The notes under the pieces were generated by a model, which was given only the letters and a program-made list of their open reading frames with translations, made no database searches and was not told where the DNA came from. Both the position numbers and the translations under genes were made by a program. Of a stretch of DNA of 64,000 nucleotides, positions 1 through 64,000 are shown one piece after another (within the stretch, counting starts at the first letter, position 1; each line of letters opens with the position of its first letter). Source of the stretch: Micavibrio sp. (GTDB lineage: Bacteria; Pseudomonadota; Alphaproteobacteria; Micavibrionales; Micavibrionaceae); NCBI GenBank assembly GCA_002695035.1, contig NZNU01000053.1, positions 1 through 64,000 on the forward strand, written 5' to 3'.

Positions 1-566
1 AAATGAATGTGAGGATGATCGGAAATGCCGGACAAGCCAATCTCTGCAATTTTCTGACTGGGCATAACATTTTGTCCGTTATCAACGACAATTGATCCGT
101 TTTTTAAATGGCAATATTGGGATAACCAGCCGTTCTCGTGATCAATGATGACCCCGTTTCCGCAATTCCTGTTCGCATCATTTAAAGCTGTTTTCGCCTG
201 CTCGCCGCGAAACGCGTCTTCCTCACCATCACGGAAGCGCAACACTTTCCCTTTGGCAACGGATACAACATCCACGCCTTTTTCCATTTCAACCGTATCA
301 CGAATGGCAAAATCAACACCCTTATGTCCGTCATAGCTGCGCGGACCACAAACGGAATCAGAAATTTTTTCATTCGCAGGGTTTGTATCGGGCGTATTTA
401 ATAACCAGCAATCCACACCATATTCACAGCGCGCCGGAAATCGTATTTTGAAATCTTGTTCTGCGGCGTTATTGGCACTCACCTCTTGCTGGGCATAGGA
501 GACATGAGGGCTTATCATGGTAAGCCCAATCAAGATAACGGTACAACGAGCTAGACTTATCCACAT
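1..566 (-). CDS. Secreted M23 (LytM-type) zinc metallopeptidase, 3' end cut by window edge
   Basis: The reading frame stays open from an ATG at 566 to the left edge (188 codons visible), so this is the N-terminal part of a longer gene. A Shine-Dalgarno AAGGAG lies 8 bases before the ATG. Residues 1-25 look like a signal peptide ending in VSYA, which implies export. The M23 zinc-site pattern is present: HKGVD (His81, Asp85), a YCHL segment (His153) and HPHIH at 184-188 just before the edge. M23 enzymes cleave peptide cross-links in peptidoglycan, so the likely role is cell-wall remodelling in the periplasm; a catalytically dead regulator is possible but less likely because all three motifs are intact. 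Divergent from the gene at 618. Confidence 0.82.
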   Translation of the reverse strand, partial: MWISLARCTVILIGLTMISPHVSYAQQEVSANNAAEQDFKIRFPARCEYGVDCWLLNTPDTNPANEKISDSVCGPRSYDGHKGVDFAIRDTVEMEKGVDVVSVAKGKVLRFRDGEEDAFRGEQAKTALNDANRNCGNGVIIDHENGWLSQYCHLKNGSIVVDNGQNVMPSQKIAEIGLSGISDHPHIH

Positions 567-617
567 GATCTTTTCTCCTTAAGGGTGCAATTACGTATGC
601 GTTAACGTTTGTTAAAT

Positions 618-1322
618 ATGATTAGTGATATGCGATATCAAGTCCCGGATCAACTGGATCTGCCACTTACCGACACAAGGGAAATCCCGTGTGAGGCACT
701 GGATGATATTGCCCAACGATTTGCAGGCACAATAAACAGCGAGGGCACACGCGTCAAATTCAGGCTTTCAGACGATCTGGAAACAGAAACACCGCGTCGC
801 GCGTCACATGATTTAAATTTAAAAAATGTGAATGATTTGCTGCGTTATTTGCGAACCTTTCCCGTTCTTCGCAATCATACACTGTTCCAACTTCATGACG
901 GGGCTGAAATTCCGCATAATCAATTTATTTATCCGACCTACGCTATGGATAAAATTATGGATCTGATGCTGGCGGAAAGTTACAAAGACCCGTTTGATGT
1001 GCGCCATTTGAAGCGCCCGATAATACTGGCCAGCGCGCAAGTCAGTATGGTGTCCGGCCCTTATTATGAGGAACGGCCCAGAACCAGCAAATATGGCGAT
1101 GTTAAATTTCAGGTCACAAGCGATAATATGGGTGCGCGCTCTTTGCTTAATCGTGCGTCGCATGGAAAGCTCTTCTATATGCGCCCGACCTTACGCAAAA
1201 GCGATAAGGGCTACTACGAGCTGTCCGGCAAGATCGGTATGAACCAGATGGCAGATTATACGCCGCGTCCAATTAATACAGATTACGCCTTACCGAATAC
1301 GTGGAAACGCCCGACGCATTAA
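618..1322 (+). CDS. Hypothetical protein, 234 aa
   Basis: I do not recognise a family. The protein is soluble in appearance, with no signal peptide or membrane segment, and is moderately rich in Asp, Arg and Tyr. The start is uncertain: a TTG at 609, ATG at 618 and ATG at 630 are in the same frame, and none has a clear Shine-Dalgarno sequence; 618 is chosen as the first ATG. It is divergent from the M23 peptidase, with only about 50 bases between them, and is followed by a hairpin terminator at 1391-1419. Codon use resembles the surrounding core genes, so it is probably a real gene. Confidence 0.6.
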   Translation: MISDMRYQVPDQLDLPLTDTREIPCEALDDIAQRFAGTINSEGTRVKFRLSDDLETETPRRASHDLNLKNVNDLLRYLRTFPVLRNHTLFQLHDGAEIPHNQFIYPTYAMDKIMDLMLAESYKDPFDVRHLKRPIILASAQVSMVSGPYYEERPRTSKYGDVKFQVTSDNMGARSLLNRASHGKLFYMRPTLRKSDKGYYELSGKIGMNQMADYTPRPINTDYALPNTWKRPTH

Positions 1323-1390
1323 GCTCTGACTTACAATAAAATTACATGATTAAATGTATATTTAGGATTATATTCCTTTAGATCAACAAC

Positions 1391-1419
1391 ACCCGTGTCT
1401 TTAAGGCGCGGGTTTTTTT
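1391..1419 (+). terminator. Rho-independent terminator, possibly an attenuator for the next gene
   Basis: Arms ACCCGTG (1391-1397) and CGCGGGT (1407-1413) pair over 7 positions with one G-T wobble and a 9-base loop, followed by a run of seven T. It can end transcription of the gene at 618-1322. It also lies only 12 bases before the ATG at 1432, so any transcript started upstream must read through it. Confidence 0.75.
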
Positions 1420-1431
1420 ATAGGAGAAAAT

Positions 1432-1932
1432 ATGATTGGGTTTAAAATAAACAGCGATATTGGAAACAGTAGAGATTCTAGAGATGAAGATGTATTAAAC
1501 TCACGGCAAGCTTTATCTTATCTAGGCTACGAAGATAAAAATCCTGACTTTGTATTAGTTGACTCAAGTTTGGACAAGAATATTCGTAGTTTTCAAAAAT
1601 CTAAAGGTTTAAAAGTTGATGGATTTATGTCCCCCGGTGGTGAAACCGAAGAACAGGTTGATAAAAGTCTTAAAGTAAAGATATTGAATGATGTTAGTGC
1701 CTTGATAAAAGAAAGAAATAAAGACAATATAAAGAAATGGAGAGAGTATGGAGGTGTGGCTGGTGCCGCGGTTGGCGGCAGTGTTGCAGCGGGACGAACT
1801 GCAATTTTTACAGGACCCCTTGGCTTTTATGCGGGTCGAGAAGCAGGAGAAAAACTTTACACATTTATTGATAAGCTACACACCGACGAATTAGAAAAGC
1901 TAAAAGACCGCCTGGAACAGGAAACAAAATAA
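1432..1932 (+). CDS. Peptidoglycan-binding-like protein with glycine-zipper segment, 166 aa
   Basis: The start ATG has an AGGAG Shine-Dalgarno 6 bases upstream. Residues about 22-75 resemble a PG_binding_1 fold: a leucine-rich LGY helix, then an NIRSFQKSKGLKVDG stretch, which is the usual FQ...GL..DG signature. Residues about 107-140 form a Gly/Ala-rich zipper (GGVAGAAVGGSVAAG) that could insert in or pack against a membrane. The C-terminus is a charged, probably coiled helix. No signal peptide is visible, so how it would reach the wall is unclear. The next gene starts within its stop codon (shared A), so the two are translationally coupled. The gene looks AT-richer than its neighbours, which suggests later acquisition (by eye). 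Confidence 0.55.
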   Translation: MIGFKINSDIGNSRDSRDEDVLNSRQALSYLGYEDKNPDFVLVDSSLDKNIRSFQKSKGLKVDGFMSPGGETEEQVDKSLKVKILNDVSALIKERNKDNIKKWREYGGVAGAAVGGSVAAGRTAIFTGPLGFYAGREAGEKLYTFIDKLHTDELEKLKDRLEQETK

Positions 1933-2453
1933 TGTCTGTCAAATTGTTGAAAAAAACTTTTACAACCCCTTATATGCGCCGGCAATACGATGGAACATAT
2001 ATGTTTGCGCCGGAAGGATCTTATGGACCGACCTGTCAAATCGGGCCCTTCACAGCCAAGTTTACTATCCTGCTCTATCTGGCTTCATTAGTTTATACCA
2101 TAAGTGTACTTGCCATGGCGTTTTTTGAAGTTGGGAACCCCCTTTTCTTTGACACTATTCTTGTAGTGGGTTCTGTTTACCTGCTCTATCTATACCTTCT
2201 GTGCAAAATATCACCACCCGCGAAAAATTTGACTGCCGAGGGAAAATCCCAGAAGCCATTTTCAAAATTAAAGCTTTGCCTTTTTCTTATCTTTGGGATT
2301 TTTCTTTGTATTGTCTCAACCGAGGACCTGCTTGACGTGATTACCATGGCGAGCGACGGTTTTCTGGAACTTTATAATTCAAGTCTCATATTCAGTATAT
2401 CTGTTTTGATAGTTTTTGTTTGCTCTAAGAAACTTATTCAGCGTACCCGGTAA
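1932..2453 (+). CDS. Small integral membrane protein, 173 aa, unknown function
   Basis: The ATG overlaps the last base of the previous stop codon, so the two genes are almost certainly coupled. Four hydrophobic segments are visible at about residues 43-63, 71-92, 113-130 and 148-165. Residues 1-40 are polar and contain an aromatic and glycine-rich stretch (YDGTYMFAPEGSYG) that would sit on the cytoplasmic side. No family recognised. With its partner it may form a wall-sensing or envelope-anchoring pair, but this rests on adjacency only. Confidence 0.55.
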   Translation: MSVKLLKKTFTTPYMRRQYDGTYMFAPEGSYGPTCQIGPFTAKFTILLYLASLVYTISVLAMAFFEVGNPLFFDTILVVGSVYLLYLYLLCKISPPAKNLTAEGKSQKPFSKLKLCLFLIFGIFLCIVSTEDLLDVITMASDGFLELYNSSLIFSISVLIVFVCSKKLIQRTR

Positions 2454-2460
2454 TCTCACG

Positions 2461-2540
2461 GTCATTTCGACTACGCGGTAGTGCATGGAGAAATCTCCGG
2501 CCATATATCGATGAGATTCCTCGACTTCGCCCGGAATGAC
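2461..2540. repeat. 80-bp palindromic dispersed repeat with GTCATTYCG termini
   Basis: The element starts GTCATTTCG and ends CGGAATGAC, the reverse complement of GTCATTCCG. Inside the arms lie AAATCTC and GAGATT, which also pair, so the whole folds into one imperfect hairpin. Its sequence resembles a class of short non-autonomous palindromic repeats carried between genes in many bacterial genomes (general recollection). It sits between two + strand genes. I saw no second copy in this window. Confidence 0.65.
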
Positions 2541-2641
2541 GAGGACTGGCAAGACACTTTTTCTTTTTATCTGGCAATTTGCGTCAAAACCTTGTAGACA
2601 AGGCGCGAGACAAAATTCCGCCCCCCGATATAAGGACACTC

Positions 2642-4480
2642 ATGACTAAAGATTTAAGAAATATCGCTATTATCGCCCACGTTGACCACGGGAAAACGAC
2701 CCTCATCGACTCCATCTTGAAACAAAGCGGATCATTCCGTGAAAACCAGCAGGTGGATGAGCGCGCGATGGATTCCAACGATCTTGAAAAAGAACGCGGT
2801 ATTACAATTCTGGCCAAATGCACAGCCATTAAATGGAATGATACAAAAATCAATATTATTGACACACCCGGCCACGCCGATTTCGGTGGCGAGGTGGAAC
2901 GTGTGCTTAGCATGGCAGACGGCGTTATCCTTCTGACCGATGCCGCAGAAGGCCCATTGCCACAGACAAAATTCGTACTTGGTAAGGCCTTAAAGCAAGG
3001 CATGCGTCCAATTGTGGTTATCAATAAAATTGACCGTGGTGACGCAAGGCCTGACGCCGTTCTGGATGAAGTCTTTGATCTGTTCGCCTCTTTGGATGCA
3101 ACAGACGAGCAGCTTGATTTCCCAATACTTTATGCATCTGGCCGTGATGGTTGGTGTACGGATGATCTGGAAAATGGTGCACGTGAGAACCTGCACCCAT
3201 TGCTTGATCTGATCTTAAACCACGTACCCGCTCCTGATGTCGATCCAAGCAAACCTTTTACAATGCTGTCCACGCTTCTTAGCCGCGATCCGTTTTTAGG
3301 CCGTGTTTTGACAGGGCGTATTTATTCCGGGACAGCCAAGGTTAATGCCGCTGTAAAGTCTATCAATCTTGACGGCAAACTGGTTGAAAACTTCCGCCTG
3401 ACCAAGTTGATGACTTTTGAAGGTTTGAACCAGGTTCCTGCCACAGAAGTCCAGGCCGGTGATATCGTGGCCGTTGCCGGTATGGCAAAAACATCTGTTG
3501 CCGATACAATTTGTGATCCCGCGGTAACCCAACCAGTACCAACTGACCCGGTTGACCCGCCAACAATGGCTGTAACTATTGCTGTGAACGACTCTCCTCT
3601 GGCCGGTACCGAAGGTAAAAAGCTAACCTCTACAATGATCCGTGACCGATTGATGGCAGAGGCTGAAACCAATGTCGCCATACGAGTGACCGAAACGGCA
3701 GGTAAAGATGCCTATGAACTTGCCGGACGCGGAGAATTGCAACTTGGTGTATTAATCGAAACAATGCGCCGCGAAGGGTTCGAACTCTCAGTGTCTCGCC
3801 CGCGTGTTCTTCTGAAGGAAGAAAACGGGCAAAAAATGGAGCCTTATGAAGAAGTTATTGTTGACGTTGATGAGGAATATACAGGTGCAGTCGTTGAAAA
3901 AATGACAGGTCGCAAGGCCGAAATGCTGGACATGCGCCCTTCCGGACACGGTAAAACCCGTATTGTATTCCGTGCGCCATCACGCGGACTTATCGGATAT
4001 CAGTCACAGTTCCTGACCGATACAAGAGGGACGGGACTAATGAACCGCCTGTTTGATTCTTATGGTCCTTACAAAGGTGATATTGGTGGCCGCAGAAACG
4101 GTGCCCTTATTTCTACGGATAAGGGCGAGGCCGTTGGTTACGCCATTTTCAACCTGCAAGATCGCGGCACAATGTTTATCGGGCATGGTGATAAAGTCTA
4201 TCAGGGCATGATTGTAGGTGAAAACTCCCGCGATAATGATTTGGATATTAACGTGTTGAAAGGTAAAAAACTGACCAATGTCCGCGCCTCGGGAACAGAT
4301 GAAAATATCACTTTGACACCACCGCGTAAAATGTCACTGGAAGAACTGATGTCCTATATTAATGAGGACGAGTTGGTTGAAGTGACACCTCAATCCCTGC
4401 GCCTTCGTAAAGTACATCTGCACCCAACCGACCGTGAACTGGCGGCAAAAGCAGCTAAAAAGGCCGGCGCGCTAATTTAG
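2642..4480 (+). CDS. typA: Ribosome-associated translational GTPase TypA/BipA
   Basis: The 612-residue length is normal for TypA/BipA. The G domain is complete: P-loop HVDHGKTT near residue 13-20, switch I with RGITI, DTPGH and NKID. Domains II and III and the BipA-specific C-terminal domain follow in order; the GYQSQF and GTGLMN segments are typical. The start at 2642 is preferred over an in-frame upstream start at 2579 because AAGGAC lies 8 bases before it and the protein begins as family members do. TypA binds 70S ribosomes and supports 50S assembly and growth under cold or other stress. It stands alone, with a repeat upstream and no strong terminator downstream. Confidence 0.97.
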   Translation: MTKDLRNIAIIAHVDHGKTTLIDSILKQSGSFRENQQVDERAMDSNDLEKERGITILAKCTAIKWNDTKINIIDTPGHADFGGEVERVLSMADGVILLTDAAEGPLPQTKFVLGKALKQGMRPIVVINKIDRGDARPDAVLDEVFDLFASLDATDEQLDFPILYASGRDGWCTDDLENGARENLHPLLDLILNHVPAPDVDPSKPFTMLSTLLSRDPFLGRVLTGRIYSGTAKVNAAVKSINLDGKLVENFRLTKLMTFEGLNQVPATEVQAGDIVAVAGMAKTSVADTICDPAVTQPVPTDPVDPPTMAVTIAVNDSPLAGTEGKKLTSTMIRDRLMAEAETNVAIRVTETAGKDAYELAGRGELQLGVLIETMRREGFELSVSRPRVLLKEENGQKMEPYEEVIVDVDEEYTGAVVEKMTGRKAEMLDMRPSGHGKTRIVFRAPSRGLIGYQSQFLTDTRGTGLMNRLFDSYGPYKGDIGGRRNGALISTDKGEAVGYAIFNLQDRGTMFIGHGDKVYQGMIVGENSRDNDLDINVLKGKKLTNVRASGTDENITLTPPRKMSLEELMSYINEDELVEVTPQSLRLRKVHLHPTDRELAAKAAKKAGALI

Positions 4481-4528
4481 ACTTTTACAAGCGCGCGTGC
4501 GCAGCATGTTTTACTTTTGACAGATATT

Positions 4529-4570
4529 CCCTGTTTTCGTATAAAAAATAAAAAAAATATGAAAACAGGG
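4529..4570 (+). promoter_or_regulatory. Inverted repeat enclosing the ribosome binding site of the next gene
   Basis: Arms CCCTGTTTTCGTAT (4529-4542) and ATATGAAAACAGGG (4557-4570) pair over 14 positions with a single G-U, around an A-rich 14-base loop. The right arm covers the only Shine-Dalgarno-like sequence (AGGGG) before the ATG at 4580, so in RNA the hairpin would hide the start site. No T-run follows, so it is not a simple typA terminator. Confidence 0.55.
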
Positions 4571-4579
4571 GCATCTTTT

Positions 4580-5056
4580 ATGACATCACTTCGAAATCCT
4601 TTTATGGCGCACGCCGATATTAGCAAACATCTACCCTCACATAAGGGTCGTAAGGTGTTTAATCTTTCCGGCGACCAAATTGACTGCTATGAAACCGGAT
4701 ATCTGGGCGATCATCCGACACCCGCAAACGATAACCTGACAAATATGAAGTCCGATTTTGGCTTATGTGGCAAAGACTTTATGTATGTGCCAACGCAAGA
4801 CCGCAGACAAAAACTATCAGAGCTTTTTGATGAAATTGCACCTGGCGGAAAAATGCTTCTTATGTATCGCACAGTTGGGCTTGATGAGGGTATGCACCCT
4901 ATTTCAATTGGCGAGATGAATGATATAGCCCGCGACGTTGTCACAGAGCAAAACGGTTTTTATTCCTGCCCTGCGGCCATTGATGATCCGATGGGCCGTA
5001 AAACTGACACCGGGGAGCCTTACCGCTGGTATCAGTGCCTGATGCATAAAATATAG
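4580..5056 (+). CDS. Hypothetical protein, 158 aa, possibly methyltransferase-derived
   Basis: The start at ATG 4580 is chosen because AGGGGC lies 8 bases upstream; in-frame ATGs at 4559 and 4517 lack this. No signal peptide or membrane segment. The stretch FDEIAPGGKMLLMYR resembles the beta-strand region with a GG turn seen late in Rossmann methyltransferases, but no SAM-binding glycine loop is visible, so activity cannot be claimed. The final codons and the bases after them (5031-5055) are repeated almost exactly at 5561-5585 behind the next gene. Its start is covered by a hairpin, which suggests regulated translation. Confidence 0.5.
   Translation: MTSLRNPFMAHADISKHLPSHKGRKVFNLSGDQIDCYETGYLGDHPTPANDNLTNMKSDFGLCGKDFMYVPTQDRRQKLSELFDEIAPGGKMLLMYRTVGLDEGMHPISIGEMNDIARDVVTEQNGFYSCPAAIDDPMGRKTDTGEPYRWYQCLMHKI
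5031..5055 (+). repeat. 25-bp direct repeat, copy 1 (3' end of the upstream gene)
   Basis: This copy forms the last codons of the gene at 4580-5056. The core TGCCTGATGCATAAAATATA recurs at 5566-5585 with one difference; over 25 bases there are two differences. The two copies bracket the ankyrin gene. Confidence 0.75.
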
Positions 5057-5091
5057 GCAGCAAAAATATAATTAATTCTAAGGAAATAACT

Positions 5092-5556
5092 ATGCCAACA
5101 CCACAAGACGCACTGCAGAAGAAAAACGCTAACGACCCACGTTACCCCTTTAGAACGCTTGCCGCAGTCGCCGCCAATGATGCCGACTTTTTGAAAAAAT
5201 TTCTAAAGGACAAAAAGAACGATCCTAATCAGGTTAATAATTTAGATCGAGGCCCGGTTCATCTCGCGGTGGAAAATGAATCAGGAGATGACGTCTTTGA
5301 TGTCCTCTTAACCCACAGGCGGGTAGACCCTAATTTGCGAGATAACAGCGGTGCTACCCCGGTTTATTTAGCTGTTGTTTTTCAAAAACACGCCCAATTA
5401 GACTCTCTTTTAAAAAGCAGTAAGGTTGATATCACACTCGCAGACCGTAATGGCAAAACCCCCTATGATGTCGCTAAGGCTATGGGAAACACCCATGCCG
5501 AAAATGAACTGGCGAAACGTCTGGGAAAACCCTCCCCCGCGATGCCAACCCCCTAA
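5092..5556 (+). CDS. Ankyrin-repeat protein, 154 aa
   Basis: Start ATG with AAGGA 8 bases upstream. Three ankyrin-type units can be followed at about residues 18-50, 52-85 and 87-122: each has an A-helix alanine or leucine pattern (RTLAAVAAND, GPVHLAVENE, TPVYLAVVFQ) and a following Asp-Pro-Asn loop (DPNQVNN, DPNLRDN). A fourth partial unit (NGKTPYDVAKAMG) caps the C-terminus. No signal peptide, so it is probably a cytoplasmic protein-binding module; the partner is unknown. It lies between 25-bp direct repeats and is next to a second ankyrin-like gene on the opposite strand. Confidence 0.8.
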   Translation: MPTPQDALQKKNANDPRYPFRTLAAVAANDADFLKKFLKDKKNDPNQVNNLDRGPVHLAVENESGDDVFDVLLTHRRVDPNLRDNSGATPVYLAVVFQKHAQLDSLLKSSKVDITLADRNGKTPYDVAKAMGNTHAENELAKRLGKPSPAMPTP

Positions 5557-5560
5557 GAGC

Positions 5561-5585
5561 ATCAATGCCTGATGCATAGAATATA
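5561..5585 (+). repeat. 25-bp direct repeat, copy 2 (non-coding)
   Basis: Near-exact copy of 5031-5055 placed just after the ankyrin stop codon and three bases before the stop of the convergent gene. It looks like the tail of the 4580-5056 gene left behind after duplication or insertion. Confidence 0.75.
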
Positions 5586-5587
5586 AT

Positions 5588-6439
5588 CTAAGCCTCTGGT
5601 GGCTGCCATGCCTTTACGGTTTCACGTTGGATTTGACGGACAAGATCTTCTTTTTCCCTGATCTGGTCTACAATGGATCTGACCTGGTTTTTTTGCGCCT
5701 CATCTGGAGGCTCCATAAAAAAAGAACTTGTATAGCGTGACAACTGACCCGAAAGATTTTCTATATCTTCAAGAGTTTCAAGATAGGGTTCTGACGGGAG
5801 AGGTAATTGTGAAAGGCGAGGCGCATTAAATTCACCCTGCCAAAATTTCAGGCCCTCGCTTTCCATTGCCTCTTGGAACAGTTCCGGTCTTCTGGCTTCC
5901 AACATAGTTAAAAGTTTTTGCACTTTGCCGTGTATATTTTCAATCTTTTCCATTGCTGACATTCGTGACGCCTCATCTGGATTGGCGTTATGTCCTATAT
6001 CAGAAAAAAGTGCTGCAAAATTTATGGTATAAACTGCCCGACCCTTTTCAAGAGCCTGTTCAATCTGCGCCAAGATCAGCCGAGCGGCAGATGACACGTC
6101 ACCATTTACAATAAGGCCATCACATAGGGTTTTTTCCAAATCATCTTTGATATCAAACTCGACCCTGCCGCTTTGAATGAAAATATCGATGATACGTTGC
6201 CTTTTTGATTGAAGGTCACTTCCACCGCCACCCGTATAAAATTCTATATCAGATGGTGCGGGAAGAGACTTGCTAACGAGCCCGTTTAAAATACTATCCT
6301 GACTGTTTTTTTGAGAAATATTCGGGTTAGCGCCGCTATCAAGCGCCAATTTAACATCAGCGGGATTTATACGATCAACAGCAGATCTGAGAGCCTCCTC
6401 TGCGGCATTTACTTCGAATATGTTCTCAGGCCGTTCCAT
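5588..6439 (-). CDS. Ankyrin-like hypothetical protein, 283 aa
   Basis: Residues about 12-55 match one ankyrin unit (ALRSAVDRINPADVKLALDSGANPN), with the ALDSGANPN loop being characteristic. The remainder is helical, charged and not recognised; it contains a glycine run (TGGGG) near residue 70 and long probable coiled-coil stretches after residue 150. No signal peptide or membrane segment. AAGG lies about 9 bases before the ATG, inside an inverted repeat (6445-6475). It converges with the ankyrin gene at 5092. Function unknown; a scaffold or effector-like role is only inference. Confidence 0.65.
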   Translation of the reverse strand: MERPENIFEVNAAEEALRSAVDRINPADVKLALDSGANPNISQKNSQDSILNGLVSKSLPAPSDIEFYTGGGGSDLQSKRQRIIDIFIQSGRVEFDIKDDLEKTLCDGLIVNGDVSSAARLILAQIEQALEKGRAVYTINFAALFSDIGHNANPDEASRMSAMEKIENIHGKVQKLLTMLEARRPELFQEAMESEGLKFWQGEFNAPRLSQLPLPSEPYLETLEDIENLSGQLSRYTSSFFMEPPDEAQKNQVRSIVDQIREKEDLVRQIQRETVKAWQPPEA

Positions 6440-6444
6440 TTTCT

Positions 6445-6475
6445 TTACCTTCGTTTTGTCTTATATAGAAGGTAA
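6445..6475 (-). promoter_or_regulatory. Perfect 8-bp inverted repeat over the start region of the ankyrin-like gene
   Basis: TTACCTTC (6445-6452) and GAAGGTAA (6468-6475) are exact complements with a 15-base spacer. On the minus strand one arm contains the AAGG ribosome binding site and the spacer contains TATATAAG, which resembles a -10 box. It can therefore be a DNA operator around the promoter or an RNA hairpin hiding the start. Confidence 0.45.
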
Positions 6476-6559
6476 CGGTTTTATCGGAGCGTAATAAAGT
6501 TGTAAATGTAAAAAACTTTCCCTTTTCTTTTTACGAACAACAGCCTAGATAGGTAGACT

Positions 6560-7168
6560 ATGAAACGATTACTTATACTTTTTTCTTTAATACTGGTAAC
6601 AGGTATCAGTGCCGCGGCTTATGCGCAAACGCGCAATACCGAAGTCATTCGCGCCGAAAATTACCTGAAAAATTTAAAAACAGGTAAAGCCCGCTTTGTC
6701 CAGACAACATCAGATGGTCGCGAGGCGAGCGGAACATTTTACCTGAAACGCCCAGGAAAATTGCGCTTCCAATATGAGAAGCCAAGCAATGATTTTGTCG
6801 TGGCTGACGGACTTTTTATCTATTTCTATGACAGCGAGATGGAACAGCAATCAAATGCGCCTATAGGCCAGACTTTGGCCGATTTTATCCTGCGCAAAGA
6901 TTTGAAGCTTTCAGGCGATGTGACCGTGCAAAAAGTTGCGCGTGCCAACGGCCTTATCCAAATTCTTCTCACCCAAACCGATGATGCGGGCGCAGGTACA
7001 TTAACGCTTGGTTTTACCGAGCAACCTTACCAGCTTAAAAAATGGCGTGTTGTTGACGGCGCAGGCGGTATCACAGAAGTCGAGCTTTTCGATCTAAAAA
7101 CAGGCATGGATTTACCCAATTCTCTATTTGTTTATCGTGATCCAAAGCCAACAGGTTATAACCAGTAA
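6560..7168 (+). CDS. lolA: Outer-membrane lipoprotein carrier protein LolA
   Basis: 202 residues with a clear signal peptide (residues 1-22, ending in AAAYA). The mature part matches LolA: the opening helix with NYLKNLKTGKARFVQ, the TFYLKRPGKLRFQYE strand pair, and a later TLTLGF strand and KKWRVVD segment. LolA takes lipoproteins released by LolCDE at the inner membrane across the periplasm to the outer membrane. The start ATG follows TAGGTAG at good distance. A flavin reductase gene starts 9 bases after its stop, so they are probably co-transcribed. Confidence 0.92.
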   Translation: MKRLLILFSLILVTGISAAAYAQTRNTEVIRAENYLKNLKTGKARFVQTTSDGREASGTFYLKRPGKLRFQYEKPSNDFVVADGLFIYFYDSEMEQQSNAPIGQTLADFILRKDLKLSGDVTVQKVARANGLIQILLTQTDDAGAGTLTLGFTEQPYQLKKWRVVDGAGGITEVELFDLKTGMDLPNSLFVYRDPKPTGYNQ

Positions 7169-7176
7169 TTTACCCC

Positions 7177-7863
7177 ATGTCTCGAATTGTTAAGAAAGAC
7201 CATGTTGCGCCTGACATTGTAAAATTATGTGTCGATACAAAAACCCATATGGCCTATAAGGCGGGCCAGGCCTTTTTCCTGAAATGCGCCGATTATGAGG
7301 CCCGCCCCTATTCCGTTGCCAACGCCCCTGATAAAAACAGCACCATTCTTGAATTTCATATCAAAAAAAGCGGCGGGTTAAGTACATATCTGGTTGAAAA
7401 ATCGCAAGAGGGCGATGAGGTAAACATATCCGGCCCGACTGGTGATATCACCTTTAATTCACGCTGTAAAAAACCGATCCTTGCCATTGCGGGCGGTACA
7501 GGGCTTGCTCAGATCAAAAGCATATGTGAGGCCGCCCTCTCCACAGACCGGAAAACACATGTCCATCTTTATCACGGCGCACGCAGTGAAGAAGACTTAT
7601 ATATGGACGGATATTTTTCCGAGGCTGATTTAAATGACCCGCATTTTCTTTATTACGGTGTTTTATCCGACAGTAATAATATTGAACCTCACCACAGGAC
7701 TGGCCTTGTAGGCGACGTCGCAGCCAATGACTTTGAGGATTTGTCGGGTTTCCGCGCCTATATTTGCGGGCCTGCGCCTATGGTTGTGCACACGCAAAGC
7801 CTGTTGCTGGAAAAAGGCATTGACCCGAAGCGTATTCACGCGGAAAATTGGTCAAAGGACTAA
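7177..7863 (+). CDS. FAD-dependent NAD(P)H oxidoreductase of the ferredoxin-reductase superfamily
   Basis: 228 residues with both halves of the FNR fold. The FAD-binding barrel contains RPYSVANAP (the RxYS flavin motif, near residue 47) and the NAD(P) half contains AGGTGLAQIKS (near residue 108) and YICGPAPMV (near residue 195). No iron-sulfur domain is attached, so electrons must pass to free flavin or a separate acceptor, as in Fre-type reductases. There is no obvious Shine-Dalgarno before the ATG at 7177, and the gene may depend on coupling from lolA. The physiological partner cannot be read from the sequence. Confidence 0.85.
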   Translation: MSRIVKKDHVAPDIVKLCVDTKTHMAYKAGQAFFLKCADYEARPYSVANAPDKNSTILEFHIKKSGGLSTYLVEKSQEGDEVNISGPTGDITFNSRCKKPILAIAGGTGLAQIKSICEAALSTDRKTHVHLYHGARSEEDLYMDGYFSEADLNDPHFLYYGVLSDSNNIEPHHRTGLVGDVAANDFEDLSGFRAYICGPAPMVVHTQSLLLEKGIDPKRIHAENWSKD

Positions 7864-7879
7864 AAAACTCTATACGCTC

Positions 7880-8476
7880 ATGTCACAACGCGCCCTTGAT
7901 AATCTTATAAAGCTAATGTCCGGTCTACCCGGACTGGGGCCCCGTTCAGCAAGGCGCGCCGTTTTACACCTTATTACAAAAAAAGAGACAGTGATGCGGC
8001 CCCTGGCACGAGCGCTGAGCGATGCCGCAGAGTCAGTTATAACATGCGAAATATGCGGCAATCTGGATACTGTATCGCCTTGTGAAATCTGTCAAAGCCC
8101 CTCACGCGACCAGAATACGTTATGTGTTGTTGAATCAGTTGCCGATATCTGGGCCATTGAGCGCGCAGGCCATTATAGCGGCCTCTACCATGTTTTGGGG
8201 GGGCTGCTCTCAGCCATTGACGGTATCCAACCCGAGGACCTCGGCCTTGACCGCCTTGAAAAGCGCATCGTTGATAACAATATGGGCGAGGTTATTTTGG
8301 CTTTATCTGCGACCGTAAATGGACAGACGACCGCACATTACATCTCCGATATTATCGAGGATAAAGGTATAAATATTACCGGCCTTGCCCGTGGTATTCC
8401 GGTTGGCGGTGAGCTGGACTATCTGGATGATTCCACAATTACGACTGCCTTTAAATCACGAAAAAAAATTTCCTGA
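7880..8476 (+). CDS. recR: Recombination protein RecR
   Basis: 198 residues, the usual RecR size, starting at the ATG at 7880. Order of parts: helix-hairpin-helix (LMSGLPGLGPRSARR, residues 11-25), zinc finger CEIC...CEIC (four Cys near residues 55-73), Toprim domain with VVESVADIWAIE, and the C-terminal ARGIPVGGELDYLD segment. RecR acts with RecO and RecF to load RecA at gaps; recF is also in this window. The frame is open far upstream (to 7727), but that extension lies over the flavin reductase gene and does not resemble RecR. Converges on ctaA. Confidence 0.96.
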   Translation: MSQRALDNLIKLMSGLPGLGPRSARRAVLHLITKKETVMRPLARALSDAAESVITCEICGNLDTVSPCEICQSPSRDQNTLCVVESVADIWAIERAGHYSGLYHVLGGLLSAIDGIQPEDLGLDRLEKRIVDNNMGEVILALSATVNGQTTAHYISDIIEDKGINITGLARGIPVGGELDYLDDSTITTAFKSRKKIS

Positions 8477-8499
8477 TCTCTTGGGATTTATCTCTATAT

Positions 8500-9501
8500 T
8501 TAAGCCTTCGTGTATTTCAAAAAAACTGCATGCAGGTTAAATAGCAACAGTCCCAACAAAACAAGCGCGCCTGCCTGATGAGCGGCAGCAAGAAGTATCG
8601 GCACACCCAGCAGAAGTGTAGAAATACCAAGCCCGACCTGTATAAATGTCATACCTGCCAGCGCACCTGCCTTTACCCGCCATGCAAAGGTCAGAATGAA
8701 AAGCCCGGCAAGGATTGCAATCCAGCGATGGACAAATTGAATGGCCGCAGGCGTTTCATGCAGGCTGGCCAGTGATTTAACCTCAACCGGAACAAGTTCA
8801 CCGCCCATCAATGGCCAGGTATTGTAGACAAGGCCGCCATTGGTTCCGGCCACAAAAGCACCCCAGATGATTGTGAGCGACAGGAAGAAAAGTGCTGACA
8901 GGCCGTGGCGTTTCAGGCAAAAGTTATCCATGCTCCATCTGGCGCGGCCATTTCTCAGATCAAAAATTGTCCAAAGCAACAGAGCGTAAATAAGGACTGC
9001 CAGCGATAAATGTGCAGCAAGTCTGTAATGGGAAACATCTATTCGCTCGGAAAGGCCGCTCATGACCATGTACCAGCCCATAAGCCCTTGTGCCGCTCCC
9101 ATTGCGAGTATGAAAAGCAGTCGCGGCTTGTATCCGGTTGGAATCAGTCCTTTTATCCAAAACCATAATAAAGGCAAGGCATAAACAAGACCGATCAAAC
9201 GCCCCCAAAGGCGGTGCAGCCATTCCCAAAAGAAAATACGCTTAAAGTCTGACAATTCCATCCAGCTGTTGACTTGGTTGTATTGAGGGATTTCCTTGTA
9301 AAGGTCGAAAACACGGCTCCACTCAGCCTCACTTAATGGGGGCACCGCCCCGATAATCGGGTTCCATTCCACCATAGAGAGGCCGGATTCTGTCAGTCTG
9401 GTAATTGCGCCAATAACTGCCATGGCAAAAACCATAAAAGCTGTAAAAGACAGCCACACAACGATTTTCTTGTTTTCAAATGCCTCAGACATAAATTGCA
9501 T
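8500..9501 (-). CDS. ctaA: Heme A synthase (COX15/CtaA)
   Basis: About 333 residues with eight predicted membrane helices. Diagnostic motifs are GAITRLTESGLSMVEW near the N-terminus, EWLHRLWGRLIG with a heme-ligand His, and HQAGALVLLG near the C-terminus, all typical of type 2 (alphaproteobacterial and mitochondrial) COX15. It oxidises the C8 methyl of heme O to give heme A for aa3-type cytochrome oxidase. The start at 9501 has GGAG 4 bases upstream; the next ATG (9492) is 13 bases from it. It is divergent from the GH84 gene with only about 18 bases between the start codons. Confidence 0.94.
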   Translation of the reverse strand: MQFMSEAFENKKIVVWLSFTAFMVFAMAVIGAITRLTESGLSMVEWNPIIGAVPPLSEAEWSRVFDLYKEIPQYNQVNSWMELSDFKRIFFWEWLHRLWGRLIGLVYALPLLWFWIKGLIPTGYKPRLLFILAMGAAQGLMGWYMVMSGLSERIDVSHYRLAAHLSLAVLIYALLLWTIFDLRNGRARWSMDNFCLKRHGLSALFFLSLTIIWGAFVAGTNGGLVYNTWPLMGGELVPVEVKSLASLHETPAAIQFVHRWIAILAGLFILTFAWRVKAGALAGMTFIQVGLGISTLLLGVPILLAAAHQAGALVLLGLLLFNLHAVFLKYTKA

Positions 9502-9519
9502 TTTTCTCCGTTTGAGAAT

Positions 9520-11735
<2,216 letters not shown>

Positions 11736-11796
11736 GCGCAGTAAATACTAAAACTATTTATTTACTTAAAGCCTATCCTGTGGTCAATTATCACAC

Positions 11797-12636
11797 ATGC
11801 AATTCGATATTCTGACAGCCACCAAACAAGGATATAAAACCGTATGGGACGAGCGTGCCTATCTGGTGAAACTGGCCCTTATCCCTGTCATAATCAAGAT
11901 TATCTGTTTTTTCGTTGCCTATTCCTTGGAAGTCTATCAGGGGACTTTTTCCTATCCGCTTTTCATGCTGCCTGCCTATTTTGCAGAAGGGTGGCTTATC
12001 GCACAATTTTTAAGGACAACACTCACCGGAGAAAGATGGCCTGTCCGCGTTAAGGGATCCGTTGAGGAGCATTTTGATTGGCTTGTAATGCGCGCTCGCT
12101 CTATCCTTGCCTGTATTCTCACCTACGTGCTGATCGCAATGGCCCATGGCGGCGCCCTTGTTTTTCTTGTTAAATTCCGCGAGCTTGCCGAAGAGCAGGA
12201 GGCCGCACTGGCAGGGGACGGCAATCCTATGCTGGTATTTGGCGCATTGGCGCTTATAGGTCTGTTGCTGTGGGGGTTTCGCCTTTTATGGCTTCATGTT
12301 CCCATGATACTACTTGTTCCGGTCAGGAATTATCTGAAATTCTTAGGCGGCATGATGTCATCATTTCATATGCTGGCCGTGTGGATGCTCTCAATCATTC
12401 CGGTCTTTTTCCTTATGATGTTTATTACATCCCTTGCGCTAGGGCCGACAGGTGGTGCGCTTGCAGATGCCCCGCCTTTCTTATCCTTTCTGTTTATAGG
12501 GCTGAACCTTGTTGCCGAGACAGTCACTGCCGTTATAGCCTCAGTCGCGATGGCGGCCCTTATAAAGCCGCTTTTGATCCTTTATGGAGCCAAGCCTCTT
12601 TTTCCAAATGATGGGCAAGATAGCAAAAGAAAATAA
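11797..12636 (+). CDS. Multi-pass inner-membrane protein, 279 aa, unknown
   Basis: About six hydrophobic helices (near residues 25-43, 50-70, 103-125, 143-163, 190-215 and 238-262). No family motif recognised. The charged tail PNDGQDSKRK is likely cytoplasmic. It lies between the ferredoxin-NADP reductase and ferredoxin genes in the same direction, 23 bases before the latter, so it may be co-transcribed with ferredoxin. A role in electron transfer is not shown by any motif (no haem or cluster ligands stand out). Confidence 0.65.
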   Translation: MQFDILTATKQGYKTVWDERAYLVKLALIPVIIKIICFFVAYSLEVYQGTFSYPLFMLPAYFAEGWLIAQFLRTTLTGERWPVRVKGSVEEHFDWLVMRARSILACILTYVLIAMAHGGALVFLVKFRELAEEQEAALAGDGNPMLVFGALALIGLLLWGFRLLWLHVPMILLVPVRNYLKFLGGMMSSFHMLAVWMLSIIPVFFLMMFITSLALGPTGGALADAPPFLSFLFIGLNLVAETVTAVIASVAMAALIKPLLILYGAKPLFPNDGQDSKRK

Positions 12637-12659
12637 CAACTAAGAGACACTTTATACAT

Positions 12660-12977
12660 ATGAAAATCATCGTTACTGACCAGAGCGGAGAAACGCACGA
12701 GCTTGAAGCCATTGAAGGATGGCGCGTCATGGAAATTATAAAAGATTACGGGCTGCCGATTAAGGCCGAATGTGGCGGGGCCTGCTGTTGTGCAACTTGC
12801 CATGTTTACGTGGACGAAGACTGGCAGGACAAGCTTTATCCACCCACTGACGAGGAAATAGATATGCTGGATGAGGCAATGGATATTGAAGATAATTCCC
12901 GCCTGTCCTGTCAGATCCTTATGTCGGAGGACCTGGATGGCTTGAAACTGACTTTAGCAGAAAGCGCGTGTCCCTGA
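12660..12977 (+). CDS. fdxB: 2Fe-2S ferredoxin, adrenodoxin type
   Basis: 105 residues. Cluster ligands follow the CX5CX2C...C pattern: Cys38, Cys44 and Cys47 in AECGGACCCATCHVYV, and Cys84 in RLSCQI. The acidic stretch PPTDEEIDMLDEA between them is the usual partner-binding surface of adrenodoxin-type proteins. These ferredoxins serve iron-sulfur cluster assembly, or cytochrome P450 and similar oxygenases; no such enzyme is nearby. A ferredoxin-NADP reductase gene lies 0.9 kb upstream and is a plausible electron donor. Its stop directly abuts the end of the convergent usg gene. Confidence 0.93.
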   Translation: MKIIVTDQSGETHELEAIEGWRVMEIIKDYGLPIKAECGGACCCATCHVYVDEDWQDKLYPPTDEEIDMLDEAMDIEDNSRLSCQILMSEDLDGLKLTLAESACP

Positions 12978-13256
12978 TTATTGCAAAACAAGTTCGCCGC
13001 TGGAAATTTTAAATTCTGCAGGCGAGATAAGCCCCTTACTGGTGACTGATACGGAATGGAGTTTCCCTTCCAGCTCTCGAGACCAAAAAGACAAAAAGTC
13101 ATTTAATTTCGGATATATAGGGGTTTGATCATAATCCTGCCAAATATAGCTTTGCAAAAAGCTGGGATAATCTGGCAAGTGGTAAAAAATCTCAGCCGTT
13201 GTCAGGCTGCATTTTTCTTGCAGTTGTAAATATAAGCTTTGATCACAATTATCCAT
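12978..13256 (-). CDS. usg: Usg family protein (alphaproteobacterial conserved protein near trp genes)
   Basis: 92 residues. The sequence LTTAEIFYHLPDYPSFLQSYIWQDYD and the later SFWSRELEGKLHSVSV (shown in part here) match the Usg family, a small soluble protein of unknown function first noted upstream of trpF in Caulobacter. GAGGAG lies 8 bases before the ATG. Here it is inverted relative to ihfB and separated from trpF by three genes, so the ancestral usg-trpF linkage is loosened but still recognisable. The name only records the position upstream of trp genes. Confidence 0.88.
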   Translation of the reverse strand: MDNCDQSLYLQLQEKCSLTTAEIFYHLPDYPSFLQSYIWQDYDQTPIYPKLNDFLSFWSRELEGKLHSVSVTSKGLISPAEFKISSGELVLQ

Positions 13257-13360
13257 GCGAAAAACTCCTCTTTTACACTGTTTTTAGTTTTCCATGAATT
13301 TATTGACAAATCTTTAATAAAAAGAGGGTTTAAACATTTTTACAACTAGAGTGGATTTCG

Positions 13361-13389
13361 TTGTGATTTACGCTAAATGACTGTATAGT
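13361..13389 (+). promoter_or_regulatory. Predicted sigma70-type promoter of ihfB
   Basis: TTGTGA (13361-13366) and TATAGT (13384-13389) with exactly 17 bases between them, about 55 bases before the ihfB start. A second TTGACA at 13303 lacks a well-placed -10 box. Confidence 0.5.
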
Positions 13390-13443
13390 AAAGATATACA
13401 CCGTTACAGAACATGATATTTATTCAAGGAAGAGAGTTTTGGT

Positions 13444-13725
13444 ATGACAAAATCCGATCTTATACAGCGCCTTGCAGATTTGAACCCGCATCTTTATCTG
13501 CGCGATATTGAAAAAATCGTAAATACAATTTTTGATGAAATCACAACCGCACTTTCAGAAGGTGATCGCGTTGAGTTACGCGGCTTTGGTGCTTTTTCCG
13601 TAAAAGAGCGTGCCGCGCGCATGGGGCGCAACCCCCGCACAGGCGAAAGCGTAAAAGTTGAGGCAAAAAACATGCCCTTCTTTAAAACCGGTAAGGCTTT
13701 GAGAGAACGCCTGAACGAAGATTAA
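13444..13725 (+). CDS. ihfB: Integration host factor subunit beta
   Basis: 93 residues, the full length of IHF-beta/HU proteins. The N-terminal helices ([14 protein letters not shown]) are followed by the DNA-wrapping arm with GRNPRTGE, which carries the intercalating proline. The form [12 protein letters not shown] and the C-terminal KALRERLN helix fit IHF-beta better than HU. With IhfA (not in this window) it bends DNA at specific sites for replication, recombination and transcription. AAGGAAGAG precedes the ATG. First gene of a probable ihfB-lapA-pyrF-trpF-trpB unit, as in other alphaproteobacteria. Confidence 0.95.
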
Positions 13726-13746
13726 ACAAGACTTAAGTTTTTAATT

Positions 13747-14097
13747 ATGGTTTTACTTCGCTGGTTTATAACTGTTGTCATCACACTTGCTGTGCTTGGT
13801 TTTACACTTTCAAATCTTGAGCAGGTTGATGTGCAGCTGACACCTTTTACAGGTTCTTACACATTGCCACTTTATTTCTTGATTTTGGGGTCTGTCGCGC
13901 TTGGCTTCATTTGGGGTGGCTTACTCGTCTGGCTTAATACCTATCCGCAAAGACGCGAGGGACAAAAGGCCAAGAAGCGTGTCGATAAACTGGAAAAAGA
14001 ATTAGACGATGAGCGCGAGCAGAAAAAAAATGTAGCTTCTCCCAGATCAATAGAGAGCACATCTGACCAGACATATCTGGAAAACAAAAATGACTAA
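13747..14097 (+). CDS. lapA: LapA-domain (DUF1049) inner-membrane protein
   Basis: 116 residues with two hydrophobic helices (about 5-22 and 38-62) separated by the typical LSNLEQVDVQLTPF segment, then a charged cytoplasmic coiled tail (KKRVDKLEKELDDEREQ). This is the LapA/DUF1049 layout; in gamma-proteobacteria LapA works with LapB in controlling lipopolysaccharide synthesis, and in alphaproteobacteria a family member often follows ihfB. No lapB is adjacent. The end overlaps the pyrF start by 8 bases, which suggests translational coupling. Confidence 0.85.
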   Translation: MVLLRWFITVVITLAVLGFTLSNLEQVDVQLTPFTGSYTLPLYFLILGSVALGFIWGGLLVWLNTYPQRREGQKAKKRVDKLEKELDDEREQKKNVASPRSIESTSDQTYLENKND

Positions 14098-14794
14098 ATT
14101 CACGCCGGAAAATTGCCGGATATTTGTTGCGGCAGATACCCCTCATCTGGACACGGCAATGTCGATTGCGGGTGCAGTAAACAAAAAAGGTGCTGGGTTA
14201 AAACTGGGTCTGGAATTTTTTAACAGTCAGGGACCGGGCGGTGTACGTACTATCTCGGAAGAATGTCGCGATCTGCCTATTTTTCTGGATTTAAAATATT
14301 ATGATATTCCAAATACCGTAACATCTGCAATCAGGGCCGTTCTTGCGGTTACTAAGCCGGCTTATCTTAATGTTCATGCTTCTGGCGGTTTTACAATGAT
14401 GCAAGACGCGAAAAAAGCTTGCGGTAAAGATACAAAATTATTGGCGGTGACCGCGCTCACTTCATTTGATGAGGACGCGTTTGAAAAAGCCGGATATAAT
14501 GGGCCAATCGCAAACATCGTTGAAAAACAAGCGCGCCTCGCCCAAGACGCAGGTCTGGATGGTGTTGTATGCTCAGCGCACGAAATTGAGAAGCTGCGCG
14601 AGGTATGCGGTAAAGATTTTATCCTTATGGTGCCCGGCATTCGCCCGGAAGGCCAGGATACCCAAGACCAGAAACGGGTTATGACACCCAATAAAGCCAT
14701 TGAACTGGGCGCTTCACACCTTGTTATAGGACGCCCCATTACCCAAGCCCCCGATCCGGCAGAGGCCTTACAAAATATTTGCCAAACCCTTTAG
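14090..14794 (+). CDS. pyrF: Orotidine 5'-phosphate decarboxylase
   Basis: 234 residues, normal length. The catalytic motif DLKYYDIPNT supplies Asp67, Lys69 and Asp72; the phosphate-binding end VPGIRPEG and LVIGRPIT are also intact. It decarboxylates OMP to UMP, the last step of pyrimidine synthesis; pyrC (dihydroorotase) lies at 38.3-39.4 kb. Its start lies inside the end of lapA, and trpF follows after 22 bases. Confidence 0.96.
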   Translation: MTKFTPENCRIFVAADTPHLDTAMSIAGAVNKKGAGLKLGLEFFNSQGPGGVRTISEECRDLPIFLDLKYYDIPNTVTSAIRAVLAVTKPAYLNVHASGGFTMMQDAKKACGKDTKLLAVTALTSFDEDAFEKAGYNGPIANIVEKQARLAQDAGLDGVVCSAHEIEKLREVCGKDFILMVPGIRPEGQDTQDQKRVMTPNKAIELGASHLVIGRPITQAPDPAEALQNICQTL

Positions 14795-14816
14795 GCATGG
14801 AAACTTTTTTAAAAAA

Positions 14817-15449
14817 ATGACACGGATCAAGATTTGCGGAATTAATACGCTTGACGCCATGGAAGCGGCGGCTTCAGCAGGAGCCCATTATGTTGGCCTC
14901 GTCTTTGTGAACTCTTCACCGCGTTATATCGACATCGAAAACGCGCGCCACCTAACCGGCCATGTCCCGACCTCGGTCAAATCTGTAGGTCTTTTCAAAG
15001 ATGCGAATGATTTATTTATTCAAAACATATTGCACCGTGTGCCATTAAACATGTTGCAACTTCACGGGGCAGAAGATCCGACACGTGTAAAACATATCAA
15101 AGAAAAATTCGGCTTGCCTGTAATGAAGGCAATTCCCATTGCTGATGAAACCGATTTAGAGGCCATAGATGCATATAAAAATGTTGTCGACTGGTTTTTA
15201 TTTGATACGAAACTTCCCGATGGGAGGTCAGGCGGGTCAGGCCACGCCTTTGACTGGAGCTTGCTTAAAGGGCTAGAGGTTAAAAAACCGTGGATGCTGG
15301 CGGGGGGATTAAACGCGGATAATATAGCCGAAGCCTTGGCTGTTTTAAGTCCTGATGCAGTTGATGTGTCAAGTGGTGTAGAAACCTCACCAGGGCAGAA
15401 AAATGCTGCCAAAATAAAAAGATTTATTCAGACCGTAAAATCTGCTTAA
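14817..15449 (+). CDS. trpF: Phosphoribosylanthranilate isomerase
   Basis: 210-residue TIM barrel. KICGI at the N-terminus carries the catalytic Cys; LQLHG, WMLAGG and VDVSSGVE are the expected barrel-end motifs including the general acid Asp. It converts phosphoribosylanthranilate to CdRP in tryptophan synthesis. The start ATG follows a short A/T-rich gap without a strong ribosome binding site. trpB follows after 10 bases in the same unit. Confidence 0.95.
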
Positions 15450-15459
15450 ACTTGGCCCC

Positions 15460-16674
15460 ATGACATTACTCAAAAATTCATCACTTTCCGAACCTGACGA
15501 ACACGGCCATTTTGGCGAATATGGCGGACGCTATGTCGCAGAAACACTCATGCCGCTTATGCTGGAAGTTGAGAAAGCCTGGAATGAAGCGCGGCAGGAT
15601 CAGGATTTCTGGGATCAGTTTGATATGTTGGCGCGTGATTATATCGGACGGCCTTCCCCTCTATACTATGCACAGGCAACCACTGAACATCTTGGCGGCG
15701 CAAAAGTTTACTTCAAGCGTGATGAGCTGAATCATACTGGCGCACATAAAATTAATCATTGTATTGGTCAGGTACTTTTGGCCAAACGGATGGGAAAAAC
15801 ACGCATTATAGCCGAAACAGGGGCAGGTCAGCACGGTGTGGCAACGGCCACAGTATGTGCATTGTTCAAAATGCCATGCACTGTTTTTATGGGTGCAGAA
15901 GATATCGAACGTCAAAAACCAAATGTCTTTCGTATGAAGCTGCTTGGCGCTGAAATTATACCGGTAAAAAGCGGCTCTGGCACTTTAAAGGATGCTATGA
16001 ATGAGGCACTCAGATACTGGGTCGCCAATGTCCATGATACTTATTATATAATCGGCACGGTTGCAGGGCCTCACCCCTATCCTGCCATGGTGCGCGACTT
16101 TCAATCTGTCATCGGGCGCGAAACCCGTGAACAGATGCTGGAAAAAGAAGGCAGATTGCCCGACTCCCTTGTTGCATGTATTGGAGGGGGATCAAATGCA
16201 ATTGGTTTGTTCCACCCTTTTTTGGAAGATGAAACTGTTGAAATGTACGGGGTAGAGGCCGCCGGATACGGTGTTGAGACCGATCAGCATGCCGCAAGTC
16301 TTAATGGCGGAACACCCGGTATATTACATGGAATGAAGTCTTATTTTCTACAGGATGAGCACGGACAGATAAAAGATGCCCACTCCATATCCGCAGGTCT
16401 TGATTATCCTGGTATTGGGCCTGAACATGCCTATCTGTTCGACAAGAAGCGTATAAATTACGTCTCCTCAACAGATGAAGAAGCACTGGACGCTTTTCAA
16501 AAACTTGCCAGACTTGAAGGTATATTGCCGGCACTTGAGCCATCCCACGCCTTTGCCTATGTTTTAAAGCACGCACCAACTCTGCCAAAAGACCATATTA
16601 TGGTTATGAATCTATGTGGTCGCGGTGACAAGGACATCATTACTGTTGCAAAACACCTCAATATTGAGCTATAA
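15460..16674 (+). CDS. trpB: Tryptophan synthase beta chain
   Basis: 404 residues, normal for TrpB1. The PLP lysine is Lys97 in [10 protein letters not shown]; the phosphate clamp GGGSNAIG and the [12 protein letters not shown] stretch are intact, as is the C-terminal LCGRGDKD. It joins indole and serine to make tryptophan and normally works in an alpha2-beta2 complex with TrpA. In alphaproteobacteria trpA usually follows directly, then accD and folC; here the next gene is a DUF218 protein, so trpA must be elsewhere or missing. Confidence 0.97.
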
Positions 16675-16681
16675 ATGCATT

Positions 16682-17356
16682 ATGAAAAATTATTCTTTTG
16701 CGTATAGTGGACCTGAAGATAGTTTTGATAGAGGCTATGCCTATGCATCAACAGCACTGACACGCGCCGATTTCGGGCTAATCTACGGCAATAAACATAT
16801 GTGCCGTGAATTGGCCGAGACAGCTGCTGCACATTACCATGCGGGACTTTTCGATAAGATTATCGTCAGCGGCGGCGTGATTATGGACAATGTGGAAAGC
16901 GATATTCTTGAGGCCGACGCGCTCGCCCAGGGTCTGATGAAGAATGGTGTTCCAAAGTTGAATATTATTTTTGAACGCGCCGCACGTAACACCCAGGAAA
17001 ATATCGTTAACAGCAAGGACCTTCTGCATAAGGCCGGATTATTTGCAGATACGCATTCCGTAATCGGGTTTGGCCATGCCAAAGCAGGTGACCGTTTCTT
17101 AATGACGCTTGCGAAAAGCTGGTCGAAGGTATTACCAATGCACGTACAAGTCGCCCCGCGACAGGTTTTCAACGGCGAAGCACAAGCGTGTAAAGAGTTT
17201 GAAAGAGAACGACAGTTCTATGCGCGGAAAATCCCCGCCTATACAGAAATGGGATACCTTCATCCTGTTGATCATGATAAACTAACTGAAGAAATATCTG
17301 ATTATGCAACTCGTTTTGGCCAGGGTTTCAGCGCTGCGTTTCCATCATCGCCTTAG
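16682..17356 (+). CDS. DUF218 (YdcF/SanA-type) protein
   Basis: 224 residues starting at ATG 16682. The pattern FGLIYGNK, then FDKIIVSGG, then EADALAQGLMKNGVP and FERAARNTQENI is the DUF218 fold (an alpha/beta Rossmann-like domain with a conserved Asn-Thr-Glu-Asn stretch). YdcF of E. coli binds SAM; SanA-type members affect the envelope. No membrane anchor is seen here, so it is closer to the soluble YdcF type. It sits 7 bases after trpB where trpA would be expected. Substrate unknown. Confidence 0.75.
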   Translation: MKNYSFAYSGPEDSFDRGYAYASTALTRADFGLIYGNKHMCRELAETAAAHYHAGLFDKIIVSGGVIMDNVESDILEADALAQGLMKNGVPKLNIIFERAARNTQENIVNSKDLLHKAGLFADTHSVIGFGHAKAGDRFLMTLAKSWSKVLPMHVQVAPRQVFNGEAQACKEFERERQFYARKIPAYTEMGYLHPVDHDKLTEEISDYATRFGQGFSAAFPSSP

Positions 17357-17371
17357 ATCTGGATTTTTTAA

Positions 17372-17926
17372 ATGGCATGGAATGATTTTTTTAAGAGGCA
17401 GAAACAGATTTTATCCAATCCTGCTTTATCAGATTTCGACAATCTCCCCCTAAAATTCACCTATCTTTATTATAAGTCGATAAAAAAAGGAAATTTGCCA
17501 CCGAAATTTTCTGATTTTGATTTTAAAAAGCTTGGCACTTTTGAAAGATACTGCGCCGTAGTTCAACATAAAGTACCTCAATTTTTTCAATATCTGGAAG
17601 TTAAAGACAAGCTGGTTTCGCTATACGGAAAAGATTTGACGAATCAGACCTTTGAAACAGCTTACGAGAAGAAAGACTATGAATATGTAATGGGCATATA
17701 TCTCAAAGTTTGTGAAAACGAGACACCGCTTTATGTGCGCAACTCTTGGAGAACGCTTGTCAGAAATGTAGGGTATTATTCATTGCTTTTGCCTTTCGAA
17801 AAGCATGAGGATGGTAGTCGCTATATCGTAAGTTGCATAACGCCATCTGATCTTGGTATTAAATACGCTAAAGACTGGAAAGAAGCCGACGATATAAAGA
17901 CCCTGCAAAACATGGTTGATTTCTAA
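17372..17926 (+). CDS. PAS-like (DUF/PAS_5 type) protein, 184 aa
   Basis: No firm family assignment. Residues about 60-165 have the order of strands and helices of the PAS_5 proteins common in alphaproteobacteria (FFQYLEVKDKLVSLYGKDLTNQTF, then RNSWRTL, then LLLPFEKHEDG). The N-terminal 50 residues are basic and aromatic. GGA lies 9 bases before the ATG. The gene looks AT-richer than the trp genes before it, which may mark later insertion. A cytoplasmic sensor or adaptor without output domain is the most that can be inferred. Confidence 0.5.
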   Translation: MAWNDFFKRQKQILSNPALSDFDNLPLKFTYLYYKSIKKGNLPPKFSDFDFKKLGTFERYCAVVQHKVPQFFQYLEVKDKLVSLYGKDLTNQTFETAYEKKDYEYVMGIYLKVCENETPLYVRNSWRTLVRNVGYYSLLLPFEKHEDGSRYIVSCITPSDLGIKYAKDWKEADDIKTLQNMVDF

Positions 17927-17938
17927 AGGTGGTTTTTA

Positions 17939-20720
<2,782 letters not shown>

Positions 20721-20876
20721 TTAGTCTACCTTTAAGTTATTAAAATAAAACGGTTTTTATATACCCAATACTCTGCCAATTTTATAGCATAGCGCCCGCC
20801 CAAAAGACAGCAAAAAGCCCGGTTTTTAAAGGGTTTTCCCATGTTTTTCAGGAGCCTGAAATAATAGCTGTTAATA

Positions 20877-22019
20877 TTACAAAGCAGAGGGGGAAACTTT
20901 GCCGTTTTCGATCAAGAAAGCGGAAGATTTATCTTTTATTTCCTCAAACAAAGATTTTTCCGTACCCGTCAGCCAGATTTGCCCGCCCAGCGTTTCCAGT
21001 AACTCATATAATGCGGAGCGGCGCCTTTCATCAAGATGTGCCGAGACCTCATCCAGCAGGAGCACAGGCGGTGCGCCGCGCTCTCCGGCAACAAGCCAGC
21101 TATGCGCCAGAACAATACCTATGAGTAGCGCTTTCTGTTCTCCAGTTGAGGATTGCGCTGCATCCATGTCCTTGTCATGAAACACAGCATGAAAATCGGA
21201 CCGGTGTGTCCCAAGAGATGCACCCCCGCTTACCGCGTCAAGCTCACGAGCTTTTTCCAAAGCATTTTTGAACACTTCCTCGGCCTCGACAGCCGAATTA
21301 CTTTTCAACTGGTCTTCTATCATCCCCTTGATAGTAAGGCGCGCCTTCGGGAAATAGGCTTCACTTTCCAAAGTATTGTGGTCTATTGCATGTGTTAGGC
21401 GTGACAAATAGTCAAGGCGGGAGGCCGCAATTGCAATTCCAGCCTCTGCCATTTGCGCCTCCAGGCCGGAAAGCCATTTCGGATCAGGCCGACGTCTGTC
21501 ATCTTTCAAAAGCTTTGACCTTTGATACATCGCATTCTCATAGCGTTTAATGCGCCCTGTATGTGCCGGGTCATGCGATGCCGCCAGACGATCAAAGAAG
21601 CGCCGCCGCTCACCAGTACTGTCTGTAAAAAGTCCATCCATTTGTGGTGTAAGCCAGAGGGCTGATATGTACTCCCCCAAATCTGATTGTGTTGAGCTCT
21701 CACCCTGTATGCTTATTTTACGTTTATCGGCTGCCGCGCCGCCGCTTACACGCCCTGTTCCGATTTTCACTTCACCAAAATCTGTAATAACTTTCCCGGC
21801 CACCCCCCAGGGCGCTTTACGGCCCATATTCTGGATATCGGAAATTTTGGACGAGCGAAGGCCGCGCCCCGGTGACAATAAGGAGACAGCCTCCAATATA
21901 TTTGTTTTACCCGCACCATTTGGGCCGACCAGAACAACAAAACCCGCCTTTAAACCAGTAAGGCGGGCCGTGTCATAATTCCGGAAATTTTGTAGCGAAA
22001 GCTCAAAAAGATAAGACAT
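20877..22019 (-). CDS. recF: DNA replication and repair protein RecF
   Basis: 380 residues of the SMC-like ATPase family. Walker A GPNGAGKTN (about 33-41), the signature STGEQKALLIG and Walker B LLLDEVSAHLD are all intact. N-terminal LQNFRNY is the typical RecF opening. RecF recognises single-strand gap edges and with RecO and RecR (7.9 kb here) helps load RecA. It follows dnaN by 27 bases in the same direction. Confidence 0.97.
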   Translation of the reverse strand: MSYLFELSLQNFRNYDTARLTGLKAGFVVLVGPNGAGKTNILEAVSLLSPGRGLRSSKISDIQNMGRKAPWGVAGKVITDFGEVKIGTGRVSGGAAADKRKISIQGESSTQSDLGEYISALWLTPQMDGLFTDSTGERRRFFDRLAASHDPAHTGRIKRYENAMYQRSKLLKDDRRRPDPKWLSGLEAQMAEAGIAIAASRLDYLSRLTHAIDHNTLESEAYFPKARLTIKGMIEDQLKSNSAVEAEEVFKNALEKARELDAVSGGASLGTHRSDFHAVFHDKDMDAAQSSTGEQKALLIGIVLAHSWLVAGERGAPPVLLLDEVSAHLDERRRSALYELLETLGGQIWLTGTEKSLFEEIKDKSSAFLIENGKVSPSAL

Positions 22020-22046
22020 ATCAGTGGTGATATAAGTCCTATCTCT

Positions 22047-23165
22047 CTATACACGCAAAGGCATAAGCACGAATAGCGCTGATGTATCGCTTGTGTCCTG
22101 AATTATCGTTGGTGATGCAGAATCCGCCAATGTAATGCGGCATCCGTCACCATCAATCAGGCTCGTGATATCAAGAAGATATTTCGCGTTGAAACCTATC
22201 TCCATATCAGGAGCCTCTGATTTAACTTCTATATCCTCTGTCGCGCTTCCGGCCTCGGGAGAATTGGCTGAAAGTGTGACAGTTTTCCCCTTCAGAGAAA
22301 TTTTGATCGCGCGTGACTTACCGTCAGAGATCGTTGAAACACGGTCAATGGCACGAGAAAGCGTCTTAGGATCAACATCAACGATTTTGTCATTATTGGC
22401 CGGGATGACGCGCTGATAATCAGGAAAAGTCCCATCTATCAGTTTTGATGTCATAACCACATGGTCAAAAGCAAAACGAATTTTGTTTTCTGACAAGGAT
22501 ATGTTGATTGTATCCCCCGCCTCATCAATCAGCTTACGCAATTCACCAACGGCCTTACGTGGTACGATAATGCCAGGCATGCCGGATGCACCATCAGGCA
22601 GAGGCATATCAAAACGCGCCAAGCGGTGGCCGTCAGTTGCAACCGCACGAAGCACGGATACGCCATCGCTTTCTGAGGCATGCAAATAGATACCGTTCAG
22701 ATAATAACGTGTCTCTTCCGTGGACATTGCAAACTTGGTGCGGTCGATAAGTGCGCGTAAATCAGCAGCAGGAATAGCGAAACTTGTCTCAAGATCGTCG
22801 ACGCCGATCTGAGGGAAATCCTCAACCGGCAGGCATGACAATCTGAACTTCGAACGCCCGGCTTCGACAGTCATAAAGTTTCCTGAGCCATCCAGCTCTA
22901 AATTCACTTTTGAACCATCAGGCAATTTACGGACAATATCGTGAAGTGTCTGTGCAGGAGCAGTTGTTGCGCCTTGAGTTTCAACTTCTGCTGCCACAGA
23001 TTCGGTAATTTCCAAATCCATATCTGTTGTGTTCAAATTCAAAACACCGTCTTCTGCACGCAACAAAACATTTGCCAGAATAGGAATAGTATTCCTGCGT
23101 TCAACGACAGAATACACATGGCTGAGTGAGCGTAACAGAGCTGCTTTATCAATTGACAGTTTCAT
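22047..23165 (-). CDS. dnaN: DNA polymerase III subunit beta (sliding clamp)
   Basis: 372 residues, three clamp domains of about 120 residues each. Typical features are RNTIPILANVLL at residues 23-34, VATDGHRLA in domain 2 and the C-terminal LMPLRV, which contributes to the partner-binding cleft. It encircles DNA and tethers polymerase III. It lies 150 bases downstream of dnaA, with a strong hairpin between them. Confidence 0.98.
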   Translation of the reverse strand: MKLSIDKAALLRSLSHVYSVVERRNTIPILANVLLRAEDGVLNLNTTDMDLEITESVAAEVETQGATTAPAQTLHDIVRKLPDGSKVNLELDGSGNFMTVEAGRSKFRLSCLPVEDFPQIGVDDLETSFAIPAADLRALIDRTKFAMSTEETRYYLNGIYLHASESDGVSVLRAVATDGHRLARFDMPLPDGASGMPGIIVPRKAVGELRKLIDEAGDTINISLSENKIRFAFDHVVMTSKLIDGTFPDYQRVIPANNDKIVDVDPKTLSRAIDRVSTISDGKSRAIKISLKGKTVTLSANSPEAGSATEDIEVKSEAPDMEIGFNAKYLLDITSLIDGDGCRITLADSASPTIIQDTSDTSALFVLMPLRV

Positions 23166-23233
23166 CTTTGACCAATCCTTAATAATCCGTAATCGGGGGA
23201 ATCAATAATATTTGGGTAAACTATAAACAAGAG

Positions 23234-23275
23234 AACGGAACCTGCCAAGCGCTTTTGGCTTGGAAATGTTCCGTT
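23234..23275. terminator. Long hairpin between dnaA and dnaN
   Basis: Outer arms AACGGAAC (23234-23241) and GTTCCGTT (23268-23275) are exact complements, with inner CCAAGC and GCTTGG also pairing. On the + strand it is followed by TTTT; on the minus strand, the direction of dnaA, only by a weak T-rich stretch. It may reduce dnaA read-through into dnaN or act as a processing site rather than as a full terminator. Confidence 0.5.
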
Positions 23276-23315
23276 TTCCCTAGATTCTTTAAGAGTTTTT
23301 GCGTGTTTAGACGTC

Positions 23316-24758
23316 TTAGCCTGTTAAAGCACGGCGAAGAACATCAACGTCCTGCGCGAATGACGGATCCTCGTCACAAAGCTCCTCAATTTTACGCACA
23401 GCATGCATGACCGTTGTGTGGTCACGCCCACCAAATTTGCGCCCGATTTCAGGCAAAGAGCGTGCCGTTAATTGTTTGGCCAGATACATTGCAACCTGTC
23501 TTGGGCGCGCAACATTTCTGGAACGGCGTGCTGAGTGCATGTCAGTCAGCTTAAGGTTGTAGTGTTCGGCCACACGGCGTTGTATTTCATCAATTGTAAT
23601 GCGGCGATCATGCGAGCGGAGCAGATCCTGTAACACATTTTGTGTGGTCTCAAGAGTGACAGGTTCATTCGTCACATCCGCATGCGCCGCAATACGGTTT
23701 AGCGCACCCTCAAGCTCACGAATATTGGAGGTCACCTTCAGTGCCAGAAACTCAAGAACCGGATCAGGTATATTCACACCCAGCATGTCTCTTTTTGCTT
23801 TTAAAATGCCAAGGCGAAGCTCGTACGTACTTGGCTGTATGTCTGCAACAAGACCCCAGGACAGGCGTGAACGGAGACGTTCATCAATGCCTTGCAGGTC
23901 GCCGGGCGCGCGGTCTGCAGATATAATAATCTGTTTGTTCATATCAACCAGCGCATTAAAAGTATGGAAAAACTCTTCCTGAGTTGATTCTTTACCACTG
24001 ATGAACTGAACATCATCAATCATTAAAACATCGACGGAGCGGAAAAGCTCTTTAAAAGCCATTGTCTCTTGTGAACGCAAGGCTTTCACAAATTGGAACA
24101 TGAATTTTTCTGCAGACAAATACATAACAGTCTGCTCAGGGCGTTTTTCGCGCAGCTCACTTGCAATAGCGTGCATCAGATGGGTTTTCCCAAGCCCAAC
24201 GCCGCCATAGATAAAGAGCGGATTAAAAGGCATTGTTTCGCTTTCTACAACACGGCAGGCAGCTGCATGAGCGAGCGCATTGGATTTTCCAATCACGAAA
24301 GTTTCAAATTTAAATCGGGGATCAAGTGGTGAGGACAATTCAACTTCCTCGGCCAGCGCATTGGCATTGGCTTTGACTTTTTCCGTCGTTTTACCAGTAT
24401 CGGCACTGCTTAAATCTTCTGAAATTGCGTTTTGAACAACAACCACCTCTAGACGTTTAATATCCGGGCTTCCGGCCATGCACATTTCCAGAATGCGCGG
24501 CGCGTAATTTGTTTGAATCCAGTCTTTCATAAAGCGGGTAGGAACAGAGACTTCCATAGTATTGTGGTAAAAAGCCTGCAAGGTCATCGGCTTTAGCCAG
24601 CTTCTGTATACGGCCTCGCCAAACTCGTTGCGGAATGATTTGTAAACTCCATCCCAAATGGACTTTATTTTGTCATTTGGCTCAAAGCCTTCTGGTGTTA
24701 AAGCGCTGTCTACCACGGTCAGATATGCTTTCTTGTTCCCGCTTTCGAGTGTTGTCAT
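23316..24758 (-). CDS. dnaA: Chromosomal replication initiator protein DnaA
   Basis: 480 residues. Domain I (about 25-100) carries FRNEFGEAVYRSWL; a variable linker follows; the AAA+ domain has Walker A GGVGLGKTH and Walker B MIDDVQF; the C-terminal DNA-binding domain has the signature GRDHTTVMHAVRKIEEL. It opens the replication origin in its ATP form. A 413-base gene-free region rich in hairpins precedes it. GTGGAG lies 12 bases before the ATG. dnaA, dnaN, recF and gyrB follow one another in one direction, the ancestral bacterial arrangement. Confidence 0.98.
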   Translation of the reverse strand: MTTLESGNKKAYLTVVDSALTPEGFEPNDKIKSIWDGVYKSFRNEFGEAVYRSWLKPMTLQAFYHNTMEVSVPTRFMKDWIQTNYAPRILEMCMAGSPDIKRLEVVVVQNAISEDLSSADTGKTTEKVKANANALAEEVELSSPLDPRFKFETFVIGKSNALAHAAACRVVESETMPFNPLFIYGGVGLGKTHLMHAIASELREKRPEQTVMYLSAEKFMFQFVKALRSQETMAFKELFRSVDVLMIDDVQFISGKESTQEEFFHTFNALVDMNKQIIISADRAPGDLQGIDERLRSRLSWGLVADIQPSTYELRLGILKAKRDMLGVNIPDPVLEFLALKVTSNIRELEGALNRIAAHADVTNEPVTLETTQNVLQDLLRSHDRRITIDEIQRRVAEHYNLKLTDMHSARRSRNVARPRQVAMYLAKQLTARSLPEIGRKFGGRDHTTVMHAVRKIEELCDEDPSFAQDVDVLRRALTG

Positions 24759-25171
24759 TGTTTTCCCTACTCCACTATTCTTAACTAATTGTCTTTATTA
24801 TTCGTAAAAATTTCTACAAATAATTCCCTGGCTCAAGGCACAAAAATCCTGCCGTGCAAAATAGGGTTTGCACGCTTTTTACTCTTAAAAAAAATAAAAA
24901 TTTAGGCTCAAGATACATAATCTTGTCACTGCCCTGACAAAAAGCATACTCGCTTTTTGATGATCAACACAGTGGGGTCACATTTGAAGTCAATCCGTGT
25001 CGCTTCGTGTTGATGACCTAACCCTAGTCAAAAAAAATGCGCATTGCAACAGGACAAATCAAGAACATTTAAAAAAGAAATTATACTACAAGGATTTTTT
25101 CGCCCACGGGCAAAAACCCCTTATTTTGTTTAAAAACAAGAGGTTACTAATTTAACAAAGTCTAAAATAAA
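24759..25171. other. 413-base gene-free region between rpsT and dnaA, rich in inverted repeats
   Basis: It holds the rpsT terminator (25112-25143) and five further inverted repeats: CGTGCAAA/TTTGCACG (24853-24874, then T5 on the + strand), CAAGAT/ATCTTG (24909-24925), TGTCA/TGACA (24924-24939), CAAAAAGC/GCTTTTTG (24938-24959) and ATCAACAC/GTGTTGAT (24963-25014). GGCTCAAG occurs twice (24830, 24905). I found no cluster of DnaA boxes (TTATNCACA) here, so an origin is not supported. It must contain the dnaA promoter and leader. Confidence 0.6.
25112..25143 (-). terminator. Rho-independent terminator of rpsT
   Basis: On the minus strand CCTCTTGTTTT pairs over 11 positions (two G-U) with AAAATAAGGGG around a 5-base loop, followed by TTTTT. 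It lies about 30 bases after the rpsT stop codon. Confidence 0.75.
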
Positions 25172-25435
25172 TTATTTGATCGCTTTGATACGCGCAGACA
25201 GGCGTGACAATTTGCGAGAGGCTGTTTTCTTGTTAAAAACGCCTTTAGAGACACCGCGCATCAATTCTGGTTGTGCGGCACGGAGGGCTTCTTCAGCACC
25301 TTTTGCATCGGAGTTTGACAGGGCTAGCTCTACTTTTTTGATGAAAGTACGGATGCGTGATTTACGCGCGTGGTTTACAACTGCACGTGCATCATTTCTG
25401 CGAATTCTTTTCCGAGCCGAAGCTGAGTTTGCCAT
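25172..25435 (-). CDS. rpsT: 30S ribosomal protein S20
   Basis: 87 residues, strongly basic, beginning [17 protein letters not shown], which is the standard S20 opening after Met. The C-terminal [13 protein letters not shown] is also typical. S20 is a three-helix bundle that binds the 5' domain of 16S rRNA. AGGAG lies 8 bases before the ATG. Position directly upstream of dnaA is characteristic of alphaproteobacteria. A stable leader hairpin precedes the ribosome binding site, and a strong terminator follows. Confidence 0.97.
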
Positions 25436-25457
25436 TTATAATCTCCTAAATATCTAT

Positions 25458-25494
25458 GGGGCGGTTTTAAACCTTAATTACTTACACCGCTCCC
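25458..25494 (-). promoter_or_regulatory. Leader hairpin of rpsT
   Basis: On the minus strand GGG-A-GCGGT and ACCGC-CCC pair over 8 positions with one bulged A, about 8 bases before the AGGAG of rpsT. S20 represses its own translation in E. coli, so an autoregulatory site is possible, but no likeness to 16S rRNA was checked. Confidence 0.4.
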
Positions 25495-25507
25495 GAAAGT
25501 CCGCTTG

Positions 25508-25536
25508 TTTTACGTGATTGCGCGGCCTCTTGTCAA
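25508..25536 (-). promoter_or_regulatory. Predicted promoter of rpsT
   Basis: On the minus strand a perfect TTGACA (25531-25536) is followed after 17 bases by GTAAAA (25508-25513), or after 18 by TAAAAC. The -10 box is weak but the position, about 70 bases before the start, fits. Confidence 0.45.
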
Positions 25537-25572
25537 GAAACTTTCCACAAAAAAATAAAATATTTTTCAAAT

Positions 25573-25962
25573 TTACTTAGGTTGCAAATCAAATGTGACG
25601 GCAATTCCGCCCTTATCATCCGAAGCCTTGTTATTTAACCTTATTGCGAGCACTTCATCCTGCCTTGCAAAAACCATGTTTCCGGTTTCGGTCCAACCCA
25701 ACTCCGGCAAAACCTCACGGTAGTAACGCGCGATATTTTGCCCTTGCAAATCAGGACCATAGGCATCAATAACCGCAATCCGCCCCTCGGCCTTATCAAA
25801 CAAAACCTCAGAGTTGCCAACCTCTTGTAGTCCGGGCATTAAAGGCACTGTCGGCAGGGCTGAAATATAGGTCACAGAGGTTTTATCTGCATGCGCGGGC
25901 ATAGCAGCAAAAAGCAGCGTTACTACAATAACCAGAAATTTTGTCACTATTACTTTGGCCAT
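25573..25962 (-). CDS. Small secreted protein, 129 aa, unknown
   Basis: Residues 1-25 form a signal peptide ending in PAHA, so the mature protein of about 104 residues is periplasmic or outer-membrane associated. The mature part has the layout seen in small proteins that score a YYREVLPELGW helix followed by two strands (EVLAIRLN, GIAVTFDLQ). No cysteine lipobox. It starts 4 bases after the mutM stop codon and precedes rpsT, a common place for such a gene in alphaproteobacteria. Function not recognised. Confidence 0.7.
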   Translation of the reverse strand: MAKVIVTKFLVIVVTLLFAAMPAHADKTSVTYISALPTVPLMPGLQEVGNSEVLFDKAEGRIAVIDAYGPDLQGQNIARYYREVLPELGWTETGNMVFARQDEVLAIRLNNKASDDKGGIAVTFDLQPK

Positions 25963-25966
25963 ATAT

Positions 25967-26809
25967 TTATATCCTTTGTTTTTGCCCGCAAAAAAATGTC
26001 GATCTGCCAGCCTGGCGTATCAATTTAACACCACCTGTTTTTGATACATCACACTCACACATCCCGCAAGCCTGGCCTTTTTTCCCGTAAACATTAAATG
26101 CGTGCTGGAAATAGCCCATAGTACCATCAACACCTTTATGGTCACGCAGCGATGACCCGCCACTCTTAATCGCACTTTCCAAAACCTGTAATATGGCCTT
26201 ATATAAAGATGTTGCTTGTTTACGCGTGACTTTACCCGCCTTTTTCTCCGGGTGGATTCCCGCCAGATAAAGTGCCTCGCACACATAAATATTACCCAAT
26301 CCCGCAATCAGTGCCTGATTCAACAGGACAGTCTTTACAGGGCCCTGCCTCTTCGCAAGCGCCTCATAAAGATAATCAGGCGTGAAATCATCAGAAAAAG
26401 GATCGGGGCCCATATTAATGAATGCTTTATGCTCATTCAAACCGTCCCCTTCTGTCAGGTAAACCATGCCGAACCGGCGCGGGTCGTTATAAATAATTTT
26501 CTTTCCAGTATTGAGGGTATAGGACAAATGATCATGTAACTTTGCACTCCCGCCGGTATCAGAAATACGAAAAGAGCCGCTCATCCCCAAATGATGAATG
26601 ATTGCCTTGCCGTTTTCGAGGATGAAAACCAGATATTTGCCGCGCCGTGATAGATTTACAATCCTTTGCCCCTTTACATGCGATATGAAATCCGGAGGTG
26701 GCGCAGCACGAAGTTTCTGGTTGCCCACCATTACAGCCTCAATAACCGATCCGGACATAGCAGGAGATAAACCATTTAAAACTGTTTGGACTTCGGGCAA
26801 TTCAGGCAT
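25967..26809 (-). CDS. mutM: Formamidopyrimidine-DNA glycosylase (Fpg/MutM) with altered zinc finger
   Basis: 280 residues. The N-terminal MPELPEV gives the catalytic Pro2 and Glu3; HLGMSG, the DPRRFG loop and NIYVCEALYLAGIHP (helix-two-turn-helix) follow as in Fpg. It removes oxidised purines such as 8-oxoguanine. The C-terminal zinc finger should read C-x2-C-x16-C-x2-C; here CGMC is intact, but the last pair is FFCGQKQ, with Lys where the fourth Cys is expected. No frameshift in the last codons restores it. The finger may bind zinc weakly or use another ligand. Confidence 0.93.
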   Translation of the reverse strand: MPELPEVQTVLNGLSPAMSGSVIEAVMVGNQKLRAAPPPDFISHVKGQRIVNLSRRGKYLVFILENGKAIIHHLGMSGSFRISDTGGSAKLHDHLSYTLNTGKKIIYNDPRRFGMVYLTEGDGLNEHKAFINMGPDPFSDDFTPDYLYEALAKRQGPVKTVLLNQALIAGLGNIYVCEALYLAGIHPEKKAGKVTRKQATSLYKAILQVLESAIKSGGSSLRDHKGVDGTMGYFQHAFNVYGKKGQACGMCECDVSKTGGVKLIRQAGRSTFFCGQKQRI

Positions 26810-26822
26810 TTAACTAACGACC

Positions 26823-27425
26823 TCAGGGGGCGCCCAGAAAATCAAAGGACAAAACCTGACTTTCCCCGGACATTTCAGACAAAAGCCTCGAAAAGTTCGG
26901 TGGCAGGCTGGGGTTGTTTTCAAGGGACAAGTTAAGGGTTTTACCCTGTACACGCCATGGCAGGGACGCAGTACTGACATCCAAATGACGGAATTTAGTA
27001 AAGCGGTTATCGAGATTACGCTTGAAAGGTAGCGTCCTGTCTTCCTTGAACATGATGCGCTCTGCCGTTATCAGATACCTGCCCTGCGCCAGAAGAACAT
27101 AATCCGGCGCCCTGTTATCATTGACCCGCCACCTGAAATAACCATTCGCATATAGCTGTAACAGCATTTCAGTATCGCCCTGCTTGGCCCGCCAGGCACC
27201 TGTGACTTTTTGGTAGCCAGCCTTTAGATTTTCCTCGGGTATCTGAGACTTCACAGTCTCAAATTGATCAGGAGCCGTGCTTTCACGGCTAAGTTCAGCC
27301 CTGTTTTCGGCAAAACTATACAATAGGCTTACAATCAGGCCGGACATAACAGCAATAATCATAATGGCCCAAAATCTTTTCGGGACAGCAGAAAGCCTGA
27401 TCTTGAAGGGATTATGCGTATTCAT
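26823..27425 (-). CDS. Membrane-anchored hypothetical protein, 200 aa
   Basis: A single hydrophobic helix at about residues 18-38 follows a short basic N-terminus, so most of the protein should lie in the periplasm. Residues 70-200 look like a small beta-rich domain (GYFRWRV, YVLLAQGRYLITAERIMF, then KTLNLSLENN), of the kind found in proteins that read out as extracytoplasmic lipocalin-like folds, but no family is recognised. The gene is followed 13 bases later by mutM. A promoter and a strong terminator-like hairpin lie upstream of its start. Confidence 0.65.
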   Translation of the reverse strand: MNTHNPFKIRLSAVPKRFWAIMIIAVMSGLIVSLLYSFAENRAELSRESTAPDQFETVKSQIPEENLKAGYQKVTGAWRAKQGDTEMLLQLYANGYFRWRVNDNRAPDYVLLAQGRYLITAERIMFKEDRTLPFKRNLDNRFTKFRHLDVSTASLPWRVQGKTLNLSLENNPSLPPNFSRLLSEMSGESQVLSFDFLGAP

Positions 27426-27474
27426 TTACGCATATTTTATCACGCACTGGAAAATATAGCGATACCCGCCACAA

Positions 27475-27507
27475 AGAAAAAACCACCGCAGCAAAAGCAC
27501 ACGGTGG
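27475..27507 (-). terminator. Rho-independent terminator upstream of the membrane-anchored protein gene
   Basis: Minus-strand CCACCG and CGGTGG (27502-27507 and 27483-27488) pair around a 13-base loop and are followed by six T. It is separate from the groEL terminator 115 bases upstream. Confidence 0.75.
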
Positions 27508-27550
27508 CTTGAAAGTTTTTTATGTGGGTGATCCTGTTTTTACAGAATCA
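27475..27550 (-). ncRNA. Candidate small RNA or leader attenuator, about 75 nt
   Basis: A predicted promoter (27557-27586) would start transcription near 27550 on the minus strand. About 45 bases later comes CCACCG/CGGTGG (27483-27507) followed by TTTTTT, a full rho-independent terminator ending near 27475. The interval also contains a CTGT-AAAA-ACAG hairpin and no usable reading frame. It may be a free-standing small RNA, or a terminated leader for the gene that starts 50 bases further on at 27425. Confidence 0.45.
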
Positions 27551-27556
27551 ATAAAT

Positions 27557-27586
27557 TAAATATAAAGATTTCTTATTTTATGTCAA
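27557..27586 (-). promoter_or_regulatory. Predicted sigma70-type promoter
   Basis: On the minus strand TTGACA (27581-27586), 18 bases, then TATTTA (27557-27562). It lies after the groEL terminator and before the hairpin at 27475-27507, so it would define an independent short transcript. Confidence 0.5.
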
Positions 27587-27620
27587 TTGATATTCCAAGA
27601 GATCTGCGACTTATTCACAA

Positions 27621-27652
27621 AAATAAAAAAGGCCGGAAAAATCCGGCCTTTT
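27621..27652 (-). terminator. Rho-independent terminator of groESL
   Basis: AAGGCCGG (27629-27636) and CCGGCCTT (27643-27650) form a perfect 8-bp stem with a 6-base loop, flanked by A and T runs so it can act in both directions. It lies about 50 bases beyond the groEL stop. Confidence 0.9.
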
Positions 27653-27698
27653 AAATTCTCACAAGAGCTGGGTGCTCTTGGGGAAAAGGGTGATGATA

Positions 27699-29402
<1,704 letters not shown>

Positions 29403-29409
29403 TTAAACC

Positions 29410-29700
29410 TTAAGCAGCAACAACACCCATAATGTCGGATTCTTTCATGACAAGAAGCTCTTCACCGTCAAGTGTGACTTCTGTACCTGACCATTTTGTA
29501 AACAAAATGCGGTCGCCTTGCTTGACATCCAAAGGACGAACTTCGCCATTGTCATTGATATGGCCGTTACCAACTGCCAATACTTCACCCTGCTGAGGCT
29601 TTTCTTTGGCACTGTCAGGGATAATGATTCCCCCGGCTGTTTTTTCATCCAGTTCAATGCGGCGGATGAGAACCCGATCGTGTAAAGGACGGAATTTCAT
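29410..29700 (-). CDS. groES: Co-chaperonin GroES
   Basis: 96 residues. [14 protein letters not shown] at the start, [15 protein letters not shown] (mobile loop) and the [16 protein letters not shown] end are typical. It caps the GroEL ring. First gene of the groESL operon; the leader carries a CIRCE element about 120 bases before the start. Confidence 0.98.
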
Positions 29701-29816
29701 AGTTCACTTACTCCTGTATAGGTTTATGGTTAAAATTAGCAGGTCTTTCAAAAGCCTTTAATTACTTGGCTTTCAGGCCTTTCAAAAGACCCCTGACCAT
29801 TCGGATGCAAAAAGCA

Positions 29817-29843
29817 TTAGCACTCGTTACATCCGAGTGCTAA
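29817..29843 (-). promoter_or_regulatory. CIRCE operator (HrcA-binding site) of groESL
   Basis: TTAGCACTC, nine bases, GAGTGCTAA: an exact match to the CIRCE consensus. It lies just downstream of the predicted -10 box, where bound HrcA repressor would block transcription until heat shock. hrcA itself is not in this window. Confidence 0.96.
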
Positions 29844-29845
29844 TG

Positions 29846-29873
29846 GATATAGCAAACTCACATTAAATTTCAA
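29846..29873 (-). promoter_or_regulatory. Predicted groESL promoter
   Basis: On the minus strand TTGAAA (29868-29873), 16 bases, then TATATC (29846-29851). The CIRCE operator begins 3 bases further on, so the two elements form one heat-inducible control region of vegetative-sigma type. Confidence 0.65.
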
Positions 29874-29882
29874 GGGATTTCT

Positions 29883-31139
29883 TTAGATATCGAACCCGGG
29901 ACCGATGCTTCTTTGCTCTGTCGGCTCCACCTCTGGATAAACAAAACCGTAAGTCTCAAGCACAGTGCGCGCTGAATTCTGCTGTGGTCTTGGCGTTGCA
30001 AGACGATCCTCTTCCGCGGCGATGTCCGGCAGATAGTCTGTCGTAACGAGGGGTTTTATACCCAGCGCGTCATATTTGCGTATGTTGTCTAAACGCTGCC
30101 CGGTCACATCCTCCGCATTGGCACGGAATGGAAATAGCCCAAGGATCTTGTCCTGATTGTTTACAAAGCGGATAGCAGAATCCATTGTACCATAACCTTC
30201 GGCATTGGAAATGAAAGCCGAACACTCGTCGAACCCTCCCATATGCATCGCTGCAGCAGTACTGTTATAGGAAAGTCCTTTTTCAAACCGTTCGTAAATT
30301 AATTCAGGGCGCGACTTGGCACTGTCTTGGAAATTTGCATCTGCGTTGGCGTCCCTGAAGGCTTCCATAAATGTCTGGGCATTATTTTGCTCCAATTCCT
30401 GTTCATGGCAGTTTCGAGGGCCGCCATCCATCAACAACAGACTGGTATTAACAGGCAACATTTCACCAAGCGCCTTCCCATCGCGTGCCGCTTCGTCATT
30501 ATAATAAGGGAAGCGTTGCTTTACCCCAGCAGATGTTTCCACATCAAAACCAGCATTCAGAACAGCCAGCGCAAAAGGTTTTTTCAAACCTGTCATGCGC
30601 TTTAAGGCATCCGCATTAGAACTGGTCTCCAGCATGGTTTTATAGTCCTGCTCAATGCGCGCTTGCGTCATTGTATGAGGTACGGTGTCTATTTTAACAT
30701 GATGTAAGTTCTGCTCCCCTCTTATTTCAGAAGGAGTAAAAGCCGTCATACCCCTGCCCTTTAATAAGGTTTTGTCTTGAGGATGAAGCATGTGTGACAC
30801 AAAAGCAAAATCGGCAGGCGGAATTCCCGGAAAAGAGTCATATAGCGCACATAAAGGCTCTAGTGTTTCTTCACCACAGCCAATAATAAGTGTTTGTCGA
30901 TCGGGATTCTGAAGAAGCTCGCGCCTGATACTATCTTCTGAATAAGCAGGTAGCTCAGCATATCCGGCATTATCAATGGGGAGTTTTTTTAAGGCTGGTT
31001 CGTGCGGATGCTTTATACCACCAAGCTTACACGCCACTGCCTGAATATTTTCCGACATCGCTTCATAGCCAAACGCCAACGCATAATCACGGAATCCTGC
31101 ATTCATATGTTCATCCGAGCCAATAACTATAATCTTCAT
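29883..31139 (-). CDS. Hypothetical protein, 418 aa, possible ELM1/GT-B-like fold
   Basis: The start at 31139 is chosen because AGGG lies 6 bases upstream and the protein then opens with the strand MKIIVIGSDEH; longer in-frame starts add a poorly conserved stretch. No signal peptide. Two Rossmann-like halves seem present: FALAVLNAGFDVETSAGVKQ and SLLLMDGGPRNCHEQE (mid protein), then AFISNAEGYGTMDSAIRFV and LGIKPLVTTDY near the end. This resembles the layout of ELM1-type or GT-B glycosyltransferase proteins, but I cannot confirm any motif. It lies between groES and the rpsA terminator and is likely transcribed alone. Confidence 0.6.
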   Translation of the reverse strand: MKIIVIGSDEHMNAGFRDYALAFGYEAMSENIQAVACKLGGIKHPHEPALKKLPIDNAGYAELPAYSEDSIRRELLQNPDRQTLIIGCGEETLEPLCALYDSFPGIPPADFAFVSHMLHPQDKTLLKGRGMTAFTPSEIRGEQNLHHVKIDTVPHTMTQARIEQDYKTMLETSSNADALKRMTGLKKPFALAVLNAGFDVETSAGVKQRFPYYNDEAARDGKALGEMLPVNTSLLLMDGGPRNCHEQELEQNNAQTFMEAFRDANADANFQDSAKSRPELIYERFEKGLSYNSTAAAMHMGGFDECSAFISNAEGYGTMDSAIRFVNNQDKILGLFPFRANAEDVTGQRLDNIRKYDALGIKPLVTTDYLPDIAAEEDRLATPRPQQNSARTVLETYGFVYPEVEPTEQRSIGPGFDI

Positions 31140-31231
31140 TTTCAACCCTAACCGCTTCAATAAAATTGATATATGTAAACTGGCGGGGACTATAACAGTA
31201 CTCGCCATGTTTATGCAACTTTTTTTCAATA

Positions 31232-31257
31232 AAAAAGCCGGGCGAACCCGGCTTTTT
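31232..31257 (-). terminator. Strong bidirectional rho-independent terminator after rpsA
   Basis: AAAAAGCCGGG and CCCGGCTTTTT are exact complements around a CGAA tetraloop. It lies 20 bases after the rpsA stop codon. Confidence 0.93.
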
Positions 31258-31277
31258 CAAATATCTGTAATGGACGA

Positions 31278-33035
31278 TTATTTATCGTCTTTTTTCGTCG
31301 CTTTTTTAGTCTTTTCATCAGATTTGGCATCTGATGATTTTTCCTGCAAAGCCGCACCAAGGATGTCACCAAGAGATGCACCACTTTCGGTCGAACCGAA
31401 CTCTTCCAGTGCCTGCTTGTCTTCATCAATTTCGCGGGCCTTGATAGACAAGCCAAGCTTACGGCTTTTCTTGTCTACGGAAATGACCTTTGCATCAACC
31501 TTTTCACCAACGGCGAAGCGGTCTGTGCGCTGTTCTGAACGTTCACGGGACAGATCGGCTTTCTTAATTGTACCTGTTACCTGGTCATTGACCTGAACAT
31601 GTACAAGAGTGGCCTTAATGTCTGTGATTGTACCTGTAACAACAACGCCTTTTGCTATACCGGACAAGGCTCCTTCATTAGGATCTTTTTCCAGCTGCTT
31701 GATGCCAAGGGCAACGCGTTCCTTCTCAGGATCGATATCCATGATCTTGACCTTAACAGTGTCGCCTTGAGAGTAATCCTTCAAAGCATCTTCTGTCTGG
31801 TCTTCCCAGGAAATGTCGGACAGGTGAACCATACCGTCAATTCCTTCGCCAAGGCCGACAAACATACCGAATTCGGTAATGTTATTGATCGGGCCTTCAA
31901 CAGTGTCGCCGACTTTGAATTTGTCAGAGAAGCTGTCCCAAGGATTTTCCTGTGTTTGCTTGATACCAAGTGAGATACGACGCTTGTCAGTGTCAATCTC
32001 AAGAACCATCACGTCAATTTCATCGCCAACTGAGACGATTTTGTTCGGGTGAATGTTTTTCTTGGTCCAAGACATTTCTGTTACGTGTACAAGGCCTTCG
32101 ATTCCAGGCTCAAGCTCAACGAATGCACCGTAATCGGTAACATTTGTGATTTTACCTTTGAATACAGCGCCTTCTTTGTACTTGGCTTCGAAACCTTCCC
32201 AAGGATCGTGCTCAAGCTGCTTCATACCCAACGAGATACGGCCTGTATCTTCGTTGAAGCGAATAACCTGCACTTCGATAGCCTGACCAACGGACAAGAC
32301 TTCCTCAGGGTGGTTGATGCGTTTCCATGAGATGTCGGTTACGTGTAGAAGACCGTCAACGCCACCAAGATCAACGAATGCACCGTAATCTGTGATGTTT
32401 TTAACAACGCCTTCAAGAACTGAGCCTTCTGAAATATTTTCAAGAAGCTCGTTACGTACTTCCTCACGTGATTCTTCAAGAATGGCACGACGTGAAACAA
32501 CAATGTTGCCACGCGCGCGGTCCATTTTCAAAATCTGGAAAGGCTGTGGCGTGTCCATCAATGGGGAAACATCTTTAATCGGGCGCACATCTACTTGTGA
32601 ACCAGGCAAGAACGCAACCGCGCCGCCAAGATCCACTGTAAATCCACCTTTAACACGGTTAAAGATAACACCAGTGACTTTTTCACCTTTTTCGTGGTTC
32701 TTCTCAAGATCCGCCCAGACCTCCTCGCGACGTGCTTTCTCACGGGACAATACGGTCAGACCGTCACGCCCCTCTACACGCTCAACAAAGACTTCCACAA
32801 CATTGCCAATGGCAACGTCAGGGGCTTGTCCCGGCATCGAAAATTCACGCAAAGATACGCGCCCTTCCGATTTCAGTCCCACATCTATTATTGCAAATTC
32901 GTCATCGATATCGACAACAGTACCGTTTACAACGGATTTTTCGATCGTTTGATCCTTCCCAAAGTTTTCTTCAAGAAGTGCCGCAAATTCTGAATCGTCA
33001 TTACGGTCTTGTAAGTTTGAAGCTATACTAGCCAT
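31278..33035 (-). CDS. rpsA: 30S ribosomal protein S1
   Basis: 585 residues with six S1 domains in a row. Each core can be seen: FAIIDVGLKSEGRVS, GFTVDLGGAVAFLP, YGAFVDLGGVDGLLHVT, YGAFVELEPGIEGLVHVT, FGMFVGLGEGIDGMVHLS and a degenerate sixth. A charged, lysine-rich tail ends the protein. S1 binds mRNA leaders and helps initiate translation of messages with weak Shine-Dalgarno sequences. AAGGAAA lies about 12 bases before the ATG. cmk is directly upstream in the same direction, the common cmk-rpsA order. Confidence 0.97.
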   Translation of the reverse strand: MASIASNLQDRNDDSEFAALLEENFGKDQTIEKSVVNGTVVDIDDEFAIIDVGLKSEGRVSLREFSMPGQAPDVAIGNVVEVFVERVEGRDGLTVLSREKARREEVWADLEKNHEKGEKVTGVIFNRVKGGFTVDLGGAVAFLPGSQVDVRPIKDVSPLMDTPQPFQILKMDRARGNIVVSRRAILEESREEVRNELLENISEGSVLEGVVKNITDYGAFVDLGGVDGLLHVTDISWKRINHPEEVLSVGQAIEVQVIRFNEDTGRISLGMKQLEHDPWEGFEAKYKEGAVFKGKITNVTDYGAFVELEPGIEGLVHVTEMSWTKKNIHPNKIVSVGDEIDVMVLEIDTDKRRISLGIKQTQENPWDSFSDKFKVGDTVEGPINNITEFGMFVGLGEGIDGMVHLSDISWEDQTEDALKDYSQGDTVKVKIMDIDPEKERVALGIKQLEKDPNEGALSGIAKGVVVTGTITDIKATLVHVQVNDQVTGTIKKADLSRERSEQRTDRFAVGEKVDAKVISVDKKSRKLGLSIKAREIDEDKQALEEFGSTESGASLGDILGAALQEKSSDAKSDEKTKKATKKDDK

Positions 33036-33212
33036 TTTAGTTAGTTTCCTTTCGGTATTAAATACGGGATAAGCCTGCCACGTGTTCCGGGAAAATTTTA
33101 TTCAAACGCATAAAAAACGCCCGCGCGCAGGAACAGACCCGCTTTAGACTTGCGGTTTTTTCATGTATCCACACAAAAATCAAGGGAAAAAGAGATTTTT
33201 GAGCTCAAAGGC

Positions 33213-33968
33213 TTAATACTGATGCATTTTCATCGCGGCTTGCGCACCGATGAGATAGCCACGGACAATGTCCAGTGCGCGCGCAAGGACTTCATTGGCA
33301 TTTAATGAGCTACTGTCAATTGTAAAGGCATCATCTGCCACTTCCAGAGGTGCCGTATCGCGGTTGCTGTCGCGCCCGTCACGGATTTGCAATTCTTTGA
33401 GCACATTTTCATGCGTTGCTTCCAGCCCTTTGGAAATGAGCTGCTCTACACGGCGTGCGGCGCGAATTTCGGCATCCGCATCAATATACATCTTTATATG
33501 CGCATCAGGACAAATGACTGTCCCAACATCGCGTCCGTCCATGACTACACCCAGATAATTTTCACCATCCTTATTTTTGCCCGGCTTTTTCGCGAAGTTC
33601 TTCTGGATATCCAGCAAGATATTACGCACTTCTGCCACGCTGGCCACTTGAGATGCGGCTTGTGATACCTTTTCCAAGCGGAGTGAAGGGTCTTCCTGAA
33701 GTGAAAGGGAGTAATTTTCGGCAAGAATTTTAGCAGCCTTGGCGGCGTCATCGGCATTTTCCGGATCAAGTCCGTTATCAAGAGCCGTTTTGGCAACACC
33801 GCGGTAAAGCACGCCTGTATCCATATAAGCAAAACCAAGGCGCTTGGCGAGGCGCTGTGCAAGCGTACCCTTACCGCTGGCGGTAGGTCCGTCAATGGCA
33901 ATGACCATCGGACCTTTAAGCAGGTTTTTTAAATCATCACCGGAAAGTAGGTCTATTGCTCTAAACAT
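33213..33968 (-). CDS. cmk: Cytidylate kinase
   Basis: 251 residues from the ATG at 33968, which has AAGGA 7 bases upstream; a start at 34004 would add 12 unlikely residues. P-loop AIDGPTASGKGTLA, the YRGVA and MDGRDVGTV segments and the ARRVEQL and IRDGRDSNRDTAPL segments are those of CMP kinase. About 25 residues precede the P-loop strand, a little longer than usual. It phosphorylates CMP and dCMP. aroA lies 55 bases upstream and rpsA downstream, the conserved aroA-cmk-rpsA order. Confidence 0.96.
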   Translation of the reverse strand: MFRAIDLLSGDDLKNLLKGPMVIAIDGPTASGKGTLAQRLAKRLGFAYMDTGVLYRGVAKTALDNGLDPENADDAAKAAKILAENYSLSLQEDPSLRLEKVSQAASQVASVAEVRNILLDIQKNFAKKPGKNKDGENYLGVVMDGRDVGTVICPDAHIKMYIDADAEIRAARRVEQLISKGLEATHENVLKELQIRDGRDSNRDTAPLEVADDAFTIDSSSLNANEVLARALDIVRGYLIGAQAAMKMHQY

Positions 33969-34023
33969 GTAGCTATCCTTAAAGCGAAATGTCCGACGTT
34001 TCAAGCCTTGTGAAGGCAGAAAA

Positions 34024-35448
34024 TCATGTGAGGTGCTTGATTATCTCATCAGACAGATCAATTTCCAGATTATCTGACATCTCAAGTTCATCATCAAAAT
34101 CAATTTGTTTGTCGCCTGTAAGTGAAAAATTTGCGCCCAGCCTGTCCATAACCGGAATAAAATCGGGGAAGCTGGTCTGGATAGGACGCATATCATCAAT
34201 CGTGACGGGTGCCTCAGTGACGCATCCCAGCACAAGGAATGACATGGCAATACGATGGTCAAGATGGGTTTCTATTAACGCACCACCTTTAGGAGGCTTA
34301 CCATTACCACGAATAATAAGGCTGTCTTTGCCCTCATTCAGATCCACCCCGCAAGCGGCAAGCCCGCGCGCCATAACACCCAGACGGTCGCTTTCCTTAA
34401 CGCGCAATTCCTCAAGACCCGACATTCTTGTATCGCCTTCAGCACATGATGCCGCAACCGATAAAATCGGAAATTCATCAATCATGGACGGTACACGTTC
34501 AGACGGCACTGTAATACCTTTAAGCTGACTATACTTAACATGAAGATCTGCAACAGGTTCGCCGCCGTCATTGCGTTCATTTTTAAATTCGATATTTGCG
34601 CCCATCTCTATCAGCGTTTCATAAAGACCGGCGCGGCGTTTATTAAGACCTATATTCGGCAGGACAATGTCTGATCCCGGTGTGATCAGGGCGGCAACTA
34701 CCGGAAAGGCCGCCGAACTTGGATCGGCAGGCACGTCAATTGCACACCCTGTCAAAGCTTGCCCGCCTTCTATTGTGATGACATTACCGTCCACATTTAC
34801 TTCAGCACCAAATTGTCTGAGCATTGTTTCGGTATAATCACGCGTTGGTGCGGGTTCGGTAACTTTTGTCGTTCCCTTGGCATTAAGACCGGCAAGCAAG
34901 ATTGCGGATTTTACCTGAGCAGACGCTATCGGCATTTCATACTCGATTGCCTTCAAATCGCCGCTGCTTTGCACCGCGATCGGGAGATAGGTTTCATCGC
35001 GGGAAATAAATGTGGCTCCCATTTCACTTAAGGGGCCGGTTACACGCTTCATAGGTCTTTTTGTGAGTGAAGCATCCCCCGAGAAAATAGCTGATACATT
35101 ATAGCCCGCAAAAAGGCCGAGCAACAACCGGGTCGAAGTTCCGCTATTGCCCATATCAAGCACCTTATCTGGTGATTTGAGCTCTTTCTTTCCAACACCA
35201 ATAACCCGCCACTGGCTTCCTTCCTGATGGATTTTTGCACCGGCCTCGGTCAACGCCGCAGCTGTGCAGTAAACATCTTCACTTGCCAAAAGGCCGTTAA
35301 TAATCGTCTCGCCCTCGGCAATACCGCCGAACATCAGGGAACGATGCGAGATCGACTTATCACCGGGGATTGTAACCTGGCCTTTTAAATCCGTAACTTT
35401 CGTGGATTTACAAGCATATGGGAATTCGGATTGGTCTTCATCTGTCAT
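34024..35448 (-). CDS. aroA: 3-phosphoshikimate 1-carboxyvinyltransferase (EPSP synthase)
   Basis: 474 residues. Motifs: PGDKSISHRSLMFGG near the N-terminus, NSGTSTRLLLGLFAG, GDASLTKRPMKRV, then ASAQVKSAILLAGL and EELRVKESDRL with LDHRIAMSF near the end. The pattern is closer to the class II enzymes, but Gly (not Ala) is kept in the NSGT loop. It makes EPSP in the shikimate pathway. A 20-residue acidic tail (ELEMSDNLEIDLSDE) extends past the usual end. First gene of aroA-cmk-rpsA. Confidence 0.97.
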   Translation of the reverse strand: MTDEDQSEFPYACKSTKVTDLKGQVTIPGDKSISHRSLMFGGIAEGETIINGLLASEDVYCTAAALTEAGAKIHQEGSQWRVIGVGKKELKSPDKVLDMGNSGTSTRLLLGLFAGYNVSAIFSGDASLTKRPMKRVTGPLSEMGATFISRDETYLPIAVQSSGDLKAIEYEMPIASAQVKSAILLAGLNAKGTTKVTEPAPTRDYTETMLRQFGAEVNVDGNVITIEGGQALTGCAIDVPADPSSAAFPVVAALITPGSDIVLPNIGLNKRRAGLYETLIEMGANIEFKNERNDGGEPVADLHVKYSQLKGITVPSERVPSMIDEFPILSVAASCAEGDTRMSGLEELRVKESDRLGVMARGLAACGVDLNEGKDSLIIRGNGKPPKGGALIETHLDHRIAMSFLVLGCVTEAPVTIDDMRPIQTSFPDFIPVMDRLGANFSLTGDKQIDFDDELEMSDNLEIDLSDEIIKHLT

Positions 35449-35514
35449 AGAAGGGAAGTTTGCCAGAAAGGCAAATGCAATACTACTGCTAATTTAGAAG
35501 AAATATTCCGCTTT

Positions 35515-37701
35515 CTATGTTTTATCGAAATAGCTTAACTGCCCGTTATACTTGCTCATGAACTCATTAAACTGATCGGCAGGAACGGGCTTTGAATAAC
35601 GGAAACCTTGTACCTCGTCACATTCATATTGCAATAGAAAGTCTTCATGGTCTTTGGTTTCAACGCCTTCCGCAATGACCTTAAGGTTAAGCGAGTGACC
35701 CAATGTAATAATCGTTTTTGCAATTGATGCATCGTTATTATCGTTCAAGGCATTACGGATAAAAGATTGGTCAATCTTCAAACGGTCAATCGGGAAAAGC
35801 CTTAAATATGACAGAGAGGAATACCCCGTCCCGAAATCATCAATAGCAAGCTCAACGCCCAGCCCATGCAGATTTTGCAGCACCTCGATCGTATGATTTA
35901 TATCATCCATAAACACACTTTCAGTTACCTCAAGCTCAAGCAGTTCGGGTTTAACTTGTGTTTCGGTTAAAATTTGCTGGGTGATGCTGACAATATCGCT
36001 CTGATGGAATTGTGCACCCGACACATTAACAGCAATTCGTATGGAATGACCCATGTCATGCCATTTTTTGGCTGTGCGGCAGGCCTCCCACATAACCCAT
36101 TCACCAATCGGCACAATAAGCCCTGATTGTTCAGCAACAGGTATGAAATCACCAGGAGAAATAAAGCGACCGCCCTCTTTACTCTCATCAGGTTTCCACC
36201 AGCGAAGCAAGGCTTCAGCACCAATCACCTCACCAGTTTTCAGATTAAATTGCGGCTGGAAATTAAGGGATAGCTGATTTTTATCCAGCGCATCACGTAA
36301 GTCACGCAGCATCTGGAAACGTGCTTGAACAGCCCTGTCAAAATCTTCCAGATATTCGCGTATTGTATCGCGCCCATCTTCCTTGGCACGGTTGAGGGCA
36401 ATATCTGAATTTTTCAGAACCTGTTCAGGCTCGATACCGTCTTCCGGGTAAGTCGCAACACCAATAGAAGTTCTGACCTGAAAATTTTCATTAAACACAT
36501 TGAATGGTGCTGAACGCATGACCGATTGTATTTTTTCCGCAACCTGGCGCGAGTTTCTTATGTTTCCGACCAAAGGCATGGCAATTGCAAATTCGTCCTC
36601 GCCGCTTCTGGCAACAATTGCTGTTTCCGGCATGGAGGCCCTTAAACGCTGACCAACAGCCTTTAATATAGCGTCACCAACATTATGCCCCATCGAGTCG
36701 TTGATATCCTTAAAATGGTCAAGATCAAGGGTGACAACGGCACATTTCAGGTTGCTCTGGTAAGGGCTGTCCTGCGCCCGCAGTGTAAACTGGCTCAGTT
36801 TTTCAAGGAAGTTTGTACGGTTTGGCAATCCCGTCATTGTATCGAAATAAGCGAGCTTATGGATCTGGTCCTGCGCACGCCCTTTTATTTCACGGATATT
36901 TTTCGCGTTCTGGCGTATGAGTTGTTGTGCCAGCAAAATGGTTTTTCCAATCTCGTCCCTTTCCCTGTAGGGGGATTTCTGCAATGGCGGGTTATCAGGG
37001 TTACTGGCGGCTTGCCTAAGAGAGGAGCTGAGGAAAAACAAAGGCTCCAAAAGCCAGTATTTCAACGCAATCATAATAACAACTGTAACCAACGCCGACA
37101 TCAACAACATGACCAGAATATTCTGGCGCACCATGTAATACACATCATCAACCACTGCAGACGAATCCATACGGGTCACTATGTAATAAGGATGAGAATT
37201 TAGATCGCTCGGACGGAAAACCGTCTCATAGTTCATACCGTCTGAACTCTGATATGTTTTACTGAGATCGTCCTCTGACGCCACGAATGTCACAGTCGGC
37301 TCTCCATAAAAACCGATCAGGTTAAAATCTATAGAATAAACCGAAAATCCGCTTACCACAGTATTTGAGATGATCTGCCGACTCATCAAAGGTGAAATAG
37401 GCATCGCCAGATAATCACTGTGCTGAGGGTCTATAGAAGATAATATAGCTGATTGCGCTTTTTCGCTCAGTTCTAAAAATCTGGTCTCTTCGTAATCACC
37501 GAAAGTAAGAACCAGCATAGTCGCCTGAACAGACATAATTGTTAAAAACACGGCAAAGGCAACACGCCAGCTGATCCTGCTTTGCCATATCTTTAACTTG
37601 TCGCGCCTCTTATGCGCGAAAACATTTGCCGCCTTGTCCTCAACAGAGGTTCGGGGCACGCGCGCAGATGATGAAGATGTTTCCGGAACGGCAGACGGCA
37701 T
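35515..37701 (-). CDS. Membrane GGDEF-EAL protein with degenerate GGDEF motif
   Basis: 728 residues. A cytoplasmic N-terminus, two membrane helices (about 46-67 and 200-220) and the periplasmic loop between them form the sensor. A GGDEF domain (about 285-455) has GEDEF (367-371) in place of GGDEF and no RxxD inhibitory site, so cyclase activity is doubtful. The EAL domain (about 475-715) keeps EAL (496-498), NVSG, ELEVTES, DDFGTGYSS, KIDQSF and AEGVET, so it should hydrolyse cyclic di-GMP. The likely net role is a membrane phosphodiesterase in which the GGDEF part binds GTP as a regulator. Transcribed alone. Confidence 0.93.
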   Translation of the reverse strand: MPSAVPETSSSSARVPRTSVEDKAANVFAHKRRDKLKIWQSRISWRVAFAVFLTIMSVQATMLVLTFGDYEETRFLELSEKAQSAILSSIDPQHSDYLAMPISPLMSRQIISNTVVSGFSVYSIDFNLIGFYGEPTVTFVASEDDLSKTYQSSDGMNYETVFRPSDLNSHPYYIVTRMDSSAVVDDVYYMVRQNILVMLLMSALVTVVIMIALKYWLLEPLFFLSSSLRQAASNPDNPPLQKSPYRERDEIGKTILLAQQLIRQNAKNIREIKGRAQDQIHKLAYFDTMTGLPNRTNFLEKLSQFTLRAQDSPYQSNLKCAVVTLDLDHFKDINDSMGHNVGDAILKAVGQRLRASMPETAIVARSGEDEFAIAMPLVGNIRNSRQVAEKIQSVMRSAPFNVFNENFQVRTSIGVATYPEDGIEPEQVLKNSDIALNRAKEDGRDTIREYLEDFDRAVQARFQMLRDLRDALDKNQLSLNFQPQFNLKTGEVIGAEALLRWWKPDESKEGGRFISPGDFIPVAEQSGLIVPIGEWVMWEACRTAKKWHDMGHSIRIAVNVSGAQFHQSDIVSITQQILTETQVKPELLELEVTESVFMDDINHTIEVLQNLHGLGVELAIDDFGTGYSSLSYLRLFPIDRLKIDQSFIRNALNDNNDASIAKTIITLGHSLNLKVIAEGVETKDHEDFLLQYECDEVQGFRYSKPVPADQFNEFMSKYNGQLSYFDKT

Positions 37702-37816
37702 AGATATTTGTTTTCCAGACCTCTAGTTTAAACATTAGAAAAGGTCATACGAAATGACCCCTTATTTAAAATTTTATACAATTTGTATTAAAATTTTCTT
37801 TATAAAGAATCTCACA

Positions 37817-38293
37817 TTAGAAGTTTCTTATCAAGCCACTGATTTCATTTACAGAATAAACCTTCTTTACTGTCATTCTTTGTAGGGGAATGTCTGACTT
37901 TCTCAGCGCTTTATTAACAAATTCATCGCGGCGGACACGATCCTTGCGGTCATGTGAACGGTCATCAAGCTCTATACACCCTAAGATTTCGGTGGTGGTT
38001 TTATCATAAAGCACAAAGTCCATGTGCTTGGCAGCGATTTTGGGGCCATACCCTTTATGCCAGTGTTTCTGATCGCAAGTGATAATATCATTAAGGCGTG
38101 TTTTAAAAGAGACCCCGATATGAGGTGGAATCTGCGCTTCAAGGGCTTTAAAAAACTTCAGTTCAGCGGGCGTAAGCAATGTCTCGCAGGAGTAATAAGG
38201 ATACTTTTTAGGCCAGAAACGGCGTACGAAGACAATACCCACAAAGGCAATGAGAATAAATGCAATAAAAGTATATAGCCCCACGTCTTGCAT
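37817..38293 (-). CDS. DUF2726 membrane-anchored protein
   Basis: 158 residues. One N-terminal membrane helix (about 8-25), then a DUF2726 domain: LLTPAELKFFKALE, the central MDFVLYDKTTTEILGCIELDD and a final KKVYSVNEISGLI helix. The D-x(13)-E-L-D order in the centre resembles the PD-(D/E)XK nuclease core to which this family has been related, but activity is not established. It ends a run of genes with pyrC 5 bases upstream. Confidence 0.78.
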   Translation of the reverse strand: MQDVGLYTFIAFILIAFVGIVFVRRFWPKKYPYYSCETLLTPAELKFFKALEAQIPPHIGVSFKTRLNDIITCDQKHWHKGYGPKIAAKHMDFVLYDKTTTEILGCIELDDRSHDRKDRVRRDEFVNKALRKSDIPLQRMTVKKVYSVNEISGLIRNF

Positions 38294-38298
38294 TTATC

Positions 38299-39402
38299 TC
38301 ACTCCAAAACCAGAGACCAGTCCAGTTCGGGCCTCTCCAACCCTACAGGTAACGGCACAACCGCACCACTTTCAGTTTGCAACGGTTTCGATAAAGATTT
38401 TTCGCGGGTCAAAGTAAATCGCTCTTTTGAAGGAGGGAAACCATAAAAAGCAGGCCCGTTCAGACATAAGAATTTTTCAAAAGCCTTAGCCGCATCCTCT
38501 GTATTCAGATCACAGCCTGCTGCCTCAAATCCTTCGGCATAGAGCTGTGGAGCAATCTGTCCTGTAAAACAACCGGCTGCACAGCCGCAAGGCGTTGCTT
38601 TTGTCGTGTGCGGAGCAGAATCGGTTCCGGCAAAAAACTTGTCGTTATCTATTGCCGTGACAGCCTCACGCAAAGCCTGCCTGTCTTCATCGAACTTAAC
38701 CAGAGGCAGGCAAAAAAGGTGGTAACGAAAGCCCTGCACCAAATGGCCAACCGTATAAAGCAAATGCTGAGGTGTCACAGTGGCGGCCACATTTTTCCCC
38801 GTTCCTTTCACAAATTTAACGGCTGCGGCAGTCGTGATATGCTCGGCAACAATTTTGAGAGAGGGGTGTGACTCGTAAAGATGCGGCATCTTATCGTGAT
38901 AAAATTTGGTTTCGGCATTGCCTGAATTGTCGAAATAGTCTGATCCGCTAAGACCATGTTCTTCACCATGGATACATAAGGTGACACCACACTCTTCCAT
39001 GGCTTTGAACACGCCGTTATCCATAAAATTCTGCAAGGGGCGGCCATGGTCGGAATTGGTTGTACCATGCGGGGGATAATATTTACATGCCTTCAGAAGG
39101 CCGCTTTTTGCACCCTCCTCAATCATATCGGCGCTCGTATCTTTTGTAAGGTAAAGGGGTACTATCACCTGATCGAACGCACCATCCGCATGGAACTCAA
39201 TAGCCCGCTTGTAATGCTCTATACTCCAATAAGGCAAATTGTCTTTTTCAAATACCTTGCCAACAGGGGGTTTTGTATTAGGCATGGCAAGAATGCCCGC
39301 ACACCCCATATCAATTTGTGCTTTAATATAATCCTTCATCGGCGCGTCTTGCCTGACGTGGACATGAAGGTCATACCATTTAGGAAGGTTCAGGCTTATC
39401 AT
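38299..39402 (-). CDS. pyrC: Dihydroorotase
   Basis: 367 residues of the E. coli-like (type II) dihydroorotase. Zinc ligands: DLHVHVR near the N-terminus, the lysine to be carboxylated in KACKYYPP, HGE, EHITT, and the catalytic Asp in FAGTDSAPH. It closes carbamoyl aspartate to dihydroorotate in pyrimidine synthesis. Its 5' end overlaps the previous gene (DUF6498) by 23 bases, so the two are coupled. Confidence 0.96.
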   Translation of the reverse strand: MISLNLPKWYDLHVHVRQDAPMKDYIKAQIDMGCAGILAMPNTKPPVGKVFEKDNLPYWSIEHYKRAIEFHADGAFDQVIVPLYLTKDTSADMIEEGAKSGLLKACKYYPPHGTTNSDHGRPLQNFMDNGVFKAMEECGVTLCIHGEEHGLSGSDYFDNSGNAETKFYHDKMPHLYESHPSLKIVAEHITTAAAVKFVKGTGKNVAATVTPQHLLYTVGHLVQGFRYHLFCLPLVKFDEDRQALREAVTAIDNDKFFAGTDSAPHTTKATPCGCAAGCFTGQIAPQLYAEGFEAAGCDLNTEDAAKAFEKFLCLNGPAFYGFPPSKERFTLTREKSLSKPLQTESGAVVPLPVGLERPELDWSLVLE

Positions 39403-40042
39403 TGGTTTTCCTTTTAAACATTATAAAGTCATAGGCCGTTTTGAGAAGAATGAGCATCATAAGAGCCCATAGAGGTGAGCCCAGAGATTGCGCCAAAAGG
39501 CCTCCAAAAATGATGGTTACATGCAATATTACAATACGGCCATAGGGTGAAAACATAACAGCTTTTGGATTAGAAATCCCGTCTCTTTTCAAGCTAACAA
39601 AAACTGTTTGAAAAAATTCGGCAGCGAAAATTCCAAGTACCGCCCAAAAAAATCCGGGAATATGCAGATCTTTGAATAAAGCCGAAAAAGGAAAAAAAGC
39701 GGTCATATCAACATCTCCGGTATTTCCGAAAAGCTCGAATATAAAAACGCCGTGGCACATGCAAAACATGCCGTAGTGAACCGTAAAGAAGGCAGCAGTA
39801 AAAAGAGATTGGGCAAGTACAGCCACTCCCTGCTTCGCGCCCGTATATAAAATCAAGAAAAAGATAAACACGCCAATGATTAGGTTTTCAACCCAGTATA
39901 AAAGAAATAAAGGAAGTATTTCCCATCCCAGAAAAGTTACACCGTAAATCGGCAGAAAATTGGCAGCTATTATAATGAAGGGAATAATATATTCCCGGAT
40001 AAGAGACGCTTCAGCCGGAACCGTCTCCCCGTTAAAGGTCAC
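39380..40042 (-). CDS. DUF6498-type multi-pass membrane protein
   Basis: 220 residues with about six hydrophobic segments. The patterns YWVENLIIGVF, FFTVHYGMFCMCHGVFIF and the late ILHVTIIFGG fit the DUF6498 family, which has clustered His residues inside the membrane. Function unknown. The start is GTG at 40042 with GAGG about 8 bases upstream, directly after the cycM stop codon, so it is translated with cycM. It overlaps pyrC downstream. Confidence 0.68.
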   Translation of the reverse strand: MTFNGETVPAEASLIREYIIPFIIIAANFLPIYGVTFLGWEILPLFLLYWVENLIIGVFIFFLILYTGAKQGVAVLAQSLFTAAFFTVHYGMFCMCHGVFIFELFGNTGDVDMTAFFPFSALFKDLHIPGFFWAVLGIFAAEFFQTVFVSLKRDGISNPKAVMFSPYGRIVILHVTIIFGGLLAQSLGSPLWALMMLILLKTAYDFIMFKRKTNDKPEPS

Positions 40043-40924
40043 TTACTTTTCCTCTATAACTTTACCGGTAGAGGTGCTGATTATACGGCGTTTTACTTCG
40101 CCTGCGGAAAAGGTAGAGGCCTCATCTTCCAATGATTTTTCCAAGGCCTCTGATTGCTCCTCCTGTTCGCGGGCATCTTGCACATCTTCGCCAACCGCAT
40201 CTTCCGGAGTTACAGGCTGGGCAACATCGTCACCGTCTTCCACGGCTTCATTAGCGCCTACTTCTTCCGGGGTGCTGTCTTCCTCAGCAGCATTCTCAGT
40301 TGTTTCGCCTTCGCCTTCAGCAGCAGCGTCGCCTTCCGCCTCTTCTTCCACACCAAGCTCTTCCTGTTCAGCAGCAATTTCTGCTTCAGACGGGAGGGCA
40401 GGGGGTGTATCGGCAAGGGTGCGCAAATAAGCAATAACTGCGGCACGGTCATCAGGTTTCTTCAAACCGATAAAATTCATCTTAGTGCCGGGCGCATATT
40501 CTTTTGGTTTATACAGGTACTTGTTAAGGGAAGAATATGTCCATGTTTCTTCACCATTGGCGTTCAGCGCACCTGAATAATCAAAGCCCGCATGTGCTTG
40601 TTTTTGTGCACCAACAACACCCCAAAGGTTTGGACCAACACCATTTGGACCACCTTTGTCGAAACTGTGGCAAGCCGCACAGGCCTTGGCCACTTTTTGT
40701 CCGCGCGCAACTTCAGCATCGGCAATCATGGAAAGAATTGGCTCGGGACCAGACGGACCGCTCGTTGGGCCACTGCTCACCGTCTCAACACCTTCAATAG
40801 GCACGGCAAATTCTTCGACCCCGTGATCGGGAATAGCGATTTCAGCTATAAATCCTGCAAACATTGCAATTATGCCCGCAAGTAAAACAGCGGCAAAAAT
40901 TTTATTGGATTCCAAATCTTTCAT
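40043..40924 (-). CDS. cycM: Membrane-anchored cytochrome c (CycM type) with long acidic C-terminal tail
   Basis: 293 residues from the ATG at 40924; a predicted promoter covers the earlier in-frame start at 40972. Residues 10-30 are the membrane anchor, followed by a Pro/Gly linker. The haem site is CAACH (82-86) with Met149 in GTKMNF as second ligand, typical of class I c552/CycM that carries electrons from bc1 complex to aa3 oxidase. From about residue 178 to the end there is an acidic, low-complexity tail (Glu/Ala-rich) of about 115 residues that CycM proteins normally lack. Confidence 0.9.
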   Translation of the reverse strand: MKDLESNKIFAAVLLAGIIAMFAGFIAEIAIPDHGVEEFAVPIEGVETVSSGPTSGPSGPEPILSMIADAEVARGQKVAKACAACHSFDKGGPNGVGPNLWGVVGAQKQAHAGFDYSGALNANGEETWTYSSLNKYLYKPKEYAPGTKMNFIGLKKPDDRAAVIAYLRTLADTPPALPSEAEIAAEQEELGVEEEAEGDAAAEGEGETTENAAEEDSTPEEVGANEAVEDGDDVAQPVTPEDAVGEDVQDAREQEEQSEALEKSLEDEASTFSAGEVKRRIISTSTGKVIEEK

Positions 40925-40971
40925 AACGCGCTCAAGACCTTTGGTTGCTCTTAATATATATACGGGGAACA

Positions 40972-41000
40972 TATATACCCCCGCAGGTCAAAATACGCAA
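40972..41000 (-). promoter_or_regulatory. Predicted promoter of cycM
   Basis: On the minus strand TTGCGT (40995-41000), 17 bases, TATATA (40972-40977). A GGGG-TATATATGTT-CCCC palindrome overlaps the -10 box and could be an operator or leader hairpin. Confidence 0.45.
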
Positions 41001-41069
41001 CACAGCATTTTTTGTCGACTATTTTTCTCTGGAAAAAAAGTGAAAATAAGAAAAGCATAAAATACTTTT

Positions 41070-41579
41070 CTAAAAACCGCCGCCACCTTTTTGAGGATTG
41101 AGCAGCTTTTCAGGGCGGATTTTCGGGGATTTGCTTCCCCCCCCACCGCGTCGCCCGGCAAAGGATTCGTCTTCTCTGAAATGGTCTTTGCAAATCGCCT
41201 CAAAGTCGGGGATTTCACCATTGGTCAGTTTTTTGACGCAAATACGAAAAAGCGTACAGCCTTTTTCTTCCCACCCGTAAATGCTGTTGGTTTCGTCCTC
41301 ACCGTTTAGCTTAAGATTTGTAATCTCCCATTTTTCATCCTTATGGACGGCAGAGCGTAACCACATGAGTTGCTCCATAGGACGCTTGCCCTCAGGGGGC
41401 GTTTCATACATCATCTGTAATTCAGCCTCAAAATCTTGCCCGTCTGGGCTCATCCGGACTTCCCCGGAACAGGTAATGCCTTCATCCACATTCATATGCG
41501 ACCATGGCTGGGTCTGGTAAGGCCCAAGTTCATAATCAACACCGACACGCTTCAGCATTTCAGGCAAGGTTTCTTTCAT
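41070..41579 (-). CDS. Conserved hypothetical protein, 169 aa, glycine-rich tail
   Basis: A soluble protein without signal peptide. Residues 1-130 look like one compact domain with several Trp and Cys (SHMNVDEGITCSGEVRM, YGWEEKGCTLFRICV). The C-terminal 35 residues are Gly/Lys-rich and disordered (GRRGGGGSKSP, NPQKGGGGF). No family recognised. It lies 39 bases after the xseA end on the same strand, but with no obvious coupling. Confidence 0.6.
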   Translation of the reverse strand: MKETLPEMLKRVGVDYELGPYQTQPWSHMNVDEGITCSGEVRMSPDGQDFEAELQMMYETPPEGKRPMEQLMWLRSAVHKDEKWEITNLKLNGEDETNSIYGWEEKGCTLFRICVKKLTNGEIPDFEAICKDHFREDESFAGRRGGGGSKSPKIRPEKLLNPQKGGGGF

Positions 41580-41618
41580 AATCCCTTATTATACCATAAC
41601 TTTAGATAAAAAAACCTT

Positions 41619-43103
41619 TTATGACTCATTTACGACTACACCAATATGTTTATCGTCGGCATATTCAAGTGTCAGCGCCTGATCTTTTCTTATACCGGAA
41701 GGGTCGGTGACGGCCTTATTATCTTTATCCCGAACAACAACGAAGCCTCTTTTCAAAGTTGATTTGAAAGACAGGGTTTCCAAAAGACGTACACTTCCGC
41801 TCCACTGCGTTTCTTTGCGCTCCAAATCCCTTTTTGCGGCCCCCGACAGGCGTTCTGAAGTGTTATTTACTTTTTCAGCCGCGTCACGCAACAGAAGACG
41901 GGGACTTTTTAAGCTGGCGGCAGCCTGATTAAGCGATGCCCTTTTCCTGTCCGTGCAATATAGCCCCTGCTGGTTCAGCCTGGTGTAAGAATATTCGAGC
42001 GATTTTTCTTTTTCCTTTAATATGTCAGAAGGTTTTCTTATGCGCAGCGCATTCTCATTCAACAATGACTTTTTAGCATTTACAAAATTCATCAAAACAG
42101 CGTTTAATTTTTCACCGATATGGTCGATGCGCTGTGTCTGGACTTCCATCAACCGTGCCGGATCGCCCAATTTGGCCGTAGCAGTTGCCAAAACATTTCG
42201 CATGTCGGAAAAACGCCTGAATATCGTCGTGTTCAGCCTCTCACTAATATCACCCGCCTGAGCCATCAGCTTAACACGCTCTGGTACTGCTATCTCAGCT
42301 GCACCTGTTGGTGTTGGCGCACGCCGGTCGGCGGCATAATCCACCAATGTTGTATCCGTTTCATGCCCGACCGCAGAAATAACCGGGATTGAGCACTCAG
42401 CAACCGCACGTACAACCACTTCTTCATTAAACGGCATCAAATCTTCCAGCGACCCGCCGCCCCGCGCCACAATTAAAACATCCGGCTTTGCATCCAGCGC
42501 GTCCATTCCACGGATTGCAGCCGCAATTTTTTCGGCCGATCCCTCCCCTTGAACGGGCGCCGGCCACAACAGAACATGAGATGGAAAACGGTCTTCGATA
42601 CGGTGAATAATATCTCGGATTACAGCCCCTGTTTCAGATGTCACAACACCAATTGTTTTTGGCAGAAACGGTATCGCTTTTTTACGCTCAGGCGCGAAAA
42701 GTCCCTCTGCGGCCAGCTTTTTCTTACGTTCTTCGAGCATTTTTAAAAGCGCGCCCTCGCCCGCCAACTCCATTGATTCGATAATAAGCTGGTAATTGGA
42801 GCGCGCAGGATATGTTGTAATCCGCCCCGTTACGACCACATCGAGCCCTTCCTCAGGTTTAACGGACAGTTTTCCCAATTGCCCACGCCAGCAAATGACA
42901 TTGATAATAGTTTTGTCATCCTTAAGATCCGAATACATATGCCCCGAAGCGGGTATGGATACCCGCGATAACTCACCGCGCACGCGCACGCGCCCATAGG
43001 CATCCTCTAAAGTACGCTTCAAAGAAAACGCAAGATCGGAGACGCTCATTTCAGGCGTATTGGATTGTCTTTTTTCCGCGCTGCTAAATAAATCATCACT
43101 CAT
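41619..43103 (-). CDS. xseA: Exodeoxyribonuclease VII large subunit
   Basis: 494 residues from the ATG at 43103 (MSDDLF...), which matches family N-termini; 43136 would add 11 residues. The OB-fold domain has VRGELSRVS and SDLKDDKTIINVICW; the catalytic domain has FLPKTIGVVTSETGAVIRD (shown in part), ARGGGSLEDL and SAVGHETDTTLVDYAAD. A long coiled-coil region follows. With XseB (not here) it degrades single-stranded DNA in mismatch repair. Divergent from putA. Confidence 0.95.
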   Translation of the reverse strand: MSDDLFSSAEKRQSNTPEMSVSDLAFSLKRTLEDAYGRVRVRGELSRVSIPASGHMYSDLKDDKTIINVICWRGQLGKLSVKPEEGLDVVVTGRITTYPARSNYQLIIESMELAGEGALLKMLEERKKKLAAEGLFAPERKKAIPFLPKTIGVVTSETGAVIRDIIHRIEDRFPSHVLLWPAPVQGEGSAEKIAAAIRGMDALDAKPDVLIVARGGGSLEDLMPFNEEVVVRAVAECSIPVISAVGHETDTTLVDYAADRRAPTPTGAAEIAVPERVKLMAQAGDISERLNTTIFRRFSDMRNVLATATAKLGDPARLMEVQTQRIDHIGEKLNAVLMNFVNAKKSLLNENALRIRKPSDILKEKEKSLEYSYTRLNQQGLYCTDRKRASLNQAAASLKSPRLLLRDAAEKVNNTSERLSGAAKRDLERKETQWSGSVRLLETLSFKSTLKRGFVVVRDKDNKAVTDPSGIRKDQALTLEYADDKHIGVVVNES

Positions 43104-43195
43104 AAGGTCTTTATTTATAACTGAGTGTGAATTCATTGCAACGCATTAAGGTTTCCCTATTATTTTTCTTGTTTTGTCGTGATAGAGTATCCGAC

Positions 43196-46100
43196 ATGAC
43201 ACACGCAACAGAACTCACCAAATATCACGATGAACCCCAAAGCGTTGATGCACTTCTGGCCTCACTGAGCTGGACTGATGCACAGGCCGATGCCACAACC
43301 AAAAGCGCAAGCTGGCTGATTGCCTCGGCACGGCAAATCCGCCGGAAACCGGGGGAGATAGAAACTTTCTTGCGCGAATACGGCCTGACCACTAATGAGG
43401 GAAAGGCTCTAATGACTTTGGCTGAGGCCTTGTTGCGCATTCCTGATGCCGATACGGCAAATGCCCTTATCCGTGACAAAGTTGATTCGGCTGCTTGGCC
43501 GCGCACCAAAACTGATGACTGGATGCTTAAAGCTACCGCTTTGGGCCTGAACATCACACGGCGCACATTAAATTCTATTATCGGCAAGCTTGGCGAGCCA
43601 ATGGTGAGAACCGCTGTTAAACAGGCCATGAAAATCATGGGACGGCAATTTGTCTTGGGGCGCACAATTGAAGAAGCGATTAAAAACGGCAGGGACTTTG
43701 AAAAACAGGGGTATATCCTGTCTTATGATATGCTGGGGGAAGGTGCACGTACCTTTGAAGATGCCGAAAAATATTATAAAGCATATGTCGATGCACTTGA
43801 AACACTGGGGCGCTATGATGCGCCGAAAGGCAGTGGAATTTCTGTTAAATTATCCGCCCTGCATCCAAGATATGAGTTTTCCCACGAGACCCAATGCGTG
43901 CCATCCCTTACAGAGCAGTTAATAAATCTGTGCAGGATTGCCGCAAAGTCCAATTTACGCCTCACCGTGGATGCTGAAGAAGCCGACAGGCTGGAAACTT
44001 CTTTAAAAATTATTGCAGCCGTTGCTGCCGAGCCAAGCCTCGAAAACTGGGACGGTTTCGGTCTTGCAGTCCAAGCCTATCAGAAACGAGGGCTATCCGT
44101 CATAGACCGTGTTTTAGACATGGCTAAAAAAAGGAAAAAACCGCTTCATATCCGCCTTGTTAAGGGGGCTTATTGGGACACCGAAATCAAACATGCCCAA
44201 AGTCTTGGGCTTCCTGACTACCCTGTGTTTACCCGTAAGCAGAATACAGACTTGTCTTATCTTGCCTGTGCCAAAAAAATGCTGGCCAATCGCAGCAACC
44301 TGATTTGCCTTTTCGGCACACATAATGCGCACACTATTGCCGCAGTGACACAGCTTGCGGGGGAAACACGCCATAATTTTGAACTGCAAAGACTGCATGG
44401 CATGGGCGAAAATCTCTATTCCGCCTTTATGAAAGACCATCAGGATATTCCGGTGAGCGTGTATGCCCCTGTTGGCCGTCACGAGGAATTACTGGCCTAT
44501 CTGGTCAGGCGTTTATTGGAAAATGGCGCAAACAGCTCTTTCGTTCACAAGATTTTTGATGAGGCTTATGAACCTGCCGAGCTTGCAAGCGATGTGATAG
44601 AAGACGTTAAAAATCACCCCCAAAAAAGACATCCCAAAATTCCTAAACCCTCCGAAATCTACCAACTTCGTGAAAACTCGAAGGGTATGGATTTGAATGA
44701 TCGGGATGTAATCGAAAAATTGCAAAAAGAGGTGCAAAAATCCGTCTTTGATAAAAGCTTCACTTGTAAAGCTTTAACCTCGGGTATTTCAAACCCAGCA
44801 GGCGAACGCCATGCTATTTTAAATCCCGCAAACAGTGATGATGTATTGGGTCATGTTGATTACACGGAAGGCCATATTGTTGATCATGCCTTTAAAATTG
44901 CCAAAAAAGCACAAACGTCATGGGAAAATACTCTTGCCGAAAAACGCGCGCAGATTCTCGAGCGCGCCGCTGATCTTTTGGAAGAGCGCATGGTTTACTT
45001 CATGGGAATTGCCGTGCGTGAGGCCGGAAAAACATGGGACACTGCAGTTGACGAGGTGCGCGAAGCAGTGGATTTCTGTCGCTACTATGCCAAACAGGGA
45101 CGACTGGAATTTGACGAGGGTGGAATTAAACTGCCCAGCATAACGGGGGAAGAAAGTACGCTTACCCTTCACGGTCGCGGCATATGGGTTTGTATATCTC
45201 CGTGGAATTTTCCACTAGCTATATTTATGGGTCAGGTCGCAGCCGCGCTGATGGCAGGTAATGCGGTTATTGCAAAACCTGCGGAACAAACGCCCTTGAT
45301 TGCGCATGAAGCTGTCAAACTTCTCCATGAGGCAGGTGTCCCTGAAGATGTTCTGCATTATTTACCAGGAGATGGCAATACAGGCGCGCGGATTACAAAA
45401 CATCCCGATGTGGCGGGTGTGGCCTTTACCGGTTCAACCGATGTTGCACGCACTATTAACCGCACATTAGCAGAAAAAGAAGGCCCTATCGCACGCCTTA
45501 TTGCTGAAACCGGCGGGATGAATGCAATGATGGTGGATTCATCCGCACTACCTGAACAGGTCATTGATGATGTCATTATTTCGGCATTCGGGTCAGCGGG
45601 GCAAAGATGTTCGGCACTTCGCGTTTTATGTATTCAGGAAGACGTTGCAGAGCGCACAATCCGCATGCTGCGTGGTGCCATGGAAGCCTTAAAAGTCAGC
45701 AACCCCTTTGATATATCCAGCGATATAGGTCCGGTCATTGATCGCGACGCACGCGACATACTTTATAAACATCTTAGCCGCATGAATGAGTATTCAAAAG
45801 TGATTGCCCGCGCACCACTTCAAGGCGGGCTGGATGAGCGAGGCATGTTTTTCGCGCCCATTGCTCTTCAGATCGAAGATCTGGACGCGTTGGCGCATGA
45901 AGTCTTCGGCCCTGTGCTTCACGTCCTTACCTATAAGACAGGAAAGGAAGAGGAGTTAATAAAACGCCTCAATGAAAAAGGATACGGTCTGACCTTTGGT
46001 GTACATTCAAGAATAGAAAGCCATGTTCGCAAATTCACCAATTGCGCGGAAGTCGGTAACGCCTATGTTAACCGCTCGATCATCGGCGCGATTGTGGGGA

Positions 46101-46249
46101 GCCAGCCATTTGGCGGACGCGGACTGTCCGGTACAGGGCCAAAGGCAGGCGGGCCTTTCTACCTGCACGCATTCGCCACAGAAAAAGTTGTCACGGTCAA
46201 TACGACCGCCTCTGGCGGAAACGCAATGCTTGTCTCACTTGATGATTAA
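43196..46249 (+). CDS. putA: Bifunctional proline dehydrogenase / L-glutamate-gamma-semialdehyde dehydrogenase
   Basis: 1017 residues from the ATG at 43196. The proline dehydrogenase barrel (about 150-460) has DAEEADRLE, RLVKGAYWD and YLVRRLLENGANSSFV. The aldehyde dehydrogenase half (about 520-1000) has ISPWNFPLAIF, AETGGMNAM and the catalytic Cys in SAGQRCSALR. There is no ribbon-helix-helix repressor domain at the N-terminus, so this is the short two-enzyme type that does not bind DNA. It oxidises proline to glutamate with FAD and NAD+, passing electrons to quinone at the inner membrane. Confidence 0.97.
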   Translation: MTHATELTKYHDEPQSVDALLASLSWTDAQADATTKSASWLIASARQIRRKPGEIETFLREYGLTTNEGKALMTLAEALLRIPDADTANALIRDKVDSAAWPRTKTDDWMLKATALGLNITRRTLNSIIGKLGEPMVRTAVKQAMKIMGRQFVLGRTIEEAIKNGRDFEKQGYILSYDMLGEGARTFEDAEKYYKAYVDALETLGRYDAPKGSGISVKLSALHPRYEFSHETQCVPSLTEQLINLCRIAAKSNLRLTVDAEEADRLETSLKIIAAVAAEPSLENWDGFGLAVQAYQKRGLSVIDRVLDMAKKRKKPLHIRLVKGAYWDTEIKHAQSLGLPDYPVFTRKQNTDLSYLACAKKMLANRSNLICLFGTHNAHTIAAVTQLAGETRHNFELQRLHGMGENLYSAFMKDHQDIPVSVYAPVGRHEELLAYLVRRLLENGANSSFVHKIFDEAYEPAELASDVIEDVKNHPQKRHPKIPKPSEIYQLRENSKGMDLNDRDVIEKLQKEVQKSVFDKSFTCKALTSGISNPAGERHAILNPANSDDVLGHVDYTEGHIVDHAFKIAKKAQTSWENTLAEKRAQILERAADLLEERMVYFMGIAVREAGKTWDTAVDEVREAVDFCRYYAKQGRLEFDEGGIKLPSITGEESTLTLHGRGIWVCISPWNFPLAIFMGQVAAALMAGNAVIAKPAEQTPLIAHEAVKLLHEAGVPEDVLHYLPGDGNTGARITKHPDVAGVAFTGSTDVARTINRTLAEKEGPIARLIAETGGMNAMMVDSSALPEQVIDDVIISAFGSAGQRCSALRVLCIQEDVAERTIRMLRGAMEALKVSNPFDISSDIGPVIDRDARDILYKHLSRMNEYSKVIARAPLQGGLDERGMFFAPIALQIEDLDALAHEVFGPVLHVLTYKTGKEEELIKRLNEKGYGLTFGVHSRIESHVRKFTNCAEVGNAYVNRSIIGAIVGSQPFGGRGLSGTGPKAGGPFYLHAFATEKVVTVNTTASGGNAMLVSLDD

Positions 46250-46316
46250 ATAAATCAGGCCACAAGAAGATATTTACCCTTTGCTTAAAGGTCAGGGTAT
46301 TTTATAACTGGCGCCT

Positions 46317-47594
46317 ATGAATATTTTACTCATCGGATCAGGCGGCAGGGAACATGCTTTGGCATGGAAACTGGCGCAGTCAAATCAATGTAGCTCCCTG
46401 CATGTCATTCCCGGAAGCGATGCCATCGGCATGGAAGAGAAAATCACCTGCCACGGCATTTCCATGGACAATGCGACTTTGGTCGAGTTTGCAGTAAACA
46501 ATAAAATTTCTCTCGTTGTCATCGGCCCGGAAGCCCCTCTTGTTGCCGGACTGGCCGATGCGCTGCGCACCGCAGATATTCCCGTATTCGGGCCCTCTGC
46601 CGTTGCCGCTCAACTTGAAGGCTCAAAAGGGTTCATGAAGGATTTATGCGCCAAATACAATATTCCCACCGCTGATTATGCGCGCTTTACCAATAAAGAT
46701 GCGGCGATAACCTATATAAAGGAAAAAGGTGCGCCAATCGTGGTCAAGGCTGATGGGCTTGCCGCCGGAAAAGGTGTGATTGTTGCAGAAAAAGAGAGTG
46801 AGGCTATTGCTGCCGTCAAAGATATGTTGTCGGGAAACAGTTTTGGTGATGCAGGGTCTTCTGTCGTAATTGAAGAGTTTCTAAACGGTGAAGAAGTCAG
46901 CTTTTTTGCTCTTGCAGATGGAAAAACTGTTCTGCCACTAACATCCGCCCAGGACCATAAACGTGCTTTTGATGGTGACACAGGCCCTAATACTGGCGGC
47001 ATGGGAGCTTACTCCCCTGCGCGGGACGGTATCTGGTCTGATGAGCTGGCAAACAAGGTTATGACAGATATTATCGAGCCAACAGTGAGTGCTATGGCCG
47101 AAGAAGGGTGCCCCTTCACAGGCGTTTTATATGCCGGATTGATGGTCAAAGACGGCAAGGCCAAGTTATTGGAATATAATGTGCGCTTTGGCGATCCTGA
47201 ATGCCAACCCATTATGATGCGCCTTGATACGGATTTGGTCGATATCTTATGCGCCTGTGCACATGGAGATCTTTCTTCCCTGAAAGACAAGATAAACTGG
47301 AAAACAGATACTGCGATATGCGTAGTCATGGCCGCAAAGGGTTATCCGGGAGAATATTCGAAGAATACGGATATTACCCTTCCGGAAAAAAAACCAGACG
47401 GCACAAAAATATTTCATGCTGGCACAAAACATAACGAATCGGGAAAATGGCTCTCCACAGGAGGGCGGGTGTTAGGTATCACGTCCCTTGCCCATGACAA
47501 GGAAACTGCCCGCCTGAAATCATACCAAGTCATTGATTCTATTGAATGGGATGAGGGTTTTTACCGAGCAGATATAGGTACGGCACGCGGCTAA
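46317..47594 (+). CDS. purD: Phosphoribosylamine-glycine ligase (GAR synthetase)
   Basis: 425 residues. N-terminal ILLIGSGGREHALAWKL, VIGPEAPLVAGLAD and FGPSAVAAQLEGSKGFMK (shown in part), then the ATP-grasp core with VVKADGLAAGKGV and the NTGGMGAYSP loop, are diagnostic. It joins phosphoribosylamine to glycine, the second step of purine synthesis. No clear ribosome binding site before the ATG. Stands alone between putA and an EAL gene. Confidence 0.96.
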   Translation: MNILLIGSGGREHALAWKLAQSNQCSSLHVIPGSDAIGMEEKITCHGISMDNATLVEFAVNNKISLVVIGPEAPLVAGLADALRTADIPVFGPSAVAAQLEGSKGFMKDLCAKYNIPTADYARFTNKDAAITYIKEKGAPIVVKADGLAAGKGVIVAEKESEAIAAVKDMLSGNSFGDAGSSVVIEEFLNGEEVSFFALADGKTVLPLTSAQDHKRAFDGDTGPNTGGMGAYSPARDGIWSDELANKVMTDIIEPTVSAMAEEGCPFTGVLYAGLMVKDGKAKLLEYNVRFGDPECQPIMMRLDTDLVDILCACAHGDLSSLKDKINWKTDTAICVVMAAKGYPGEYSKNTDITLPEKKPDGTKIFHAGTKHNESGKWLSTGGRVLGITSLAHDKETARLKSYQVIDSIEWDEGFYRADIGTARG

Positions 47595-47681
47595 ATTCTG
47601 CCTCCAAAGGTTAAAAAGTGGTTAAAATATGACAAATGCGTTTTCTTTGTGTCATACTTAGGAAAGTGAAAGGGAAAATGC

Positions 47682-48452
47682 ATGTCATATGATTTCGAAA
47701 AAGTTGATTTTTCAAAGCTTTCCGGCCGCAAAGAGCGCGGTTATGAAGGGTTTATTTATGCCCAGCCCATCAGGGACTATGAAAATTCCGATATTCATAA
47801 ATTCGAAATTTTAACGCGTTTTAACGTCGATTTTGTCAAAGACCCCGGTGTCATTGAACGTATTTTTCAGGAATTAGAGAAAACCGGTGAAATTATCGAT
47901 CACGATCTGGACGTTATGCGACGTGCGCATATGGCCCTTTCATATGTCAGGACACTAAACGGCTCTGACAACCTCCCTGAAATGGCGGTCAATATTTCCC
48001 CGAAAACACTCAGTTCTCCAAAATTTGCTGCTGCATTACTCTCCATGAAAGAGGATGACCCTTTCATTTTGGATAAAATGATCGTTGAAATCACAGAACG
48101 GTATGATTTTGACAATGAAGATATTGCTTTTGAAAACTGTCAGCTAATCAAATCTACAGGACTTAGAATAGCACAAGATGATTACCCGCTTGGACGGTGC
48201 GCTGCCATTCACAGCAAACGCATAGCCCCGCTGGTCGACATTATAAAGATGGAGGTTGGCCGTATTCCCTCACTAAAAGCAACAGCACGTATGGCTTTTG
48301 ACCCGGAGAGATGCTTGAAAGTGGAAGAACGCATAGAGACTATTGCCCATGAAGAGGGTGCAATCAGACGCGGTGCAGGACAAGGTCAGGGCTTCTTTTA
48401 TGGTCGTCCTATGCCTATTAAGTCCTCTTTGGAGGCTCTTGCTTCAGCGTAG
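47682..48452 (+). CDS. Stand-alone divergent EAL-domain protein
   Basis: 256 residues, soluble. Signature positions of EAL phosphodiesterases are largely kept: Glu42 in FEILTRF (EIL for EAL), Asn104 in AVNIS, Glu136 in VEITE, Asp166-Asp167 in QDDYPLG (in place of DDFGTG), Lys189 in IIKME, Glu215-216 and Gln235 in GQGFFYG. It could hydrolyse or merely bind cyclic di-GMP; the changed loop after the Asp pair makes activity uncertain. GAAAGGG lies about 9 bases before the ATG. It overlaps the end of tadA by 9 bases, tail to tail. Confidence 0.82.
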   Translation: MSYDFEKVDFSKLSGRKERGYEGFIYAQPIRDYENSDIHKFEILTRFNVDFVKDPGVIERIFQELEKTGEIIDHDLDVMRRAHMALSYVRTLNGSDNLPEMAVNISPKTLSSPKFAAALLSMKEDDPFILDKMIVEITERYDFDNEDIAFENCQLIKSTGLRIAQDDYPLGRCAAIHSKRIAPLVDIIKMEVGRIPSLKATARMAFDPERCLKVEERIETIAHEEGAIRRGAGQGQGFFYGRPMPIKSSLEALASA

Positions 48453-48908
48453 TTTTCTTTTTTTCTTAAAAAATTCGGTCAATATCTGACCGCATTCGTC
48501 ACTCATTAAATCGGAAACCACTTGAGGTTTGTGGTGCAGTTGGCTGTGCTCATACAAACAAGGCCCGCTGATTACCCCCCCGCTTTTTGGATCTGATGCG
48601 CCGATATAAAGCGTATTTATACGCGCATAAGAAATTGCCGCCGCACACATAGGACATGGCTCAAGCGTTACATACAAATCATATTCAGGTAGCCTTTGTA
48701 CGCCCAGTTTTTCGCAATGCTGCCTGATAACCAGCATTTCAGCATGTGCCGTTGGGTCGGCCAGTTCACGGGTCCTGTTTCCCGCCTGCGCCACAATTTT
48801 ACCGGTATCCCGCTCTACCAGAACGGCACCAATTGGCACCTCATCTCGGGCAATACATGAATTTGCCTCTTCCAATGCGCTGTGCATATAGGTTATCTTC
48901 TCATCCAT
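48444..48908 (-). CDS. tadA: tRNA adenosine-34 deaminase TadA
   Basis: 154 residues from the ATG at 48908; an internal ATG at 48887 with GAGAAG upstream is an equally good start. Zinc and catalytic motifs are intact: HAE in PTAHAEML and PCPMC in TLEPCPMCAAA. It deaminates A34 of tRNA-Arg to inosine. The ATG at 48908 shares the four bases CATG with the start of rluB on the other strand, so these genes are divergent with no gap. Confidence 0.94.
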   Translation of the reverse strand: MDEKITYMHSALEEANSCIARDEVPIGAVLVERDTGKIVAQAGNRTRELADPTAHAEMLVIRQHCEKLGVQRLPEYDLYVTLEPCPMCAAAISYARINTLYIGASDPKSGGVISGPCLYEHSQLHHKPQVVSDLMSDECGQILTEFFKKKRKLR

Positions 48909-49665
48909 GACACAAGATGTATCCGAAAACGAACACAAAAAAAAGGGGCAGCGCATTGCCAAGGTCATTGCTCATGCCGGTCTTTGCTCGCGCCGCGACG
49001 CAGAGGGCTGGATAGAGCAGGGGCGTGTCGTGCTTAACGGGTCCGTTCTCGATACGCCTGCAACACTTGTCACCGACAAAGATAATATCGTTGTGGACGG
49101 AAAGCCTTTGCCGAAAGCCAACGCGACACGTCTATTCCTCTATCATAAACCTGTAGGGCTGGTCACAACCCATAAGGACGAGCTGGGCCGCGAAACGGTT
49201 TTTGATACCCTGCCTAAAAACCTGCCAAGAGTGATAAGCGTTGGACGACTCGATTTAAATTCCGAAGGGCTGTTACTTTTGACGACGGATGGCGAATTAT
49301 CGCGTTATCTTGAACTTCCCTCAACAGGGTGGAGCAGAAGATACCGCGTCCGCGTCTTTGGTGATATCAACAAAGACAAGCTGGATAGCCTTAAAGGCGG
49401 CATTGAGGTGGATGGCATTAAATATGGCTCGATTGATGTCAAAATTGAATCCGACAAAGGTATGAATGCCTGGCTGATCGTAACCCTTAAAGAAGGTAAA
49501 AACCGTGAAATCAGACGTGTCATGGAAGCAATTGATTTGAAAGTAAACCGCCTCATCAGATTATCTTACGGCCCGTTCCAGCTTGGACGGCTTGCGCGCG
49601 GTAATGTGAAAGAAATACATCGTGAAATTTTGGAAAACCAGATGCCGGGATTTTTCAAAGCATGA
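48907..49665 (+). CDS. rluB: 23S rRNA pseudouridine synthase, RluB/RsuA family
   Basis: 252 residues. An S4 RNA-binding domain (RIAKVIAHAGLCSRRDAE, WIEQGRVVLNG) leads into the synthase domain with the catalytic Asp in GRLDLNSEGLLLLTTDG and the NREIRRVMEA segment. It is closest to RluB/RluE/RsuA; the exact uridine modified cannot be read from sequence. Its stop codon overlaps the rsmD start (ATGA), and rsmD overlaps yggS in the same way, so the three are one unit. Confidence 0.92.
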   Translation: MTQDVSENEHKKKGQRIAKVIAHAGLCSRRDAEGWIEQGRVVLNGSVLDTPATLVTDKDNIVVDGKPLPKANATRLFLYHKPVGLVTTHKDELGRETVFDTLPKNLPRVISVGRLDLNSEGLLLLTTDGELSRYLELPSTGWSRRYRVRVFGDINKDKLDSLKGGIEVDGIKYGSIDVKIESDKGMNAWLIVTLKEGKNREIRRVMEAIDLKVNRLIRLSYGPFQLGRLARGNVKEIHREILENQMPGFFKA

Positions 49666-50213
49666 GAATCACAAGTGGCGAATATGGCGGACGCAAGTTA
49701 AGCGAGCCGAAAGGTAATGCTATCCGCCCGACGTCAGATAAGGTTCGGCAAGCCATTTTTAATATGCTCGGCGCACGCATGGATATTGAGGGGGCGACTG
49801 TAATAGACTTATTTTGCGGAACGGGCGCTTTATCATTTGAAGCCCTTTCCCGCGGTGCGCTGCATGCGACATTATGCGATATCAGCGCAGCATCGCTTAA
49901 ACTGGCAAAAGAAAACGCGGCGCTTATCGGGGCAATGGAAAGGTGCACATTCATAAAGGCGGATGCCTCTAAAGGATTTGACAAAAAACCAGATCAAGAG
50001 CCGGTCAATCTTGTCTTTTGCGACCCTCCTTATGATAAGGGTTTATCCGAAAAAGCGTTGAAAGCACTCCACGACAAAAACTATCTGATAGAGGGGTGCA
50101 TAATCGTGGCAGAGTCTGAAAAAAATCTGGATTACTCATTGCCGGAATTCAAAATTCTGACAGAAAAAACCTATGGCGACACAAAAATAGTTTTATTGGA
50201 ATACACATTATGA
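49662..50213 (+). CDS. rsmD: 16S rRNA (guanine-966-N2) methyltransferase RsmD
   Basis: 183 residues. GGRKL and RPTSDKVRQAIFN near the N-terminus, the SAM-binding VIDLFCGTGALSFEALSRGA and the catalytic DPPY (residues about 122-125) are the RsmD pattern. It methylates G966 of 16S rRNA during assembly. Translationally coupled to rluB (ATGA overlap) and to yggS. Confidence 0.95.
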   Translation: MRITSGEYGGRKLSEPKGNAIRPTSDKVRQAIFNMLGARMDIEGATVIDLFCGTGALSFEALSRGALHATLCDISAASLKLAKENAALIGAMERCTFIKADASKGFDKKPDQEPVNLVFCDPPYDKGLSEKALKALHDKNYLIEGCIIVAESEKNLDYSLPEFKILTEKTYGDTKIVLLEYTL

Positions 50214-50881
50214 GCTTCGAAGATAATATAGCCTACATCACATCAAGAATGACCAAAGTGGCAAAGCACTGGGGCATGGATAAACCCGATACAAACATTA
50301 TCGCTGTTGCGAAAAAACAGCTCCCTTCTAAAATTAAAGAGAGTCTACAATGCGGCCACAGACTCTATGGTGAAAACCGCGTACAGGACGCTTATAAAGT
50401 CTGGAACGAGAAGGGTGGATTCAAACGCGACTTCAAGGATATCGAACTGCATTTGATAGGTCCATTACAGTCAAACAAGGCCAAAGAAGCGGTTGCTCTG
50501 TTTGACTGCATTGAAACACTTGACCGCGAAAAACTGGCGGATGCTTTGAAGGCTGAAATTGAAAAACAAGGACGGCAAGTTAAAATCCTCGTTCAGGTAA
50601 ACACAGGCGAAGAAGACCAGAAAGCAGGTGTTTTACCGAAAGACCTGGACAAGCTCCTTGCCCATTGCCGCGATATTGGGTTGGAGGTGAGAGGCTTGAT
50701 GTGCATTCCGCCCGTCGAAGAGCCTGCAGGCCTGCATTTCTCATTCTTAAAAGAACTTGCCGAGCGTCACAATCTACAAGAGACCAGTATGGGTATGTCA
50801 GGTGATTTTGAAAAAGCTGTCCCTCTTAATCCTACATATTTGCGCATAGGAACGGCACTTTTTGGTGAACGCTTGAATTAA
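50210..50881 (+). CDS. yggS: PLP homeostasis protein, YggS/PROSC family
   Basis: 223 residues, one TIM-barrel domain. The PLP lysine lies in IIAVAKKQ, followed by YGENRVQD, HLIGPLQSNK, NTGEEDQKAG and the phosphate-binding SMGMSGDFEKAV; FLRIGTALFG-type end present as YLRIGTALFG. It binds PLP without catalysis and buffers it in the cell. Start overlaps the rsmD stop (ATGA). Confidence 0.95.
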   Translation: MSFEDNIAYITSRMTKVAKHWGMDKPDTNIIAVAKKQLPSKIKESLQCGHRLYGENRVQDAYKVWNEKGGFKRDFKDIELHLIGPLQSNKAKEAVALFDCIETLDREKLADALKAEIEKQGRQVKILVQVNTGEEDQKAGVLPKDLDKLLAHCRDIGLEVRGLMCIPPVEEPAGLHFSFLKELAERHNLQETSMGMSGDFEKAVPLNPTYLRIGTALFGERLN

Positions 50882-50894
50882 TCCGGAAGGTTAT

Positions 50895-51602
50895 CTATCC
50901 GTTATAACGCGCCTGATTATTATGTTGCAGGCCAGAGTATCCAGTATTACGTGCAGTTTTCCCATGTCCCAGATCGGCAAAGGCCATTGCGCTGCCCAGC
51001 TCAGCCGTGGCTGGTGAATCTGACTGGTTTAATGCAGCCGCTAATTTTACTTCGGGGGTGTCTTTCAACACAGGTTGTGCAACCGCACTGTTTTTTGGTA
51101 CATAACTCAACCCCTCGCCACGCGCCAGTGAAAGGGCATGGCCTTCGAAACTTTTGCCTGTTTCATATTCAACCACAGTGTTAACGGCGGCACTTGCCGC
51201 ACCTAAAGGCCCGCCAAACACAGCGCCACCAATCATTGAGGAAATAGGTTTTATCGTGTCCCCTGTGATAGAGCGATAAGCAAGGTTTACAAGCGGTATA
51301 TGCTGCAGAGGGTTTACCATATCAATTAGATCGCCAAATCCAAATTCATTAGCAGAGGCTTCATCCGCACTTTGGGTAGGAGCATAAGCGTTTGCGGAAG
51401 CAGGAGGTCGCGCGCTTGCTGAAGACGCATTCAAGCCGGACTGGATATTTTCTGCTATTGCTTCTTTTGCATTTGACGGCTTTTCCCAAACTGGCACAGA
51501 GCCACCCATACGGTCATTATGCCCGCCGCGCTGAGCGAACACCTTCTGCTGCTGATGCTGCACCGTCTTTGTGTAACTGGCTGTTGAACCTAAAGCCTGC
51601 AT
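50895..51602 (-). CDS. Conserved alphaproteobacterial hypothetical protein, 235 aa
   Basis: Three parts: a polar, Gln/Ala/Ser-rich disordered N-terminus (1-85), a conserved core (about 88-150) with DMVNPLQHIPLVNLAYRSITGD, then SMIGGAVFGGPLGAASA (a glycine-zipper), and a disordered C-terminus. The core pattern NPLQHIP...YR..TGD...GG..FGG is one I associate with uncharacterised alphaproteobacterial proteins. No signal peptide. AAAGGGA precedes the ATG. Function unknown; the zipper suggests membrane association. Confidence 0.68.
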   Translation of the reverse strand: MQALGSTASYTKTVQHQQQKVFAQRGGHNDRMGGSVPVWEKPSNAKEAIAENIQSGLNASSASARPPASANAYAPTQSADEASANEFGFGDLIDMVNPLQHIPLVNLAYRSITGDTIKPISSMIGGAVFGGPLGAASAAVNTVVEYETGKSFEGHALSLARGEGLSYVPKNSAVAQPVLKDTPEVKLAAALNQSDSPATAELGSAMAFADLGHGKTARNTGYSGLQHNNQARYNG

Positions 51603-51723
51603 TAATTCCCTTTTTATCCCTGTTTTTAAAAATCTGTCACAATGATCTTTTGCAAAACCCGTGCCAAAACCCGCCTTTTTTGCTAATCTTTATGAGAAAA
51701 CAACAGTTTCGGGGTTGGAAGAT

Positions 51724-52293
51724 ATGGCAATTTCATTTCATGCATCACTACAAAGCAACGCAGCTAAACATATAATTACCGAACAGGAACAATATCTTAA
51801 GGCTCATGGCATTGATTTTTCCAGTGATGAAAACTCAGACATTATCTTAAAGGAGCGCGATAATGGAATTAGCCTGTGCCATGCGGGGCAGACTATACAG
51901 TTTTTCGATAAGCCTGTTAAAGTTGGACAAATTATAGATAGCCTGCTCAGAGTGAAAAAAACTCTTCGCAATGAAGCCGAAAAGTCGAAAATCCTATATC
52001 TACAAAATATTGCCTTTAACCCCTTTGAGATGAGCCTTCGCACCGCATCCGAAACGGATATCCACCTGACTGAAAAAGAGCGTGATTTTCTATTGGCACT
52101 TTATGAGGCAGAGGACAAAACCCTATCCCGCTCCCGACTGCTTCAAAAGGTTTGGGAATACGCAGATGGTGTTGAGACACACACGCTGGAGACACATGTT
52201 TATCGTTTAAGACAAAAGCTGGAAAATGCCGGGTTTAAAAAAGAACCGCTGGTTACAACCGAAAATGGTTACAGGCTGATTACAGACATTTAA
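51724..52293 (+). CDS. OmpR-type winged-helix regulator with degenerate receiver
   Basis: 189 residues from the ATG at 51724 (GGAAG just upstream). Residues about 93-188 are a Trans_reg_C winged helix: LTEKERDFLLALYEAED, LSRSRLLQKVWEY, THTLETHVYRLRQKL, LVTTENGYRL. Residues 1-85 resemble the end of a receiver domain (FFDKPVKVGQIIDSLL) but lack the phosphorylatable Asp and the acidic pocket, so it is probably controlled by other means or is constitutive. Converges on mrcA with a 4-base overlap. Targets unknown. Confidence 0.78.
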   Translation: MAISFHASLQSNAAKHIITEQEQYLKAHGIDFSSDENSDIILKERDNGISLCHAGQTIQFFDKPVKVGQIIDSLLRVKKTLRNEAEKSKILYLQNIAFNPFEMSLRTASETDIHLTEKERDFLLALYEAEDKTLSRSRLLQKVWEYADGVETHTLETHVYRLRQKLENAGFKKEPLVTTENGYRLITDI

Positions 52294-54839
52294 TACAAAC
52301 CACCCGTACCTGTGCCCGCCGACGTTCCTCCGGTATTTGGTTGCCTTTCGGGCTGTTGCGGCTGCATAGGGACATTGGGCTGCGCACCCGTCGAATACGT
52401 TGTTCCGCCGCGCGGCTGATACGGGCTGTATGGATCCGTCTGATTACCTTGTGAATATGGCGAAGGCCCGTAAAGGTCGGTATTGCCTTGCGTTGAATAG
52501 GGCGAATTTTGCCCGTATCCTTCAACTATCCCATCATCAATAATTGTAACCCTGTCATCGGGTTCCGTACCCGGCACGAAAGCCTCCCATATGCCTGAAT
52601 CATCAAGGGGGGAGACGCGCTTACCTGTTTGAGGATTTACACGCACCATTTTTATACCCTCAGGTACACGGAAAGGGGTTGCGGGAACACCGTCCAAAGC
52701 ATCTTCTACAAAATCCTTAAAGACCGGCGCAGCAGTTGATGATCCTGTCTCGCCAGATCCTAAAGGCTTTGGATTATCCATCCCAACATATACACCGATA
52801 GCAAGATCAGGGGTAAAACCAACAAACCATGTATCCTTGGACTCATTTGTTGTTCCGGTTTTTCCAGCCAATGGGCGGCCAAGACTTTTCAACCTTTGTC
52901 CCGTTCCCCGCTCAACCACACCTTCCAGAATGGAAACAATCTGGTAGATGGTCTGAGGGTTTCCGATTTGGGGACGAATGTCGGGAATATTAGGAACATC
53001 CTGATTTTCCCAGCGTATTTTAGGCCCGCAATTGCGGCATTGATGCTCATCCGTTTTAAAAACTGTATTTCCGTATCTGTCCTGAATGCGGTCAATAAAG
53101 CTTGGAGTAATCTTGTTTCCTCCATTTACCAACATGGCATAAGCATTGGTTAGTTTGAGAAGGGTCGTCTCCCCCGCACCCAAGGCATTGGCCAGATGCG
53201 GCTTCATGTTCTCATCAATCCCGAATTCCTTGGCCGTATCGACAACTTTTTCAATACCAATATGATTGGCAAGGCGTACAGTCATCAGGTTTCTTGATTT
53301 TTCGATCCCCACACGCAAAGGTGTCGCCCCATAAAATTTATTGGAATAGTTTTTAGGGCGCCACACATTCCCGGCTGTGTCCGTATATTCAAATGGCGCA
53401 TCCATGACCAATGTTGAAGGCGTATACCCCTGATCCAGTGCCGTTAAGTAAACGAAGGGCTTAAAAGCAGATCCGGGCTGGCGTCTGGCTTGGGTTGCGC
53501 GGTTATACTGGCTGCCATCAAAGGCCCAGCCGCCCTGCATCGCAAGTACGCGACCAGTATTCGGGTCAATCACCACAATCCCGCCCTGAATTTTAGGAAC
53601 CTGGCGCAAATAATATTCCGCACTTTCTTCGCCAACTTTTTCAACCATGACGATATCGCCGGTTTTTAGCGCGTTACTTCCACCGCCGGCCCATTTAACA
53701 TCTTCGGAGCGTATATTAACCTGAGCACCTTCCCTAAGTGCTACGCGACCAGAACCATCAAGCACAACAGCAAATTGCCAGCTGTCCAGCATGCCTTCAG
53801 GTTTATCCAGATTTTCAATAGTGGCGGAAAGACTTCCTGTTGTCTGACCGCGCTCAAGCGGGCCGCGCCAGCCATGCCTGCGATCAAAGGCGAGAAGACC
53901 GTCACGCAAGGCTTCCTCTGCAATTCTTTGATAAGTCGGGTCAACACTTGTACGGATAGACAGGCCGCTTTTCAGAATTGAATCCTCACCGTATCTTTCA
54001 ACCATTTCACGGCGCACCTCTTCGGCAAAATAAGGTGCATTCACCACACGGTCAGCCTCGCGCTTTACCATTTCAAGGGGCTTTAATTTTGCCATCTCTG
54101 CCTGAGATTCAGTGATAAAGTCATTATCTGCCATTTCATCAATCACCCAGTTACGGCGCTCTAAGGCACTTTCTTTGTTACGCATAGGGTGATAATTATT
54201 GGGCGCCTTGGGAAGCGCTGCAAGATAGGCAGCTTCTTCAATTGCCAGCTCATCCAGTGATTTATTAAAATAATTCAGGGCAGCAGAGGCGACACCATAA
54301 GATCTTTGGCCCAAAAATATTTCATTCAAATATAATTCAAGAATACGGTCTTTGCTCATGGCCTTATCCATCCGATAGGCGACAATGGCCTCGCGGATTT
54401 TACGGGTGTAAGACACCTCATTGGTTAAGAGGAAGTTTTTCGCAACCTGCTGTGTAATTGTTGAGGCCCCGATAGGGCGGCGACCGGAACCTGCATTTTT
54501 GATGTTGCTGGCCATGGCGCGGGCAATCGCCATCGGATCAACACCTTTATGGGTGTAAAAATTCTTATCTTCCGCCGCCAGAAATGCATTTTTAACCAAA
54601 TCGGGAATTTCTTCGCTGGGTACGAAAATTCGATTTTCCTGCGCAAATTCATCCAATAAGCGCCCATCCCCTGAGTGTACGCGGGTCACAAGTGACGGCT
54701 CGTAATCTTTCAGGGTGCTGTAATTCGGTAAATCATAGCTAAAATATATGAAGACGCCTACAACAAACAGGACGGCAGCGATTAGCCCGAGAAGCCCGAG
54801 CGAAAAACACCATAATAAAAATTTTCCTATAAAGCGCAT
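52290..54839 (-). CDS. mrcA: Penicillin-binding protein 1A, bifunctional class A
   Basis: 849 residues. One N-terminal membrane helix (about 9-31), glycosyltransferase domain with AAEDKNFYTHKGVD and GASTITQQVAKN, and a transpeptidase domain with the nucleophile Ser in GSAFKPF, SRN, and KTGTTNESKD. Both activities should be present: it polymerises glycan strands and cross-links them in the periplasm. After about residue 750 comes a Pro/Gln/Gly-rich tail (YSPYQPRGG, MQPQQPERQ) that is probably disordered. Divergent from the VanX-like gene. Confidence 0.96.
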   Translation of the reverse strand: MRFIGKFLLWCFSLGLLGLIAAVLFVVGVFIYFSYDLPNYSTLKDYEPSLVTRVHSGDGRLLDEFAQENRIFVPSEEIPDLVKNAFLAAEDKNFYTHKGVDPMAIARAMASNIKNAGSGRRPIGASTITQQVAKNFLLTNEVSYTRKIREAIVAYRMDKAMSKDRILELYLNEIFLGQRSYGVASAALNYFNKSLDELAIEEAAYLAALPKAPNNYHPMRNKESALERRNWVIDEMADNDFITESQAEMAKLKPLEMVKREADRVVNAPYFAEEVRREMVERYGEDSILKSGLSIRTSVDPTYQRIAEEALRDGLLAFDRRHGWRGPLERGQTTGSLSATIENLDKPEGMLDSWQFAVVLDGSGRVALREGAQVNIRSEDVKWAGGGSNALKTGDIVMVEKVGEESAEYYLRQVPKIQGGIVVIDPNTGRVLAMQGGWAFDGSQYNRATQARRQPGSAFKPFVYLTALDQGYTPSTLVMDAPFEYTDTAGNVWRPKNYSNKFYGATPLRVGIEKSRNLMTVRLANHIGIEKVVDTAKEFGIDENMKPHLANALGAGETTLLKLTNAYAMLVNGGNKITPSFIDRIQDRYGNTVFKTDEHQCRNCGPKIRWENQDVPNIPDIRPQIGNPQTIYQIVSILEGVVERGTGQRLKSLGRPLAGKTGTTNESKDTWFVGFTPDLAIGVYVGMDNPKPLGSGETGSSTAAPVFKDFVEDALDGVPATPFRVPEGIKMVRVNPQTGKRVSPLDDSGIWEAFVPGTEPDDRVTIIDDGIVEGYGQNSPYSTQGNTDLYGPSPYSQGNQTDPYSPYQPRGGTTYSTGAQPNVPMQPQQPERQPNTGGTSAGTGTGGLY

Positions 54840-54895
54840 AATATTTGTCTTATGACATAGCCTGAGACATGTGAAAAGGCTAGAATAAATTTAAG

Positions 54896-55546
54896 ATGCT
54901 TAGAATTATACCATCAACCGACCTGATTTGCATGAATTCTTATCTTGCCGATCATAACATTAAGATAGACCATGTTTATAAGGATGCCAGTCATCCTGAA
55001 AATATTTTCAAGCGCGCCTTGTATCATAAGGATTCGCAATTCTGGCTCCATAAGGATCTGGCAGAAATAGTTGTGCTTGCAGCACATCTCTTTTCCGAGA
55101 TGGGTTATGTTTTGGTTCTTAAAGACGGACTTCGCCCCCTTGAAGCTCAAGCCGCAATGCTTGAGACCGAAATTGTACAAAATAATCTTCACTGGCTGGA
55201 AGAGCCAAGACTTTTATCCCCTCCCGGTAAAGGGGGACATCCGCGCGGTATGGCCGTTGATGTTCTTTTACAGGACAGCTCGGGACAGGATCTGGATTTT
55301 GGCACTGTGTTTGATTTTCTGACACATGACCCTTCCGACAACCCGGCGGCGCGTGATTATAAAACTCTACCGGACGCAGTTCTGGAAAATCGTAAAGTTC
55401 TTGAAAAAGGGATGCTTGATGCCGCTGCTCTGTGCGGTAAAAACTTACTCCCGCTGCCGACAGAGTGGTGGGATTTTCGGTTCATGCCGGATGTGATTAA
55501 TAGCTTTGAACCGCTTTCAGCTAAGGATTTACCGTTTAAGCATTAA
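54896..55546 (+). CDS. D-alanyl-D-alanine dipeptidase-like protein (VanX, M15D family), altered metal site
   Basis: 216 residues. Family motifs: LKDGLRPLEAQ, the zinc motif GGHPRGMAVD (His and Asp; SxHxxGxAxD with Gly for Ser) and PTEWWDF, where VanX proteins have EWWH. The His zinc ligand is thus replaced by Asp, which can still bind metal but may change activity. No signal peptide, so it is likely cytoplasmic, where it would split D-Ala-D-Ala during wall recycling. The start is uncertain (54896 or 54932). Tail-to-tail 4-base overlap with the MFS gene. Confidence 0.82.
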   Translation: MLRIIPSTDLICMNSYLADHNIKIDHVYKDASHPENIFKRALYHKDSQFWLHKDLAEIVVLAAHLFSEMGYVLVLKDGLRPLEAQAAMLETEIVQNNLHWLEEPRLLSPPGKGGHPRGMAVDVLLQDSSGQDLDFGTVFDFLTHDPSDNPAARDYKTLPDAVLENRKVLEKGMLDAAALCGKNLLPLPTEWWDFRFMPDVINSFEPLSAKDLPFKH

Positions 55547-56823
55547 GATGCAGACGCATCTTCTTCGGTGGGGTGTTCCTCTTCCATAGCGTATTCCCCG
55601 GCCATAGAGGCAGCAACATAAGATAACTTATCCGGCAGTGGTATATATTCGGAGCGGTCCTTGCGTTTGATGGTGTCGCCCAAATGTGAACGCGTAATAG
55701 TAACCGCACATGTCACGAGACAGGCAAAGGCAGGCAAAAGCGGAAAGGCAGCTTTACCAAATAACGTCATGGCAAAACCGACAGTAATAGGACCAATAAA
55801 TGAGCCTGCCCCATTTATCAGAATAAGGGTGGCGCTGGCGTTTATGATTTCGCTTTCATCCAGACTGTCATTAACAAGACTGGCCGAAATACTATAAATA
55901 GTCAGCATAGAGCCGCTTAAGCAAAAGGCAGCAGGCAAAAAGAAATAGTTCGGCAATATCTCAAGAGTTGCCAATCCCGCTATCAACCCAAAGATAAACC
56001 CGCCAATCAAAACAACGGCAAGCACTTTTAGCCTATCGATTTTGTCGGAAATCCAGCCAATCGGCAGTTGAAAAATCATTCCCGCGGCAACGAGTACAGC
56101 CATAAAAAAAGCAATCGCCGATTCATTCATGCCTTCTCCTACTGCATAAACAGGGGCAAGGAGCAGGAATGTTGTTCCGGTAAACCCACTCATAAAGCAC
56201 CCAAAAAAACCAAGAGGAGCTTTGCGGAACAATGGTCTGAATTCGATTTTTTTAGGCGTTTGGTAACTCGGCGCCTCTCTTCTGCTTAGAGAAATCGGCA
56301 CAAGCGCTAATGAAATCAGGACAGAGACAACAATAAAAAGCTCAAAATTTCTTGGGTCACCAAGGTTTAGAAATAGCTGTCCACCGGTCTGTGCCACGAA
56401 GACGCAAATCATATAAGTGCTTAGGATTTTGCCCCGATTATAGATTGTACTGGACGCATTCAGCCAGCTCTCGGATACTATAAATATGGCTGCAAAAGAC
56501 ACGCCTGTTATAATTCGCAAAATAGTCCACATCACAGCAGAATCAGTTACAGTATAGACAAGGACAGCCGATGAGGCGAGCGATGCAAGCGCGGCATATA
56601 CCCTGATATGGCCAACATTTTTGATCAGGCGGGGCGTGACAATACAACCAAAACTATATCCGATATAATAGGTCGCCAGAACCGCACCAATTGTAGCAGG
56701 GGAAAAGCCGATCAAGGATCCTCTTATACCCAACAATGTCCCTTGCAGCCCATTCCCAAGGATAAGAAAAATAATGCCGGCAAAGACAGGCCAAGTAGAA
56801 ACTATAACTTTATGCGTAGCCAT
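55543..56823 (-). CDS. Major facilitator superfamily transporter
   Basis: 426 residues with about 12 membrane helices. N-terminal half: IGYSFGCIVTPRLIKNVGHIRVY carries the MFS motif A region (shown in part), and SESWLNASSTIYNRGKIL fits the YcaD/UMF-type sugar or amino-acid exporters. A charged cytoplasmic tail (EEEHPTEEDASAS) ends the protein. Substrate cannot be told. It lies downstream of mlaF-mlaE with 12 bases between, so it may be co-transcribed. Confidence 0.87.
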   Translation of the reverse strand: MATHKVIVSTWPVFAGIIFLILGNGLQGTLLGIRGSLIGFSPATIGAVLATYYIGYSFGCIVTPRLIKNVGHIRVYAALASLASSAVLVYTVTDSAVMWTILRIITGVSFAAIFIVSESWLNASSTIYNRGKILSTYMICVFVAQTGGQLFLNLGDPRNFELFIVVSVLISLALVPISLSRREAPSYQTPKKIEFRPLFRKAPLGFFGCFMSGFTGTTFLLLAPVYAVGEGMNESAIAFFMAVLVAAGMIFQLPIGWISDKIDRLKVLAVVLIGGFIFGLIAGLATLEILPNYFFLPAAFCLSGSMLTIYSISASLVNDSLDESEIINASATLILINGAGSFIGPITVGFAMTLFGKAAFPLLPAFACLVTCAVTITRSHLGDTIKRKDRSEYIPLPDKLSYVAASMAGEYAMEEEHPTEEDASAS

Positions 56824-56835
56824 TTCTTGCCACCT

Positions 56836-57621
56836 TTAGACCATATTGGCGTGTTTTGTAATAGGTCCTTCGGCGCGACCGTGAATAAACTGATCAACAT
56901 ATTCATTGTTTGAATTATCAAGTTCTTCAACAGATCCTGTCCAGATCAATTTGCCTTCATGGATCATTGTAACCTTATCGGCAATTTTACGGGCAGAGGC
57001 CATGTCATGTGTGATAGAAAGCGCAGTCGCCCCCAGATCCTTTACACATTTCACAATCAAATCATTGATAACATCAGCCATTATCGGATCAAGCCCGGTG
57101 GTCGGTTCATCAAAAAAGATAATTTCCGGGTTTGCGGCAATCGCACGGGCCAAACCGATACGCTTTTGCATTCCCCCTGAGAGTTCTGCCGGGTAAAGGT
57201 CGCCAACCTGTCGCCCCATACCCACGGCCTCAATTTTCTGCATGGCAATCTCGCGCGCCTCTTCACGGTCCATTTTACGGCCATGAATTAAACCAAAGGC
57301 AACATTTTCCCACACAGGAAGGGAGTCAAACAAAGCGCCCCCCTGAAAAAGCATTCCAAACTTGGACATGACATCTTCGTGATCGTCATTGTCCATTTCA
57401 GTTATTTCGGTGCCGTCAATTTTGATTGAACCGCTATCCGGTTTGATAAGTCCCAATACACATTTCAGCGTTACGGATTTTCCGGTACCTGACCCACCGA
57501 TAATAACGCAAGATTCACCCTCAGCCACATCCAGATCAATGCTGTTAAGCACTTTTTTTGTGCCAAAAGATTTTCTGACATCACGCATGCTTATTTTGGG
57601 TGTCTGCACAGCTTCGCTCAT
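56836..57621 (-). CDS. mlaF: ABC transporter ATP-binding protein, MlaF/Ttg2A type
   Basis: 261 residues. Walker A GGSGTGKS, Q-loop, signature LSGGMQKRIGLARA and Walker B IIFFDEPTTGLDP are intact; ALSITHDMASA supplies the switch His. It is the energising subunit for phospholipid transport between the inner and outer membranes. Start overlaps the mlaE stop by 4 bases. The MCE substrate-binding protein MlaD, usually next, is not here. Confidence 0.93.
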   Translation of the reverse strand: MSEAVQTPKISMRDVRKSFGTKKVLNSIDLDVAEGESCVIIGGSGTGKSVTLKCVLGLIKPDSGSIKIDGTEITEMDNDDHEDVMSKFGMLFQGGALFDSLPVWENVAFGLIHGRKMDREEAREIAMQKIEAVGMGRQVGDLYPAELSGGMQKRIGLARAIAANPEIIFFDEPTTGLDPIMADVINDLIVKCVKDLGATALSITHDMASARKIADKVTMIHEGKLIWTGSVEELDNSNNEYVDQFIHGRAEGPITKHANMV

Positions 57622-58430
57622 GAGAAAAAGACCTGTGTAAGGATATAGTTAAAAATCAGAATAAGGATGGAAGAAGTCACAACGGCATTTGTTGTCGCCG
57701 CACCGACCCCTTGTGCGCCACGGCCAGAATTAAAGCCGTGATAGCACCCCATAATTGTCACGATAAAGCCGAAAACGGCAGCTTTTGCGAGACCGGAGAT
57801 TACATCCATTGGTTGCAAAACGTCCCAGCTTTGCGATAAGTAAGATCCGGCTGAAAAGCCAAGTACGTGCACACTCACAATATATCCGCCCATAATCCCT
57901 ATCAAATCACCTATAAGAACAAGGATAGGCAAGGTCAGCGTTCCCGCAATTAAACGCGGTACAACCAGATATTTAAAAGGATTAACAGATAGAGTGCGTA
58001 AGGCATCAATCTGTTCTGTCACACGCATTGTCCCTATTTCAGCGGCAATAGAAGCACCGACACGCCCCGCAACCATCAAACCTGCCAAAATAGGCGCAAG
58101 TTCGCGCGTAATAGAAAGAGATACAACAGAGGCAATCGCACTTTCAGCATTAAATCGTGTGAACCCTGTATAAGATTGCAGAGCCAGAACCATACCTGTG
58201 AAAAACGTGGTCAAACCAACAACTGGCAGGGAGTAATATCCGATACTGACAATTTGTTTTAAAAAATTTTTCGGAAAGAAGGGCGCTCTAAAAACATGGG
58301 AAACAGAAAGACCTGCAAAGGCCGAAAATTGACCGACAGCAGCAAAAAAGGACAACAGGCTATGCCCTATTGTCTGAAAAAAATCATTGATGCTGTAATT
58401 TTTAACTTTCAAAACTCTAACCGTAGTCAA
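57618..58430 (-). CDS. mlaE: ABC transporter permease, MlaE type
   Basis: 270 residues with five or six membrane helices. The MlaE family pattern is present: VGLTTFFTGMVLALQSY, LSITRELAPILAGLMVAGRVGASIAAEIGTM (shown in part) and LRTLSVNPFKYLVVPRL. It forms the membrane channel of the phospholipid ABC transporter with MlaF. First gene of mlaE-mlaF. Confidence 0.93.
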   Translation of the reverse strand: MTTVRVLKVKNYSINDFFQTIGHSLLSFFAAVGQFSAFAGLSVSHVFRAPFFPKNFLKQIVSIGYYSLPVVGLTTFFTGMVLALQSYTGFTRFNAESAIASVVSLSITRELAPILAGLMVAGRVGASIAAEIGTMRVTEQIDALRTLSVNPFKYLVVPRLIAGTLTLPILVLIGDLIGIMGGYIVSVHVLGFSAGSYLSQSWDVLQPMDVISGLAKAAVFGFIVTIMGCYHGFNSGRGAQGVGAATTNAVVTSSILILIFNYILTQVFFS

Positions 58431-58492
58431 TTTGGCTGTTTACACAGTCAGTTGATAGCACGACTATTGCCAGAAAAAAAGTTTAAATGTGC

Positions 58493-58723
58493 TTAATGCA
58501 CGGTAACAGGATACATATCATTATTTAAAACAGAGGCCATCGCCAACTCCGCACTATCATTAACCGCTAATTGCGTACCATCGGCAGCATGAACGGCAAA
58601 ACTAAGCTGTCCATCAACCTTTACCTCACGGATGTAAGCCATCTGATTCATACCCATAGTTTTAAAGTCACGGGTACTCAGTCGTCTTAAGAAATTTTCT
58701 GCGGTTTGAGATTTGTCATTCAT
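58493..58723 (-). CDS. DUF1150 family protein
   Basis: 76 residues. MAYIREVKVDGQLSFAVHAADGTQLAV, cut short here, is the DUF1150 core, a small soluble alphaproteobacterial protein of unknown function. It follows the Hsp20 gene after 36 bases on the same strand, an arrangement conserved in the class, which suggests a role linked to heat stress. The start ATG has AGG about 9 bases upstream. Confidence 0.88.
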   Translation of the reverse strand: MNDKSQTAENFLRRLSTRDFKTMGMNQMAYIREVKVDGQLSFAVHAADGTQLAVNDSAELAMASVLNNDMYPVTVH

Positions 58724-58759
58724 AAATTACCTGCCTTGCCCTACTAACGGGTTAGTCCC

Positions 58760-59221
58760 TTAAGAAGTTTCCTCAACATCTATAGCTTTGGGTTTTCCCT
58801 TACCATTTGTTTTGGATTTGATTTCAATTTTGCGCGCATGCGATTCCGGTATGACGCGCTCCATATCAATATGAAGCAAGCCATTATCAAGATACGCGTC
58901 TCGCACCTCTATCCCATCGGCGAGCACAAAAGCACGCTGGAATTGCCGAGCAGCGATTCCACGGTGAAGATAAATTCTTTCGCCATCATCTTCCTGCTTG
59001 CCGCGAATGACCAGCTGATTGTGCTCAACCTGCACATCCAGATCATCCATAGTAAAACCGGCCACAGCCAAGCTAATGCGCAGCCCGTCCTCGCCAATCT
59101 GTTCTATGTTGTAAGGGGGGTAACCTTCACCTGCCGTTTTTTTCAGGCGGTCAAAGGTCTGTTCAAAATGGTCAAAACCCAAAAACAAGGGCGAATCAAA
59201 TAAAGATAGTCGTGTCGACAT
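58760..59221 (-). CDS. hsp20: Small heat-shock protein, Hsp20/alpha-crystallin family
   Basis: 153 residues. The N-terminal SLFDSPLFLGFDHFEQTF and YPPYNIEQIGEDG lead into the alpha-crystallin domain (about 45-130) with RISLAVAGF, LVIRGKQED, IAARQFQRAF and the final NGLLHIDMERV (GxLxI-like). It holds unfolding proteins for later refolding. GGAG lies 6 bases before the ATG and is enclosed in a ROSE-like hairpin, so translation is probably temperature-controlled. A DUF1150 gene follows. Confidence 0.95.
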   Translation of the reverse strand: MSTRLSLFDSPLFLGFDHFEQTFDRLKKTAGEGYPPYNIEQIGEDGLRISLAVAGFTMDDLDVQVEHNQLVIRGKQEDDGERIYLHRGIAARQFQRAFVLADGIEVRDAYLDNGLLHIDMERVIPESHARKIEIKSKTNGKGKPKAIDVEETS

Positions 59222-59226
59222 ATATA

Positions 59227-59272
59227 ACTCCTTAAGTAGCGAGTGATGTCATCTATGAAGGCCTTAACATCA
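59227..59272 (-). promoter_or_regulatory. ROSE-like RNA thermometer in the Hsp20 leader
   Basis: On the minus strand ACTCGCT pairs with AGGAGT (59227-59244) with one bulged G and a 5-base loop, so the Shine-Dalgarno AGGAG is hidden. TCGCT opposite AGGA with the bulged G is the core feature of ROSE elements. A second hairpin, TGATGT/ACATCA (59244-59272 region), stands just upstream. The predicted leader is about 60 nt. Confidence 0.65.
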
Positions 59273-59290
59273 AGCACCTTCATTTTTTGT

Positions 59291-59320
59291 ACTATACCTT
59301 TATATACGTGAAAAATGCAA
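59291..59320 (-). promoter_or_regulatory. Predicted promoter of the Hsp20-DUF1150 unit
   Basis: On the minus strand TTGCAT (59315-59320), 18 bases, TATAGT (59291-59296). No RpoH-type box was recognised, in keeping with control at the RNA level. Confidence 0.45.
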
Positions 59321-59322
59321 AT

Positions 59323-59466
59323 TCAGATCACTGCAATCGCCATAATTGCCTTGATGATACCTGCCAGCAGAAACATAGCCGCCAGTCCGCCAAGCCAAAG
59401 AGCCACAAACCACGCCCATTGCTTTTTCTTTTTCCCTTGAGACTTAGGATCAGTAGAGCGGTTCAT
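59323..59466 (-). CDS. DUF2474 small membrane protein of the bd-type oxidase (CydX-like)
   Basis: 47 residues from the ATG at 59466, with AAGG 6 bases upstream; a longer in-frame start at 59541 lies within cydB and is unlikely. A lysine-rich start (SQGKKKKQW) is followed by one membrane helix (ALWLGGLAAMFLLAG). This is the DUF2474 pattern, a small subunit found behind cydAB of the cyanide-insensitive type. It overlaps the end of cydB by 17 bases, so it is coupled to it. Confidence 0.82.
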   Translation of the reverse strand: MNRSTDPKSQGKKKKQWAWFVALWLGGLAAMFLLAGIIKAIMAIAVI

Positions 59467-60469
59467 GGCCTGCCTTGCCCCGAAAAACATAGTAGCAATA
59501 AGCGGTGTAGGACAGAATAACCGGCAGCATGATGACCGCACCTATTAACATCAGTGACAGAGATTCCGGCGCTGCGGCAGCCTGATCAATGGTCACAGTA
59601 TGCGGCACAATATAAGGCCATAAAGATATAGCCAACCCGATATATCCCATGACAAACAAACCGATACTAAAGAGGAACGGCGCAACCTCTTTTTCCCTCA
59701 TCAGCGAAACGATCAGGCCAGCATAAAGCGCGCCTGTGATTAAAGGAATAGGCCATACATAATAGATGAAGGGAGCCTGAAACCAGCGCTGGTGAAGCTC
59801 CGCATCCAGAAATGGAACCCAAAGGCAAACAAGACCCATAAAGAAGCCTACAAATATAAGCAGGTAATCTGCACATTTTCTGGCCCAGATTTGCGTCTTG
59901 TCTGTTGTTTTCATATTTAACCATGTCGCGCCCAGCAGAGCATAGCCCGTGACTACCCCCAGGGCGGTCATCATTGAAAAGGCCGTAAGCCAGTCGAATG
60001 CGCCCCCTGCAAAGGAACGCCCCTCCACCGAGATGCCCTGAATGAAACCTCCAAGAATAAGACCCTGGAATACGGCCGCGCCAAGTGAACCGAAATGGAA
60101 AGAGTAATCCCAGAATTTACGCCCTATGCCCGTTGCCTTAAAACGCAGTTCAAAGGCGATACCGCGGAAAATCAGAAAAACAAGCATCAGTATAATTGGT
60201 ACATAAAGGGCGGGCATGATAATGGCATAGGCCATAGGAAAGGCAGCAAACATACCCCCCCCGCCAAGCACAAGCCAGGTTTCATTACCATCCCAGAAAG
60301 GGGCGACCGAATTCATTGCGCGTGAGCGACAATCATCACTCGGAGCAAAAGGGTACAAAATCCCCACGCCCAGATCAAACCCGTCAAGAATAACGTATAA
60401 AAATATGGCAATTGCCAGTAAACCGCCCCAGATAAGGGGTAAGTCCAAAAATCCTTCAAAGGAAAACAT
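59450..60469 (-). CDS. cydB: Cytochrome bd-type quinol oxidase subunit II
   Basis: 339 residues, about eight or nine membrane helices. PLIWGGLLAIAIFLYVILDGFDLG (shown in full family position 10-33, only part quoted elsewhere), then WDGNETWLVLGGGGMFAAFP and FRGIAFELRFK, are standard CydB. It forms the bd oxidase with CydA, reducing oxygen with quinol at low oxygen or under respiratory inhibition. Starts 1 base after the cydA stop region. Confidence 0.95.
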   Translation of the reverse strand: MFSFEGFLDLPLIWGGLLAIAIFLYVILDGFDLGVGILYPFAPSDDCRSRAMNSVAPFWDGNETWLVLGGGGMFAAFPMAYAIIMPALYVPIILMLVFLIFRGIAFELRFKATGIGRKFWDYSFHFGSLGAAVFQGLILGGFIQGISVEGRSFAGGAFDWLTAFSMMTALGVVTGYALLGATWLNMKTTDKTQIWARKCADYLLIFVGFFMGLVCLWVPFLDAELHQRWFQAPFIYYVWPIPLITGALYAGLIVSLMREKEVAPFLFSIGLFVMGYIGLAISLWPYIVPHTVTIDQAAAAPESLSLMLIGAVIMLPVILSYTAYCYYVFRGKAGHEPLY

Positions 60470-60470
60470 C

Positions 60471-61856
60471 TTAAGTCTTTGCCCCTTTTAATTTGCCGTC
60501 TTTTTTCTGGTGAACACCCAAAGGCGCCTCATCGGTGTTTGGCCCTTTTGCCAAAAGCCTTAAAATATAATATGTGCCAGAGCCGAAAATAATCGTATAG
60601 GCCACAATAAACGCCATCAGGGACAGGGCCACATATTCACCCAGAACGGGCGATGCTGCCTCACTTGTGCGGATAATACCGTACGCCACCCAGGGCTGGC
60701 GACCAATTTCAGTGACAAACCATCCGGCAAGTATAGCGACAAATCCCGAGGGCGTGAGCGCCATGCACCAAAACAAAAACCATTTCGTGTCGAACAGCTT
60801 TTTTCTAAAATGCAAAATGAGGGCAATCACACCCGTTAAAATCATCAACATTCCTATACCAACCATCACCCTGAAGGCATAAAAAACAGGGGTAACGGGC
60901 GGGCGATCCTGCTTGGCGAATTCTTTTAAGGTCGGAACCTCACCCTCCCAGTCATGGGTAAGCACAAACGAGCCAAGCTTCGGAATTTCCAGAGCCATAT
61001 GATTTGTTTCGGCCTCTTCATCTGGAATTGCAAAAACTGTAAGCGGCATAGCGCGCTCATGCTCCCAGTTGCCTTCCATCGCAGCAACTTTGACAGGTTG
61101 GTGCTCCAGCGTGTTCAGCCCATGCATATCACCGATGACAAGTTGTAACGGCGCAACAAACACAGCCATTATCATCGCCATGCCCAGCATGACCTTGCCA
61201 TGCGCTTTGAATTTTTTACGCCAGATATACCATGCGCCTATTCCACCAACTGTAAATGCCGTCGTCAGGTAAGCCCCTGTTACCATATGCGCCAATCTAT
61301 ACGGGAATGAGGGGTTAAATATAATTTCCAGCCAGTTCAGCGGATATAAAATTCCGTCGCCGCGCATTTCAAACCCTTGTGGAGTGTGCATCCAGCTATT
61401 GGCGGCCAATATCCAAAAGGCCGAAAACAAGGTTCCGATTGCCACGACAACGGTGGACACAAAATGCATTTTGTCAGAAACCCTGCCCCAGCCAAAAAGC
61501 ATAATGCCCAGAAAAGAGCCTTCCAGAAAAAAGGCTGTTAAGACCTCGTAAGCGAGCAAGGGCCCCAAAACATTACCTGTCCTGTCCGAGAAAACAGACC
61601 AGTTCGTTCCGAACTGGAAGGACATGACAACGCCTGACACAACACCCAGGCCAAAAGCCACGGCGAAAATTTTAACCCAGAGTTTATAGATTTCCTTATA
61701 GACAGGTTTTTTTGTCTTCAGCCAGCATCCCTCAACAACGGCCAGCCAACTAGCCAGCCCGATTGTGAAAGCGGGGAAAATAATGTGAAATGACACCGTA
61801 AACGCAAATTGAATGCGGGCCAGTAAAATCGGATCGAGTGAGCCTAGAAATTCCAT
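60471..61856 (-). CDS. cydA: Cytochrome bd-type quinol oxidase subunit I
   Basis: 461 residues with about nine membrane helices. The haem ligand His lies in FTVSFHIIFPAFT near residue 22, the second in RLAHMVTGAY, and the Met region and GWFVTEIGRQPW are intact. The periplasmic Q-loop is the short form, as in cyanide-insensitive oxidases; the adjoining DUF2474 gene agrees with this. With CydB it oxidises quinol and reduces oxygen without pumping protons. First gene of cydA-cydB-DUF2474. Confidence 0.95.
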   Translation of the reverse strand: MEFLGSLDPILLARIQFAFTVSFHIIFPAFTIGLASWLAVVEGCWLKTKKPVYKEIYKLWVKIFAVAFGLGVVSGVVMSFQFGTNWSVFSDRTGNVLGPLLAYEVLTAFFLEGSFLGIMLFGWGRVSDKMHFVSTVVVAIGTLFSAFWILAANSWMHTPQGFEMRGDGILYPLNWLEIIFNPSFPYRLAHMVTGAYLTTAFTVGGIGAWYIWRKKFKAHGKVMLGMAMIMAVFVAPLQLVIGDMHGLNTLEHQPVKVAAMEGNWEHERAMPLTVFAIPDEEAETNHMALEIPKLGSFVLTHDWEGEVPTLKEFAKQDRPPVTPVFYAFRVMVGIGMLMILTGVIALILHFRKKLFDTKWFLFWCMALTPSGFVAILAGWFVTEIGRQPWVAYGIIRTSEAASPVLGEYVALSLMAFIVAYTIIFGSGTYYILRLLAKGPNTDEAPLGVHQKKDGKLKGAKT

Positions 61857-61865
61857 GCCCGCATA

Positions 61866-64000
61866 TTATTCATTTCGCAAATAAGATGCAACAGGGTGAT
61901 TAAGGGCGCGCAATGTTCCGATACCCCCCAATATCACTGTTATTATAAGTGCAATAACCGCGGTACTTACGAGTGTGCCCGGCAGGAACGTCCATTCAAG
62001 TTCCAATATCTTAGTCACCAGCGCCCACGCCCCGAAACTTGCAATAGCTGTTGCGGCTAATGCGGTTAACAAGCCTAACACCGCATATTCTGACAAATAA
62101 GCCGTAATAATGGTTTTTCTGGATGCACCGAGCGTCTTCATTATAACGGCTTCATAAACCCGCCGTTCATTTTGGGCAGCCATTGCCCCTGTCAGTACAA
62201 ATATACCGGTAATAAGTGCAATTACTGCTGCAATACGTACAGCAATACCTATTTTTTCCAATATACCACTTACTGTTTCCATAGCCTCGCTGAGCCTTAT
62301 TAAAGTAATGTTGGGGAAATCCTCAGAGATTTGACGTTGTATGGCGCTTTCTTGTTCCGGGTCTATCCGGAATGTCGCAAGGAAAGTCTGGGGTGCGTTT
62401 TCCAGCGCGCCCGGGGCAAAGGTCAAAGCAAAGCTGATAGTGTAATTTAACCAGTTGACCGAGCGGATATTAGCGATTTCGGCAGTTACCTCCCGCCCAA
62501 GCACCTCAACTGTGATCGTATCACCTGGGGTAACACCAAACGCTTCCCTGACATCTTCAACAACTGAAACCAATGGCGGTCCCTGATAATCAGAGTCCCA
62601 CCACTCCCCCTCCAGAATTTCGCTGTGCTCGGGAATTTCGGATGTATAAGTCAGTCCGCGGTCATTTGATAAAAGCCAGCGGTTTTCATCGCTGATGATG
62701 GCTTCTTCAGCAGGCATGCCGTTTACAGATTTTATGCGGCCTCTGATATTGGCACTGGTTCGCACATCGGAGACCGTTTCGGTTTCTGCCAAAAGGTTAT
62801 TAAAGTCATTAAGCTGGTCTTTTTGTATATCCACTACAAAAAAGGAGGGCGCCTCTTTTGAAATTGAACCCGTCACAGCTTGTGAAAAATTCCCTTCAAT
62901 AAGCGCAACAAGCACAAGTACAGTCAGACCCAACCCGAGCGACAAGGTAATCTGGGACGTTATGTTACCGGGGCGGATAATATTTGTATACGCAATGCGA
63001 GTAGCCCCGGTACCGAAGCGCGGTAACATTTTAAAAAGATAGACAATTCCGACACCAAGATAATTGAAAAATACCAGTGTCAATGCTGCACCCACAGTAA
63101 AATAAACCGCCAATTCTTTATCCGGAGAAACGATATATACCAGCATAAATAACAGCGCGGATAAGACCGCCATGGTCAATCCATATCCTGGGGTAAGGCG
63201 TGTTTTCACCGGGTCTATCCTGTCACGAAAAAGCTGGGTAGGCGCCACATCAAGCGCATTGATGACGGGACCTGCAGAAAACAGGAACAGTGTTAAATAG
63301 CCAAATAACGCTGCCACCAGAAGTGCCGCCGGCCATATTGCAAAATCTTGTGACAAAGACAGCAGCTCACGTATAAAAGGCCAGGCCACGGCACTTGAAA
63401 ACAGCCCTGTCGCAAGGCCGACCAGAAGGCCGAGAGTGCCAAGTATAAATATCTGGATCATATAGGTTTTGAGAATTACGTGACGCTGTGCGCCGACCGA
63501 CTTGAAAGTCGCAATAATTCTCAAACGTCCGGTCATATAAGCACGTACAGCATTATAAATGCCAATGCCGCCAACCAGAAGCGCTGTCAGGCTTATCAAT
63601 GTCAAAAACAACACCAACCTGTCCAGAAATCTTTCAATGGAAGGTGCAGCATTGGTACGGTCACGGATGCGCCAATTCTCATTTGCAAAATCTGTTTCTA
63701 TGTCAGAACGTACAGCTCCGACATCCGCATTTGTATCCAGCTTTACCAATAAATTGTGATAGGCCATGCTTCCTGGTTGCAGCAGCCCGCTTTTGTTCAG
63801 GGCATCCCGGGATATAATGATGCGGGGAGCAATGGGCGGGCGTCCCCCACCCAGCCTATCCGGCTCATTTTGAATGATTCCCGTAACCACAAAATCAAGC
63901 TCGCCCAGACCGATCATCCCGCCCACAGTAACATTCAGGCGCGCCAGTAATTCCGGATCGAGATAGGCTTTATATGTACCGCCGGATTGCAAGATATCAA
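61866..64000 (-). CDS. FtsX-type ABC transporter permease (YbbP-like), 5' end cut by window edge
   Basis: The frame is open to the right edge, so the N-terminus is missing; about 710 residues are visible. Two FtsX domains can be seen (about 125-230 and 585-700 of the visible part), each with three or four helices, plus extra helices between and a large extracytoplasmic domain (about 385-570). ALLVGGIGIYNAVRAYMTGR and the similar LTGAMAAQNERRVYEAVIMKTLGAS, quoted in part, are the typical coupling regions. Such permeases pair with a LolD-like ATPase, presumably beyond the edge, and act on lipids or lipoproteins rather than importing solutes. Confidence 0.88.
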   Translation of the reverse strand, partial: DILQSGGTYKAYLDPELLARLNVTVGGMIGLGELDFVVTGIIQNEPDRLGGGRPPIAPRIIISRDALNKSGLLQPGSMAYHNLLVKLDTNADVGAVRSDIETDFANENWRIRDRTNAAPSIERFLDRLVLFLTLISLTALLVGGIGIYNAVRAYMTGRLRIIATFKSVGAQRHVILKTYMIQIFILGTLGLLVGLATGLFSSAVAWPFIRELLSLSQDFAIWPAALLVAALFGYLTLFLFSAGPVINALDVAPTQLFRDRIDPVKTRLTPGYGLTMAVLSALLFMLVYIVSPDKELAVYFTVGAALTLVFFNYLGVGIVYLFKMLPRFGTGATRIAYTNIIRPGNITSQITLSLGLGLTVLVLVALIEGNFSQAVTGSISKEAPSFFVVDIQKDQLNDFNNLLAETETVSDVRTSANIRGRIKSVNGMPAEEAIISDENRWLLSNDRGLTYTSEIPEHSEILEGEWWDSDYQGPPLVSVVEDVREAFGVTPGDTITVEVLGREVTAEIANIRSVNWLNYTISFALTFAPGALENAPQTFLATFRIDPEQESAIQRQISEDFPNITLIRLSEAMETVSGILEKIGIAVRIAAVIALITGIFVLTGAMAAQNERRVYEAVIMKTLGASRKTIITAYLSEYAVLGLLTALAATAIASFGAWALVTKILELEWTFLPGTLVSTAVIALIITVILGGIGTLRALNHPVASYLRNE

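Follow-up and report, generated by a model that had tools for sequence, protein, structure and literature searches.

The gene examined here, hsp20, codes for a small heat-shock protein and lies within a 64,000-nucleotide stretch of DNA, which was analysed at its full length and is referred to as the window. The gene for a DUF1150 protein follows hsp20 and is probably co-transcribed with it, whereas the upstream neighbours are two cytochrome bd oxidase genes. The leader preceding hsp20 was suggested in a preliminary description to be a ROSE-like RNA thermometer from a lineage that could not be placed in the rhizobia. The host, an alphaproteobacterium, belongs to the Micavibrio group and has a genome of 2.14 Mb. 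It falls within the known range of ROSE elements, the alpha- and gammaproteobacteria (PMC4166951), and the occurrence of a ROSE element outside the rhizobia is therefore unsurprising. The features of the locus, together with the dnaK leader from the same genome, are listed in the table.

Table. Features of the hsp20 locus and the dnaK leader of the same genome. Positions refer to the window unless a contig is given; SD, Shine-Dalgarno sequence.
Feature	Position	Strand	Basis
DUF1150 protein gene	58493..58723	-	PF06620, E = 3.2e-13; 36 nt downstream of hsp20
hsp20, Hsp20/alpha-crystallin small heat-shock protein, 153 aa	58760..59221	-	PF00011, E = 1.7e-17, and open reading frame
SD hairpin: ACUC-(G)-CU, loop ACUUA, AGGAGU	59227..59244	-	RNAfold; R1 match; UYGCU facing the SD near-invariant in relatives
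Shine-Dalgarno sequence AGGAG	59228..59232	-	Sequence, 6 nt before AUG
GACAU, possibly pairing with AUGUC (59221-59217) as the 5′ side of an additional closing stem	59246..59250	-	Fold only
Hairpin 1: AUGAAGGU-(G)-CUUG, loop AUGU, UAAGGCCUUCAU	59255..59283	-	RNAfold; covariation; descriptor in relatives' leaders
Promoter region TTGCAT-N18-TATAGT, overlapping TATATAA at 59306-59300	59291..59320	-	Letters given in the preliminary description
dnaK leader of the same genome, derived layout	L146 / G000:C57:8920-8983		R2 match

The minus-strand sequence of the Hsp20 leader is ACAAAAAAUGAAGGUGCUUGAUGUUAAGGCCUUCAUAGAUGACAUCACUCGCUACUUAAGGAGUUAUAUAUG, and the segment 59283-59227 (-) forms two hairpins with a calculated energy of -18.1 kcal/mol (RNAfold). 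In the hairpin containing the SD, the ROSE anti-SD motif UCGCU is positioned opposite AGGAG, and a single G (59240) in the 5′ arm remains unpaired. This fold reproduces exactly the hairpin ACTC-G-CT/AGGAGT with one bulged G drawn in the preliminary description. A second hairpin, likewise mentioned there, was found by RNAfold at 59283-59255 and is backed by covariation. In this hairpin 1, the G at 59275 on the 5′ arm is unpaired; the hairpin is probably located at or near the 5′ end of the mRNA. The z-score of the folding energy relative to shuffled sequences is only -1.6, and 11 of 200 shuffles are equally good, so the energy of the single sequence is weak evidence. The possible extra stem GACAU/AUGUC, which would also pair the start codon, is present in the window and a 92%-identical sister alone, and these two near-identical sequences provide no covariation support for it.

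The letters of the promoter that had been described as vegetative are present upstream of the leader, but its type is not borne out. The sequence TTGCAT-N18-TATAGT at 59320-59291 fails a simple sigma-70 scan, and the corresponding regions of some relatives are RpoH-like. Just upstream of the leader, 10 of 45 relatives have, with equal spacing, the pattern CTTGA-N17-(C/T)TAT, which is that of alphaproteobacterial RpoH promoters; dinucleotide shuffles gave a mean of 0.24 and at most 2. In the window itself, CTTG-N17-(C/T)TAT is degenerate. Judged from these sequences, the Hsp20 promoter is probably of a diverged heat-shock (RpoH) type, which is likelier than a vegetative one.

For the comparative analysis, 58 related genomes supplied Hsp20 loci, as did 80 named contigs. 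Global MAFFT alignments misplaced the cores of hairpin 1 and the SDs, and a clean eight-sequence alignment and model-based alignments were used instead. The covariance model R1 was built from eight Hsp20 leaders from other genera, with the window and its genus left out. The top match of R1 in the 64-kb window is at 59282-59219 (33.7 bits, E = 3.8e-7), and the Hsp20 leader is the sole match in the 2.14 Mb genome (E = 1.3e-5). The covariance search that had been suggested thus picks out the leader when this purpose-built model is used, whereas the Rfam ROSE models do not.

Standard pairs occupy 95.6% of the pair cells in the alignment of 51 R1 matches (49 distinct), in comparison with only 47-56% when the partners are shifted by 1 to 3 columns. 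Because the alignment was fitted to the structure, these counts are biased in its favour, although the gap between the two figures is wide. Among the 49 distinct relatives, compensatory changes were detected in 13 of the 17 pairs overall and in 9 of the 10 pairs of hairpin 1. Variation is low among the pairs of the SD hairpin, for which the support is largely sequence conservation. Conservation peaks on the anti-SD strand that faces the SD: there UYGCU, its unpaired G included, is near-invariant in many genera. The bulged-G hairpin, expressed as a descriptor, fits 38 of 45 Hsp20 leaders from the Micavibrio group (shuffle mean 0.25), and in the window it fits 11 of 1706 75-nt tiles.

When 191 alphaproteobacterial genomes were scanned blind with R1, 13 matches were obtained at E <= 0.01, ten of them directly before Hsp20 genes and one before clpB; the scan used stricter filters, missed the window's own copy, and is therefore an undercount. 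The matches L207, before a sterol-desaturase-like gene, and L209, in no recognisable leader, were judged to be a terminator-like hairpin and noise, respectively. R1 does not match at the second Hsp20 gene in the genome of the window (G000:C20, L001), the leader of which is without the two-hairpin ROSE layout. In contrast, paralogous second Hsp20 genes in other Micavibrio-group genomes (L128, L129, L131, and L132) carry SD hairpins of the UUGCU/UCGCU type.

None of the Rfam ROSE families matches the window at its cut-off, and none matches around the leader up to E = 10. The Hsp20 leader of the window does not reach the curated cut-off of ROSE_3 (RF02523, 43 bits). ROSE_3 matches are found at the same position in the Hsp20 leaders of relatives, with 37 bits in L037 (E = 6e-4), 31 bits in G019 (E = 1.5e-4), and 30.7, 25.4, and 24.9 bits in L095, L027, and L009; the 43-bit cut-off is reached by none of the related genomes searched. 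The families ROSE (RF00435) and ROSE_2 (RF01832) matched 0 of 58 related genomes, a negative that is weak for RF00435, of which the controls were also unmatched. A match of snoRNA sn2343 within the hsp20 gene (16.8 bits, cut-off 60) was attributed to chance. The overlapping sub-threshold matches of the leucine, phenylalanine, and tryptophan leader families at L027 2247-2377 probably represent a plain strong terminator hairpin.

The model R1 also matches sequences directly before dnaK in four related genomes (G005, G037, G049, and G024). The bulged-G hairpin is present in 33 of the 50 dnaK leaders inspected (shuffle mean 0.12, maximum 1), and it sits before dnaK in most of the Micavibrio-group genomes examined. 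About nine dnaK leaders contain a canonical ROSE anti-SD strand (e.g., AUCUUGCUU or AACUUGCUU, positioned opposite AAGGAG). Eight are matched by R1 at 30 bits or more (30-52 bits; L134, L135, L136, L142, L153, L164, L171, and L185), and four of these eight are also weak matches of Rfam ROSE_3 at the leader position. The majority of dnaK leaders, from about 25 relatives and the window's own genome, have a derived layout composed of GGGAA, the bulged-G hairpin, UUUGCC, and the SD. In these leaders the SD-like GGGAA, instead of the SD, pairs with UUUGCC around an unpaired G. Covariation is strong in the hairpin and modest in the GGGAA/UUUGCC stem. When the outer stem is formed, the SD would, according to this fold, be left free. 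R2, a covariance model of the derived layout, has the dnaK leader as its sole match in the window's genome (E = 3.9e-8). Among the other sampled alphaproteobacterial genomes it has only two matches, both of which are dnaK leaders from other families. In genome G052, a SAM-I/IV riboswitch adjoins dnaK (L185 465-583 (+), 54.7 bits, above the cut-off of 41.1).

The chaperone gene clpB was considered as a third general target of the bulged-G hairpin and rejected, because only 2 of 15 readable clpB leaders have the hairpin. In a few genomes the hairpin is positioned before clpB without an SD hairpin (L208 1501-1547, L211, and L222). This occurrence hints at a separate function of the hairpin in the mRNAs of chaperones.

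The Hsp20 leader is interpreted here as a two-hairpin ROSE-type RNA thermometer, with a probability of roughly 0.87. The U(U/C)GCU motif is imperfectly paired with the SD in the start-proximal hairpin (UCGCU/AGGAG, with G 59240 unpaired), the number of covariation-backed hairpins in the 5′ UTR is two, within the two to four of ROSE elements, and the leader is directly upstream of a small heat-shock gene (PF00011). Together with the ROSE_3 matches in relatives, these features uphold the initial proposal of a ROSE-like element. Structure, conservation, covariation, and gene association are properties of the leader and its relatives, and the melting, temperature-dependent translation, role of hairpin 1, and RpoH dependence are proposed by analogy with characterised ROSE elements of other organisms. 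At low temperature, the anti-SD strand ACUCGCU would pair imperfectly with AGGAGU, leaving one G unpaired, and ribosome binding would be blocked. Upon warming, the weak SD hairpin would open and the translation of Hsp20 would begin. The more stable hairpin 1 would stay closed, and it probably aids folding or shields the 5′ end of the mRNA. RpoH probably raises transcription, which would result in two layers of heat control.

In a nearest-neighbour melting calculation, the accessibility of the SD in the Hsp20 leader is almost flat with temperature. Calculated in the same way, the known ROSE element in the E. coli ibpA leader is no less flat, and the computed melting is therefore used neither for nor against the thermometer. 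The preliminary description expected deletion of the bulged G to lock the hairpin. In P. aeruginosa, deletion of the G opposite the SD led to strong repression (PMC3669281). In P. putida, deletion of G39 alone lowered expression at 25 °C only slightly, and full locking also needed U38C, by which a G-U pair was strengthened in addition to the G deletion (PMC3669281). Locking by deletion of the bulged G is therefore not universal among ROSE elements. The SD hairpin in the window already has C at the position corresponding to P. putida U38C, which makes the predicted locking upon deletion of G 59240 reasonable.

The near-invariant anti-SD strand also bears on two other explanations. The leader could mainly be a protein-binding site through which Hsp20 or another chaperone represses its own translation until it is titrated by unfolded proteins. 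Such a mechanism operates in E. coli, where IbpA represses its own translation via its 5′ UTR (PMC10474464), and hsp20 and dnaK leaders alike retain the bulged-G hairpin 1, as expected of a common binding site. However, sequence conservation is highest in the anti-SD strand, which faces the SD, and this is directly explained by a thermometer, and no protein partner of the Hsp20 leader is known. Repression by a chaperone as the main function is therefore improbable, but the two mechanisms are not mutually exclusive. Alternatively, transcription by RpoH alone could provide the heat control, with the hairpins just protecting the mRNA at its 5′ end and the SD paired only incidentally. The RpoH-like promoter in relatives fits this explanation, and stabilisation of mRNA by 5′ hairpins is possible (discussed in PMC3669281). 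Protection of the mRNA does not, however, require an imperfect UYGCU with an unpaired G that is near-invariant across many genera, and control by transcription alone is the less probable of the two, with very little chance of being correct. The thermometer thus remains the preferred interpretation of the Hsp20 leader.

The Hsp20 leader is ordinary as a ROSE element, and the extension to dnaK is unexpected. It is possible, at a little under even odds, that ROSE-type leaders also govern dnaK (Hsp70) in alphaproteobacteria, in canonical form in some Micavibrio-group genomes, and that the derived leader of the majority is a new Hsp70 RNA regulator. ROSE elements were described as always tied to small heat-shock genes (PMC4166951), and more recently they were also linked to ABC transporters (PMC11342760). 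No report of ROSE before dnaK was found in the searchable literature, a body of text that most subscription papers lie outside. If true, a ROSE element before dnaK would bring the central chaperone, and not just an accessory one, under this kind of RNA temperature control. The "dnaK motif" PBC-38-1 of enterobacteria is likewise a structured element near dnaK, and is comparable to the dnaK leaders only (PMC11109978). It was identified in the dnaK-satP intergenic region of Enterobacteriaceae and proposed to be a protein-binding or single-stranded DNA element, and ROSE features go unmentioned in the accessible part of its description (PMC11109978). For the Hsp20 genes, the analysis reveals, throughout the Micavibrio group, a probable ROSE-type thermometer that escapes the Rfam models, and the covariation in the leader alignment is sufficient for building a better ROSE model.

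Among the Rfam families, the Hsp20 leader has the architecture of ROSE_3, with two hairpins, one unpaired G in each, a UGC(C/U)/(R)GG core in the first, and UYGCU in the second. The architecture was compared by eye with the printed family consensus, and the same pairs are present in R1/A5. The two hairpins are of similar size to those of ROSE_3, and the unpaired G is at the same place in each. The core UGCC/GGGU in hairpin 1, the strand ACUcGCU opposite AGGAG, and the end just past the start codon are also shared. The window copy differs in being too diverged to score. The leader is most aptly called a diverged, ROSE_3-like element of the ROSE kind, with the kind and architecture of the family but without being a scored member. 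The rhizobial ROSE (RF00435) and enterobacterial ROSE_2 (RF01832) elements employ the same anti-SD principle before the same type of gene, but they are described as having three to four hairpins (PMC3669281), whereas the Hsp20 leader has two. The ROSE-like elements of Pseudomonas ibpA belong to gammaproteobacteria, and their function was demonstrated by reporters, probing, and toeprinting (PMC3669281). In these two-hairpin, sigma-32-transcribed elements, hairpin II melts and hairpin I remains closed (PMC3669281). Like the Hsp20 leader, they contain the UYGCU anti-SD in the 3′ hairpin of two, with an unpaired G opposite the SD, and they precede a small heat-shock gene with a heat-shock sigma promoter (PMC3669281), the type that is also probable for hsp20 in the window.
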